A stretch of 38,724 bases of DNA from the IMG/VR virus record IMGVR_UViG_3300027896_000101, positions 1 to 38,724 of that record. The stretch is one strand, 5' to 3'. Source of the DNA: a virus. Shown here piece by piece: positions 1 through 38,724 of this stretch (its first letter is position 1; the number at the start of each line of letters is the position of its first letter). The notes beneath the pieces are model-generated. The model did not search any database and was not told where the DNA came from. It saw nothing but the letters and a program-made list of their open reading frames with translations. The translations under genes and the position numbers were made by a program.

Positions 1-98
1 TATGATTGCGACAAGCTCGCTGTTGGAGAGAGAGGCAGCACCGTATTGCTTGAGGCGTTCCCTGGGGCGCTCTGTGGCGGGTAGCTCCCTGATGAGAG
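1..98 (-). pseudogene. radC: host radC, internal fragment (5' end removed by prophage)
   Basis: Read on the minus strand from the attachment core towards base 1, the frame gives LIRELPATERPRERLKQYG and continues AASLSNSELVAII. This is the conserved N-terminal region of RadC/UPF0758 (JAB-domain family, historically called a DNA repair protein). No start codon precedes it: the frame runs back into a stop in the phage DNA (106-108). The missing first codons are at the opposite prophage end (38497-38523), and joining at the shared 15-bp core restores one continuous frame. The rest of the gene lies outside the window. In the lysogen radC is therefore interrupted and probably inactive unless translation restarts downstream. 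Confidence 0.88.
84..98. repeat. attL core, 15-bp direct repeat
   Basis: GCTCCCTGATGAGAG is present here and again at 38496-38510, about 38.4 kb apart. It lies inside radC coding sequence and ends two bases before the stop codon of the integrase gene, the usual place for a phage attachment site. Reassembly of radC across the two copies is independent evidence that this is the strand-exchange core. Confidence 0.9.
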
Positions 99-100
99 AT

Positions 101-1573
101 TTACATTACGTCCCGAAGATAGACTTCGATCTGGTCTTTGTAGACTCTAATCTCTTTTACTACGCCCATCAATTTCGCCTTCTGCTGTGCCAGGGGTAGC
201 TTCTTGAAATCTTCGGCAAAGGTAGAAAGAACATTGACCAACTCTTTGTGCCAGGACTTCATTTTGCGCTGGCGGTCCTTAGATTGCTCAATCTCCTTCT
301 GTGCTGCGAGCAAAGCCTCGTACCTTGTCTTCACCGGATCGTTTGCAATGGTGAACTGCTCATCGGAAATCCGGCCTTCCTTTAAGAGCCGGAGGTGCAT
401 CTGGAATTCCTTTTCACAGGCCATAGAATCATGTTTTAGCCGCTCCAACTCCCCAGCCCTATCCTCTGGCTTATCCCGCGAGGCTTTCAGTATTTCAAGA
501 GTCTTGTTCTTATCAGCGTACTTTCCTAGTTCCTCGAGGACGGCATCGTCAAGCAATGTGGCTAAGTGCGCATTGGCATGGTCACATAGTCGTCTGGCAT
601 CTTGATTATAACGGCAGCGGTAACGGCGGTAGGGCCGGCCTTCCCTTCTTTCCGTCTTGCCCACTAAGGACCCGCCGCAGTAGCCACAGTGGGCTATTCC
701 CGAAAGGAGATAGCCCGAAACGAATGTCCGCCCATGCATGCCGCGACGCGATGCCAGGGCGGAGCGCAGTTTATCCCATTCCCCCTTGGTTAGTATAGGA
801 GGATAGAAGTTGTCTATAGTGATGAGGTCGCTGTGGTCCCGCGACCTCTTGCCATACACTAAAGTGCCCTTGAGAGATTCATTCTTCAGTATAACTCTGA
901 CTGAGGGTGCTTCCCACATCGCACCATTTTTTGTCGTAATTCCTTCTTTGTTCAATTTCACTGCGATGCGGTAGTATCCAAAGTTCTGCTCGGTGACTAA
1001 ATGGAACATCTGCCTGATTACGGAGACCTCCGAGGGGTTAGGGACGAACTGGGTTATCCTCGCCCGCCCGTCCACTATGTCTTTGACACCATCGAACCCA
1101 TAGGGTACTCTGCCCACGTGAATTCCCTTTGATACCGCCCTGGATATGTTGGCCTTTATGCGCTCACTCGTTCTTTTTGATTCCGCGCCGGCCAGCCCAG
1201 CCCGGACCAGGAGCACAAGCTCCTCTTTGATGTCTTCATCGGTTGTTACGACCTCTACGCCAATGTCCTGCAGGGCCCAGATCCGCCTCAGTATTTCCTT
1301 GGGATTGCGACCGAACCTATCGAGGAATTGCACAACCACGACATCGGCGTTCTTCTCGGCTAGGAAGGTCAGCATGGACTGATATTGCTTTCTGTCGTCC
1401 CTTCGCCCAGAGGCAATGTCGGTATATGTCTTGATAGGGGTGAGGTTGTGGGTTTGACAATATGAGTTGCAACGTTGCGACTGGGTTTCGAGGGAGACAT
1501 GGTGCTCCCCGGACTGACCAACTGAGGAAACACGGAAGTAACCGATGGCACGTTTCACTGCAATAGTAGACAA
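101..1573 (-). CDS. int: large serine recombinase (phage integrase)
   Basis: Site-specific recombinase that would integrate and excise the phage at the radC site. The resolvase-type catalytic domain comes first, with motif GYFRVSS holding the nucleophile Ser (residue 16 from the chosen start) and the LDRFGRN motif. A recombinase domain follows, then a zinc ribbon (Cys 296, 299, 320, 330: HCGYCGG...RCRY...LC) and a C-terminal helical, coiled-coil-like region. A length near 490 residues fits large serine integrases. I chose the TTG at 1571-1573 because GAGG lies six bases upstream; another in-frame TTG at 1583-1585 lacks a ribosome site. The stop codon lies within the attP arm, two bases from the core. 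No separate excisionase is recognised. Confidence 0.93.
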   Translation of the reverse strand: MSTIAVKRAIGYFRVSSVGQSGEHHVSLETQSQRCNSYCQTHNLTPIKTYTDIASGRRDDRKQYQSMLTFLAEKNADVVVVQFLDRFGRNPKEILRRIWALQDIGVEVVTTDEDIKEELVLLVRAGLAGAESKRTSERIKANISRAVSKGIHVGRVPYGFDGVKDIVDGRARITQFVPNPSEVSVIRQMFHLVTEQNFGYYRIAVKLNKEGITTKNGAMWEAPSVRVILKNESLKGTLVYGKRSRDHSDLITIDNFYPPILTKGEWDKLRSALASRRGMHGRTFVSGYLLSGIAHCGYCGGSLVGKTERREGRPYRRYRCRYNQDARRLCDHANAHLATLLDDAVLEELGKYADKNKTLEILKASRDKPEDRAGELERLKHDSMACEKEFQMHLRLLKEGRISDEQFTIANDPVKTRYEALLAAQKEIEQSKDRQRKMKSWHKELVNVLSTFAEDFKKLPLAQQKAKLMGVVKEIRVYKDQIEVYLRDVM

Positions 1574-1588
1574 TATATACCTCAATGA

Positions 1589-2047
1589 CTATTCTTGAGG
1601 TGGAGAAATAGTAAGAGACCATCCTAAAGTATTGGCAGTAATGACTTTCACATAATATTCACCAGCGCCAGAATATAGATAGGTTTCTCCCTTTTGGGCC
1701 GCCATGCCCTCATTGGTAGATGTTATTGACTCAACATATTGTGAAGTCTCACCTCTCGGGTAAACAAAAAAGCTGAAGATAGCAGAGTTATTTTCGGCGA
1801 TATAACCCCATTTAATGCTCCACTCCTTTGTGGGTATCATAAAAGGCGCGGTGGTTGTACTCGATTGACCTTCTATATAAATAGGGGCAAATGTGACTGA
1901 CACGGGAGTAAAAGTCGGTACAGGGGTTGCCTCTGGAGTAGAAGCCAGCGTTGGGGATGGAGATACCACAACATAAATAGTTCTAGTGCAGGATGTTCCC
2001 AACAGGATACACGCAGCAATAAGAGTCAGGGCAAGTAGTTTTTTCAT
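1589..2047 (-). CDS. small prophage lipoprotein, candidate superinfection-exclusion factor
   Basis: A 152-residue exported protein. The N-terminus has two Lys, a hydrophobic stretch and Cys candidates for lipidation at residue 13 (IAAC) and residue 20 (GTSC). A Ser/Thr/Pro-rich linker with PEATPVPTFTPV follows, then a beta-rich C-terminal domain I do not recognise. It lies between integrase and repressor on the lysogeny strand, so it is probably expressed in the lysogen. Lipoproteins in the same position in some temperate phages (for example Ltp of Streptococcus phage TP-J34) block DNA entry by related phages; the role here is inferred from position and architecture only. The Pro/Thr linker resembles those of Chloroflexota lipoproteins. 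The start ATG has GGGAG about nine bases upstream. Confidence 0.75.
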   Translation of the reverse strand: MKKLLALTLIAACILLGTSCTRTIYVVVSPSPTLASTPEATPVPTFTPVSVTFAPIYIEGQSSTTTAPFMIPTKEWSIKWGYIAENNSAIFSFFVYPRGETSQYVESITSTNEGMAAQKGETYLYSGAGEYYVKVITANTLGWSLTISPPQE

Positions 2048-2063
2048 GGGTTTATATCTCCCT

Positions 2064-2753
2064 TCATACCACCGTCCAATGGCCAGATAGAATAACTCGC
2101 CCTAAGTTCTCAACCCTAGCAGGGGCCATGATCTCTATTTCGCCACTGGAGCCGACGAGCCTTAGTCTATTGTCCTCGCGGTATAGCTTTTTACAGGTGA
2201 CTTCATTACCTATCCTGACAATGTATATCCGCCCGTCAGTGAATTCCGCATCGGGATCGACTATCAATAACTCGCCATCATGTAATCCGAATCCCTGGCA
2301 TGAGTCACCCTTTAGTCTGAGGCCATAGGGATGAAGCACTCCTGATAGCATCTGCTTAGGGACAGGCGCAAAATCAGTCACTTCTTGCTGTCGGTCTTCG
2401 AGAGGTCCGCCGGGGCATGTGCCCATCACCGGCACCCGAAATAATGTAGCGGCCTCGACTGCTGCTTTCAACTCATTGATAAGCAAAATTATGTCCCTGG
2501 AAGGGCTGACGCTTTCTGTTTGGAAGAGCGTTTCAGGTGGTACTTCGAGGGCAGTAGCTAGTTTTTCAGCAGTTTTTCGAGTTGGATTTGTGATTTTACC
2601 GCTTTCGAGTTGGCTAATATAAGCACGATTTATCCCAGATAATTTGGCAAGGTCTACCTGTGATAAGCCTTTAGCTTCTCGTAGGCGCTTTATTATGTGC
2701 CCGAGACCTTCATCTTGCAAGCCCTCCCCCTTTGTAAGGTTTATGTATAGCAT
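2064..2753 (-). CDS. LexA/CI-like phage repressor (XRE HTH plus S24 peptidase domain)
   Basis: Lysogeny repressor expected to bind operators in the 2754-2851 gap. Residues about 17-76 form an XRE helix-turn-helix (LSQVDLAKLSGINRAYISQLE). Residues about 105-229 are a LexA/S24 self-cleavage domain with nucleophile Ser151 in KGDSCQG and the general-base Lys188 or Lys189 in EVTCKKLY. The usual Ala-Gly or Cys-Gly cleavage site is not obvious; the Cys-Pro-Gly-Gly stretch around 113-116 is a candidate. By analogy with CI and LexA, RecA-stimulated cleavage would induce the prophage. The start could instead be a TTG 11 codons in; the ATG used has only a short AAGGA spacing. Confidence 0.92.
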   Translation of the reverse strand: MLYINLTKGEGLQDEGLGHIIKRLREAKGLSQVDLAKLSGINRAYISQLESGKITNPTRKTAEKLATALEVPPETLFQTESVSPSRDIILLINELKAAVEAATLFRVPVMGTCPGGPLEDRQQEVTDFAPVPKQMLSGVLHPYGLRLKGDSCQGFGLHDGELLIVDPDAEFTDGRIYIVRIGNEVTCKKLYREDNRLRLVGSSGEIEIMAPARVENLGRVILSGHWTVV

Positions 2754-2795
2754 TTTCCTTGTTATATTGCAAGCCTGTTAATATATAGTACTAAA

Positions 2796-2848
2796 GTGTT
2801 ATACAAAACTATTGACAAGATGCAAAAAATGTGATATATATATAACAC
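2796..2848. promoter_or_regulatory. divergent lysogenic/early promoters with candidate operators
   Basis: Plus strand: TTGACA at 2812-2817, a 17-base spacer and TATATA at 2835-2840 form a near-consensus sigma-70 promoter firing into the Cro-like gene. Minus strand: TTTGCA (2826-2821), a 17-base spacer and TATAAC (2803-2798) would drive the repressor. The two -35 regions are within nine bases of each other, so the promoters overlap. An 8-bp inverted repeat GTGTTATA (2796-2803) / TATAACAC (2841-2848) flanks both, and another GTTATA lies at 2761-2766. These are candidate operator half-sites. Confidence 0.65.
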
Positions 2849-2859
2849 AGGGTAGAACA

Positions 2860-3105
2860 GTGCAAAAACTAATAAAGGCAATTGAGGCGGTTCAAGCCAA
2901 GTACGACCTAAACGATAGTCAGTTTGCAAAAACGCTAGAAATTGACCCCGCGCTGGTATCCCGGCTCAAAAGAGGCATAACAGAGCCAGGGGCTGACTTC
3001 TTAGGCCGTCTTACAAGGGTGTATCCAGAACTTGACATCATAATGATTCAATACCTTAAAGGCCGAGGACTGAAGGATACCGATGCCAATACAGACAAAG
3101 CCTAG
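2860..3105 (+). CDS. Cro-like small HTH regulator
   Basis: An 81-residue DNA-binding protein with a Cro/CI-type helix-turn-helix (about QFAKTLEIDPALVSRLKRG). It is the first gene transcribed from the early promoter, opposite the repressor, the normal place for Cro. The start is the GTG at 2860 with AGGG seven bases upstream. The frame stays open back to 2812, but that would put the start inside the promoter -35 box. The expected role is repression of lysogenic transcription when the lytic cycle begins. Confidence 0.8.
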   Translation: MQKLIKAIEAVQAKYDLNDSQFAKTLEIDPALVSRLKRGITEPGADFLGRLTRVYPELDIIMIQYLKGRGLKDTDANTDKA

Positions 3106-3244
3106 AGTTGTAATCATCGGTGACACAGCAAAATTGGCCGAAGCACTGGCTGAGATATGGGCAGAGGCGCTCAGGGAGAAGAATGAAGCCTTATCGCATC
3201 CAGATGAGAGTCAGCGGCTACTTTTTTCGCCCATTCAGAAATAG
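3083..3244 (+). CDS. 53-residue early peptide, unknown
   Basis: A small ORF starting MPIQTKPRVVIIG and ending SPIQK, rich in Ala, Glu and Leu in the middle (probable helix). AAGG six bases before the ATG is a good ribosome site, and the start overlaps the end of the Cro-like gene, which suggests translational coupling. I recognise no family. Its location at the head of the early operon is where many phages place small host-takeover or anti-defence proteins, but nothing in the sequence shows that role. Confidence 0.6.
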   Translation: MPIQTKPRVVIIGDTAKLAEALAEIWAEALREKNEALSHPDESQRLLFSPIQK

Positions 3245-3262
3245 CTCGTGAGTCGCACGAGC
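3244..3262 (+). promoter_or_regulatory. 7-bp stem hairpin between early genes
   Basis: GCTCGTG, a five-base loop and CACGAGC form a perfect stem just after the stop codon at 3242-3244. No T-run follows, so an intrinsic terminator is unlikely. RNA processing or stabilisation is possible. Confidence 0.45.
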
Positions 3263-3293
3263 GGAAAGGAGAGACAATCTAAAGGGACTAGAG

Positions 3294-3449
3294 ATGAAAT
3301 GTCCTAAGTGCGGTGGAACACTTTTTGCCGAGACAGAGGTATTTCCCAAGTTCAAGCCTGGTTGGAGATGTAAGAACTGCCGGAAATGGTTTTCTTCCAA
3401 GTCCATAAAAGTTCAGCCAGAGGATTTAGATTATTCGACTGATGCGTAA
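3294..3449 (+). CDS. 51-residue zinc-ribbon peptide
   Basis: Begins MKCPKCGG and contains CKNC about 20 residues later. Two CxxC knuckles separated by a short hydrophobic strand region are a minimal zinc ribbon. AAAGGG lies about seven bases upstream of the ATG. Most of the peptide is the ribbon, so DNA, RNA or protein binding is likely. Specific function unknown. Confidence 0.7.
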   Translation: MKCPKCGGTLFAETEVFPKFKPGWRCKNCRKWFSSKSIKVQPEDLDYSTDA

Positions 3450-3451
3450 TA

Positions 3452-3466
3452 GAGGGGATACTTACC
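3452..3466 (+). repeat. 15-bp repeat GAGGGGATACTTACC, copy 1
   Basis: Exact copy of 7023-7037. Here it starts three bases after a stop codon (3447-3449); the other copy starts on the middle base of a stop codon. The function is unknown. Confidence 0.6.
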
Positions 3467-3511
3467 AAAGAACTAGCCAGCCTAAAGTAGAGTCGAGAAA
3501 GGAGGAACCAA

Positions 3512-3643
3512 ATGACACTGCCAAATAACCTCTGGGAAATCATGGCTGCGGGAGCAGCGATCATAGTATTCGGCGCTGCGTTCTGCCTCGCCATATTGCA
3601 CCTAGGCATGAACCTAAGACGCCGCAACGAAAAGGAAGCATAG
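3512..3643 (+). CDS. 43-residue single-span membrane peptide
   Basis: A short polar N-terminus, one hydrophobic segment (about residues 10-33, rich in Ala, Ile, Phe, Leu) and a basic C-terminus (RRRNEKEA) predict a single membrane span with a cytoplasmic C-terminus. GGAGG six bases before the ATG is a very strong ribosome site, which supports real expression. Small early membrane peptides in phages can act in exclusion or as toxins; the function here is unknown. Confidence 0.68.
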   Translation: MTLPNNLWEIMAAGAAIIVFGAAFCLAILHLGMNLRRRNEKEA

Positions 3644-3669
3644 TATCTCGTGTTCTCCTTCCAACCGGG

Positions 3670-3691
3670 GCCTGAAGTGCTGGCTTCGGGC
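3670..3691 (+). promoter_or_regulatory. 8-bp stem hairpin in the 3644-3726 gap
   Basis: GCCTGAAG, a six-base loop and CTTCGGGC form an eight-pair stem with one G-T pair. No T-run follows. It sits between two small early genes and may be an RNA stability or processing element. Confidence 0.35.
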
Positions 3692-3726
3692 TTCGGTGAA
3701 AGCAGATAACGAGGAAAGGAGAGGAT

Positions 3727-3897
3727 ATGAAGGGACTGAAATTGCCGATTCCTGTAATATGCGAGTGTGGATTTAATACGATGGATGCCGAGGAAGCACT
3801 CAACCACATTCTTGTACATGAGAGGCTTGAGAAGGCGAAGAAGCCTGAAATCTCCATCGAGCCAGGCATGATAGAGAGCATGGCAGACGACCGATGA
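3727..3897 (+). CDS. 56-residue zinc-finger-like peptide
   Basis: Cys12 and Cys14 (CEC), then His27 and His31 on a predicted helix (NHILVHERLEK), give a C-x-C-x12-H-x3-H pattern that resembles a compact zinc finger. A purine-rich GGAGAGG site precedes the ATG. The stop overlaps the next gene as ATGA, so the two are translationally coupled. The neighbour is a probable recombination protein with its own zinc clusters, so a shared DNA-binding role is possible. Confidence 0.7.
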   Translation: MKGLKLPIPVICECGFNTMDAEEALNHILVHERLEKAKKPEISIEPGMIESMADDR

Positions 3898-5030
3898 ATC
3901 CCGCTGAGATTGAAGCCCGGGAACGCCAGAAAGACGAATGGTCTCGCCTTGAGAAGATAGCCGCCTCCGAGGTCTGCGCTCAATGCGGCAGTAACTTCCT
4001 AGTGCCATACAACGGGCAAGGGATAGTCCTCCAATGCTCAAAAGATAAGGCGCACCAGGGACACGTCAAGGTCGATTTCGCACTTCACGATTACTACGCC
4101 GTAAGGCAAATCATGGTAGGGAGGGGTGAGAACGTAGAGCATTTAGACCAAGAGATTCAAGCGTATCTGGTAGACAAATACTCGAAAGGAGGGAAGAAGG
4201 ATATGGAGTCAACAGCATTAGCACGATACAGGGAAACCCAGGTCATCACCAAGGAACAGGCGCTAGAGGTCATACGGTCAACGCCAGGGTGGGAGGAAGC
4301 GCCGGACAATGTGGTGACCAGGGCAGCGATGATATGCCGTGATTATCGGTTCTATCCGGGGATACATCTATTCCTGCTCAAGTTCAAAGGGGCGCATGGT
4401 GATTCGTGGGTGCCTGTCCTCGGTATCAAGGCAACCCGGCTGATGGCCTCAAGACGTAAAGCCTACAAGTACGTCGATGGACCAAGGATGGTGACCGACA
4501 AAGAGGTCGAGGCTCATTTCCACAGCGAACAAGATTCAGCGATGATCTATGCCTATTGCAAACTCGAAGGACTCGATGGTTCAACGGCTGAGGGTTGGGG
4601 CACATGGCCCAAATCCGCAGAACCTTACGGAAAAGACAAAGGGAACAGTCGGGCCAACATGGCAGAGATCAGAGCGGAGCGCCGGGCACTAGACCGTCTG
4701 TGCCCAGGTGACCTGCCGGGTGGAATCGACGTGGTAGACGAACAGTACGTTCCAAATGCCCCAGAATTGGCAACAGAGGGCTTTGGAGACGGAGCGAGGA
4801 CGGTAGACCAGGCGACGGGGGAAATCACGGACAACCCGGCTGGTGAAACCTCTTCCGAGAAACAAGGGCCATCGACTCCCAAGTTCGGTGTCTGCCCTGA
4901 GCATCATGTACCGCTCGTTGAAGGCAAATGGGGGCCGTGGTGTCCTACAAAGGTCGGGACTGGCTACTGCAAATCCTACAAGAAAGCCAAGAACGGCGAG
5001 CAAGCCCCATTGAAGGAGGCGCAGGGATGA
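3894..5030 (+). CDS. probable RecT/Bet-like single-strand annealing protein with zinc clusters
   Basis: A 378-residue early protein. Residues 28-57 carry a Cys/His cluster (CAQC...C...H...H). The middle region has the order seen in phage annealing proteins: FLLKFKG, WVPVLGIKATRLMASRR, an acidic segment with AYCKLEG, GWGTWPKS and NSRANMAEIRAERRALDRL near residue 260. A charged linker follows, then a C-terminal Cys-rich segment (GVCPEHH...WCP...YC). RecT/Bet proteins anneal single strands during phage recombination. I do not see an obvious partner exonuclease next to it. The family call rests on pattern recognition and is tentative. The start overlaps the upstream stop (ATGA). Confidence 0.5.
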   Translation: MNPAEIEARERQKDEWSRLEKIAASEVCAQCGSNFLVPYNGQGIVLQCSKDKAHQGHVKVDFALHDYYAVRQIMVGRGENVEHLDQEIQAYLVDKYSKGGKKDMESTALARYRETQVITKEQALEVIRSTPGWEEAPDNVVTRAAMICRDYRFYPGIHLFLLKFKGAHGDSWVPVLGIKATRLMASRRKAYKYVDGPRMVTDKEVEAHFHSEQDSAMIYAYCKLEGLDGSTAEGWGTWPKSAEPYGKDKGNSRANMAEIRAERRALDRLCPGDLPGGIDVVDEQYVPNAPELATEGFGDGARTVDQATGEITDNPAGETSSEKQGPSTPKFGVCPEHHVPLVEGKWGPWCPTKVGTGYCKSYKKAKNGEQAPLKEAQG

Positions 5031-5260
5031 ACCTACGTCTGACTAAGTTGATCGTATTCGCAATCCTCATGGAGAACGGAAAGGGGATAGCGACAAAGGC
5101 ACCTGATTACATCATAGAGAAGTGGAACTCAGTCAATCTTCGTGATTCCACTGTCAGTCTGCTCGCGTTGCTCGATGATATGAACCGGCACAAATACGCT
5201 GACTGGCTGGCGGTGTGGGCCAAGGACACCGATGATGCCAAGGAGATATCCAATGTCTGA
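5027..5260 (+). CDS. 77-residue early protein, unknown
   Basis: Starts MNLRLTKLIVFAILMENGKG at the ATG that overlaps the previous stop (ATGA), with GGAGG seven bases upstream. The frame is open further upstream, but that part lies inside the previous gene. It contains a hydrophobic N-terminal helix and an amphipathic C-terminal half ending in acidic residues. No family recognised. Confidence 0.65.
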   Translation: MNLRLTKLIVFAILMENGKGIATKAPDYIIEKWNSVNLRDSTVSLLALLDDMNRHKYADWLAVWAKDTDDAKEISNV

Positions 5261-5480
5261 GCAGATGGAGCACAGTGGCACGATATTCCACAACACGGCG
5301 ACTCCTATCACCATCAAGGTCACGAAGGGCATGAAGAATACGTACAGTTGGGAAATCGAAGCGAAGGGTTGGAACTCGCCTGCCATGTTAGCGGAGATTG
5401 CCAACATAGATTCGGAACTAGCGAAAACCTATAAATCAGAAGGAGGGAAAGAAAGTGACAGCGAAAACAAATCTAAGTGA
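5253..5480 (+). CDS. 75-residue early protein, unknown
   Basis: Starts MSEQMEHSGTIFHN with GGAG seven bases upstream and overlaps the previous gene by eight bases. The middle (ITIKVTKGMKNTYSWEIEAKGW) looks like a beta hairpin or sheet; the C-terminus is polar and Lys/Glu/Ser-rich. Its 3' end contains the ribosome-binding leader of the next gene. Possibly a small DNA- or protein-binding factor, but I cannot name it. Confidence 0.65.
   Translation: MSEQMEHSGTIFHNTATPITIKVTKGMKNTYSWEIEAKGWNSPAMLAEIANIDSELAKTYKSEGGKESDSENKSK
5433..5452 (+). repeat. 20-bp ribosome-binding leader repeat, copy 1
   Basis: The stretch AAATCAGAAGGAGGGAAAGA occurs here and again at 5934-5953. Each copy provides the GGAGG site of the following gene (starts at 5455 and 5953). 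Confidence 0.75.
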
Positions 5481-5822
5481 AATCGAACTGAACGGAGTCA
5501 AGTATGTGCCCAAGGCCAGTGTGCAAGGTAGTATGGCGGCGAAACTGGATGGTCTTGAATATTGCATAGTCCGAACATATTCGGCAGGGGTATTCGCTGG
5601 CTATGTGCAGAAACACGAAGGCCAAGAAGTCGCAATGCTAAAGGCCCGTAGGTTGTGGTACTGGGACGGTGCCGCCTCCCTTTCGCAGTTGTCTGTTGAC
5701 GGCGTATCGAAGCCCCAAAATTGCAAGTTTCCCACTGAGGTATCCTCTATTATTTTGACCCAGGCCATCGAGATCATTTCTTGCACCGAAAAAGCCCAAA
5801 CAAGCATTCAAGGGGTAGCAAT

Positions 5823-5835
<13 letters not shown>
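5455..5835 (+). CDS. DUF6948-like phage protein
   Basis: A 126-residue protein whose core (IVRTYSAGVFAGYV, ARRLWYWDGAASLSQLSVDG, KPQNCKFP, then ILTQAIEIISCTEKAQTSI) matches a small conserved phage protein family that I know as DUF6948. No activity is established. The GTG start at 5455 follows a strong GGAGGG site and overlaps the upstream gene. Its last 13 bases overlap the start of a Gly-rich microprotein, so the two are likely translated together. Confidence 0.75.
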
Positions 5836-5927
<92 letters not shown>

Positions 5928-5933
5928 AAGAGA

Positions 5934-5953
5934 AAATCAGAAGGAGGGAAAGA
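5934..5953 (+). repeat. 20-bp ribosome-binding leader repeat, copy 2
   Basis: Identical to 5433-5452 and ends on the first base of the next gene's ATG. It probably arose by duplication of a gene with its leader. Confidence 0.75.
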
Positions 5954-6498
5954 TGAGAAGAAAATCTAGGTACGTCTGCAAGAACTGTCTGGTAGAAACA
6001 GCCAGAATCGAGGAAAGGTCGAAGAGGTGGAGGTGGAGTCCTGAGGAGCCAACTTGCCCTCAGCACCTATGCGTCGAGGTCAAAGACGAGACCGTAGAGC
6101 CGGTGTGGAGTGAGGCCGTCAAGGTCGAGGGCATACAGGCCACGAAAGAGGAAGTGCCCATACTCTCAAGGCAAACCCTCACAATCAACTCCCTCAAGGG
6201 CATCAAGACCACGCGAGCCTATAAGACATCTTCCCGAACTTCGAAGACCTCCCTGGCGATGGAGGTTGAGATCGACGACAAGTTGGCCCGCGCCCTGGAA
6301 GAGATGGAGAAGACGGGGCGCACTTGGAGCCTCACCATCACCAGCGAGGCCACGCAGTTGGAGATGGTGAACACCGCCCCGGCAGAGACGGTATCGGTTC
6401 CGGACGACAACCACAAGGGCGAGGCCAAGGAAGCCGCCAAGATGAGTCAGCAGGGCGACACGGCGAAGGCCGCGGAGGTCACTGGGGCGACAGCGTAG
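5953..6498 (+). CDS. 181-residue zinc-binding early protein, unknown
   Basis: The N-terminus has CKNC (residues about 9-12) and CPQHLC (about 35-40), which predicts a zinc ribbon. The middle is Thr/Ser/Lys-rich and is followed by an amphipathic helix (LARALEEMEKTG) and a beta segment. The C-terminal 50 residues are Ala/Glu/Lys-rich and low in complexity. GGAGG lies seven bases upstream in the repeated leader. Local GC is higher than in neighbouring genes. No family recognised. Confidence 0.7.
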   Translation: MRRKSRYVCKNCLVETARIEERSKRWRWSPEEPTCPQHLCVEVKDETVEPVWSEAVKVEGIQATKEEVPILSRQTLTINSLKGIKTTRAYKTSSRTSKTSLAMEVEIDDKLARALEEMEKTGRTWSLTITSEATQLEMVNTAPAETVSVPDDNHKGEAKEAAKMSQQGDTAKAAEVTGATA

Positions 6499-6583
6499 AA
6501 GCGATTGTATGGGCTTGGCGGTGCCGTGAAGGCCAAACGGTTAAATGGTTGCCGAAGGGTAGTCAGCCGTCAAGCCTGAATGG

Positions 6584-6603
6584 AAGGTAACTATACCTTG
6601 ACA
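6584..6603 (+). promoter_or_regulatory. 16-bp palindrome overlapping a TTGACA box
   Basis: AAGGTA-ACTA-TACCTT (6584-6599) is a perfect palindrome in the 130-base gap before the methylase gene and overlaps TTGACA at 6598-6603. No convincing -10 box follows at 16-18 bases, so this may be an operator or RNA hairpin rather than a promoter. The remainder of the 6499-6628 gap shows no supported gene. Confidence 0.3.
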
Positions 6604-6628
6604 ACACGTAGGAGCGGAGAAACTTAAC

Positions 6629-7024
6629 ATGACGAAATATTGGCTGACTCCACCTAAGTTATATGAAGAACTGGACCGTGAATTTCACTTTGACTTTGAC
6701 CCTTGCCCCTATCCTCGACCCGAAGGATACAACAGTCTCGTTTTACCTTCGGGTCGAATGAACTATTGCAATCCCCCTTTCCGCAAGAAAGATGGCAACA
6801 TTCATGGACCAACAGCTTTCGTAAGGAAGGCTATCTCAGAACAAGCAAAAGGTAATTCAACAGTATTACTGATTCCTGCCCAATCCTATATCAATCTACT
6901 TCTTGAATCAGGAGCCGAATTGCGGTCCGCTGGACGCACAAGATTCCTAGAGATAGATACAAAAGAACCTTTGCCTGGACCCTCACCAACAATATTAGCG
7001 ATTCTGAGAGGGTACGTACTATGA
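6629..7024 (+). CDS. phage DNA N6-adenine methyltransferase (Dam-type)
   Basis: A 131-residue protein of the phage Dam family. The start YWLTPPKLYEELDREFHFDFDPCPYP is characteristic, and NPPF (residues 48-51) is the catalytic motif IV that binds the flipped adenine. AFVRKAISEQ and STVLLIPAQSY follow as the usual C-terminal strand-helix elements. It is short compared with some family members, and no classic glycine-rich SAM loop is obvious, which is common in this compact group. It would methylate adenines in phage DNA, possibly to evade host restriction. Confidence 0.87.
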   Translation: MTKYWLTPPKLYEELDREFHFDFDPCPYPRPEGYNSLVLPSGRMNYCNPPFRKKDGNIHGPTAFVRKAISEQAKGNSTVLLIPAQSYINLLLESGAELRSAGRTRFLEIDTKEPLPGPSPTILAILRGYVL

Positions 7025-7037
7025 GGGGATACTTACC
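7023..7037 (+). repeat. 15-bp repeat GAGGGGATACTTACC, copy 2
   Basis: Exact copy of 3452-3466, overlapping the methylase stop codon and ending three bases before the next ATG. Confidence 0.6.
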
Positions 7038-7039
7038 TA

Positions 7040-7255
7040 ATGGAAAGAGGGAATGTGGGCGACCGCTACAAGATGATGAGCGAACTAAAGGAATGGTTCA
7101 AATCGAATAGGTGGGATAAGGAGCGATCGGGGAAATGGATAGAGCACTATATCCGGTATCATCGTGAATTAGTTGGCTTGGATGAAGGCCAAATTTCTTA
7201 TTTATACGACCTCATGGAGCAACAAAAGGAGCAAAATGACGCGAAAATGGGTTAA
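7040..7255 (+). CDS. 71-residue early protein, unknown
   Basis: Starts MERGNVGDRYKMMSELKEW and is rich in charged and aromatic residues, probably all helical (KWIEHYIRYHRELVGLDEGQ). The GGGGA purine block upstream is about ten bases away, so an internal ATG at codon 12 or 13 is possible. Its 3' end overlaps the replisome-organiser gene by 20 bases. Confidence 0.6.
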   Translation: MERGNVGDRYKMMSELKEWFKSNRWDKERSGKWIEHYIRYHRELVGLDEGQISYLYDLMEQQKEQNDAKMG

Positions 7256-7820
7256 GTTGTGGTGCTCTTTTGATGAGGATAACCTTACTTTAGAAGAGAT
7301 TGGCGCATGGCATATCCTACTAAAATTGGCAGGAAAGTCCTTTTTCGATGGCGTTGTCAGTATTGATGAAAGGCTACCATACACCCACCGACAACTTGCC
7401 GTTTACTTCAATTCCAGCCCCAATAAGGTGAAGAAGCTCCTCCAAACCCTAACCGAAAAAGACCGTATCGAGGTAATGTCTAACGGGTTTTTGAAGCTAA
7501 AGAATTGGCTAAAGTATCAATCGGAGTACGACAGAACAAAGGAATGCCCTAGCAGAAAAAGTACAGGCAAAAGTACACAGGAAAGTACACCACAAAGTAC
7601 ACCCCTAGAAGTAGATATAGATAATAGATTAAAGAATAAAGAAGAAGAAGAAGAAGTAGAGAAAGAACCCTCTGCTGGTGCCACTGTCTTCAAGGGGCAT
7701 TGTCCTAAATGTGGTTTTGTCCGAGAAATTGGCGAATGTCCTCCACCGAATGCCGAAACTTGTGAATCGTGCCATAAGTTCGTCTATTTCGAATGGGAGA
7801 TGCTAATTGGCAGACGTTGA
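7236..7820 (+). CDS. replisome organiser/DnaD-like replication initiator with zinc ribbon
   Basis: A 194-residue protein. Residues 1-100 resemble the winged-helix N-terminal domain of phage replisome organisers (RKWVKLWCSFDEDNLTLEEIG, then a wHTH with HRQLAVYFNSSPNKVKKLLQTL). A Ser/Thr/Gln linker and an acidic KEEEEEVEKE stretch follow, as is common in DnaD-like phage initiators. The C-terminus carries CPKCG...C...CESC, a zinc ribbon. Such proteins bind the origin and load helicase. No separate helicase or DnaC-like loader is visible, so host proteins are probably recruited. The start is the ATG at 7236 after AGGAG; an upstream extension would lie inside the previous gene. Confidence 0.68.
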   Translation: MTRKWVKLWCSFDEDNLTLEEIGAWHILLKLAGKSFFDGVVSIDERLPYTHRQLAVYFNSSPNKVKKLLQTLTEKDRIEVMSNGFLKLKNWLKYQSEYDRTKECPSRKSTGKSTQESTPQSTPLEVDIDNRLKNKEEEEEVEKEPSAGATVFKGHCPKCGFVREIGECPPPNAETCESCHKFVYFEWEMLIGRR

Positions 7821-8520
7821 ATGGAAAGGGGAAACCAAAATCCAAAAAACGAAAATAGAGTGGGCTGATTATTCAGTGAATCCAGTCAAGGGTTACTGTC
7901 CTGTTGGGTGTGAATATTGCTATGCTCGGCGAATGTATGACAGGTTCAAGTGGGATAAGACGATAAGGTTTGATTTTAATGCCCTTCATACATTCGGGAA
8001 ATTCAAATCTGGTAGTAGAGTATTTGTGGGCTCAACTATCGAACTATTCCACCCCGAAGTGATGGGCAAAGTAGAATTCCGAACCAGCCTCATCATTGAA
8101 GAAGCAGGCTTTTATCCCGACGTTTCTTTCATCTTCCTAACAAAGTGTCCTCAGAATTTACACAAATTTAGCCCGTGGCCTAAAAACTGCTGGGTCGGAG
8201 TGAGCGTATGTAATGACAAAATGTTGGATATTGCGGTAGACAAATTGGAAGATATTGAAGCAGGTACAAAATTTATTTCGTTTGAGCCACTCTTGGAGCG
8301 TTTGACGCTATCTCTGGCCTATGCGTTTTATTACTCTGGAATCTCGTGGCTCATCATCGGCGCTGCTACGCACTATAAAGATGCTCCGCCGCTATCTAAA
8401 GTACAGGGCTGGGCTAGAGAGATAATCGCGGCAGCAGACGAAGCGGGGATACCGGTCTTTTGCAAAGACAACTTGAAACTGCCAGCGAATGAAATACGAA
8501 GGGAATGGCCGAAACCATGA
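7807..8520 (+). CDS. Gp37/Gp68 family (DUF5131) radical-SAM-like protein
   Basis: A 237-residue protein with TKIEWADYSVNPVKGYCP at the start and a three-Cys cluster C31-x3-C35-x2-C38 (CPVGCEYCYA), the hallmark of the phage Gp37/Gp68 family and similar to the iron-sulfur motif of radical SAM enzymes. Later strands (FIFLTKCPQNL, WVGVSVCN, FISFEPLLE, WLIIGAATHY, PVFCKDN) fit a TIM-barrel. The substrate is unknown. In many genomes it is paired with TcmP, which I do not see here. The start is TTG at 7807 with GGGAG seven bases upstream, overlapping the previous gene by 14 bases. Confidence 0.85.
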   Translation: MADVEWKGETKIQKTKIEWADYSVNPVKGYCPVGCEYCYARRMYDRFKWDKTIRFDFNALHTFGKFKSGSRVFVGSTIELFHPEVMGKVEFRTSLIIEEAGFYPDVSFIFLTKCPQNLHKFSPWPKNCWVGVSVCNDKMLDIAVDKLEDIEAGTKFISFEPLLERLTLSLAYAFYYSGISWLIIGAATHYKDAPPLSKVQGWAREIIAAADEAGIPVFCKDNLKLPANEIRREWPKP

Positions 8521-8990
8521 CACGCCTTCTCGCCCAGGACCAGTCTAAACGCTGTTGCCTGAACTGCAAGAGGTTCATGGAGTGCCCTACAGTCGCCAGG
8601 ATGAAACTTGAACAGGGCGAGGATAATTTCTATCCGACAGCCATAGTATGCGGGGTCTTCACGAAGCGCCAGGAAGTCAAATATCATCAAGTTCGCACAT
8701 TCTCAAAGCTATGTGACCGGTGGTTCGATTCCGGTGCCGAGGCCGCTTATGGAGAGGTACTTCGGCTCCGAGAATTAGCCGGAGACATTGAGCAGCTTGA
8801 GTATCAGGTAAGGTATGAACTCTGCGACAAGCCGAAGGTGTGGATTGTGCCTGACTTCCGCTATGTTGAGCAGGGCAAAATTCACGTTGAAGATGTCAAG
8901 GGCATGGTCACGGACGCAGCAAGGGTCAAGATGGCGTGGCTCAAGGCCGCTCAGGGAATCGAAGTCAAGATTATCAAGAAGGAGAGATAG
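8505..8990 (+). CDS. DUF1064-like PD-(D/E)xK nuclease with N-terminal Cys cluster
   Basis: A 161-residue protein in two parts. Residues 17-70 contain Cys at 17, 18, 21, 27, 49 and 70, a likely metal site. Residues 100-160 (YQVRYEL, VWIVPDFRY, HVEDVKGMVTDAARVKMAWL) match the pattern of DUF1064 phage proteins: Asp117 and the ED-x-K set Glu129/Asp130/Lys132 would form a PD-(D/E)xK nuclease site. Related genes sit in phage replication modules and may process DNA junctions or ends. The start may be the ATG at 8505 or the one at 8517, which overlaps the upstream stop as ATGA; neither has a clear ribosome site. Confidence 0.65.
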   Translation: MAETMTRLLAQDQSKRCCLNCKRFMECPTVARMKLEQGEDNFYPTAIVCGVFTKRQEVKYHQVRTFSKLCDRWFDSGAEAAYGEVLRLRELAGDIEQLEYQVRYELCDKPKVWIVPDFRYVEQGKIHVEDVKGMVTDAARVKMAWLKAAQGIEVKIIKKER

Positions 8991-8991
8991 C

Positions 8992-9684
8992 GTGGAACGA
9001 GAGGAATTCAAGAAAAGGGTTAGTGAACTGTCATCGTGTAGTTGTAAACAGTGTGCATCTGAGGAGAAATCCTTGTTAACCGAGTTCGACAGGCTGGTAA
9101 AGGAGAATGACACAGCCCGCAAATATGCAGCGAAGGTGGAATATGAGCGAGATGTAATAGATGGGTGTTTGCATAGTGCCCATGATGAAATCCAAGCCCT
9201 TCAATCCCATCTCGACAGGATAAGCGAGCCGATACGAGATGAACATTATCATCTGATTAGAGATGTGGCTAAGTCCCTCAGAAGGGCAGGCTACGTAGAC
9301 ACCTCAAAGGTTCTTGAGGCCATAGCCGATTACCTCGACTCGCAGCAGAAGCCGAGCGAAAAGCCTCAAAATGAGCCAGAACAGCATTATAATGACGACT
9401 TCGATGATGTACATCAAGGCAATAAAGCTGTTTGCCCTATCTGCAACCCGAAATGCGAACACAAGAAGCTCGAAGCGCCCGTAGGTTTTGGCGGAGGCCC
9501 TATGAAGCAATGGTGTCTCGATTGCAGCACGTGGGTAGAGTTGCCGAAGCCTCCCAATACAGAGGACAGAAAAGGAACAATAGAGATAGTTATTGATGCA
9601 GAACTGATTATTGCTGACCTGCAAGGCGGCACACTTACTTTCAAGTTGACCCAGCAAGGCTTGATTCATAAATACTTCAAATAG
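8992..9684 (+). CDS. coiled-coil protein with C-terminal zinc cluster, unknown
   Basis: A 230-residue protein from a GTG start with GGAG seven bases upstream. Residues 1-85 are charged, have CSCKQC near the N-terminus and look like coiled coil. A helical middle section (RDVAKSLRRAGYVDTSKVLEAIADYLDS) follows, then a second metal cluster (CPICNPKCEH ... WCLDC) around residues 150-185 and a beta-rich tail. No family recognised. It lies at the end of the replication module, just before the late regulator. Confidence 0.7.
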   Translation: MEREEFKKRVSELSSCSCKQCASEEKSLLTEFDRLVKENDTARKYAAKVEYERDVIDGCLHSAHDEIQALQSHLDRISEPIRDEHYHLIRDVAKSLRRAGYVDTSKVLEAIADYLDSQQKPSEKPQNEPEQHYNDDFDDVHQGNKAVCPICNPKCEHKKLEAPVGFGGGPMKQWCLDCSTWVELPKPPNTEDRKGTIEIVIDAELIIADLQGGTLTFKLTQQGLIHKYFK

Positions 9685-9693
9685 GGGGTGAGA

Positions 9694-10140
9694 GTGTTGG
9701 AGATTTCGAGCTCTGAGTATCTGAAGACTCATTCCAACTCCCAGATTCGCCGCGACTTCATGCACTTCCTGAAAATGGCTGTTAATCCTCAGCCTCGTAC
9801 TGTCTCCTCGTTCTACGCCGGGCTATTGCCTGATTCCTTTGTGATACAGGCGCATCCTGGCACTTTGAACCATAAAACCGATACAATGACCATGACCAAA
9901 GGCGATAGTTCGAACCTTACCAGCACTTTCACAAATATGTTGGAAGTGCTGTTCTACATGACTGAGGCAAGCAAGGACTCGGGATACCGGCAACACCAGG
10001 CAACCCGGCTTTACCTGTTCCACGGCAAAAGTTATGAGGAGATCGGCGGGTTGCTGGGCTGCCATGTGAATACAGTACGGAATGACATCTATAGTATTAT
10101 CGACAGGGCTATCCATGCTCTGAAAATTGGACACTCGTAG
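9694..10140 (+). CDS. sigma region 4/ArpU-like late transcription regulator
   Basis: About 148 residues. The C-terminal part (HQATRLYLFHGKSYEEIGGLLGCHVNTVRNDIYSIIDRAI) is a sigma-70 region 4-type helix-turn-helix, as found in ArpU-like phage late regulators. It is the last early gene and is followed directly by a promoter/terminator region and the packaging genes, the classic place for a late activator. AGGGGGTGA upstream nearly matches the full anti-16S consensus. GTG at 9694 or TTG at 9697 fits best; an upstream GTG at 9688 lies within the ribosome site. Confidence 0.72.
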   Translation: MLEISSSEYLKTHSNSQIRRDFMHFLKMAVNPQPRTVSSFYAGLLPDSFVIQAHPGTLNHKTDTMTMTKGDSSNLTSTFTNMLEVLFYMTEASKDSGYRQHQATRLYLFHGKSYEEIGGLLGCHVNTVRNDIYSIIDRAIHALKIGHS

Positions 10141-10164
10141 TCTCAAATTTTGTAGAAATTGTAA

Positions 10165-10184
10165 TTGACAGGGCATGTTATACT
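10165..10184 (+). promoter_or_regulatory. candidate late promoter (extended -10)
   Basis: TGTTATACT at 10176-10184 is an extended -10 box (TG-N-TATACT). TTGACA at 10165-10170 is only eight bases upstream, too close to act as its -35; it may be an activator contact site or coincidental. Transcription would start near 10191, about 20 bases before the terminator hairpin. Confidence 0.45.
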
Positions 10185-10209
10185 ATCATTAACGGAATCG
10201 TATCAGAGG

Positions 10210-10232
10210 GGCGCTTGAAAGAGCGCCTTTTT
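10210..10232 (+). terminator. intrinsic terminator at end of early region
   Basis: GGCGCTT, loop GAAA and GAGCGCC (7-bp stem with one G-T pair and a GNRA tetraloop) followed directly by TTTTTGTTG. It sits 70 bases after the late-regulator stop codon and just downstream of the candidate late promoter. Confidence 0.85.
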
Positions 10233-10243
10233 GTTGTGTAAAT

Positions 10244-10271
10244 AAGCCTGGGGATTCTTCACCCTGGGCTT
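10244..10271 (+). promoter_or_regulatory. second hairpin downstream of the terminator
   Basis: AAGCCTGGGG, an eight-base loop and CCCTGGGCTT pair over ten positions with two G-T pairs. There is no T-run. The rest of 10272-10351 has no supported plus-strand gene. Confidence 0.4.
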
Positions 10272-10351
10272 CTTCATATCATCCTCCTTTCCGAGTAGGT
10301 GCTTGTGAATCTGGGGGGCGCGGAGTTCACGAGCACCAGCGTGGGAATGAG

Positions 10352-10582
10352 ATGGACAACAAAGCGGGTGCAATTGTAGAGCGGACTCGATTGGCGGAGG
10401 ATGCTATGCTCATGCAGTTCGACCAGAATGCGGGCAATCCTGTGGCTGTTGGCGAGGGACAGACCCATAGTCCGGTGCAGACCTGTCATAAACTGGTCAA
10501 GTTCTGCATATCCTCCGGCTGGTCTGTCGTCTATCGGCATGGCTATATTACTCTAACCAGAGGTTGCGGCATGGTGCGCTAA
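10352..10582 (+). CDS. 76-residue protein, unknown
   Basis: Starts MDNKAGAIVERTRLAEDAML. The C-terminal third (CISSGWSVVYRHGYITLTRG) looks like a beta hairpin. No strong ribosome site precedes the ATG; GGGA about six bases away is the best. An 88-residue frame overlaps it on the minus strand with no better support. I keep it at low confidence because it fills the gap between control region and late genes on the correct strand. Confidence 0.4.
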   Translation: MDNKAGAIVERTRLAEDAMLMQFDQNAGNPVAVGEGQTHSPVQTCHKLVKFCISSGWSVVYRHGYITLTRGCGMVR

Positions 10583-10613
10583 ACCTTACAGAGATAGAAG
10601 GAGGTTCCGTTTC

Positions 10614-10958
10614 ATGCAGAGGCTTGAATGTTTAGGAGCGAACTTCCCGACGGTAATCAGGAAGGGCTATTTCCCAGGAGTCATATCGGTCTTGGAGTAC
10701 GTTAAGAACTTCGGAGATGCACCTGGGACGGTCACAGTATCAGCCTTTTTCAAAGACCCGAATCAGCAGCAATGGAATCCGCAGAGTAGTGGCAGTGGCA
10801 ACCTGGCGGACGGTCCACTGACACTATCCATAATGCCGGGTGAAACGGCGGAATTCTGGTTTACGATTAAGCCTGCTATAAAGGGATTTTGGCTATGCAG
10901 GGTGAATTTCAGTGGAGATGTAATCCGGCAGCATGAGTTCTATGTGACGGTGAAATAG
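10614..10958 (+). CDS. 114-residue Ig/CARDB-like beta-sandwich protein
   Basis: The pattern (VISVLEYVKNFGDAPGTVTVSAFF, LTLSIMPGETAEFWFTIKPA, GFWLCRVNFSGDVIRQHEFYVTV) is that of an immunoglobulin-like CARDB-type beta sandwich. AGGAGG is present upstream with about nine bases spacing. It has no signal peptide, so it may be a virion decoration protein. It is the first well-supported late gene. Function not established. Confidence 0.65.
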   Translation: MQRLECLGANFPTVIRKGYFPGVISVLEYVKNFGDAPGTVTVSAFFKDPNQQQWNPQSSGSGNLADGPLTLSIMPGETAEFWFTIKPAIKGFWLCRVNFSGDVIRQHEFYVTVK

Positions 10959-10966
10959 GCAAAGCC

Positions 10967-11281
10967 ATGCACGTAGAAGCATTGGTGGCAATAGTCATGG
11001 GGGTCATAAACTTCCTGCTCTTCGCTGGCGGCGTCACCTATGCCATCCTGAAAGTTGGGAAAAACGTGCAGGGAGGCGAGGATAAAACTGCGTTGCTGGA
11101 GAGCAAATACGTTGAGTGCTGCGCCGATGTTGCCGCTATCAGGTTGGAAATGAAAATAAATGCCAAGGCGGTAGAAACGTCCCTCGGTAACCTGCATGAA
11201 AAGGTGAACTCGATGGCACTCGACCATGAAGGCAGAATAAGTTGGTGCGAGAGTAGATTGAACGGCAAGGATAAAAGATGA
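10967..11281 (+). CDS. single-span membrane protein with coiled-coil tail
   Basis: Residues 1-30 are hydrophobic (LVAIVMGVINFLLFAGGVTYAIL), then a charged helical region to residue 104 with a probable coiled coil (VEDVAAIRLEMKI-type heptads; SLGNLHEKVNSM). This resembles small phage membrane proteins encoded beside packaging or lysis genes, but a holin or spanin role is not supported: a separate holin candidate lies at 38021. Its Cys pair at about residues 51-52 is unexplained. Confidence 0.6.
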   Translation: MHVEALVAIVMGVINFLLFAGGVTYAILKVGKNVQGGEDKTALLESKYVECCADVAAIRLEMKINAKAVETSLGNLHEKVNSMALDHEGRISWCESRLNGKDKR

Positions 11282-11355
11282 CAGTAACTAACGGGCTAGT
11301 GCTTAATCCTCGCACCCGATAAGGGGGGATTAAGGGGGGGTAAATAAACAAGAAC

Positions 11356-11772
11356 ATGAAAATTGAAAAACAGGATAATAACAAAAACCATAGGGGGAAT
11401 CCTCACTGGGTTAAAGGACAGTCGGGAAACCCCAACGGCAGACCCAGGAAGGAAATTAGTTTAACCTCTCAACTTAAATCTGAACTCTTGAAGATAGCCC
11501 CATTCAAAGGCAATACGGACAAGAAGACTTGGCTAGAACTTATCGTCATCGCATGGATGGCGGGTGCTGCTAAGGGTAATGCCCCTTTACTGAAAGAACT
11601 TATAGAGCGCATAGATGGCAAGGTCCCTGACCAGACATGGATAACGGGCCGAGAAGGTCAACCTATACAGGTGGAAGATGCAAGGAACAAGCTCGCTGAA
11701 AGACTCGATACTATCGCTGCCGTCCGAGAAGCGCAGCGAATTGTTGTCGAGCCTCAGCAACAAAGAAGCTGA
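11356..11772 (+). CDS. terS: terminase small subunit-like protein (DUF5681-type N-terminus)
   Basis: A 138-residue basic protein. The motif WVKGQSGNPNGRPRK near residues 18-32 is the signature of DUF5681 proteins, often found next to large terminases. The rest is helical (LLKELIERIDGKVP...). It overlaps the start of the large terminase by 95 bases. The position argues strongly for DNA recognition during packaging, although DUF5681 by itself does not prove it. The purine block GGGGGGG lies upstream at a longer spacing. Confidence 0.72.
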   Translation: MKIEKQDNNKNHRGNPHWVKGQSGNPNGRPRKEISLTSQLKSELLKIAPFKGNTDKKTWLELIVIAWMAGAAKGNAPLLKELIERIDGKVPDQTWITGREGQPIQVEDARNKLAERLDTIAAVREAQRIVVEPQQQRS

Positions 11773-12994
11773 ACAGATTTTACACGACTGGATATTCTGG
11801 GCGCGGCCTAACCAGTTACCGCCTGATGGCGATTGGTATATCTGGCTCATGCTTTCAGGCCGCGGCGCTGGCAAGACGCGGGCAGGCTCAGAACTGGTCA
11901 TTAAGTGGGCCAGGGAGAAATACAGCCCCATAGCCCTCATTGGCGAAACAAAAGCCGATGCAAGAGATACGATGGTAGAGTTGCACGATTCTGCCATCTT
12001 GAAAGTATCGCCGCCCTGGTTCATGCCTGTATATGAGCCATCGAAGCGGCGATTGATATGGCCTAACGGCGTGGTCGCGGTGATTTATTCCGGTGATGAG
12101 CCCGACCAACTGAGAGGTCCGCAACATACTAAAGGCTGGGTAGATGAGTTGGCGAAATTCAAGTATCCCGATGATACGTGGAACAATTTTATATTCGGGT
12201 TACGCTCTGGGTTGCACCCACAAGCTGTAGTGACTACGACTCCCAGACCCATCCCGATAATCAAGCAACTGGCGAAGGATGCTAGGACAGTAGTAACCCG
12301 GGCTCATACGCTGGACAACCGGGAAAATCTAGCGCCAGACTTTCTAAAGTACGTCCTGAGCCGGTACGAAGGCACCCGGCTAGGCAGACAAGAGTTAGAT
12401 GGGCAAATACTCGACGATAACCCGGCGGCGCTCTGGAAGCGGGCAGATATTGAACATGGCAGAGTAAGGCAATCGCCGCACTTGACTCGGATAGTGGTTG
12501 CAGTAGACCCAGCGGCTACAAGCGGAGAGGAAAGCGCAGAGACGGGCATCGTAGTGGCTGGGGTAGGCTCTTGTTCATGTAAGGGCAAGGCTGAAATCCA
12601 CGGTTTTATTCTCGACGACCTCAGCTTACGATCCAGCCCTGACGGATGGGCTAATGCAGCAATCACCGGATATTACAAGCACAAAGCGGACCGCATAGTA
12701 GCTGAAATCAACCAGGGCGGCGAAATGTGCGAGCACACTATCCACACTGTAGACCGCAACGTGCCGTACAAGGCCGTACACGCGTCGAGGGGCAAGCAGA
12801 CAAGGGCAGAGCCAGTATCAGCCCTCTATGAGCAGGGCAAGGTCCACCATGTAGGCTCATTCCCTGAACTGGAAGATCAACTCTGTGAGTGGATTCCAGG
12901 AGGTAAGTCTTCAGATCGCTTAGATGCCCTGGTCTGGGCGCTGACTGAGCTAATGGTGCTGGGCACTCGAAGCTATGGATTCGATTTCGTGTGA
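11678..12994 (+). CDS. terL: terminase large subunit (packaging ATPase/nuclease)
   Basis: A 438-residue motor. Walker A is SGRGAGKT at 60-67, Walker B GWVDE at 153-157 and the coupling motif TTTPRP at 187-192. The nuclease domain shows Asp277 in VAVDPAATSG, Glu343 in AEINQGG and the Asp pair in SSDRLDALVWAL near 413-416. The N-terminal SEKRSELLSSLSNKEAEQILHDW and WARPNQLPPDGDW are typical of this terminase family. It pumps DNA into the prohead through the portal encoded next to it. The start ATG overlaps the small-subunit gene in another frame. Confidence 0.95.
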   Translation: MQGTSSLKDSILSLPSEKRSELLSSLSNKEAEQILHDWIFWARPNQLPPDGDWYIWLMLSGRGAGKTRAGSELVIKWAREKYSPIALIGETKADARDTMVELHDSAILKVSPPWFMPVYEPSKRRLIWPNGVVAVIYSGDEPDQLRGPQHTKGWVDELAKFKYPDDTWNNFIFGLRSGLHPQAVVTTTPRPIPIIKQLAKDARTVVTRAHTLDNRENLAPDFLKYVLSRYEGTRLGRQELDGQILDDNPAALWKRADIEHGRVRQSPHLTRIVVAVDPAATSGEESAETGIVVAGVGSCSCKGKAEIHGFILDDLSLRSSPDGWANAAITGYYKHKADRIVAEINQGGEMCEHTIHTVDRNVPYKAVHASRGKQTRAEPVSALYEQGKVHHVGSFPELEDQLCEWIPGGKSSDRLDALVWALTELMVLGTRSYGFDFV

Positions 12995-13007
12995 TAGGTG
13001 ACAAAAT

Positions 13008-13139
13008 ATGATACCGAAACCGCCTCATCCTGTACCGACCGAAACAGTTGGCGAGGATGGAGTTATCACGCTCCAACCCTCGGATATATTCTGGGATGGC
13101 GAGAACCTGCTTGATTTCGAGGACGACGAATGCCAATAA
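13008..13139 (+). CDS. 43-residue acidic peptide between terminase and portal
   Basis: MIPKPPHPVPTETVGEDG at the start and an acidic end (NLLDFEDDECQ). AGGTG is five to six bases upstream of the ATG. It overlaps the portal start by ten bases in another frame, which suggests translational coupling. No family recognised; it could be a small head-assembly factor. Confidence 0.55.
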   Translation: MIPKPPHPVPTETVGEDGVITLQPSDIFWDGENLLDFEDDECQ

Positions 13140-15079
13140 CAGACACGATTAAAGCCTTTGGACAAAGATTACTGGGCTATAAGATACCCATAGGACCGCG
13201 TGGAGGCACAGGCTTCTATGAGATGCTTGCTCCCCCGTCCTGGGGGTATCAGACTTATCTTAAAGCCTATGGCGAGATCGGATGGCTGTATGCCTGTTGT
13301 ACTTCAATCTCTCATGCGGTTGCAAAACAGCCGTGGCATTTGTATAACTCAATGCCCGATGGAGACAGGGAAGAAATTGACACCCATCCGCTCATTGATC
13401 TGTTGAGGCGCCCTAATCCTTTCCAGACGCGGTATCAGTTCTTCTACTTGACGCAGCTCTACATCAACCTGGTAGGTGAAGCGTTTTGGCAGATAAATTA
13501 CAACAAGAAGGGTTATCCAGCAGAGATGTGGTTGGCCCCGCCTGCATTCATGGTGGTTGTGCCTTCACAGACAAATTATATAGACCACTATGAGTTCAGG
13601 CGTCAAGGCGAGGTAGTACGCTTTGATGTCGATGAAATCATTCATATTTTCACGCCGAACCCCCTCAATCCGTTTCGGGGTATATCACCGGCAATGGCTC
13701 TGACGACAGACCTTGACTCGGAACGTTTTGCCTCCCGCCATCAGCAGAGACTATTCTACAATGACGGGACGCCTGGTTTTATGCTTGAGTTCCCAGATAT
13801 GCCGCCATCTGAGGAACGCAAGAATCTTATGGTTGAGTGGGACGAAAGGCATAGGGGATTCCGTAATGCTCACCGGGTAGGCTTCTTATGGGGCGGCGCC
13901 AAGGCAAATACTATAGCCCTGAATAACCGTGAGATGGAATTCGAGAAGCTGAGGAAGTTGGGCAAGGATGTTATTCTAGGCGCTTATGGTGTGCCTCAAT
14001 CAGTATTGGGCATCAGCGAGAATGTCAACCGTGCCAATGCTGAGGCCGCGCAGTACACTTACGCAGAGCAGGTGATTCAACCGAAGTTGGTAGCACTACG
14101 CGAGCCTCAGAACGAAAGCCTATGCCCTCTATTTGAGGACGGATTGGAACTGGACTTTGAGAATCCGGTGCCTGAGAATGTCGAAATGCAGGCTACGCAG
14201 GTACGCGAGGATTTCAAAGCAGGTATTATTACGCGTCAGGAAGCTAGGTCAGCGCGAGAATATGATCCCGAGGCTTCACTGGGCGATACATTCCTGATCT
14301 CGGTCAATGTTCAGGAAGTCCCGGTAGGCCAGATTGCTACGCCGCCGGCAGCGCCAGCCTTCCCCAAGTCAAAGGCGATTCGTATAGCTGACAAAGAGGC
14401 ATTCTGGAAACGTCACATAGAGAATACCGAATCCTATGAAAAGATGATGATAGATGAGCTGAGGACCATGTGGAAGGCGCAGAAGGGCGAAGCGGTAGAT
14501 GCAGTCAGACGAAATGCCCAAGCCTTGATTGACCTTGATAAAGCCAAGAAGCACTATGCGAAGGAAATCGAGCCTATCATGGCCGAAGTGATGCTCTCTG
14601 CTATGAAACATGGCTATGACCACGTAGCACCTCAGAGCCCACACAAGATACTCAAACAACCGAGCGAACTCAACTCTACAGCTCTACGCTGGCTTAAGAG
14701 CCGTATCATGTGGGCTTCAGCGGAGGTAGGCGAGCAGACTGCGGACCTACTGGCTCAGGCTTTGTCTGATGGCTATGCAGCAGGGGAGAGCATAGACAAG
14801 ATAGCGAAGCGGGTTGAGGATGTATTCGGATTCAGCGATGAAGTCCGGGCCCTCAGGATAGCGCGCACTGAAATCATGGCGGCTTCCAATGAAGGGGCTT
14901 TGCAGGGCTATGCAGATAGCGGAGTCGTCGAAGAAGTGGAATTCCATGCAGCTATAGATGAACGAGTCTGTGCTGATTGCTCTGACATGGACGGTGATGT
15001 AGAGACCTTGGAAGATGCCAGTCATGTACTCCCCTTGCATGTGTCGTGTAGGTGCATTTGGCTGCCGCTAGTGGGATAA
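13130..15079 (+). CDS. portal protein fused to a MuF-type minor head domain
   Basis: A 649-residue protein. The first roughly 400 residues have the HK97-type portal pattern (WLYACCTSISHAVAKQPWHLY, LLRRPNPFQTRYQFFYL, MWLAPPAFM, FDVDEIIHIFTPNP, FRGISP, VPQSVLGISENVNRANAEAA). A charged helical segment follows, then a MuF/SPP1-gp7-like domain at about 570-649 with IARTEIMAASNEGALQGY, Cys-x2-Cys (VCADCSDMDG) and LPLHVSCRC. Portal and MuF proteins are usually separate genes that work together at the head vertex. Reading is continuous, so this is a true fusion. The portal forms the DNA channel; MuF domains may be injected or help head maturation. Confidence 0.92.
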   Translation: MPITDTIKAFGQRLLGYKIPIGPRGGTGFYEMLAPPSWGYQTYLKAYGEIGWLYACCTSISHAVAKQPWHLYNSMPDGDREEIDTHPLIDLLRRPNPFQTRYQFFYLTQLYINLVGEAFWQINYNKKGYPAEMWLAPPAFMVVVPSQTNYIDHYEFRRQGEVVRFDVDEIIHIFTPNPLNPFRGISPAMALTTDLDSERFASRHQQRLFYNDGTPGFMLEFPDMPPSEERKNLMVEWDERHRGFRNAHRVGFLWGGAKANTIALNNREMEFEKLRKLGKDVILGAYGVPQSVLGISENVNRANAEAAQYTYAEQVIQPKLVALREPQNESLCPLFEDGLELDFENPVPENVEMQATQVREDFKAGIITRQEARSAREYDPEASLGDTFLISVNVQEVPVGQIATPPAAPAFPKSKAIRIADKEAFWKRHIENTESYEKMMIDELRTMWKAQKGEAVDAVRRNAQALIDLDKAKKHYAKEIEPIMAEVMLSAMKHGYDHVAPQSPHKILKQPSELNSTALRWLKSRIMWASAEVGEQTADLLAQALSDGYAAGESIDKIAKRVEDVFGFSDEVRALRIARTEIMAASNEGALQGYADSGVVEEVEFHAAIDERVCADCSDMDGDVETLEDASHVLPLHVSCRCIWLPLVG

Positions 15080-15080
15080 G

Positions 15081-15509
15081 ATGCCTAAACTCTTAATCGT
15101 TGCGCTCTGTTGTGTCCTGGTAAGTATAGCTTGCTGCGCGCCTGCTCATATTGGCAACAAGGTAACTTATACCGTCACAGTGCAGGCTACTAACATACTC
15201 AACTTTGATGCTGCCAACTATGACATTATCTATAACCAGAGCATGGTCGCTGTAGGAAGCGTAGGTAACGGTAGGATCGGCAGTACCGTCATTCCTGTAG
15301 TTATGTGGAAGGTCATAAAGCCTAGAGATATTAGGATCATAAACGATATGCCCAATTTGCGAGATGTTTCAGGAAGTGGCTACCTGGCGCGGATAACGTT
15401 TTTAGCTATCAACAGGGGCACTCCGAAATTCAGTCTTAGCAACATTGTATTGAGCAATACAACCGCTAATCTGATTTCACCGCAAACAATCAGCTTATTG
15501 GTTAAGTAG
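15081..15509 (+). CDS. exported cohesin-like protein (possible lipoprotein)
   Basis: Residues 1-20 form a signal peptide (LLIVALCCVLVSIACCAP) with Cys18/Cys19 as possible lipidation sites, although the box is not canonical. The mature part follows the cohesin-fold pattern: NFDAANYDIIYNQSMVAVGSV, then a strand with PVVMWKV, then GSGYLARITFLAINRGTPKFSLSN. Cohesin-like modules bind partner domains or ligands at cell surfaces. Location inside the head operon, two bases after the portal-MuF stop, is unexpected for an exported protein. It could be a moron affecting the cell envelope. Domain call by eye. Confidence 0.65.
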   Translation: MPKLLIVALCCVLVSIACCAPAHIGNKVTYTVTVQATNILNFDAANYDIIYNQSMVAVGSVGNGRIGSTVIPVVMWKVIKPRDIRIINDMPNLRDVSGSGYLARITFLAINRGTPKFSLSNIVLSNTTANLISPQTISLLVK

Positions 15510-15515
15510 GCAAAG

Positions 15516-15713
15516 ATGTTATTAGGCGAAAGAGAAAAGCAGATGTTGGAACTGGTTGCTCAGGGATATAGCTGGAAAGAAGTATCGACGATGATGCACT
15601 GTGCAACTGGTACGACCAAAAATCGGATGGTAGCGGTGTTTCAGAAATTAGGAGCCAAGACGAGAACGCATGCGGTAGTGATTGCTATACAGCGCGGAGA
15701 ATTGATTGTATAA
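15516..15713 (+). CDS. LuxR/GerE-type HTH peptide
   Basis: A 65-residue stand-alone helix-turn-helix: GEREKQMLELVAQGYSWKEV, then a recognition-helix region and VFQKLGAKTRTHAVVIAIQRGEL. This is the LuxR C-terminal domain without a sensor domain. It is encoded inside the head operon between an exported protein and the protease. It may regulate phage or host transcription. The last eight bases overlap the next gene and provide its ribosome site. Confidence 0.78.
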   Translation: MLLGEREKQMLELVAQGYSWKEVSTMMHCATGTTKNRMVAVFQKLGAKTRTHAVVIAIQRGELIV

Positions 15714-17511
15714 AGAACTGATAGAGAGATATTCCACTCCACAACTATCCGTCTATTTCGTTGACGGGGCTTATATCCGTAGCCATCCCGAGGAGTTCGG
15801 CGAGGATGCAGAGGAATTTACCGAGGATGGACATTGGCTACGGTATCCCTGGATTCCCGAACACGAGGAGTGGATTGATACCTCTAACTCAGACGAATTG
15901 CCATTTATCCTGCTTCATGGCTTGCACGAGATCAATGCCATGATAGAGATGATTAACGCCTTGGATAGCGCACCTACTTCTGAGCAAGTAGAGGAGATTT
16001 ATGACATTTGTCATACAGATGCCAATGTGCCTGAACAGGAAGCGCGCCACAACCCTGACCAGGCCGACAGCATGATAATAGCTGAGCTTAATAAATTAAG
16101 TAGTCGGTCATTGGAGAGCAAGATGAGCAGAACAAAAATAGCCACTAAGAAAACCCTCGAGATAGTCTACAAGACCTTGAGGCCAACAATAATCAAGGCC
16201 GATGACAAGACGGGCATCATCGATATGCTGATCCCCATGTCCACGGGCACTGAGGACAGGTCGGAAGAGGTTATCTTGCCCTCTGCCTGGACTAAGCGCC
16301 TGCCGGAGTTCAAGAAGCGGGCTATCTTGGTTAGCTCGCACAACTACGGCGACCTGCGCAAGCAAATCGGGGAGCTACTTGAATTGAAGGTAGACAAAGA
16401 GGGCCTTTATGCCAAGCCGCAATACTACATCAACCAGGGCAACGACGAGGCTGACTGGGGTTACAAACTAGCTTCTAAGGGCATGGCGGCGTACTCAGTG
16501 GGATTCAAGCCGTGGGATTTTGAAGAAGGTATGGCTCCTGATGAACCGTCTATCACCTATACCGATTGCGAACTATTGGAAATCTCCCACGTTATTGTTC
16601 CCTGCAATCAGGAGTCCATACAGGGCATGAGGGGCAAGAGCAAAATCATGGATTCGGTGCTTGATGATATGCAGGCCAATTTGCAGGACTTGAACCCGCC
16701 TATGACCAAAGGCGCACTGCCATACCACAAAACTTCGTTAGCTCCCGAGGACACAACCTGGGATGCTGGCGTAGAAGTCAAGAAGGCGGAAATATCTGAC
16801 CTCAAGGCTATGTGCGCCTGGGTAGGCGGAGACCCCGAGAATAAAAGCTCATATAAACTGCCCCACCATAAGGCGGATGGGGAACACGCCTGCGTATGGA
16901 AGGGTGTTGCTGCTGCAGCGGCTGTTTTGCAAGGTGGCCGTGGTGGCGCAGATATAGATGATGTTGATGCAGTGAAAGCCCATATCGCTAAACACTATGG
17001 CGACTTCGACAAGGGTGATCCGCCGTGGAAGAAAGATGCACAACCCCCGAAGAAGAAACTTACTCAGGCCCAGATACGGGACGAGATGGATTACCTGATA
17101 TTGGCGATTGATGAGTCAGGGATAGCGGAGGAGACAAAAGATATGGCAGATAAATTGATTAAGCGCATAACGGGCGGCGACACGCCTGTAAAGATTGAAC
17201 AGAAGGCCGAGGACAACATCAAGATTATCCGCGCTGCATGTAAAGAGGCCATTCAAGAGTGTGACAAGCACCACGAGGGACATAGTAAGACTCTGAAGGG
17301 CATCGAAACAAAGCTGGATGAGATGATGAAGTCCACGGACATAAAAGTCAAGTGTGAGTGTGAGGGCTGCGATGTTCCAGAGTGCGATTGCATCGGAGAC
17401 GAGTGTAAAGATCCCACTTGCGATTGCAAATGCCACGACGAGAAGAGGATCAGGGCCATCATAGAGCGCACGGTATCAAAGGTTGTCGAAAAGAAAATTG
17501 GAGGTCAGTAA
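15706..17511 (+). CDS. multidomain prohead protease with N-terminal extension and Cys-rich tail
   Basis: A 601-residue protein from TTG at 15706, with GGAG six bases upstream. Residues 12-85 are an extra domain (VYFVDGAYIRSHPEE, HWLRYPWIPEHEEWID) seen elsewhere in phage head clusters. Residues about 145-310 are an HK97/U35 prohead protease: His212 in VSSHNYGD and Ser264 in AAYSVGF. Residues 355-441 form another domain (SYKLPHHK, AHIAKHYGD, DPPW). The C-terminal third is helical, scaffold-like, and ends with nine Cys between residues 550 and 576. The protease would mature the capsid encoded immediately downstream. Confidence 0.88.
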   Translation: MYKELIERYSTPQLSVYFVDGAYIRSHPEEFGEDAEEFTEDGHWLRYPWIPEHEEWIDTSNSDELPFILLHGLHEINAMIEMINALDSAPTSEQVEEIYDICHTDANVPEQEARHNPDQADSMIIAELNKLSSRSLESKMSRTKIATKKTLEIVYKTLRPTIIKADDKTGIIDMLIPMSTGTEDRSEEVILPSAWTKRLPEFKKRAILVSSHNYGDLRKQIGELLELKVDKEGLYAKPQYYINQGNDEADWGYKLASKGMAAYSVGFKPWDFEEGMAPDEPSITYTDCELLEISHVIVPCNQESIQGMRGKSKIMDSVLDDMQANLQDLNPPMTKGALPYHKTSLAPEDTTWDAGVEVKKAEISDLKAMCAWVGGDPENKSSYKLPHHKADGEHACVWKGVAAAAAVLQGGRGGADIDDVDAVKAHIAKHYGDFDKGDPPWKKDAQPPKKKLTQAQIRDEMDYLILAIDESGIAEETKDMADKLIKRITGGDTPVKIEQKAEDNIKIIRAACKEAIQECDKHHEGHSKTLKGIETKLDEMMKSTDIKVKCECEGCDVPECDCIGDECKDPTCDCKCHDEKRIRAIIERTVSKVVEKKIGGQ

Positions 17512-17512
17512 G

Positions 17513-18760
17513 ATGGAAATGACAGCAGAACAGATCGCAGAGATAGCGGCTAAGGCTGCTACCGACGCGGTGGATAAGGCAAACTTAAAGCCTATCCGAA
17601 CTAAACCAAACCTTGCGGCTGCGGTGGCAGGTGCAAGCGGCGGAGAAGTGACACTAGATGAGGCCGACCAGAAATGGCCCAACATGGGTGAGTTCTTGCA
17701 TAAGGTCAAGGACTATGAGATCACAAAGGGGGCGAGTTTCGACCCCAGGCTACGCCGCAAGACAGTTCCAACAGGTGGCGGTGAGATGATTCCTGCGGAG
17801 GGCGGCTTTCTCGTCGCCCAGGAATTCATACCGCAGCTGATAACCCGAACCTGGAATACGGGCGTACTCCCCAAGCTCTGCCAGAAGCAGCAGGTAGGCC
17901 CGAACTTCAACGGTGTGAAGATTCCGGCCATAGATGAGACAAGCCGTGCTAATGGATACCGCTGGGGCGGAGTGAGGGCCTACTGGGCAGGCGAGGGCGC
18001 CACATTGACTCCCTCGAAGCCTGGATTCCGGCAAATCTCGGTTGAGTTGCAGAAACTCATAGGTCTTTGCTATGTCACCGATGAGCTTTTGCAGGACAGT
18101 GTAGCCCTTGAGGGTTACATCAACACATGGTTCCCGCTGGAGTTTGGCTTCAAGATGGACGATGCCCTAATCAACGGCGATGGCTCCGGCAAGCCTTTGG
18201 GCTTTATGAAGTCTCCAGCGCTGCTTTCCGTAGCGAAGGAAACAGGACAGGCATCAGCTACAGTCGTTGCCGAGAACATCATAAATATGTGGGCGAGGAT
18301 GTGGGCGCCATCAAGGGCTAATGCAATCTGGATGATAGCACAGGATGTTGAACCTGCACTGGCGAAGATGGCAATAGCCGTAGGCACAGGCGGCATCCCG
18401 GTGTACTTCCCGATGGGTTCTGGTCCTTGGGGTTCACTGGCAGGGACGCCTATCGTAAGCAACGCGGCTTACGCGACCGCAACGGGCGGAACCCTTTACG
18501 GCAGGCCAGTGTACGTGATGGAGCAATGCCAGACGCTCGGCACTACAGGAGACATCCTGCTGGTTGACCCGACTCAATACCTGATTATCGAGAAGGGCGA
18601 CATGACCATGGCTTCATCCATTCATGTGCAGTTCGTAACGGATGAAACAGCCTTCCGGTGGACCTACAGGGTCAACGGAGTCCCGATCTGGCACAGCTAT
18701 TTGACTCCCTTCACTGGGAGCAACACCCTGAGCCCGTACATCAAACTGGATGCCCGGTAG
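17513..18760 (+). CDS. major capsid protein (HK97 fold)
   Basis: A 415-residue coat protein from the ATG at 17513 with GGAGG eight bases upstream. The N-terminal 70 residues are helical and charged (delta-domain-like). Then come the HK97-fold regions: GGGEMIPAEGGFLVAQEFIPQL, AYWAGEGATLTPSKPGFRQI, ELLQDSVALEGYI, INGDGSGKPLGFM, GSLAGTPIV and DETAFRWTYRVNGVP. It assembles the icosahedral shell with the protease/scaffold encoded just upstream. Whether the delta region is cleaved is inferred from the family. Confidence 0.93.
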   Translation: MEMTAEQIAEIAAKAATDAVDKANLKPIRTKPNLAAAVAGASGGEVTLDEADQKWPNMGEFLHKVKDYEITKGASFDPRLRRKTVPTGGGEMIPAEGGFLVAQEFIPQLITRTWNTGVLPKLCQKQQVGPNFNGVKIPAIDETSRANGYRWGGVRAYWAGEGATLTPSKPGFRQISVELQKLIGLCYVTDELLQDSVALEGYINTWFPLEFGFKMDDALINGDGSGKPLGFMKSPALLSVAKETGQASATVVAENIINMWARMWAPSRANAIWMIAQDVEPALAKMAIAVGTGGIPVYFPMGSGPWGSLAGTPIVSNAAYATATGGTLYGRPVYVMEQCQTLGTTGDILLVDPTQYLIIEKGDMTMASSIHVQFVTDETAFRWTYRVNGVPIWHSYLTPFTGSNTLSPYIKLDAR

Positions 18761-18797
18761 ACCGAAGGCTGAGAGAAATTAACACGGAGGGAATGAA

Positions 18798-19286
18798 ATG
18801 AGTCTACTCTTAGAACAAAAACTGCGGGCAGTAACCGTTAAGGCGCCGATTGCGATTGCGAATGGCACGGCGGTTTACTCTTCGCCTATCAATGCAGGCA
18901 AATGCAGCCAGGTGGAGTTTGTCATTAGCTTTGGCGCTATAGTGGGCGATACGATGGTGATAACCGTGCTGGAGCAGACTACCGCCACCGTATCAGGTGG
19001 CACGGCTGTACCATTCAGGTATCGCCTGAGTGCTGCGGCTGGTACTGATACCTGGGGCGCGGTGACAGTAGTTTCGACGGGGGCTACAGGCGTCACACTC
19101 ACAAACTCGACTAACGACAACATGACGCTGGTTATCGACATCAACCCGGCAGAGCTGGATGACGGTTATCCGTACATCGGAATCTGCTTTGATGGCGGAG
19201 CAAGCACTAGCGCAACGGTAGTCGGGGCAATAGCTCTTTGTGAGCCGAAGTACCCGGAGAAGACACCGCTGACGCTGCATACCTAG
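18798..19286 (+). CDS. capsid-associated beta-rich protein 1 (decoration candidate)
   Basis: A 162-residue Thr/Ala/Val-rich beta protein. Strands such as SQVEFVISFGAIVGDTMVIT and NMTLVIDINPAEL alternate with short turns; the C-terminal part has YIGICFDGGAST. CGGAGGG precedes the ATG. Position directly after the major capsid gene suggests a head decoration or head-fibre role. Two more small beta-rich genes follow, each after a structured gap. Confidence 0.68.
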   Translation: MSLLLEQKLRAVTVKAPIAIANGTAVYSSPINAGKCSQVEFVISFGAIVGDTMVITVLEQTTATVSGGTAVPFRYRLSAAAGTDTWGAVTVVSTGATGVTLTNSTNDNMTLVIDINPAELDDGYPYIGICFDGGASTSATVVGAIALCEPKYPEKTPLTLHT

Positions 19287-19290
19287 AAAC

Positions 19291-19398
19291 ATGAAAAAGA
19301 GTAAGGATAAGAGGGAGCGTGTAAAAGCGCTCCCCCAGCCCTGCAAGCATCGGGCAATACTTAGCCCGATAAAGACTAAAGGGCAAACCATGCCCTAG
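19291..19398 (+). CDS. possible 35-residue basic peptide
   Basis: ATG at 19291 opens a frame MKKSKDKRERVKALPQPCKH... to TAG at 19396-19398. It is very basic and has no ribosome site. It overlaps three consecutive RNA hairpins, so the region is more likely structured noncoding RNA; the ORF is recorded only as a possibility. Confidence 0.2.
   Translation: MKKSKDKRERVKALPQPCKHRAILSPIKTKGQTMP
19313..19396 (+). ncRNA. array of three perfect hairpins between capsid-region genes
   Basis: Three stems occur in 84 bases: GGGAGCG/CGCTCCC (19313-19319 with 19328-19334), ATCGGGC/GCCCGAT (19349-19355 with 19364-19370) and AGGGCA/TGCCCT (19380-19385 with 19391-19396). A weaker AACC/GGTT stem follows before the next GGAGG site. 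No T-runs follow, so this is not a simple terminator. It may stabilise or process the capsid-region mRNA. Confidence 0.5.
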
Positions 19399-19428
19399 AA
19401 ACCGCAAGGTATGGGTTAGGAGGCAAAA

Positions 19429-19959
19429 ATGCCAGTAACATTGATTGGCTCAAAGTGGTCAAGTGGCGACTTAGTATTCTACGACATTGCTACGGGGACC
19501 GCTATTATGACCATATACCATAGTACCACTGGGGTAGCAATTCCTACGCTGACAACGAGCAGCACCTTGGCACCCAATGAGCAGTTGATTCCAAGCGGGC
19601 AAATAGATGCAAACCATTGTACGGATAGGTTTATGTGGACTTGTCCGGCGGGATGGACTGCGGGCTGCACGGTCGTAGGGATTGCCTTTTGCCAGAGTGT
19701 CGTCGAGGCGACGGGTGCAAGTTCAACTTGTATGCCTCGGAAAGTGCCGTCTGGAACAGCCATCGCGGCTGGCTCTTCTCTATTGGCTGCTGCGCTGAAT
19801 CTGAAAACAGGCGTGACGGCGAACACGATATGTAGCTGTAGCTTAAATGCTACACCTGCGAACTTAGTTTTGGCGGCAACTGATAGCATCGCACTCGATT
19901 TCACCAATGCGCTAACTGAGTACATTGGTGAATGCACGATTTACGTGCAAAAGAACTAA
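19429..19959 (+). CDS. capsid-associated beta-rich protein 2
   Basis: A 176-residue protein, Thr/Ala/Ser-rich with six to eight Cys (for example CTDRFMWTCPAGWTAGC and ICSCSLNA), probably a beta sandwich. AGGAGG is six bases before the ATG. The general character matches the neighbouring genes at 18798 and 20068: small, hydrophobic-strand-rich, no signal peptide. Probable virion surface protein; no family recognised. Confidence 0.65.
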   Translation: MPVTLIGSKWSSGDLVFYDIATGTAIMTIYHSTTGVAIPTLTTSSTLAPNEQLIPSGQIDANHCTDRFMWTCPAGWTAGCTVVGIAFCQSVVEATGASSTCMPRKVPSGTAIAAGSSLLAAALNLKTGVTANTICSCSLNATPANLVLAATDSIALDFTNALTEYIGECTIYVQKN

Positions 19960-19975
19960 GGAGCGTAACTGGGCC

Positions 19976-20042
19976 GGGTGGCGATCACCCTATGATTCAG
20001 GGAAGCGGGCGGGCCTTGTCCTCCTTTCGTCCCGCCCGCTTC
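19976..20042 (+). promoter_or_regulatory. GC-rich hairpins in the 19960-20067 gap
   Basis: A small stem GGGTG/CACCC comes first. A 12-bp perfect stem (20002-20013 with 20031-20042, GAAGCGGGCGGG and its complement) follows, closing a 17-base loop. The loop holds TCCTCCTTTCG, which resembles the 16S anti-Shine-Dalgarno end. No U-tract follows. It may pause or partly terminate transcription between two virion genes, or interact with the downstream ribosome site. Confidence 0.6.
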
Positions 20043-20067
20043 GTGATTCTAACAATGGAGGTCAATT

Positions 20068-20514
20068 ATGACCGTAATGTTTGCACATGGATTCGATGAA
20101 ACCATAGAAAAGACGGATGGCAGTGTCCTGAATGGTGAAGACGATCTCTTTACTATTGCAGGCGGGCCAATTCTGATTACTGAGTTTGTGGGCATAGTTA
20201 CTACTGATATAGGTGGGGCTGCTAACTGCCATATAGACGCAGCAGTTACTACCCCTTCAGCCACTACAGCCCTGTCAACGAACGTTGCGATAGATACGGA
20301 TGCTGCCGGCACATCTTACACATTCACGACTGCTAGCACGGCTGTCCTAACACCTACAACCGCAGGTGTGCTTGAAGTAATACCGCGTATTGCGTGGCTA
20401 ATGCCCATTGGGACTATTCAGGCGCATTGTTCGGCAGCACAGACAGGCAATATCAAGTGGTATATGAAATACACCAAGCTGTCCCAGTATAGCGTGGTGG
20501 CGGCGGCAGCTTAA
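20068..20514 (+). CDS. capsid-associated beta-rich protein 3
   Basis: A 148-residue protein with strands ILITEFVGIVTTDIGG, NCHIDAAVTTP and SYTFTTASTAVLTPT, and an aromatic C-terminus (IKWYMKYTKLSQYSVV). GGAGG precedes the ATG. Likely a head decoration or head-fibre protein by position and composition. Its stop overlaps the next start (TAATG). Confidence 0.62.
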   Translation: MTVMFAHGFDETIEKTDGSVLNGEDDLFTIAGGPILITEFVGIVTTDIGGAANCHIDAAVTTPSATTALSTNVAIDTDAAGTSYTFTTASTAVLTPTTAGVLEVIPRIAWLMPIGTIQAHCSAAQTGNIKWYMKYTKLSQYSVVAAAA

Positions 20515-20723
20515 TGCCTAGTATGCCGGGGCAGAATTCAGGGGCTTCAGGATATGAACTTCTCGCTATGCGTAAGTCTGCCGAGGAAATGATGGCCTAT
20601 CAGCGCCAGGACTGTCCTTTCTGCGCGTGGCCTTTGCAGGAAAGCCCGGACCGAATCCTGCACTGTCGCTTTTGCGGGTGGACTGATACTTCACCGATAA
20701 TCAGGAACGTACCGAGGCCATAA
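20514..20723 (+). CDS. 69-residue zinc-ribbon protein
   Basis: Two knuckles, DCPFCAWPL and HCRFCGWTD, separated by about 15 residues form a classical zinc ribbon. The N-terminal part is Met/Gly/Ser-rich. It is coupled to both neighbours by one-base overlaps. Small zinc-ribbon genes recur among head-tail genes of other siphophages; the function is unknown. Confidence 0.75.
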   Translation: MPSMPGQNSGASGYELLAMRKSAEEMMAYQRQDCPFCAWPLQESPDRILHCRFCGWTDTSPIIRNVPRP

Positions 20724-21577
20724 TGAACAGTTATGCAACTTTGGCGATGCTGAAAAGCCCAGGATGGTTACATATTGATGTGACTGATTGCGATACTGAT
20801 ATGATATCCATTCTTGAGGATGCCAGTCGTGAGTTTGACAAGGACACAGACAGGCGGTTTTACCTCTGGGAAGGCACAAGATACTACGATGGGAGCGGTA
20901 TTAAAATCGTGCTCGATGATGATGTCTACTCAATCACTACGCTGGACGTGGACACAGACGGCGATGGGATTTATGAAAGTAGCTTCGATGGCACGACTAC
21001 TCCGCCTGATTATTTTACCTATCCTCTCAATGAAACTCCCAAGAGCCGTCTTGAGGCTAATCCCTGGGGCAGATATGGACACTTCGGTAGTGGCATACGG
21101 AAGGCAATAAAGATTGTAGGCGTGTTCGGCTATGGTAATGACTGGCCTGCGGCTCCGATAGCGACCACGAGCGCGCTAGTGGCTACAGGAGGCATGACAA
21201 CTGGCACGACTACTCACACGCTTGCTAGCTATGGTTCTCTTTTCAGCCCAGGACATACCATCAAGATTGACTCTGAGCAGATGTATGTTTCGAATGTCGT
21301 AGGCAATACGTTGACCTTTTTACGGGCTGTGAACGGCACTACAGCAGCCGCGCACCTGGCAGCAGCACCTATCTCGGTATATCTCTATCCTCAGTCTGTT
21401 GCCCGCGCGGTGTTGATTCTAGCGGCGAGGACATGGAAGTTAAAGGAAAGTCCACTCGGAATGGTAATGGGAACACCCGATTTGGGTGTTGTAAAAGTTG
21501 ATATAGGAGGCGATGGTTCCTTTTATACCAAGATTGTGAAGAAGTACAAGAGGATGCGTTACCCCAAGGTGATTTAA
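20723..21577 (+). CDS. head-tail connector (gp6/gp15-like adaptor)
   Basis: A 284-residue protein. The N-terminus (LKSPGWLHIDVTDCDTDMISILEDASREFDKDTDRRFYL) has the short helical bundle typical of phage adaptor proteins that bind the portal. The middle carries beta-rich inserts, including an Asp-rich DVDTDGDGIYES turn that might bind calcium, and the C-terminus returns to helices (ARAVLILAARTWKLKESP). It is followed by the other connector genes in the standard order, each overlapping the next. Confidence 0.75.
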   Translation: MNSYATLAMLKSPGWLHIDVTDCDTDMISILEDASREFDKDTDRRFYLWEGTRYYDGSGIKIVLDDDVYSITTLDVDTDGDGIYESSFDGTTTPPDYFTYPLNETPKSRLEANPWGRYGHFGSGIRKAIKIVGVFGYGNDWPAAPIATTSALVATGGMTTGTTTHTLASYGSLFSPGHTIKIDSEQMYVSNVVGNTLTFLRAVNGTTAAAHLAAAPISVYLYPQSVARAVLILAARTWKLKESPLGMVMGTPDLGVVKVDIGGDGSFYTKIVKKYKRMRYPKVI

Positions 21578-22059
21578 TGGCGGAGATAAACCTTAGTATT
21601 CAGATTAAAGGGCTAGACGAACTAAAGAACAAACTCGATGCTGCGAACCTTCTTGGCGCACCTCTAAGGAACTTCTTAAATAAGTCGATGCTCACTATTC
21701 AAGGCGAAGCAGCAAAGGCCGCTCCGGTGGACCTTGGTAACTTGAGAGCTAGCCTAGTTCAGCCATCAGCAGTGACGATTGATTCCAGCCCTGTACCTCT
21801 CTATGCGACTTTCAGCGATACTACAAGTTACGGTGTCTTTGTCGAGTTTGGTACGAAACCCCACTGGCCCCCGATTAAGGCTATTGCGCCTTGGGCTGAA
21901 CGACATGGCATTGAACCCTTCCTTGTAGCCCGAGGTATATCAATTCATGGGACAAAGGCGCAGCCGTTTATGAGCACCGCCCTGGCAATCAGCGAGGGCA
22001 AGATAGGCGATTATCTGAATGAAGCAGCAAACGAAATAGCGGAGAATTTTAACGGATGA
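21577..22059 (+). CDS. HK97 gp10-like tail completion/neck protein
   Basis: A 160-residue protein with LSIQIKGLDELKNKLDAAN at the start, then AAKAAPVDLGNLRASL, YGVFVEFGTKPHWPPIKAI and AQPFMSTAL. These segments are diagnostic of the HK97 gp10 family, which connects head and tail. Gene order, between the adaptor and the tail terminator, agrees. It overlaps the next gene by four bases. Confidence 0.9.
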   Translation: MAEINLSIQIKGLDELKNKLDAANLLGAPLRNFLNKSMLTIQGEAAKAAPVDLGNLRASLVQPSAVTIDSSPVPLYATFSDTTSYGVFVEFGTKPHWPPIKAIAPWAERHGIEPFLVARGISIHGTKAQPFMSTALAISEGKIGDYLNEAANEIAENFNG

Positions 22060-22490
22060 GTTATCAGGACATCGGGATAGGATTGAAGAATCAACTAAAG
22101 GGTGTTGCTGCATTGAGGGCTGTTTTTGCACCCCATGAGATACCTGAATCAATCAACAGTTTCCCAACAGCCGTGATATTGCCGGGGGAGCAGCCCTATC
22201 ATGAAAGCTTCCCAACATCCTCCGGGGTCTCATTCTCCACAATGTTTCGGATTGTCATTCTCATGTCCCGCGCAGATCAGCCTTCGGGACTGAAGGACAT
22301 CACGCCCTTTTTGGATAATACGGGCATCAATTCAATTCGGGTAGCGATAGAGGGAGAGGATGGGGTGCCCCAGACACTAGACGGCGCAATAGCAGATTTG
22401 ATTGTAACAAAGGCTCTCCCTCTAGGCTGGATGCAATGGGGCCCGGTCTTATACCTCGCCCTTGAGTTTGAGGTCAAAACAATCAGTTAA
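22056..22490 (+). CDS. tail terminator-like protein
   Basis: A 144-residue protein between gp10-like and tube genes. It begins with a helical segment (IGIGLKNQLKGVAALRAVF) and continues with beta strands (TMFRIVILMSRAD, PVLYLALEFEVKTIS), which fits tail terminator proteins that cap the tube. Assignment rests mainly on gene order and size. The start overlaps the previous stop as ATGA. Confidence 0.75.
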   Translation: MSYQDIGIGLKNQLKGVAALRAVFAPHEIPESINSFPTAVILPGEQPYHESFPTSSGVSFSTMFRIVILMSRADQPSGLKDITPFLDNTGINSIRVAIEGEDGVPQTLDGAIADLIVTKALPLGWMQWGPVLYLALEFEVKTIS

Positions 22491-22507
22491 AGAATCAGGA
22501 GGTTAAT

Positions 22508-22870
22508 ATGGCAAGGTTAATGGGAAAAGCAGGCGAAGTAGATGCCAGCGGCGCCATCGTGGGCATGAAAAACTGGGTTCTGAATTACAAATGCAACCCT
22601 CTGGATGATACTGGCTTTGATTCCGGCGGAGCCAAGGCGTTCATCGCCGGGTTGACTGAATGGAGCGGTACATTCGAGGGATTCAAGGACACCACACCTG
22701 TACCATTGGGCTCAACCACGATAACACTCAAAGAGTCTGCCACAACTGGGCAGAATGCCACGGGCACAGCCATCATCACCGGCTGGACAGACACGGTTGA
22801 TGTCGCCGGGGTAGTGACCTACAAGTACACCTTCCAGGGCACGGGTGCGCTTACAGTTCCGACAGCTTAA
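22508..22870 (+). CDS. tail tube protein, short paralogue
   Basis: A 120-residue protein: KNWVLNYK, TGFDSGGAKAFIAGLTEWSGTFEGFKD, TAIITGWTDTVDVAGVVTYKYTFQGTG. This beta-rich pattern is that of siphophage tail tube subunits, which stack as rings around the tape measure. The gene immediately downstream encodes a paralogue with the same core. AGGAGG lies just upstream. Confidence 0.82.
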   Translation: MARLMGKAGEVDASGAIVGMKNWVLNYKCNPLDDTGFDSGGAKAFIAGLTEWSGTFEGFKDTTPVPLGSTTITLKESATTGQNATGTAIITGWTDTVDVAGVVTYKYTFQGTGALTVPTA

Positions 22871-22885
22871 TTAACGAGGTGAGAT

Positions 22886-23686
22886 ATGGGAAGACTATCA
22901 GGCAAAACGGGTAATGTCGCTGTCGGACTTCAGACGATCTTCGACGGCGAAACGGCATTGGATGAACAGGTTATTAGCAATGTAACCTATAGTCTGGATA
23001 CCAGCGATTACAAGGTGGGCAACGGCTCGGCAAAGTTGGCAGTAGGAGCATCCTTTACCACGGGCATCATAGGCTCTAAGGTCGTTACTTCGATGGACTT
23101 GACTCCGTACACTCAACTGATGGGATGGTTCAAGTCCTCGGTAGCCCTCAACGCCAGCGATAATGCCTTCGTGGTCGATGATACTGCCCTCTGCGCTAGC
23201 CCTACAAGGACGATTAACCTGCCGGCCTTGGCTGCGAATACGTGGACATACGTTAAGGTGACAGATGCCTTCACGGGATGCACGGCTATCATATCGGTAG
23301 GGCTCAAGCAGGTCGTCGATAAGGGCGCAATGAATATCTGGTGCGACCTGGTGCAAGCGGCGAAGGTTATCGCAGGAATCAAGAACTGGACGCTGAATTA
23401 CAAGATAGGCACTCAGGAGGTGACTGGGTTCGATTCTGGCGGAGTCAAGGAGTTTGCAGCTACGATCACCGAATGGAACGGGACATTTGACGGGTTCAAA
23501 GATGCTCTGCCTTTGAGCATCGGTACACTCATAGGGCTGGAGATGCAGGAGTACACGACTGCGACCATGCAGGCCAGAGGTACAGGGATCATAACGGACT
23601 TTACAGACAGCGTAGACGTTGCGGGAATCGTGACCTATAAGTACGCATTCACCGGAACTAAGGAACTTGTGCTGCCGTCAGCCTAG
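22886..23686 (+). CDS. tail tube protein, long paralogue with inserted jelly-roll-like domain
   Basis: A 266-residue protein. Residues 1-14 (MGRLSGKTGNVAVG) and 162-266 (IAGIKNWTLNYK...VDVAGIVTYKYAFTGT) align with the short tube protein encoded 16 bases upstream. Residues about 15-158 are an extra domain with a laminin/carbohydrate-binding jelly-roll look: SLDTSDYKVGNGSAKLAV, LTPYTQLMGWFKSS, LPALAANTWTYVKV, AIISVGLKQV and IWCDLV. Mixed tubes with a decorated minor subunit are known in other phages. The insertion lies near the N-terminus, so the domain would probably face outside, which is inference. Confidence 0.8.
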   Translation: MGRLSGKTGNVAVGLQTIFDGETALDEQVISNVTYSLDTSDYKVGNGSAKLAVGASFTTGIIGSKVVTSMDLTPYTQLMGWFKSSVALNASDNAFVVDDTALCASPTRTINLPALAANTWTYVKVTDAFTGCTAIISVGLKQVVDKGAMNIWCDLVQAAKVIAGIKNWTLNYKIGTQEVTGFDSGGVKEFAATITEWNGTFDGFKDALPLSIGTLIGLEMQEYTTATMQARGTGIITDFTDSVDVAGIVTYKYAFTGTKELVLPSA

Positions 23687-23703
23687 AAAACACGTAGCGG
23701 GAT

Positions 23704-23778
23704 CGCGGGATGGAGCAGTGGAAGCTCGGATGGCCCATAACCATCAGGTCGTTGGTTCGAGTCCAACTCCCGCTACCA
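23704..23778 (+). tRNA. tRNA-Met (CAU), initiator-like
   Basis: A full cloverleaf of 75 bases: acceptor CGCGGGA/TCCCGCT with a C1-U72 mismatch, D stem GAGC/GCTC, anticodon stem GATGG/CCATC with loop CCCATAA (anticodon CAT at 23736-23738), variable loop AGGTC, T stem GTTGG/CCAAC with loop TTCGAGT, then A and encoded CCA. The unpaired 1-72 position and the CGCGGG and GGAGCAG segments resemble bacterial initiator tRNA. Departures: position 33 is C instead of U, and the anticodon stem lacks the full three G-C pairs. A tRNA-Ile2 (lysidine) identity is less likely but not excluded. Confidence 0.88.
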
Positions 23779-23797
23779 AAATGGTAAAGGAGGAAAT

Positions 23798-24280
23798 TTG
23801 TTTAATCCCTTGGCAGACGAACTTATACAGGTAGATATTGGCAACGACCTCTGGCTTAAAATTAAGGTCGAACTATCAGAAGGCGAGTGGAGAAAACTAC
23901 AACGCTTCTATCTGAACCTCTTTGATTCCCCCAAAGTGCAGCAGGCAATACGGATTGTCACAGAAGGCCGTAGGCTGGGCAAGGAAGCCTCTGCAATAGA
24001 ATCCGAGGTGGAATCCCTCGGCTTAACCTCAGCTATTACTCAAGGCGCTCTTGTGAAGATTACCGAAGGCCAATCTATAGCTTACGTCATGGCTGGACTG
24101 AGAGAATGGAACCTGACGGGGAACGATGGCAAAGTGTTGCCGATTACTGAGGACACGCTATTAGGATTGAAGCGGCCTGTCTTTCAGGCGATAGCGGATG
24201 CCTGCACGAAGCAGTACCGGCCTATGGATGATGGACAAAAAAACTCCTTGAAACCAACGTCAGAAACGCCTGCACCATAG
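23798..24280 (+). CDS. tail assembly chaperone, short form (gpG-like)
   Basis: A 160-residue protein from TTG at 23798 with GGAGG four bases upstream. It lies between the tube and tape-measure genes, the standard place for this chaperone. Helical segments (EWRKLQRFYLNLF, VQQAIRIVTEGRRLGKE) and a core ending in QKNSLKPTSETPAP are consistent. It would coat the tape-measure protein during tail assembly. The mRNA also carries a -1 slippery site that yields a longer form. Confidence 0.78.
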   Translation: MFNPLADELIQVDIGNDLWLKIKVELSEGEWRKLQRFYLNLFDSPKVQQAIRIVTEGRRLGKEASAIESEVESLGLTSAITQGALVKITEGQSIAYVMAGLREWNLTGNDGKVLPITEDTLLGLKRPVFQAIADACTKQYRPMDDGQKNSLKPTSETPAP

Positions 24281-24435
24281 AAGGAGAGAGAATCTCGGCG
24301 CCGCCTTTCAGCGATGACACGATTCTACTTCTGAATACGCGCTGGTCGTATCGCGAGCTTATGGACACACCACACCGGATAATCGAGGAATTAAGGATTA
24401 AGTATCAGACGGAAATGATGCACGATGGCGAATAA
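23798..24435 (+). CDS. tail assembly chaperone, long form by -1 frameshift (gpGT-like)
   Basis: In the frame one base back from the short form, translation continues from 24244 through LLETNVRNACTIEGE, RWSYRELMDTPHRIIEELRI and KYQTEMMHDGE to a TAA at 24433-24435. This extension has no own start and fills the gap to the tape-measure gene exactly. RWSYRELMDTP and the following helix are typical of the T domain of such chaperones, which contacts the tube protein. The product would be about 212 residues, made at a minor fraction of the short form. Confidence 0.82.
24238..24244 (+). promoter_or_regulatory. -1 ribosomal frameshift slippery site A AAA AAC
   Basis: Seven A residues (24237-24243) followed by C; in the zero frame the codons are CAA AAA AAC, so the heptamer is A AAA AAC, the classic slippery sequence. 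CTCCTT (24244-24249) can pair with AAGGAG (24281-24286) as a possible downstream stem with a long loop. Confidence 0.82.
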
Positions 24436-26815
24436 TCTTGAAATAATCCTACAAGTTACAAACGCTTATTCTGATGCCTTGTCTGATGCTAGTCACATGT
24501 TTGACCAGATGACCGACACTATGGATCAGGATGCAGTCAAGGCTCAAGCAAGTTGGCAAGATAGTCTGAAGAATATCAACCAGCAGGCTAAAGATGCTGC
24601 AACTCAAATGAGTGAGAACTTCGGGGCGATTGGCAAAGCTGCTTTGCTTGTAGGTGGAGCTATTGAAGCCGCTGGCATTTTATCCATCAAAACATGGTCT
24701 AGCATGGGTAGCGAGATACTAGAACTTTCAGAGAAGACAGGAGTTTCTACCGAGGCACTTAGTGAATGGAAATATATCGCCGAGCAGAGCGGGGCCACTA
24801 TAGGTACCGTTTCGATGGCTCTGAAATATATGGCCCGGGATATTACTGATGTCACAGGAGGCAGTAGTGCCGCACAGAAAGCCTTTGAAGATTTAGGGTT
24901 GACCCTTGCAGCATTGAAGGCCATGAAGCCTGAAGATCAATTCAATACCATTGTGGAAGCAATAGCCAATGTCAAAGACCCGACTGAGAAAGCGGCTTAT
25001 GCTTTGGCTATCTTTGGGCGTAGTGGTACTGATATGCTTCCCATGCTTGCTAGTGGTGCGGCTGGTATCGAGGAGTTGAAACAAAAGGCGCAAGATTTAG
25101 GCATCGTGATGAGCGAAGAAGCAGCAAAGAAGGCCCATGCTTTTGAAGATGCGCTGAATGATGTAAAGCAATCACTTGTTGGAGTGATGGGGGTAATAGC
25201 CGAAACGGTTATGCCTGTATTACTTCCTTTAATTAAAGCGTTTACCGATGCTGTTTCATGGGTAGGCAAATTCGCCAACGCGAATCCTATATTAAGGGAT
25301 ACCATTATTGGAATTACAGCAGTCCTGGGCGCTTTGCTTTTAGCGGTAGGTATATACGTTAATACTATGGCGAGTGCTACGGCACAAACCATCATTGCCA
25401 TAGCTAAGTCCATATTGCACGTTGGAGCACTAGAAGCCGAGACGGTTGCCCTCGGGGAAGAAGCAGTAGCGCAGGAAGCCGCTACTGTAGCAAGTAGGGG
25501 AGCTACGGTCGCATTAGGTGGTGGTGGCCTTTTAGGTATCTTGGGGCCAGTAGGGCTAGCGATTGGTGCAGTTGCGGCAGCAGCGTATGGACTTCCCAAA
25601 CTGTTCGATCAACTTGGCAAGGGCGTAATGAATCAGGATGAAGCCCTGAAGATTCTCAACATGACATTGGGCGAGGCGACAGCTAAATACGGAAACCATG
25701 AACGAATCATGTTAGCTGCCAATGAAGCCCTGAAAGCCCAGAACATTACTCTTGATCAGTACAGGGCTGGATTGACCAATGCTACGATTGCACAATCCAG
25801 TCTCAATGCTCAACTCACCCAATTTCAGCAGGTATTAGACGATTGCAACTCTCGTACTCAAACTCTTATGGATAGTGTGGATGCGATTGTCACAAAATAT
25901 GAGCAGGAGAATAGCGCAGTCGGGAAACTCGGCATTACCTACGAGGATGTAATCAAACACGCCGTCGATATGGGATTTTCGGTTGACCAGATTACCGATA
26001 TTCTGGTTACTAATAAGGTAGCCGTAGGCGATGCCCGAGGTGCTGTTGATGCCTTCGGATTCTGCTTAGATGACTTCAAGGATAAGACTGATACTACAGC
26101 AACATCTGTGAGCACTCTTACCGATACTATTACTTGGCTAGGACGGACTGAGCACGATGCAGCCGCAGCAAATGACCCGTATGTCGCAGCCATGAATGAG
26201 AATAAGGCCGCTACCGATGCGGCTACCCAATCTCTGTCGGCTTATCTAGCGCAAGTTCAAGCGGCAGGAGCAGCAAACGCTGCTTTACTCGCTGGTGGTG
26301 CAGGTTCAGTTAAAGGGCAAGAATGGATGATGCCGGCAGAAACCGTAGTAGGTAATCTCTCACAGAACATAGGTGCTGGTACTTGGGCTGCTGGTTCAGG
26401 GACTTGGTCTGACCAGGCTATAGCAGCAGCAGGACAGATATTTCAAAAAAGTGGAACGTCTGGTGAAACCGCATTCTTGACTGATTTCTGGAATGCTATT
26501 AGCAATGCTTTGCTTGTATTGCCTAGTGATGTGGAAAGGAAAGCACAGGTTGAGGGTATTGTAGAGACGTGGCTCGCAGCTAATGTTGGCTCATATCAAG
26601 GCGGTGGTGTTGTACCTGGGCCAGTAGGAAGACCGACTCTTGCGGTTGTGCATGGCGGGGAGGAATATCTGGGTACTCATGGCACTGGGGGTGCAGTCTA
26701 TAACCTCTATATGACCATTCAGGGTTCAGTTCACTCTGATAATGATTTGCTTGACTTCATACGTCGTGGATTTCGTCTAATTGGGCAACGCAACGGCAAT
26801 GTGGGGTTAGCATGA
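24425..26815 (+). CDS. tape measure protein
   Basis: A 796-residue protein, the longest in the tail core. The N-terminal 80 residues are coiled-coil helix (MFDQMTDTMDQDAVKAQASW). The segment EILELSEKTGVSTEALSEWKYIAEQSG, IFGRSGTDMLPML and a following helical region are diagnostic of phage tape measures. Two hydrophobic stretches (about 290-315 and 365-390, Gly/Ala/Leu-rich) may form membrane spans during DNA entry. The C-terminus (GGEEYLGTHGTGG) is typical. At roughly 0.15 nm per residue the tail would be about 120 nm. It overlaps the chaperone T frame. Confidence 0.92.
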   Translation: MANNLEIILQVTNAYSDALSDASHMFDQMTDTMDQDAVKAQASWQDSLKNINQQAKDAATQMSENFGAIGKAALLVGGAIEAAGILSIKTWSSMGSEILELSEKTGVSTEALSEWKYIAEQSGATIGTVSMALKYMARDITDVTGGSSAAQKAFEDLGLTLAALKAMKPEDQFNTIVEAIANVKDPTEKAAYALAIFGRSGTDMLPMLASGAAGIEELKQKAQDLGIVMSEEAAKKAHAFEDALNDVKQSLVGVMGVIAETVMPVLLPLIKAFTDAVSWVGKFANANPILRDTIIGITAVLGALLLAVGIYVNTMASATAQTIIAIAKSILHVGALEAETVALGEEAVAQEAATVASRGATVALGGGGLLGILGPVGLAIGAVAAAAYGLPKLFDQLGKGVMNQDEALKILNMTLGEATAKYGNHERIMLAANEALKAQNITLDQYRAGLTNATIAQSSLNAQLTQFQQVLDDCNSRTQTLMDSVDAIVTKYEQENSAVGKLGITYEDVIKHAVDMGFSVDQITDILVTNKVAVGDARGAVDAFGFCLDDFKDKTDTTATSVSTLTDTITWLGRTEHDAAAANDPYVAAMNENKAATDAATQSLSAYLAQVQAAGAANAALLAGGAGSVKGQEWMMPAETVVGNLSQNIGAGTWAAGSGTWSDQAIAAAGQIFQKSGTSGETAFLTDFWNAISNALLVLPSDVERKAQVEGIVETWLAANVGSYQGGGVVPGPVGRPTLAVVHGGEEYLGTHGTGGAVYNLYMTIQGSVHSDNDLLDFIRRGFRLIGQRNGNVGLA

Positions 26816-27999
26816 GTTTACCAACAATCACGGCAAGGATAGGATTCGCCTCTGCTAGTCCCTATACCGCTTCTCCTACGTGGTCAGACATAAGCAACGA
26901 TGTGCGTAAGATCACGATACGCCGGGGCCGCTTTCATGAGATGGACAGGATTGAGGCGGGAACGGCAACAATCGAACTCAAGAATAATCATGGAGATTAC
27001 TGGCCTAACAAGACGACAGGTGCCTACTATCCCAACATCCTACCAGTCAAGCGGGTAAATATACGGGCAACCTATAGCGGCACTACCTATGACCTCTACA
27101 CGGGCTTTACAGAGGCATGGACACCTTCATGGAGGGATGGCGGGGGTAAGGGGCCGTTGATGGGGGTTGACTGCGTTGATCTCACTAAAGCACTTTCAAG
27201 GTTCTTGCTTCCTTCAGTCGGATACAGCTCTGAGCTTTCGGGCGCGCGGGTAGGCCATGTCCTGAATGATGCTGGATGGAATGCTACGGAACGAGTAATA
27301 GACGCTGGGCAGACACTTCTACAGGCCACAGGTACATTAACGAACACCTACGCTATGGCTCATCTGTTTGATGTTCAGGATACCGAATTAGGATTAGTCT
27401 TCCAACGCGGCGATGGGTATGTCATCTTTCAGGATAGGTTGAAGCGTACTCTGACCTCGTATATTACCCCGGCAGGGATATTCAGCGATGTACCTGGCAA
27501 CAAGAGCTATTTCGGCGTGGAATGGTATTTTGACGACCAGTATCTTTATAACGATATTGCGGTAACAGCTATTAGTGGAGTAACGCAGGAAGTCACGGAT
27601 TCGACCAGCATCACCGCCTATGGGCAACGCAGCCTATCTAAGACGAATATGTTGATGGTGAGTGACGATGACGCTTTAGGTGAGGCTGGGACTCTATTAT
27701 TTCTTTACAAAGACCCATATTTGAGAGCTAAGAGCATCACAATCAGACCGCTCAAGAATCCCGCTGCTCTCTGGCCCTTGGTGCTTGACCTCGATATTTC
27801 GGATATGGTTACGGTAGTTCTTACCCAAGCCTCAATAAGCGCCAACTATTTCATTGAAGCTGTTACTCATACTATAGATATTGTGGAAGGAACATGGGAA
27901 TCTCAGTTTGAATTGAAAGCTATGACTAATTCGGTGTCAACTAACTTCTGGGTAGTTGGGGTATCGGCACTGGGAGCATCAACCGCTGTAGGATGGTAA
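26812..27999 (+). CDS. distal tail/tail hub protein
   Basis: A 395-residue beta-rich protein coupled to the tape measure by an ATGA overlap. ITIRRGRFHEMDRIEAGTATIELKNNHGDYWP and NIRATYSGTTYDLYTGFTEAW match a common minor tail protein pattern (hub of the baseplate). The C-terminal half has YLYNDIAVTAISG and FIEAVTHTIDIVEGTWE, strands typical of gp27-like hub domains. It would close the tube tip and anchor the receptor-binding proteins encoded downstream. Confidence 0.8.
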   Translation: MSLPTITARIGFASASPYTASPTWSDISNDVRKITIRRGRFHEMDRIEAGTATIELKNNHGDYWPNKTTGAYYPNILPVKRVNIRATYSGTTYDLYTGFTEAWTPSWRDGGGKGPLMGVDCVDLTKALSRFLLPSVGYSSELSGARVGHVLNDAGWNATERVIDAGQTLLQATGTLTNTYAMAHLFDVQDTELGLVFQRGDGYVIFQDRLKRTLTSYITPAGIFSDVPGNKSYFGVEWYFDDQYLYNDIAVTAISGVTQEVTDSTSITAYGQRSLSKTNMLMVSDDDALGEAGTLLFLYKDPYLRAKSITIRPLKNPAALWPLVLDLDISDMVTVVLTQASISANYFIEAVTHTIDIVEGTWESQFELKAMTNSVSTNFWVVGVSALGASTAVGW

Positions 28000-28000
28000 G

Positions 28001-28303
28001 ATGGCATTCACGACCGTAACAACCTGGACTGTGGGATTCATGGCAATAGCAGCTAAATTAAATGCTCAACTTCGTGATAATCTGCTAGATCGCAAGGGCC
28101 AATCAGGTACTATCGTCTATAACGATTCAATCACCTTGGCGGATATGGACGGCGCCCCGGTAGGGATTCTAATGATTATCAACAAGGGCGGGGTTATCTA
28201 TCTGAGGGACATAGGAGATACCACTGATGCCAAAGTCTCCTTTAGTTCAATTCCTACAGGCACGAGTTCAAGCACGATAGCAATAGGGAATCATACTCAC
28301 TAA
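28001..28303 (+). CDS. tail protein paralogue A (short)
   Basis: A 100-residue protein. It shares with the next two genes an N-terminal motif (AAKLNAQLRDNL), a middle segment (GAPVG...IYLRDIGDTTDAKVS) and an IGNHTH ending, but lacks their C-terminal beta domain. The GNHTH motif recurs in tail fibre and tip proteins. It may be a truncated duplicate or a short adaptor. Confidence 0.7.
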   Translation: MAFTTVTTWTVGFMAIAAKLNAQLRDNLLDRKGQSGTIVYNDSITLADMDGAPVGILMIINKGGVIYLRDIGDTTDAKVSFSSIPTGTSSSTIAIGNHTH

Positions 28304-28327
28304 TAATATACTAGGAGTCATATACTA

Positions 28328-29068
28328 ATGGGATGGACAGCGCCGGGGACATGGACTGAAACAACTCCGATCTATACGGAAACTGATCTCAACGCACAGA
28401 TTCGGGATAACCTTGCTTATCTCAAGGCCCGCGGTGTCGTACCTACGCTTGAAGCTAAACTCAGCCTTCCAGATAAAGGGATAAGTCCAGTCGGGGCCGT
28501 GATTCTCAAGGTCATCGATGCCGTACTCTGGATTCGCAATGCTGCCGATGGCGCTTATGCCAAGATCGCTACCGCTTCAGTTCCTACGGGAACCGGGGTA
28601 ACTCAAGTTTCACTAGGGAGCCACACGCATGCACCAAGTCTTGATACCTCGGCAACCGTAGCCAGTAGTCTTGCTACTGATACCTACCCGGTGACTGATT
28701 ATTCACATACGGATACTATAGCCGCAAGCGCCACATCTGACGTAGCGACTGCCACAATTTCATTTGCTACAGCGCGCGCTTATGGATTGGCAGCCATAAG
28801 AGGTGAAGCAGCAACAGCAAATACATTAAAGGTCCAACTTATTATGGGCGGGACTTTGATTGCAGAAGACGGCTATATGTCAACATCTTGTTCACTAATA
28901 ACCGTATCAGGCACAGGGGCTTTATCAGGCAGTCAATCTTGTATTTGCAGAGTCAAGAATTACGATTCGGGGAGTAGCCGTAGTTGGTACTCAGATGGCT
29001 ACCCGAGTGCATCTGAAGTAGTAGCTTTTGTTGCGGCTGGTTCAGCTACGACAGGAGGAGCAGTTTAA
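28328..29068 (+). CDS. tail protein paralogue B
   Basis: A 246-residue protein. Residues 1-100 repeat the layout of the previous gene (LNAQIRDNLAYL, SPVGAVILKVIDAVLWIRNAADGAYAKI, SLGSHTH). Residues 105-246 form a beta-sandwich-like domain (IAASATSDVATATISFATA, LKVQLIMGGTLIAEDGYMSTS, CICRVKNYDSGSSRSWYS). This C-terminal domain is shared with the next gene. Probable tail-tip or side-fibre subunit. Confidence 0.75.
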   Translation: MGWTAPGTWTETTPIYTETDLNAQIRDNLAYLKARGVVPTLEAKLSLPDKGISPVGAVILKVIDAVLWIRNAADGAYAKIATASVPTGTGVTQVSLGSHTHAPSLDTSATVASSLATDTYPVTDYSHTDTIAASATSDVATATISFATARAYGLAAIRGEAATANTLKVQLIMGGTLIAEDGYMSTSCSLITVSGTGALSGSQSCICRVKNYDSGSSRSWYSDGYPSASEVVAFVAAGSATTGGAV

Positions 29069-29802
29069 TGGCTTTCCCAGTTACGCTACAGACTTGGGCA
29101 AACGATATGCTGGCGAATGCCGTCAAGCTGAATGCTAATATCTACTATGCCATGCGTCACCTGGCAGGACTGGATGGCACGACAGACTTTGAGAATGCCA
29201 TTGAACTAAAAGACCTTGATGGGACCCCCGTTGGCGATGTTAGATTAAAGAATCAGCAGCAGGCCTTGAACCTTCGCAATGCTGCTGACAATGCGTACCT
29301 TACGTTGAAAATTGATTGCTTTGATACTGGCGGGACCTCGGCAACCGTAGCAATAGGGAACCATACTCACTCTACTGCAACAGATACATCAGGGTCAGCA
29401 GCTTCGGCACTAACGAACACGAGTAGCAATTCGGGACAGTATAAAAAAGACCAGGCCATCGCTAGTGGGGCTGACTACGATGTTGCAAGCACCACGAATA
29501 CTTTTGCTTCCGGGGCTACTGTCGTGGGAATTGCATGGGTGTGGGGGACTGCTTCCGGTACAAGTAGCCTGAAGTTGAGATTGATAATGGATGGTGTTCA
29601 GGTAGCAGAATCAGGATATATGACCACCAGCGGTGAAAATCTAATCCTTACCTATGTCGAAGCACTTACAGGATCGAAGATTGTTATTGCCCGATTACAC
29701 AATTATCATGGTTCAGCAAGCCGTAACTGGAGTTTCTATAGTGGCGCTAATGGCGACCCCGCTCCGGGTTTGGTTTCTGTGGGCAGTTTCAAATTCCCCT
29801 AA
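29068..29802 (+). CDS. tail protein paralogue C
   Basis: A 244-residue paralogue of the preceding gene, overlapping it by one base. Shared segments: KLNANIYYAMRHL, GTPVGDVRLKNQQQALNLRNAADNAYLTL, AIGNHTH, then LKLRLIMDGVQVAESGYMTTS and IARLHNYHGSASRNWSFYS. Tandem duplication with divergence is the simplest explanation. Probable tail-tip or side-fibre subunit. Confidence 0.75.
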   Translation: MAFPVTLQTWANDMLANAVKLNANIYYAMRHLAGLDGTTDFENAIELKDLDGTPVGDVRLKNQQQALNLRNAADNAYLTLKIDCFDTGGTSATVAIGNHTHSTATDTSGSAASALTNTSSNSGQYKKDQAIASGADYDVASTTNTFASGATVVGIAWVWGTASGTSSLKLRLIMDGVQVAESGYMTTSGENLILTYVEALTGSKIVIARLHNYHGSASRNWSFYSGANGDPAPGLVSVGSFKFP

Positions 29803-29811
29803 AGGAGCGAT

Positions 29812-30192
29812 ATGGCTATAGTAGTTACTTTCCCGCTGGTTGGCACAGTAAACGAGATTATTGACGGTTGTATCTCCGGCGATGACAGCGATCCTGTAAG
29901 GCCAGTTGATCTTGACCTTGGCCCTGTATCCTGGAAGATGGTAGGGATAGACCTGGATGCCTCTACAATGACCATAGAGGTCGTTGCGAGCGAAACTGTG
30001 ACGGTGAACACAGGCACAGAGGAAAATCCAGTTTGGGAGTCACGTCCTGCAACTCAGGAGGAAATAATCACGATACTTAATTACGTGCAGGAGTTGGCTT
30101 CTCAGCCTGCGGAGACATTATTAAGTATGGCTAATGCGAAGCCTTTGAATATCAAGCCAGGGAAACTGGGCAAATTAGGTAAAGAAATCTAA
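29812..30192 (+). CDS. 126-residue tail-region protein, unknown
   Basis: Begins with a beta-rich region (VVTFPLVGTVNEIIDG, MTIEVVASETVTVNTG) and ends with a helix and a Lys/Gly-rich tail. AAGGAG is just upstream of the ATG. Position in the tail-tip cluster suggests a structural or assembly role. No family recognised. Confidence 0.65.
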   Translation: MAIVVTFPLVGTVNEIIDGCISGDDSDPVRPVDLDLGPVSWKMVGIDLDASTMTIEVVASETVTVNTGTEENPVWESRPATQEEIITILNYVQELASQPAETLLSMANAKPLNIKPGKLGKLGKEI

Positions 30193-30206
30193 GGCGAGAG
30201 GTTATT

Positions 30207-30623
30207 ATGAAGAAGCCTTACCTGCAAGGTGCACTCATTTGCGAGCGCGTATTGGAAGAGAAGGACGGGTCACTTTCCGCGATACGGATAGTTGACGCCG
30301 TAGTACACAGGGGGCCGAGCGAATTCACATATCCGGTCACAGTTCTGTGTGTCGTCAGAACGGATGACTCGGAGACCGAGGTGCCGGTCAGGATAGAGAT
30401 GGAGTCACCGTCAGGCGTCCTCGCTACGGTCACGTCGGCGGCAGTCAGGGGAAGGCGACAGAATCTCATAATGAACACGACCGTCACCTTCAGGCAATCA
30501 GGACTTCACTGGTTTAATGTCTACGTCAACAATACGTTGGCGACCAAAATTCCATTCACGATTATCTCCGCATCGGGGGATAACTTAAAAATAACGGATT
30601 CGGTTCGAGGCCAATTTAGTTAG
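30207..30623 (+). CDS. 138-residue DUF6941-like protein
   Basis: The pattern (LQGALICERVLEEKDGSLSAIRIVDAVVH, VRIEMESPSGVLATVTS, VTFRQSGLHWFNVYVNNTLATKIPF) resembles a small conserved family of beta-sandwich proteins I associate with DUF6941, found in bacteria and phages. No activity is established. Base composition is somewhat more GC-rich than its neighbours, which may indicate recent acquisition. Confidence 0.6.
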   Translation: MKKPYLQGALICERVLEEKDGSLSAIRIVDAVVHRGPSEFTYPVTVLCVVRTDDSETEVPVRIEMESPSGVLATVTSAAVRGRRQNLIMNTTVTFRQSGLHWFNVYVNNTLATKIPFTIISASGDNLKITDSVRGQFS

Positions 30624-30635
30624 AGGAGGAAATCA

Positions 30636-31130
30636 ATGTCAGTAAACACAGAGGAGCGCAGGCACCCTAAGCACAGCAGGGTTGTGGTCAAAGGCTTTCT
30701 GCGGGCGCAACTGGTCGATGGGAAGACCGGCCGGGTCGAGGGAGATAGCGGGTGGAAGCAAAACTCGCTGACCAACTTCGGTCTGACGGCTCTTGCTGCC
30801 TGGGTTGGGCAAGCAGTCGGGTCATCGGGTATTAACTATGGGGCTATGGCCACGCAGACCGCAGCCTTCAACGTGACCCAGACCGACATGGTAGGGCGGA
30901 CCGCCAGTTTCGCGTCGCTGAACCTGTCAACGTCCGGCACATGCACCACGACGGCAACCGTTTCATTCTCGAGCACGATGCTGTCGGCGTCCTGCAACGT
31001 AGGAGCCGCCGGCCTGTACTACGGCAACGCGGCTGGTTCCATGTTCTGCGGCCAAACCTTCGCCACGAGCCAGTGGAACACAAATCAGAACTTTAATTTG
31101 ACGTACCAAATAAGGTTCGCAACAGCCTAG
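30636..31130 (+). CDS. tail-fibre-like protein
   Basis: A 164-residue protein. The first 60 residues (VVVKGFLRAQLVDGKTGRVEGDSGWKQNSLTNFGLTALA) match a recurring N-terminal layout of small phage tail proteins, followed by a Thr/Ser/Gly-rich beta region with repeated aromatic residues. AGAGGAGG precedes the ATG. Composition is more GC-rich than the preceding tail genes. Probably a minor tail or fibre subunit. Confidence 0.6.
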   Translation: MSVNTEERRHPKHSRVVVKGFLRAQLVDGKTGRVEGDSGWKQNSLTNFGLTALAAWVGQAVGSSGINYGAMATQTAAFNVTQTDMVGRTASFASLNLSTSGTCTTTATVSFSSTMLSASCNVGAAGLYYGNAAGSMFCGQTFATSQWNTNQNFNLTYQIRFATA

Positions 31131-31142
31131 AAGGAGTGACAA

Positions 31143-31628
31143 ATGGGCAAGTCACTATTCAAGGCCAAAGGTGGCATCAGGCTTGATGTTGGCTGTGGCG
31201 AGGCGAAGCAGCCTGGCTTCGTAGGCATGGACATAAGGAAAGTCCCAGGCGTAGATATAGTCCATGATGCTCAGGACTTTCCTTATCCCATCCCAGATAG
31301 TATCTGTCTCCAGATTCTCATGAGCCATCTCTGGGAGCACATTGAGCCTAAGAATCGGGTGAAACTCATGGACGAACTCTGGCGCATTATGAAGCCAGAG
31401 GGCCAGCTTTTAATCTCGGCACCGTACTACCTGAGTTTCGGTGCTTGCCAGGACCCGACACACTATCCATGCCCCAACGAGGCAACTTTTACCTACTTCG
31501 ATCCCAGGTTTCCCCTATACCAGATATACAAGCCGAAGCCCTGGAAGGTCACTAGAAACGACTATAGCATGAACGGCAACCTCGAAGTCATTATGGAGGT
31601 GGTGAAGGACGGACAAAGTGAAGGGTAA
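31143..31628 (+). CDS. SAM-dependent methyltransferase (class I)
   Basis: A 161-residue protein with motif I LDVGCGEAKQPGFVGMDI (residues about 14-31) and the acidic end of strand 2, then VDIVHDAQDFPYPIPD, SHLWEHIEPKNRVKLMDELWRIMKPEGQLLISAPY. This is the pattern of small-molecule or glycan methyltransferases often found beside glycosyltransferases. It overlaps the glycosyltransferase gene by 11 bases. Together they may modify a virion glycan or the host surface; this is inference. Confidence 0.85.
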   Translation: MGKSLFKAKGGIRLDVGCGEAKQPGFVGMDIRKVPGVDIVHDAQDFPYPIPDSICLQILMSHLWEHIEPKNRVKLMDELWRIMKPEGQLLISAPYYLSFGACQDPTHYPCPNEATFTYFDPRFPLYQIYKPKPWKVTRNDYSMNGNLEVIMEVVKDGQSEG

Positions 31629-32412
31629 ACAAAATGAGTGTATCACTATCTACAAGAACCGCAAACCATCGCACAACCGACTGCTGATCGGCACGCCCAC
31701 TCTGGGTATCGTCAGAATGGAATGGACGCAGGCCAGGTACGCCCAGGTCATACCGCCCAACTGGATGGCAGCGCACAGTTCCGTAGGCTTCTCGCATAAC
31801 ATACCTCTGGGACACCTGGTTGCCGATGCCCAAAACATCATCGTCAACACGGCAGTCAGGGATAACTACGAGTGGCTACTGTTGCACGAGGACGATGTTG
31901 TGCTGCCCGTGGACGCTTTTATCCGCTTGAACGAGTACATGAAGAAGCGCGACATCCCCGTCGTGTCCGGCCTCTATTGCCTCAAGGCAAGTCCCACGGA
32001 ACCGCTCGTCTACCGGGGCCGGGGCAATAGTTCCTATTCTAAGTTCAAGATGGGAGACCTAGTATGGTGCGATGGGGTTCCCACGGGTTGTCTTCTTATC
32101 CATTGTTCATTGCTCAGGTTGATGTCTGATGAGAGCCCTGATTATCAGACTCCGTCAGGGCAGATTGTTAAACGGGTCTTCGAGACTCCAGCCAAAGCCT
32201 GGTTTGACCCAGAGCACATGACCTTGCAGCAGGCCAGCGGCACCTCCGACATTTATTGGTGTGACCGCGTGATGAAGGAGAAGGTGCTGGAGAGAGCAGG
32301 CTGGAAGAGGATAGCCAAAAGGAAGTGGCCGTTTCTGGTAGATACCAATATCAAGTGCCTGCATATCGACCTCAATACTGGAACCACCTATCCCATCGGC
32401 GGCTATAAATGA
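31618..32412 (+). CDS. glycosyltransferase-like protein (GT-A fold)
   Basis: A 264-residue protein from GTG at 31618 with AGGA about eight bases upstream. NRLLIGTPTLGIVRMEW at the start, YEWLLLHEDDVVLPVDAFIRL (acidic DxD-type site) and IPVVSGLYCLKA, then GVPTGCLLIHCSLL, follow the order of GT-A nucleotide-sugar transferases. No membrane segment is seen, so it would act in the cytoplasm. It overlaps both neighbours and precedes the large propeller proteins, which are Ser/Thr/Asn-rich potential acceptors. Confidence 0.75.
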   Translation: MKGKQNECITIYKNRKPSHNRLLIGTPTLGIVRMEWTQARYAQVIPPNWMAAHSSVGFSHNIPLGHLVADAQNIIVNTAVRDNYEWLLLHEDDVVLPVDAFIRLNEYMKKRDIPVVSGLYCLKASPTEPLVYRGRGNSSYSKFKMGDLVWCDGVPTGCLLIHCSLLRLMSDESPDYQTPSGQIVKRVFETPAKAWFDPEHMTLQQASGTSDIYWCDRVMKEKVLERAGWKRIAKRKWPFLVDTNIKCLHIDLNTGTTYPIGGYK

Positions 32413-34559
32413 GCGGTTATCTTGGGCTGACCACTGGTAACAACACATATGCCGAGGGTTCTGGCAACCTTGACGCTATGCGCTTCCAGAACGGTATTGG
32501 CGCTAGTGCCTGGACGCAGAAAGCCAACCTGACCCATGCCGCCGCCGATATTCCAGGGGTCGTCTACAATGGCAAGCTATATATATTTGGTGGCTATGGA
32601 ACAAGTAGCACGGATTACCTCAATTATACGCAGATATATGACCCTAGTACCAACACCTGGTCCCAGGGCACCGTCATGCCCACAGCGAGATGGGGAGCTG
32701 CTGCCGCCGTTGTAAACGGGAAGATATATGTCTTCGGCGGCAAAACATCTGGTGGGAATTCAGCCAAATGCGAAATCTACGATATAGCTGGCAACTCATG
32801 GACTACGGGGACTGACATTCCGTCTGCGATTAGGGATGGCTCAATGGCAGTAACGGTCGGCGGTTATATCTACCTTTTTTATTTAGGTAATACATGGTTA
32901 TTTGACCCCAGTGGAAATGGCGGTCTTGGTTCCTACACAGCAAAAACCGCCCCACCTGTTAATAAGGTATGGGCAACCTGCGGATATGTAAATGTCAGCG
33001 GGGAAGATAGGATATACATAATTGCTGGATACGATAATGTTTCCACAAGCTACAATTCCAACTATTACTACAAACCAACCACCAATGACTGGAGTTCCGC
33101 TCAGGCGCCAGCTCCCTATACAGCCAGAGGAATGACCCGAGACAATCCTGTATATAATGGCCTGATATACTTCGGGTTTGGTTTGTTTGCTAGTCCTTTT
33201 TACGATGGATTATTCGCCTACAATCCATCAACAGATAAATGGTATTGCCATCTGGGGCCATCTATATTAGGTGGCAGAGATGGTATCGCCTGTGGCTTTA
33301 TTGGAAGCCAACTTTATTGTGTCGGCGGACGAAATTCAGTTTCTACCCCCGTTGGGCTGAATTATAATGAGTATTTTGACGTTGGCGTTAACTCCGCTAA
33401 CATTACTGACATTGAAATACGCTACAACCAAGCCTCTCCTAGCGGTAGTGTTCATCTAGGCATCTATGCTGAAGATGCCTATTATGGGACACCCTCAATC
33501 TTGGTTTTGGATGCAGGGGCAGTAATAATAGCAAACGGCTGGGTAACGATTACTGGCCTCTCAATTCCGATAGGGTACAATGCCTGGGTCTGGTTAGTCT
33601 TTGACCAGAGCGCGGCCAATGGCATCTATTACCAGACTGGAGAACCTGCCGGTTCCCACGGTTATGCAGCTCAGGCATACGGAGTTTTACCTAATCCATG
33701 CCCAACTTTAGCATCTAATACCAACCAGTATGTTATGCGGGCTTACGTTGTCACCGAGCTATCGGCGCCAATCAACGACCAGATAAATATAAATGAGAAT
33801 GTTACTGGTGCAGTAGTTTCTAGCGGACTCAGTGCCACCATCTACGATACCATCAACGCCAGTGAGTTGGTATCTCCACTCTTGCCTTTCTGCACGGTCA
33901 CCCTTTTCGATACGGTCAATGTCTCCGAGTCGGTAACACGACTCTTAATCTTGGCGTGGTCTGTCTATGACACGGTGAATGTCTCCGAGTCCGTTACTCC
34001 CAGTCTGGTCACGTCATTGTCAGCCTATGATACGGTCGGCGTCTCCGAACTCGTGACTCCTCTGTTGCCATTTCAAGCGGCCTCGGTCTACGATACTGTC
34101 AGAGCGACCGAGCAGGTCTCTCCTTATTTGGCGGTGACCGCGAGCCTCTACGATACGGTAAACGTCGCTGAGACTGTGATCGGCGAGGTGATTAGCGTTG
34201 CGCCGGTGACCGCCACCGTCTACGACACCATAGATGTCAGGGACGAGGTGACACCTACCGTGTTGGTCGCCCGGTCACTCCTCGACACCGTCAATGTGTC
34301 CGAGCAGGTTACTCCAACTTTATTGACAGGCATCTTGACCTATGACTCGGTTACCGTAAATGAGTTGGTCGCTCCTGACCAACTCCTGTCGACCACCACC
34401 TACGACACGGTCACCAGCAGCGAGTCGGTAACTCCTCTGCTTCCATTCGTAGGTATGACTCTGTACGAAACGGTAAACGTAACCGAGAACCTCCTGGCTG
34501 CGGTGCCTGGTGTTGCCCTGGACGTCAGTATCTACGACGTGGAATACGCTTATGTCTGA
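32409..34559 (+). CDS. Kelch-propeller receptor-binding-like protein with C-terminal repeat stalk
   Basis: A 716-residue protein. Residues about 35-330 are a Kelch beta-propeller with six blade signatures (VVYNGKLYIFGGYG, AVVNGKIYVFGGK, and degenerate later ones ending SQLYCVGGRN). Residues 330-450 form a jelly-roll-like domain (ITDIEIRYNQASPSGSVHLGIYAED). Residues 455-716 are 12 full copies and one partial copy of a 20-24-residue repeat, consensus YDTVNVSExVTPLLPF plus a short linker. No signal peptide. Position in the tail-tip cluster and the propeller suggest receptor or glycan binding. The start overlaps the upstream stop. Confidence 0.78.
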   Translation: MSGYLGLTTGNNTYAEGSGNLDAMRFQNGIGASAWTQKANLTHAAADIPGVVYNGKLYIFGGYGTSSTDYLNYTQIYDPSTNTWSQGTVMPTARWGAAAAVVNGKIYVFGGKTSGGNSAKCEIYDIAGNSWTTGTDIPSAIRDGSMAVTVGGYIYLFYLGNTWLFDPSGNGGLGSYTAKTAPPVNKVWATCGYVNVSGEDRIYIIAGYDNVSTSYNSNYYYKPTTNDWSSAQAPAPYTARGMTRDNPVYNGLIYFGFGLFASPFYDGLFAYNPSTDKWYCHLGPSILGGRDGIACGFIGSQLYCVGGRNSVSTPVGLNYNEYFDVGVNSANITDIEIRYNQASPSGSVHLGIYAEDAYYGTPSILVLDAGAVIIANGWVTITGLSIPIGYNAWVWLVFDQSAANGIYYQTGEPAGSHGYAAQAYGVLPNPCPTLASNTNQYVMRAYVVTELSAPINDQININENVTGAVVSSGLSATIYDTINASELVSPLLPFCTVTLFDTVNVSESVTRLLILAWSVYDTVNVSESVTPSLVTSLSAYDTVGVSELVTPLLPFQAASVYDTVRATEQVSPYLAVTASLYDTVNVAETVIGEVISVAPVTATVYDTIDVRDEVTPTVLVARSLLDTVNVSEQVTPTLLTGILTYDSVTVNELVAPDQLLSTTTYDTVTSSESVTPLLPFVGMTLYETVNVTENLLAAVPGVALDVSIYDVEYAYV
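33771..34556 (+). repeat. protein-level tandem repeat array, Kelch protein
   Basis: Twelve full units and one partial unit of 20-24 codons. The same peptide is spelled with different codons between units (for example YDTVN in several versions), so the array is old and maintained at protein level. The same repeat recurs in the next gene. Confidence 0.85.
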
Positions 34560-34586
34560 GATAAGTTCTAAGGTGGGACGAGAATA

Positions 34587-36797
34587 ATGCCAAGTTACGT
34601 CGCCGTCGCTTCGGCGGGAAGCAACTCACTCGTTATTGTAGACGTGTCGAACCCGACTAGCCCTGCAATATCAGGCTGGAAGAATGGTTCAGGGTCACCA
34701 TACTACCTGAATGCGGCTGACGGTGTTTTCGTCAGGGACACCTATGCCTACGTCGCTGCCGCGAACGATAATTCCCTGTCCATTTTCGATATTTCAAACC
34801 CCACTAGCCCAATCTTCAAGGGTCACATAGCCGGGACTGGCTCACCCAACTATCTAGGTTGCCCCATAGGAGTTTTCGTTTTAGGAAACTACGCCTACGT
34901 TGCTGCCAACTCAGATAACTCGCTGACCATCATAGACATATCAAACCCTGCTAGTCCGACGTTTAAGGGCCATATAGCTGGCAGCGGGTCACCAAACTAT
35001 TTGGGTGGAGCATTTGGCGTCTACGTATTGGGGAACTATGCGTATGTCACTGCTCACGACGATAATTCGCTGACCATTATAGACATCTCTGATCCTGCAA
35101 ATCCTACGTTCAAGGGACATATAGCCGGCTCTGGGACACCCAACTACTTGCTGGCGGCAGAGGGAGTCTTCGTCTTAGGAAATTACGCCTACGTTGCTGC
35201 TCCGACTGATGATTCGTTCAGCATTTTCGATATATCCGATTCAGCTAATCCGACTTTGAAGGGGAACATACATGGAAACGGGCCTCCGAATCATCTGATG
35301 GACGCAACTGGAGTTGTTGTCTCAGGAAACTACGCCTACATTGCCTGTTATTCCGAGAACTCGCTGACTATCATAGACGTGTCCGATCCTGCTAACCCTG
35401 CGTTCAAGAGTTACGTCACCAACGTCTATCTGTCGGGGGCAAATTCAGTTTGCCTCAGGGGGAACTATGCCTATGTCGCTGCTCAGACCGATAGCGCTTT
35501 CACAGTAATAGATGTATCCGACCCGGCGAACCCCAGTTATCAAGGTAGCACGACTGGCTACGGACTGCTGAACCTGGCGGCCTCGGTTTATTTGATTCCG
35601 TATGTGGCTGCAAGTCTGTACGACAAGGTTACTCTCAGCGAGACCGTCAGCGGCGAAATGGTGATCTCTGGGGATTTATCCGTCCTGCTCTATGATATTG
35701 TCTCACCGACGTTCCGCTGGACGATTAGTCTTTATGACACGGTCAGCGTAAGTGAAAGCGTTGCTGGCGCGGTGATTACTGCCGGAGCACTGACCGTCAG
35801 CCTCTACGATACCGCGAATGTCTCGGAACAGTTAACCCCGCTCATTCCGTTCATAGCAACGTCAATCTACGGTACGGTCAATATCTCGGAACAGATAACC
35901 CCTCTGCTTCCACTGATAATGGCTGGTGTCTATGACACAGTCGGCGTTAGCGACAGTGTTACCGGGCAACTGATTACCGCTGGCACTCTGAGCGCCAGTA
36001 TCTATGATATGCTCAGTATCAGCGAACAGGTGAGTTCTCTCGTCCCATTTGAAGCTGTCAGTATCTACGATACCGTCAACATCAGCGAACAGGTCTCACC
36101 GGCGCTCCTCACGGCTACAAGCCTTTATGATAGGGTTAACGCCAGCGAGCAGGTTTCTCCAGCGTTGCTCATGGCTCTGAACGTCTATGATACTGTTAAC
36201 GTCAGCGAGTTAATTAGCCCGAGTCTGTTAATCGCTCTCAGTATTTACGACAGCGTGGTAATAAGCGAAGGCGTTACTGGACAGGTGATTACCGCTGGCA
36301 CGCTGACCTCCAGCATCTCCGACACTGTGAACATCACGGACCAGGTAGTCCCTCTGTTTCCATTCGAGACGGCCTCAATCTATGACACCGTAAGTTTGTC
36401 TGAGCAGATTACGCCCTCACTTCCGACAGGGACGAGTCTGTCCGACAAAGTCAACGTCAGCGACCTGGTTTCCGCAGTCCAGCCAATCACTGCTGGTCTC
36501 TACGATACCGCCGTTGCGTCGGAGCAACTCGCCCTCCTCATTCCCTTCGACGCCGCGAGCGTCTTCGAGACCGTCAAGGTCAGCGAGCAGATAATGGCCG
36601 CCCTTCTCATGGCTTTTAGTCTCTACGATACCCTAATGATCTCGGAACAGGTTTCCACGTCCTGGGGGATGGCCAAATCGTCGGTCGTGAGAGTTTACCT
36701 GCCAGTGAGGGAGATGGACGTAGAATTGCCGAATAGGGGCCTGCTGGTCTTCTTGCCGGATGAAGGAATGACTGTAACGTCGGAGATGGAACAATGA
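34587..36797 (+). CDS. LVIVD-propeller receptor-binding-like protein with the same repeat stalk
   Basis: A 736-residue protein. Residues 1-340 hold seven LVIVD-type blades of about 47 residues (for example NSLTIIDISNPASPTFKGH and NYAYVAA), a likely seven-bladed beta-propeller. Residues about 343-697 are some 17 units of the YDTVNISEQVTPLLPF-type repeat found in the Kelch protein, in two forms: 20-21 residues, and about 24 with VTGQVITAGTL. A 40-residue non-repeat end follows (VVRVYLPVREMDVELPNRG), whose stop overlaps the BppU-like gene. Probably a second receptor-binding protein built on the same stalk. Confidence 0.78.
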   Translation: MPSYVAVASAGSNSLVIVDVSNPTSPAISGWKNGSGSPYYLNAADGVFVRDTYAYVAAANDNSLSIFDISNPTSPIFKGHIAGTGSPNYLGCPIGVFVLGNYAYVAANSDNSLTIIDISNPASPTFKGHIAGSGSPNYLGGAFGVYVLGNYAYVTAHDDNSLTIIDISDPANPTFKGHIAGSGTPNYLLAAEGVFVLGNYAYVAAPTDDSFSIFDISDSANPTLKGNIHGNGPPNHLMDATGVVVSGNYAYIACYSENSLTIIDVSDPANPAFKSYVTNVYLSGANSVCLRGNYAYVAAQTDSAFTVIDVSDPANPSYQGSTTGYGLLNLAASVYLIPYVAASLYDKVTLSETVSGEMVISGDLSVLLYDIVSPTFRWTISLYDTVSVSESVAGAVITAGALTVSLYDTANVSEQLTPLIPFIATSIYGTVNISEQITPLLPLIMAGVYDTVGVSDSVTGQLITAGTLSASIYDMLSISEQVSSLVPFEAVSIYDTVNISEQVSPALLTATSLYDRVNASEQVSPALLMALNVYDTVNVSELISPSLLIALSIYDSVVISEGVTGQVITAGTLTSSISDTVNITDQVVPLFPFETASIYDTVSLSEQITPSLPTGTSLSDKVNVSDLVSAVQPITAGLYDTAVASEQLALLIPFDAASVFETVKVSEQIMAALLMAFSLYDTLMISEQVSTSWGMAKSSVVRVYLPVREMDVELPNRGLLVFLPDEGMTVTSEMEQ
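35613..36678 (+). repeat. protein-level tandem repeat array, LVIVD protein
   Basis: About 17 units (one degenerate near the start) of the same repeat as in 33771-34556. Synonymous codons vary between units, so no long exact DNA repeats are present. Confidence 0.85.
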
Positions 36798-37108
36798 AAT
36801 CTATAACAATCCCCAAGGCTGACTATGGTTTTTCGATTCCCTTTATTGTCCTCCAGCCGAGTGGTTTGCCACTGAACCTGACAGACATGACCATTACGCT
36901 CAAGGTGTGGCGTCCTGGTATGCCGGAAGACTTGCTGGTTTCCGGCTCGTGTTCCATCGACGTTGCGGCATCCGGCACCTGCCACTACGTTGTGACATCG
37001 ACGGACTTTCAGGTTGAGGGGACATTTGACGCGGAATTGGAGTTGACGCAATCTGGAATGAGAGAGTCCGTGTTGCCATTCCAGATAATAGTCAGCGAGA
37101 GCGGATAA
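36794..37108 (+). CDS. BppU N-terminal domain-like baseplate protein
   Basis: A 104-residue protein: ITIPKADYGFSIPFIVLQPSGLPLNLTDMTITLKVWRPG, then CSIDVAASGTCHYVVTSTDFQVEGTFDAELELTQSG and FQIIVSESG. This is the pattern of the BppU N-terminal domain, which attaches receptor-binding proteins to the baseplate. It is coupled to the propeller gene by an ATGA overlap, so it is the likely adaptor for those proteins. Confidence 0.8.
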   Translation: MKSITIPKADYGFSIPFIVLQPSGLPLNLTDMTITLKVWRPGMPEDLLVSGSCSIDVAASGTCHYVVTSTDFQVEGTFDAELELTQSGMRESVLPFQIIVSESG

Positions 37109-37165
37109 CTCGAAGAGAGCGCTCTATGCGGCGTGAGATAATTCTGGTTCATTAAAGGAGGCATT

Positions 37166-38008
37166 ATGTTCAAATGCCCTTGGGGTTCATCGACAGATAG
37201 CCAATGCCAGACCGACCTAGTTCAGTGCAATGCGGATAAAGCGGCTATTCAGACACAACTAACCACGTGCAATCAGGCAAAGGCGACCTTGGCAGATCAA
37301 CTAGCGACGCTTACCAGTCAACTCTCTGCTTGCAATGCCAGCCTTAGCGCCGGGCAGCAGGCTTTTGCAGCATTGACCGCGGGCCCCCCGGCGCCAGCTA
37401 CAGCGAACCTCAGAGTGGTAGATGCCGCTAAACTGAATCAACTATGGTGGGAGAAGTTGGGCCAGCCCTACACCGACTGTATTAACGCAGGAGGGGTTCA
37501 CTGGGCATGGCCTCCCTGGTTATGCTGCAAGGAAGCTGACCTGCAAGGGTATCTCGCTTTCTTCAAACAGACCTTCTTGCCGCTTCTGACGCCGTACACC
37601 GTCCTCGACTGGGTAGATACCTTTGGGAACCATACCCAAATATCGGGGAGGACTTGCAGCGACTTCTCAGCCGCCTTTTGGGGCATACCGAGCCTGTACC
37701 TCGGCTGGACTCCGATAGTCTGGGGCGTGGTGTGGGCGCAGGTCGAGAGCCTGTTCCTTTCAGGGGGCCACGCTTTTAATTGGACGTTGACCTGGGATGA
37801 ATCTTACGTTGAACCCTCTCCGGCAGACACGGTAGTTAGCGCGAAGGGTTTAAGCCTAGCGTTCATCGAACCGCAGACTGAAGGCCATTGGAATGCCCAG
37901 GGGATTGCCCTGGATGAGACAGCGAAGGTAGTGGGATTGAAGTCGAGGCCGATAGAAGACCTTAGCATCAATTACAATATCAAGAGTTTGTACGCTATCA
38001 TAGCGTAA
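37166..38008 (+). CDS. coiled-coil protein with putative Cys/His/Asn peptidase-like domain
   Basis: A 280-residue protein. Residues 14-65 are a coiled coil with Cys at 14, 21, 35 and 56, which could form disulfides. After a Pro/Ala linker, residues 82-215 form a globular domain with WWEKLGQPYTDC, GRTCSDFSAAFWG (Cys164) and GGHAFNW (His202, Asn205). Cys, then His with Asn three residues on, is the order of papain/transglutaminase-like peptidases. The gene lies directly before the holin, the usual place of an endolysin, but no known endolysin domain is clear. A virion-attached peptidase is an alternative. Confidence 0.6.
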   Translation: MFKCPWGSSTDSQCQTDLVQCNADKAAIQTQLTTCNQAKATLADQLATLTSQLSACNASLSAGQQAFAALTAGPPAPATANLRVVDAAKLNQLWWEKLGQPYTDCINAGGVHWAWPPWLCCKEADLQGYLAFFKQTFLPLLTPYTVLDWVDTFGNHTQISGRTCSDFSAAFWGIPSLYLGWTPIVWGVVWAQVESLFLSGGHAFNWTLTWDESYVEPSPADTVVSAKGLSLAFIEPQTEGHWNAQGIALDETAKVVGLKSRPIEDLSINYNIKSLYAIIA

Positions 38009-38020
38009 GAAAGAGGACAA

Positions 38021-38437
38021 ATGGACATTCTCCAGTTCATTCAGCAGGTGATTCAGATTAAGCAGGTTGAGGCAATGGCGATTCTTCTCATCGCCAACTT
38101 CTGCACCGGGCTACTCGCAGGAGTCATGACGAAGACCCTAGACTGGCATCAGATTAAGGACATCAATGTGCGGATAGGCGAGATGTTCGGATTATATCTT
38201 CTCGCCTGCATCCCGGCATACTTCCTCTCTGCGGATATGGACTCTATCGGCTGGCTGGCAATCAGGACTGGCGCTGCAGCGGCCCTGATGATCTTCCTGT
38301 CAGATAAAATCCTGATTAACCTGAAAGAGATGGGCGCGGATTTCATTCCCGCAAAGGCAAACAGCAGCGGCAAGGTCACAACCGTTATCGGCGCCCTGCC
38401 AGGGTTAGTCAGGTTGAGCAAGAATACCGTCCTATGA
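38021..38437 (+). CDS. holin-like membrane protein
   Basis: A 138-residue protein with three hydrophobic segments: MAILLIANFCTGLLAGVM (about 19-36), MFGLYLLACIPAYFLSA (about 55-71) and WLAIRTGAAAALMIFL (about 78-93), then a polar basic C-terminus. Size, topology and location as the last phage gene after a putative lysis gene fit a phage holin, which would permeabilise the inner membrane at the end of infection. No recognisable dual-start motif is seen. Confidence 0.75.
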   Translation: MDILQFIQQVIQIKQVEAMAILLIANFCTGLLAGVMTKTLDWHQIKDINVRIGEMFGLYLLACIPAYFLSADMDSIGWLAIRTGAAAALMIFLSDKILINLKEMGADFIPAKANSSGKVTTVIGALPGLVRLSKNTVL

Positions 38438-38484
38438 TTAGTGGCAAGGAAGTTCAAACCCCTTCAATAGCGGTAGGCTGTTGG

Positions 38485-38494
38485 CGTAATGTAA
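38485..38494. repeat. attP arm, 10-bp inverted repeat partner of 101-110
   Basis: CGTAATGTAA lies one base before the right-hand core. Its reverse complement TTACATTACG lies two bases after the left-hand core (101-110). In the excised phage the two arms flank the core symmetrically. Confidence 0.75.
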
Positions 38495-38495
38495 G

Positions 38496-38510
38496 GCTCC
38501 CTGATGAGAG
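38496..38510. repeat. attR core, 15-bp direct repeat
   Basis: Second copy of GCTCCCTGATGAGAG. On the minus strand it encodes the LIRE codons of radC and the first base of the next codon. Confidence 0.9.
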
Positions 38511-38544
38511 GGTAATACTCCATTTCCTCAACCCCCATCGAAAA

Positions 38545-38550
38545 ATTATA
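38545..38550 (-). promoter_or_regulatory. candidate -10 box of host radC
   Basis: TATAAT on the minus strand. No good -35 lies 17 bases upstream. Transcription would begin close to the ATG at 38536-38538, so the mRNA leader would be very short. Confidence 0.35.
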
Positions 38551-38661
38551 AATCCTAATTTCTAAGCCCTATATGACCTTATATGATAGAAATATTGGGA
38601 TTTCGGATTTAGATATTAGAGTTTTCCCTGTATCCCCACAGGCTATTTTAAGATGAGGGAG

Positions 38662-38691
38662 TTAGGCAAGGGGCTTAAGCCCCTTGCCTAA
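38662..38691. terminator. 30-bp perfect palindrome in host DNA
   Basis: Arms of 13 bases (TTAGGCAAGGGGC and its complement) around TTAA. Flanking T-runs are absent or poor, so it may be a bidirectional terminator of the neighbouring host gene or a dispersed palindromic repeat. The rest of 38551-38724 is AT-rich host intergenic DNA with no gene that I can support. Confidence 0.4.
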
Positions 38692-38724
38692 ACCTAATAA
38701 ACGTTGCAAGCAGAGTTTACTTGA

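Follow-up and report, generated by a model that had tools for sequence, protein, structure and literature searches.

A leader strand complementary to the 3' acceptor strand of a phage initiator tRNA, and its recurrence in other phages

The window, the whole 38,724-nt stretch of viral DNA that was analysed (IMG/VR record IMGVR_UViG_3300027896_000101), encodes a single tRNA, which belongs to the initiator class and is preceded by a leader strand, GTAGCGGGA, that is exactly complementary over 9 nt to the 3' acceptor strand TCCCGCTAC, A73 and C74 included. Nine further viral initiator tRNAs combine a GCTA 3' end with a GTAGC leader at the window's offset, and this recurrence in other phages suggests that the arrangement is probably not an accident. 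The reading that we favour, tentatively and from modelled structures, is that the leader delays the maturation of an initiator tRNA embedded in a late operon. Initiator-class phage tRNAs and the rare loop variant C33 are known, while the leader arrangement is apparently new; no description of it was found in the open-access literature, a weak absence that covers open-access papers only.

Setting and class of the tRNA

By its gene content the phage is a temperate siphophage, with a serine recombinase, a CI/S24-type repressor, a terminase, a capsid gene and a siphophage tail module (Table 1). In a search for the host by portal, terminase and capsid, the best cellular match came from one Chloroflexota MAG, whose short contigs encode a capsid at 52%, and because this match is too weak, no host is named. 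Two long late genes (32409-34559 and 34587-36797) carry Kelch repeats and LVIVD repeats; they possibly encode host-binding beta-propeller proteins at the tail end.

Table 1. Features of the window discussed in the text
Feature	Position	Strand	Basis or remark
Serine recombinase	101-1585	-	
CI/S24-type repressor	2064-2753	-	
Major tail protein family gene, upstream of tRNA	22886-23686	+	PHROG 1407
Leader strand GTAGCGGGA, competing 5' acceptor strand	23694-23702	+	Reverse complement of nt 66-74
Initiator-class tRNA-Met(CAU), 75 nt, CCA encoded	23704-23778	+	ARAGORN (whole window: single tRNA gene, tRNA-Met(CAT)); Rfam RF00005
Anticodon arm GATGG CCCATAA CCATC	23729-23745	+	Sequence; U29-A41, G30-C40, G31-C39
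C at tRNA position 33 (normally U)	23735	+	5' of anticodon CAU, 23736-23738
3' acceptor strand TCCCGCT + A73 + C74 (TCCCGCTAC)	23768-23776	+	Contested by leader and nt 1-7
Probable tail assembly chaperone gene, downstream	23798-24280	+	TTG start; AGGAGG site 23788-23793

An earlier sequence-only reading of this DNA had described a lone tRNA between tube and chaperone genes. No promoter-like site above chance was found near the tRNA. It is probably co-transcribed with the late tail-gene operon, because it begins 17 nt past the stop codon of the major-tail-protein gene and ends 19 nt before the TTG start of a gene with a good ribosome-binding site. The downstream gene itself matches nothing in PHROG or Pfam, and its placement ahead of the tape measure gene makes it a probable chaperone gene. 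Near its 3' end there is a slippery -1 heptamer, A AAA AAC within CAA AAA AAC (24236-24244), after which the -1 frame runs without a stop as far as the TAA at 24433-24435 and overlaps the start of the tape-measure gene at 24425. This resembles the frameshifted gene pair that is common for tail assembly chaperones.

The tRNA scores 54.7 bits against Rfam RF00005 (gathering score 29). It is identical to E. coli metY at 58/77 positions, to metT at 45/78 and to ileX at 46/76, and the much closer match to metY therefore places it in the initiator class. Other features typical of bacterial initiators are the absence of a Watson-Crick pair at 1-72 (a C1·U72 mismatch followed by six acceptor pairs), A11:U24 in the D stem, the G30-C40 and G31-C39 pairs, the anticodon CAU, A73 and a cloverleaf fold. 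The mismatch at 1-72, A11:U24, the two G-C pairs, CAU, A73 and the encoded CCA are shared with metY. Where metY has U33, G29-C41 and A72, the window tRNA has C33, U29-A41 and U72, and it further differs by a shorter D loop and the strand-swapping leader. On these sequence features the tRNA is real and clearly of the initiator (fMet) class, as had been proposed, and it looks like a functional copy, carried by a phage, of an initiator tRNA gene from bacteria. An elongator or Ile2 identity, the outcome that the earlier reading had set against its own proposal, is rejected on the class features and on the identities to metY, metT and ileX. A special initiation role at TTG or GTG starts, also suggested there, is unsupported.

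The anticodon arm and C33

The anticodon loop reads C32-C33-C-A-U-A-A. The C33 and the C1·U72 mismatch that drew attention to this tRNA are real in the sequence, but the three G-C pairs of the anticodon stem are not lost as was thought. Two of the three pairs at 29-31:39-41 are retained and 29:41 alone is changed, to U-A, a pair that is common among phage initiators (15/87 viral initiators with C33 and 19/79 with U33).

Nor is C33 a near-unique oddity: other initiators of phages and of bacteria have it too, and it has been reported in the metazoan initiator tRNA (PMC9023262). A scan confined to C33 identified at least 119 viral contigs with such initiators. When position 33 was left open, 120 viral matches were obtained, of which 113 are new loci, all with U33; about 7 (~6%) have C33, a figure obtained by subtraction. 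In bacterial genomes at least 116 stretches contain initiators with a base other than U33, nearly all of them C33, in lineages that include Weissella, Leuconostoc, Patescibacteria, Elusimicrobia, Phycisphaerae, Erysipelotrichaceae and others. C33 is rare in Chloroflexota, with three genomes among the matches listed. Among 50,697 records of catalogued phages, none matched exactly either of two 32-nt C33 probes, which represent two stem sequences; the best match was 31/32. The recurrence in viral and bacterial initiators rules out that C33 is unique or a sequencing error. Judged from these comparisons, C33 is a tolerated variant of initiators and no sign of a dead gene, because it is recurrent in phages and in several bacterial lineages. 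The census indicates that the "universal U33" has many exceptions in bacterial and phage initiators.

The metazoan initiator tRNA-Met shares C33 in the loop (PMC9023262), whereas the window tRNA has C·U rather than A:U at mature position 1-72 and is a bacterial-type gene with an encoded CCA. Other departures were seen in passing. In a Salinivibrio siamensis contig, one host initiator tRNA copy has A33 among otherwise near-identical U33 copies. In a small Chloroflexota genome (G018:C1:1017423-1024242), a phage portal gene lies ~5 kb from a second initiator-like tRNA, which is divergent and possibly belongs to a prophage.

The leader strand and its relatives

The complementarity of the leader ends exactly at the boundary between acceptor and T stem, which is what an RNA helix would give and so supports leader pairing. 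That an upstream AGCGGGA pairs perfectly with TCCCGCT had been noticed from the letters alone. The pairing holds, but the copy lies at 23696-23702 rather than 23695-23701, and its extent had been understated at seven of the nine nucleotides. The idea of competing 5' strands is supported, and with more strength than the earlier reading could have foreseen.

For the same precursor, ViennaRNA, which takes no account of the tertiary structure of a tRNA, its modification or its folding during transcription, gives -32.0 kcal/mol for a leader-paired cloverleaf and -26.7 for the mature cloverleaf. For pairing of nt 66-72 with the leader, the predicted mean probability is 0.98 in the window and ranges over 0.53-1.00 among the nine relatives; it exceeds 0.5 in 10/191 other viral initiators (~5%) and in 8/111 bacterial initiators. 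Separately, the tRNA 3' end may pair with the trailer as a short hairpin (TACCA AAA TGGTA, 23773-23786), which is unused in the predicted fold of 23687-23782, a stretch that ends inside it.

The leader scans were complete over 2.9 million viral contigs. The GCGGG direct repeat was found with three tRNAs, those of L110 and L403 and the twin of the window's. In all three, GTA precedes the repeat and pairs with U72-A73-C74 (with G·U at 74 in L403), and because all three carry this pairing-extending GTA, the complementarity is, as judged from sequence, not chance. In 114 stretches, an initiator-like 5' end of any kind is preceded by GTAGC at -10, an offset that was set after the window had been seen. 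Eleven of these, window included, are initiator tRNAs, and 10/11 end in GCTA at nt 70-73, compared with 53/191 viral initiators collected blind to the leader; for the 9/10 that remain without the window, the chance is near 1e-4 by arithmetic. The leader pairs at 9-10 of 10 positions, G·U counted, in L110, L403, L454 and L476. The same arrangement with less complete pairing is seen in L480, L510, L490, L415 and L450, the last two pairing at just 8/10 positions.

At the four positions that the search left unfixed, the nine relatives form 28/36 pairs. Tails drawn from other U72 initiators would give 20.2 (2/20,000 draws as good as 28), and partners shuffled within the set 22.9 (62/20,000 permutations as good). 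On this evidence the matching of each leader to its own stem is beyond chance, with probabilities that are optimistic, since the relatives share tRNA ancestry and are not fully independent. L480 and L510, for example, have a common leader, and L415 and L454 align over 95 nt. The best cases differ in the stem (GGTAGCGGCG/CGCCGCTACC in L454, GTAGCGGGG in L110, GTAGCGGGA in the window), and the gene neighbours are mostly unrelated, with tail genes in the window, a RecT-like gene in L110 and a ParB-like gene further downstream in L403. In three relatives the upstream ORF terminates at the TAG of the leader. A leader counterpart for A, C or G at position 72 was sought in 51 stretches and gave no good pairing. 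A general complementarity between leader and 3' end in phage tRNAs was also considered and rejected (4/223 viral tRNA-Met against 1.7 expected; 5/551 other viral tRNAs against 3.0). Three further viral initiator tRNAs have a leader predicted to displace the acceptor strand at other offsets.

Possible roles of the leader

In the favoured reading, the leader strand would capture nt 66-74 in the transcript in a 9-bp helix that stacks on the T stem, with nt 1-7 left unpaired and A73 and C74 hidden. The L15 loop of RNase P must pair with a free 3' RCC, and because of this requirement the leader-paired precursor is proposed to be a slow substrate. The operon mRNA would then stay mostly intact, sparing the tail-gene transcript from cleavage, and a switch to the mature cloverleaf would release the initiator tRNA slowly or in part. 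Pairing of the leader with the RCCA is a known RNase P anti-determinant, and just two pairs lower the bacterial kcat/Km ~13-fold (PMC9433436; PMC10731613). In the predicted fold of the window U(-9):A73 and G(-10):C74 supply at least two such pairs. As in the pre-tRNAs described earlier (PMC9433436), the leader would pair with R73 and C74 and lengthen the acceptor helix, but there N-1 to N-3 pair atop an intact acceptor stem, whereas the window leader would replace the whole 5' acceptor strand. It is unlikely, though conceivable, that leader and acceptor are a dedicated two-state switch for the timing or occurrence of tRNA release, and that leader and tRNA move between phages as a regulated cassette. 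The reason for phage tRNAs, initiator tRNAs above all, is still debated, and if a recurrent leader does win the competition with the acceptor strand of the tRNA itself, it would be a simple control of tRNA release from a protein-coding transcript.

The main rival, also quite possible, is that this is an ordinary phage initiator tRNA with a non-functional repeat. A DNA duplication, or a template switch, at the inverted repeat of the acceptor would have created the leader repeat on one or a few occasions, and descent would have passed it on with the tRNA cassette. The joint alignment of leader and tRNA between several phages suggests such shared descent, a tandem duplication of GCGGGAT is another way to read the window repeat, and pairing is incomplete in five relatives. 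However, duplication of the 5' strand would not yield the GTA that extends pairing to U72-A73-C74, and stems differ among the relatives while each leader still matches its own partner more often than under permutation. Bacterial initiators with the same 3' end also lack the leader (0/301 Chloroflexota genomes). That the gene is decayed or a non-initiator (elongator or Ile2) is extremely improbable: C33 and a displaced acceptor stem might resemble decay, but every stem is intact, CCA is encoded and nearly all initiator features are present, and a related phage (capsid 55%, portal 46%) retains a C33, C1·U72, U29-A41 initiator tRNA at a different locus, upstream of terminase.

C33, perhaps with the hidden 3' end, could instead shield the tRNA from host defences that cut tRNAs, so that the phage could keep initiating once host tRNA-fMet is destroyed. 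One such defence is VapC, which cleaves the anticodon arm of the initiator tRNA. Phage tRNA anticodon loops often differ from those of the host and are predicted to avoid anticodon nucleases (PMC10264068), and the Chloroflexota MAG with the nearest cellular capsid relative has a U33 initiator. This explanation is nevertheless rather improbable, as C33 is normal in several bacterial lineages, where evasion is unneeded as an explanation, and phages are reported generally to avoid encoding tRNA-fMet if the anticodon itself is targeted, for example by VapC-LT2 in S. flexneri (PMC10264068). The window tRNA shares with the phage tRNAs of that study a departure from the usual loop, but here the altered position is 33, and the tRNA is an initiator. 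The tRNA may also be a decoy for host nucleases, as the earlier reading put forward. A last alternative, which is very unlikely, has RNase P use the upstream strand and cut before A(-8), giving an 83-nt tRNA with an A1:U72 pair. The leader-paired form does present a 7-bp acceptor and a 5-bp T stem, but eight additional nt would separate the acceptor from the D stem in the product, and RCC recognition would be blocked at that site by the pairing of A73 and C74 with nt -9 and -10.
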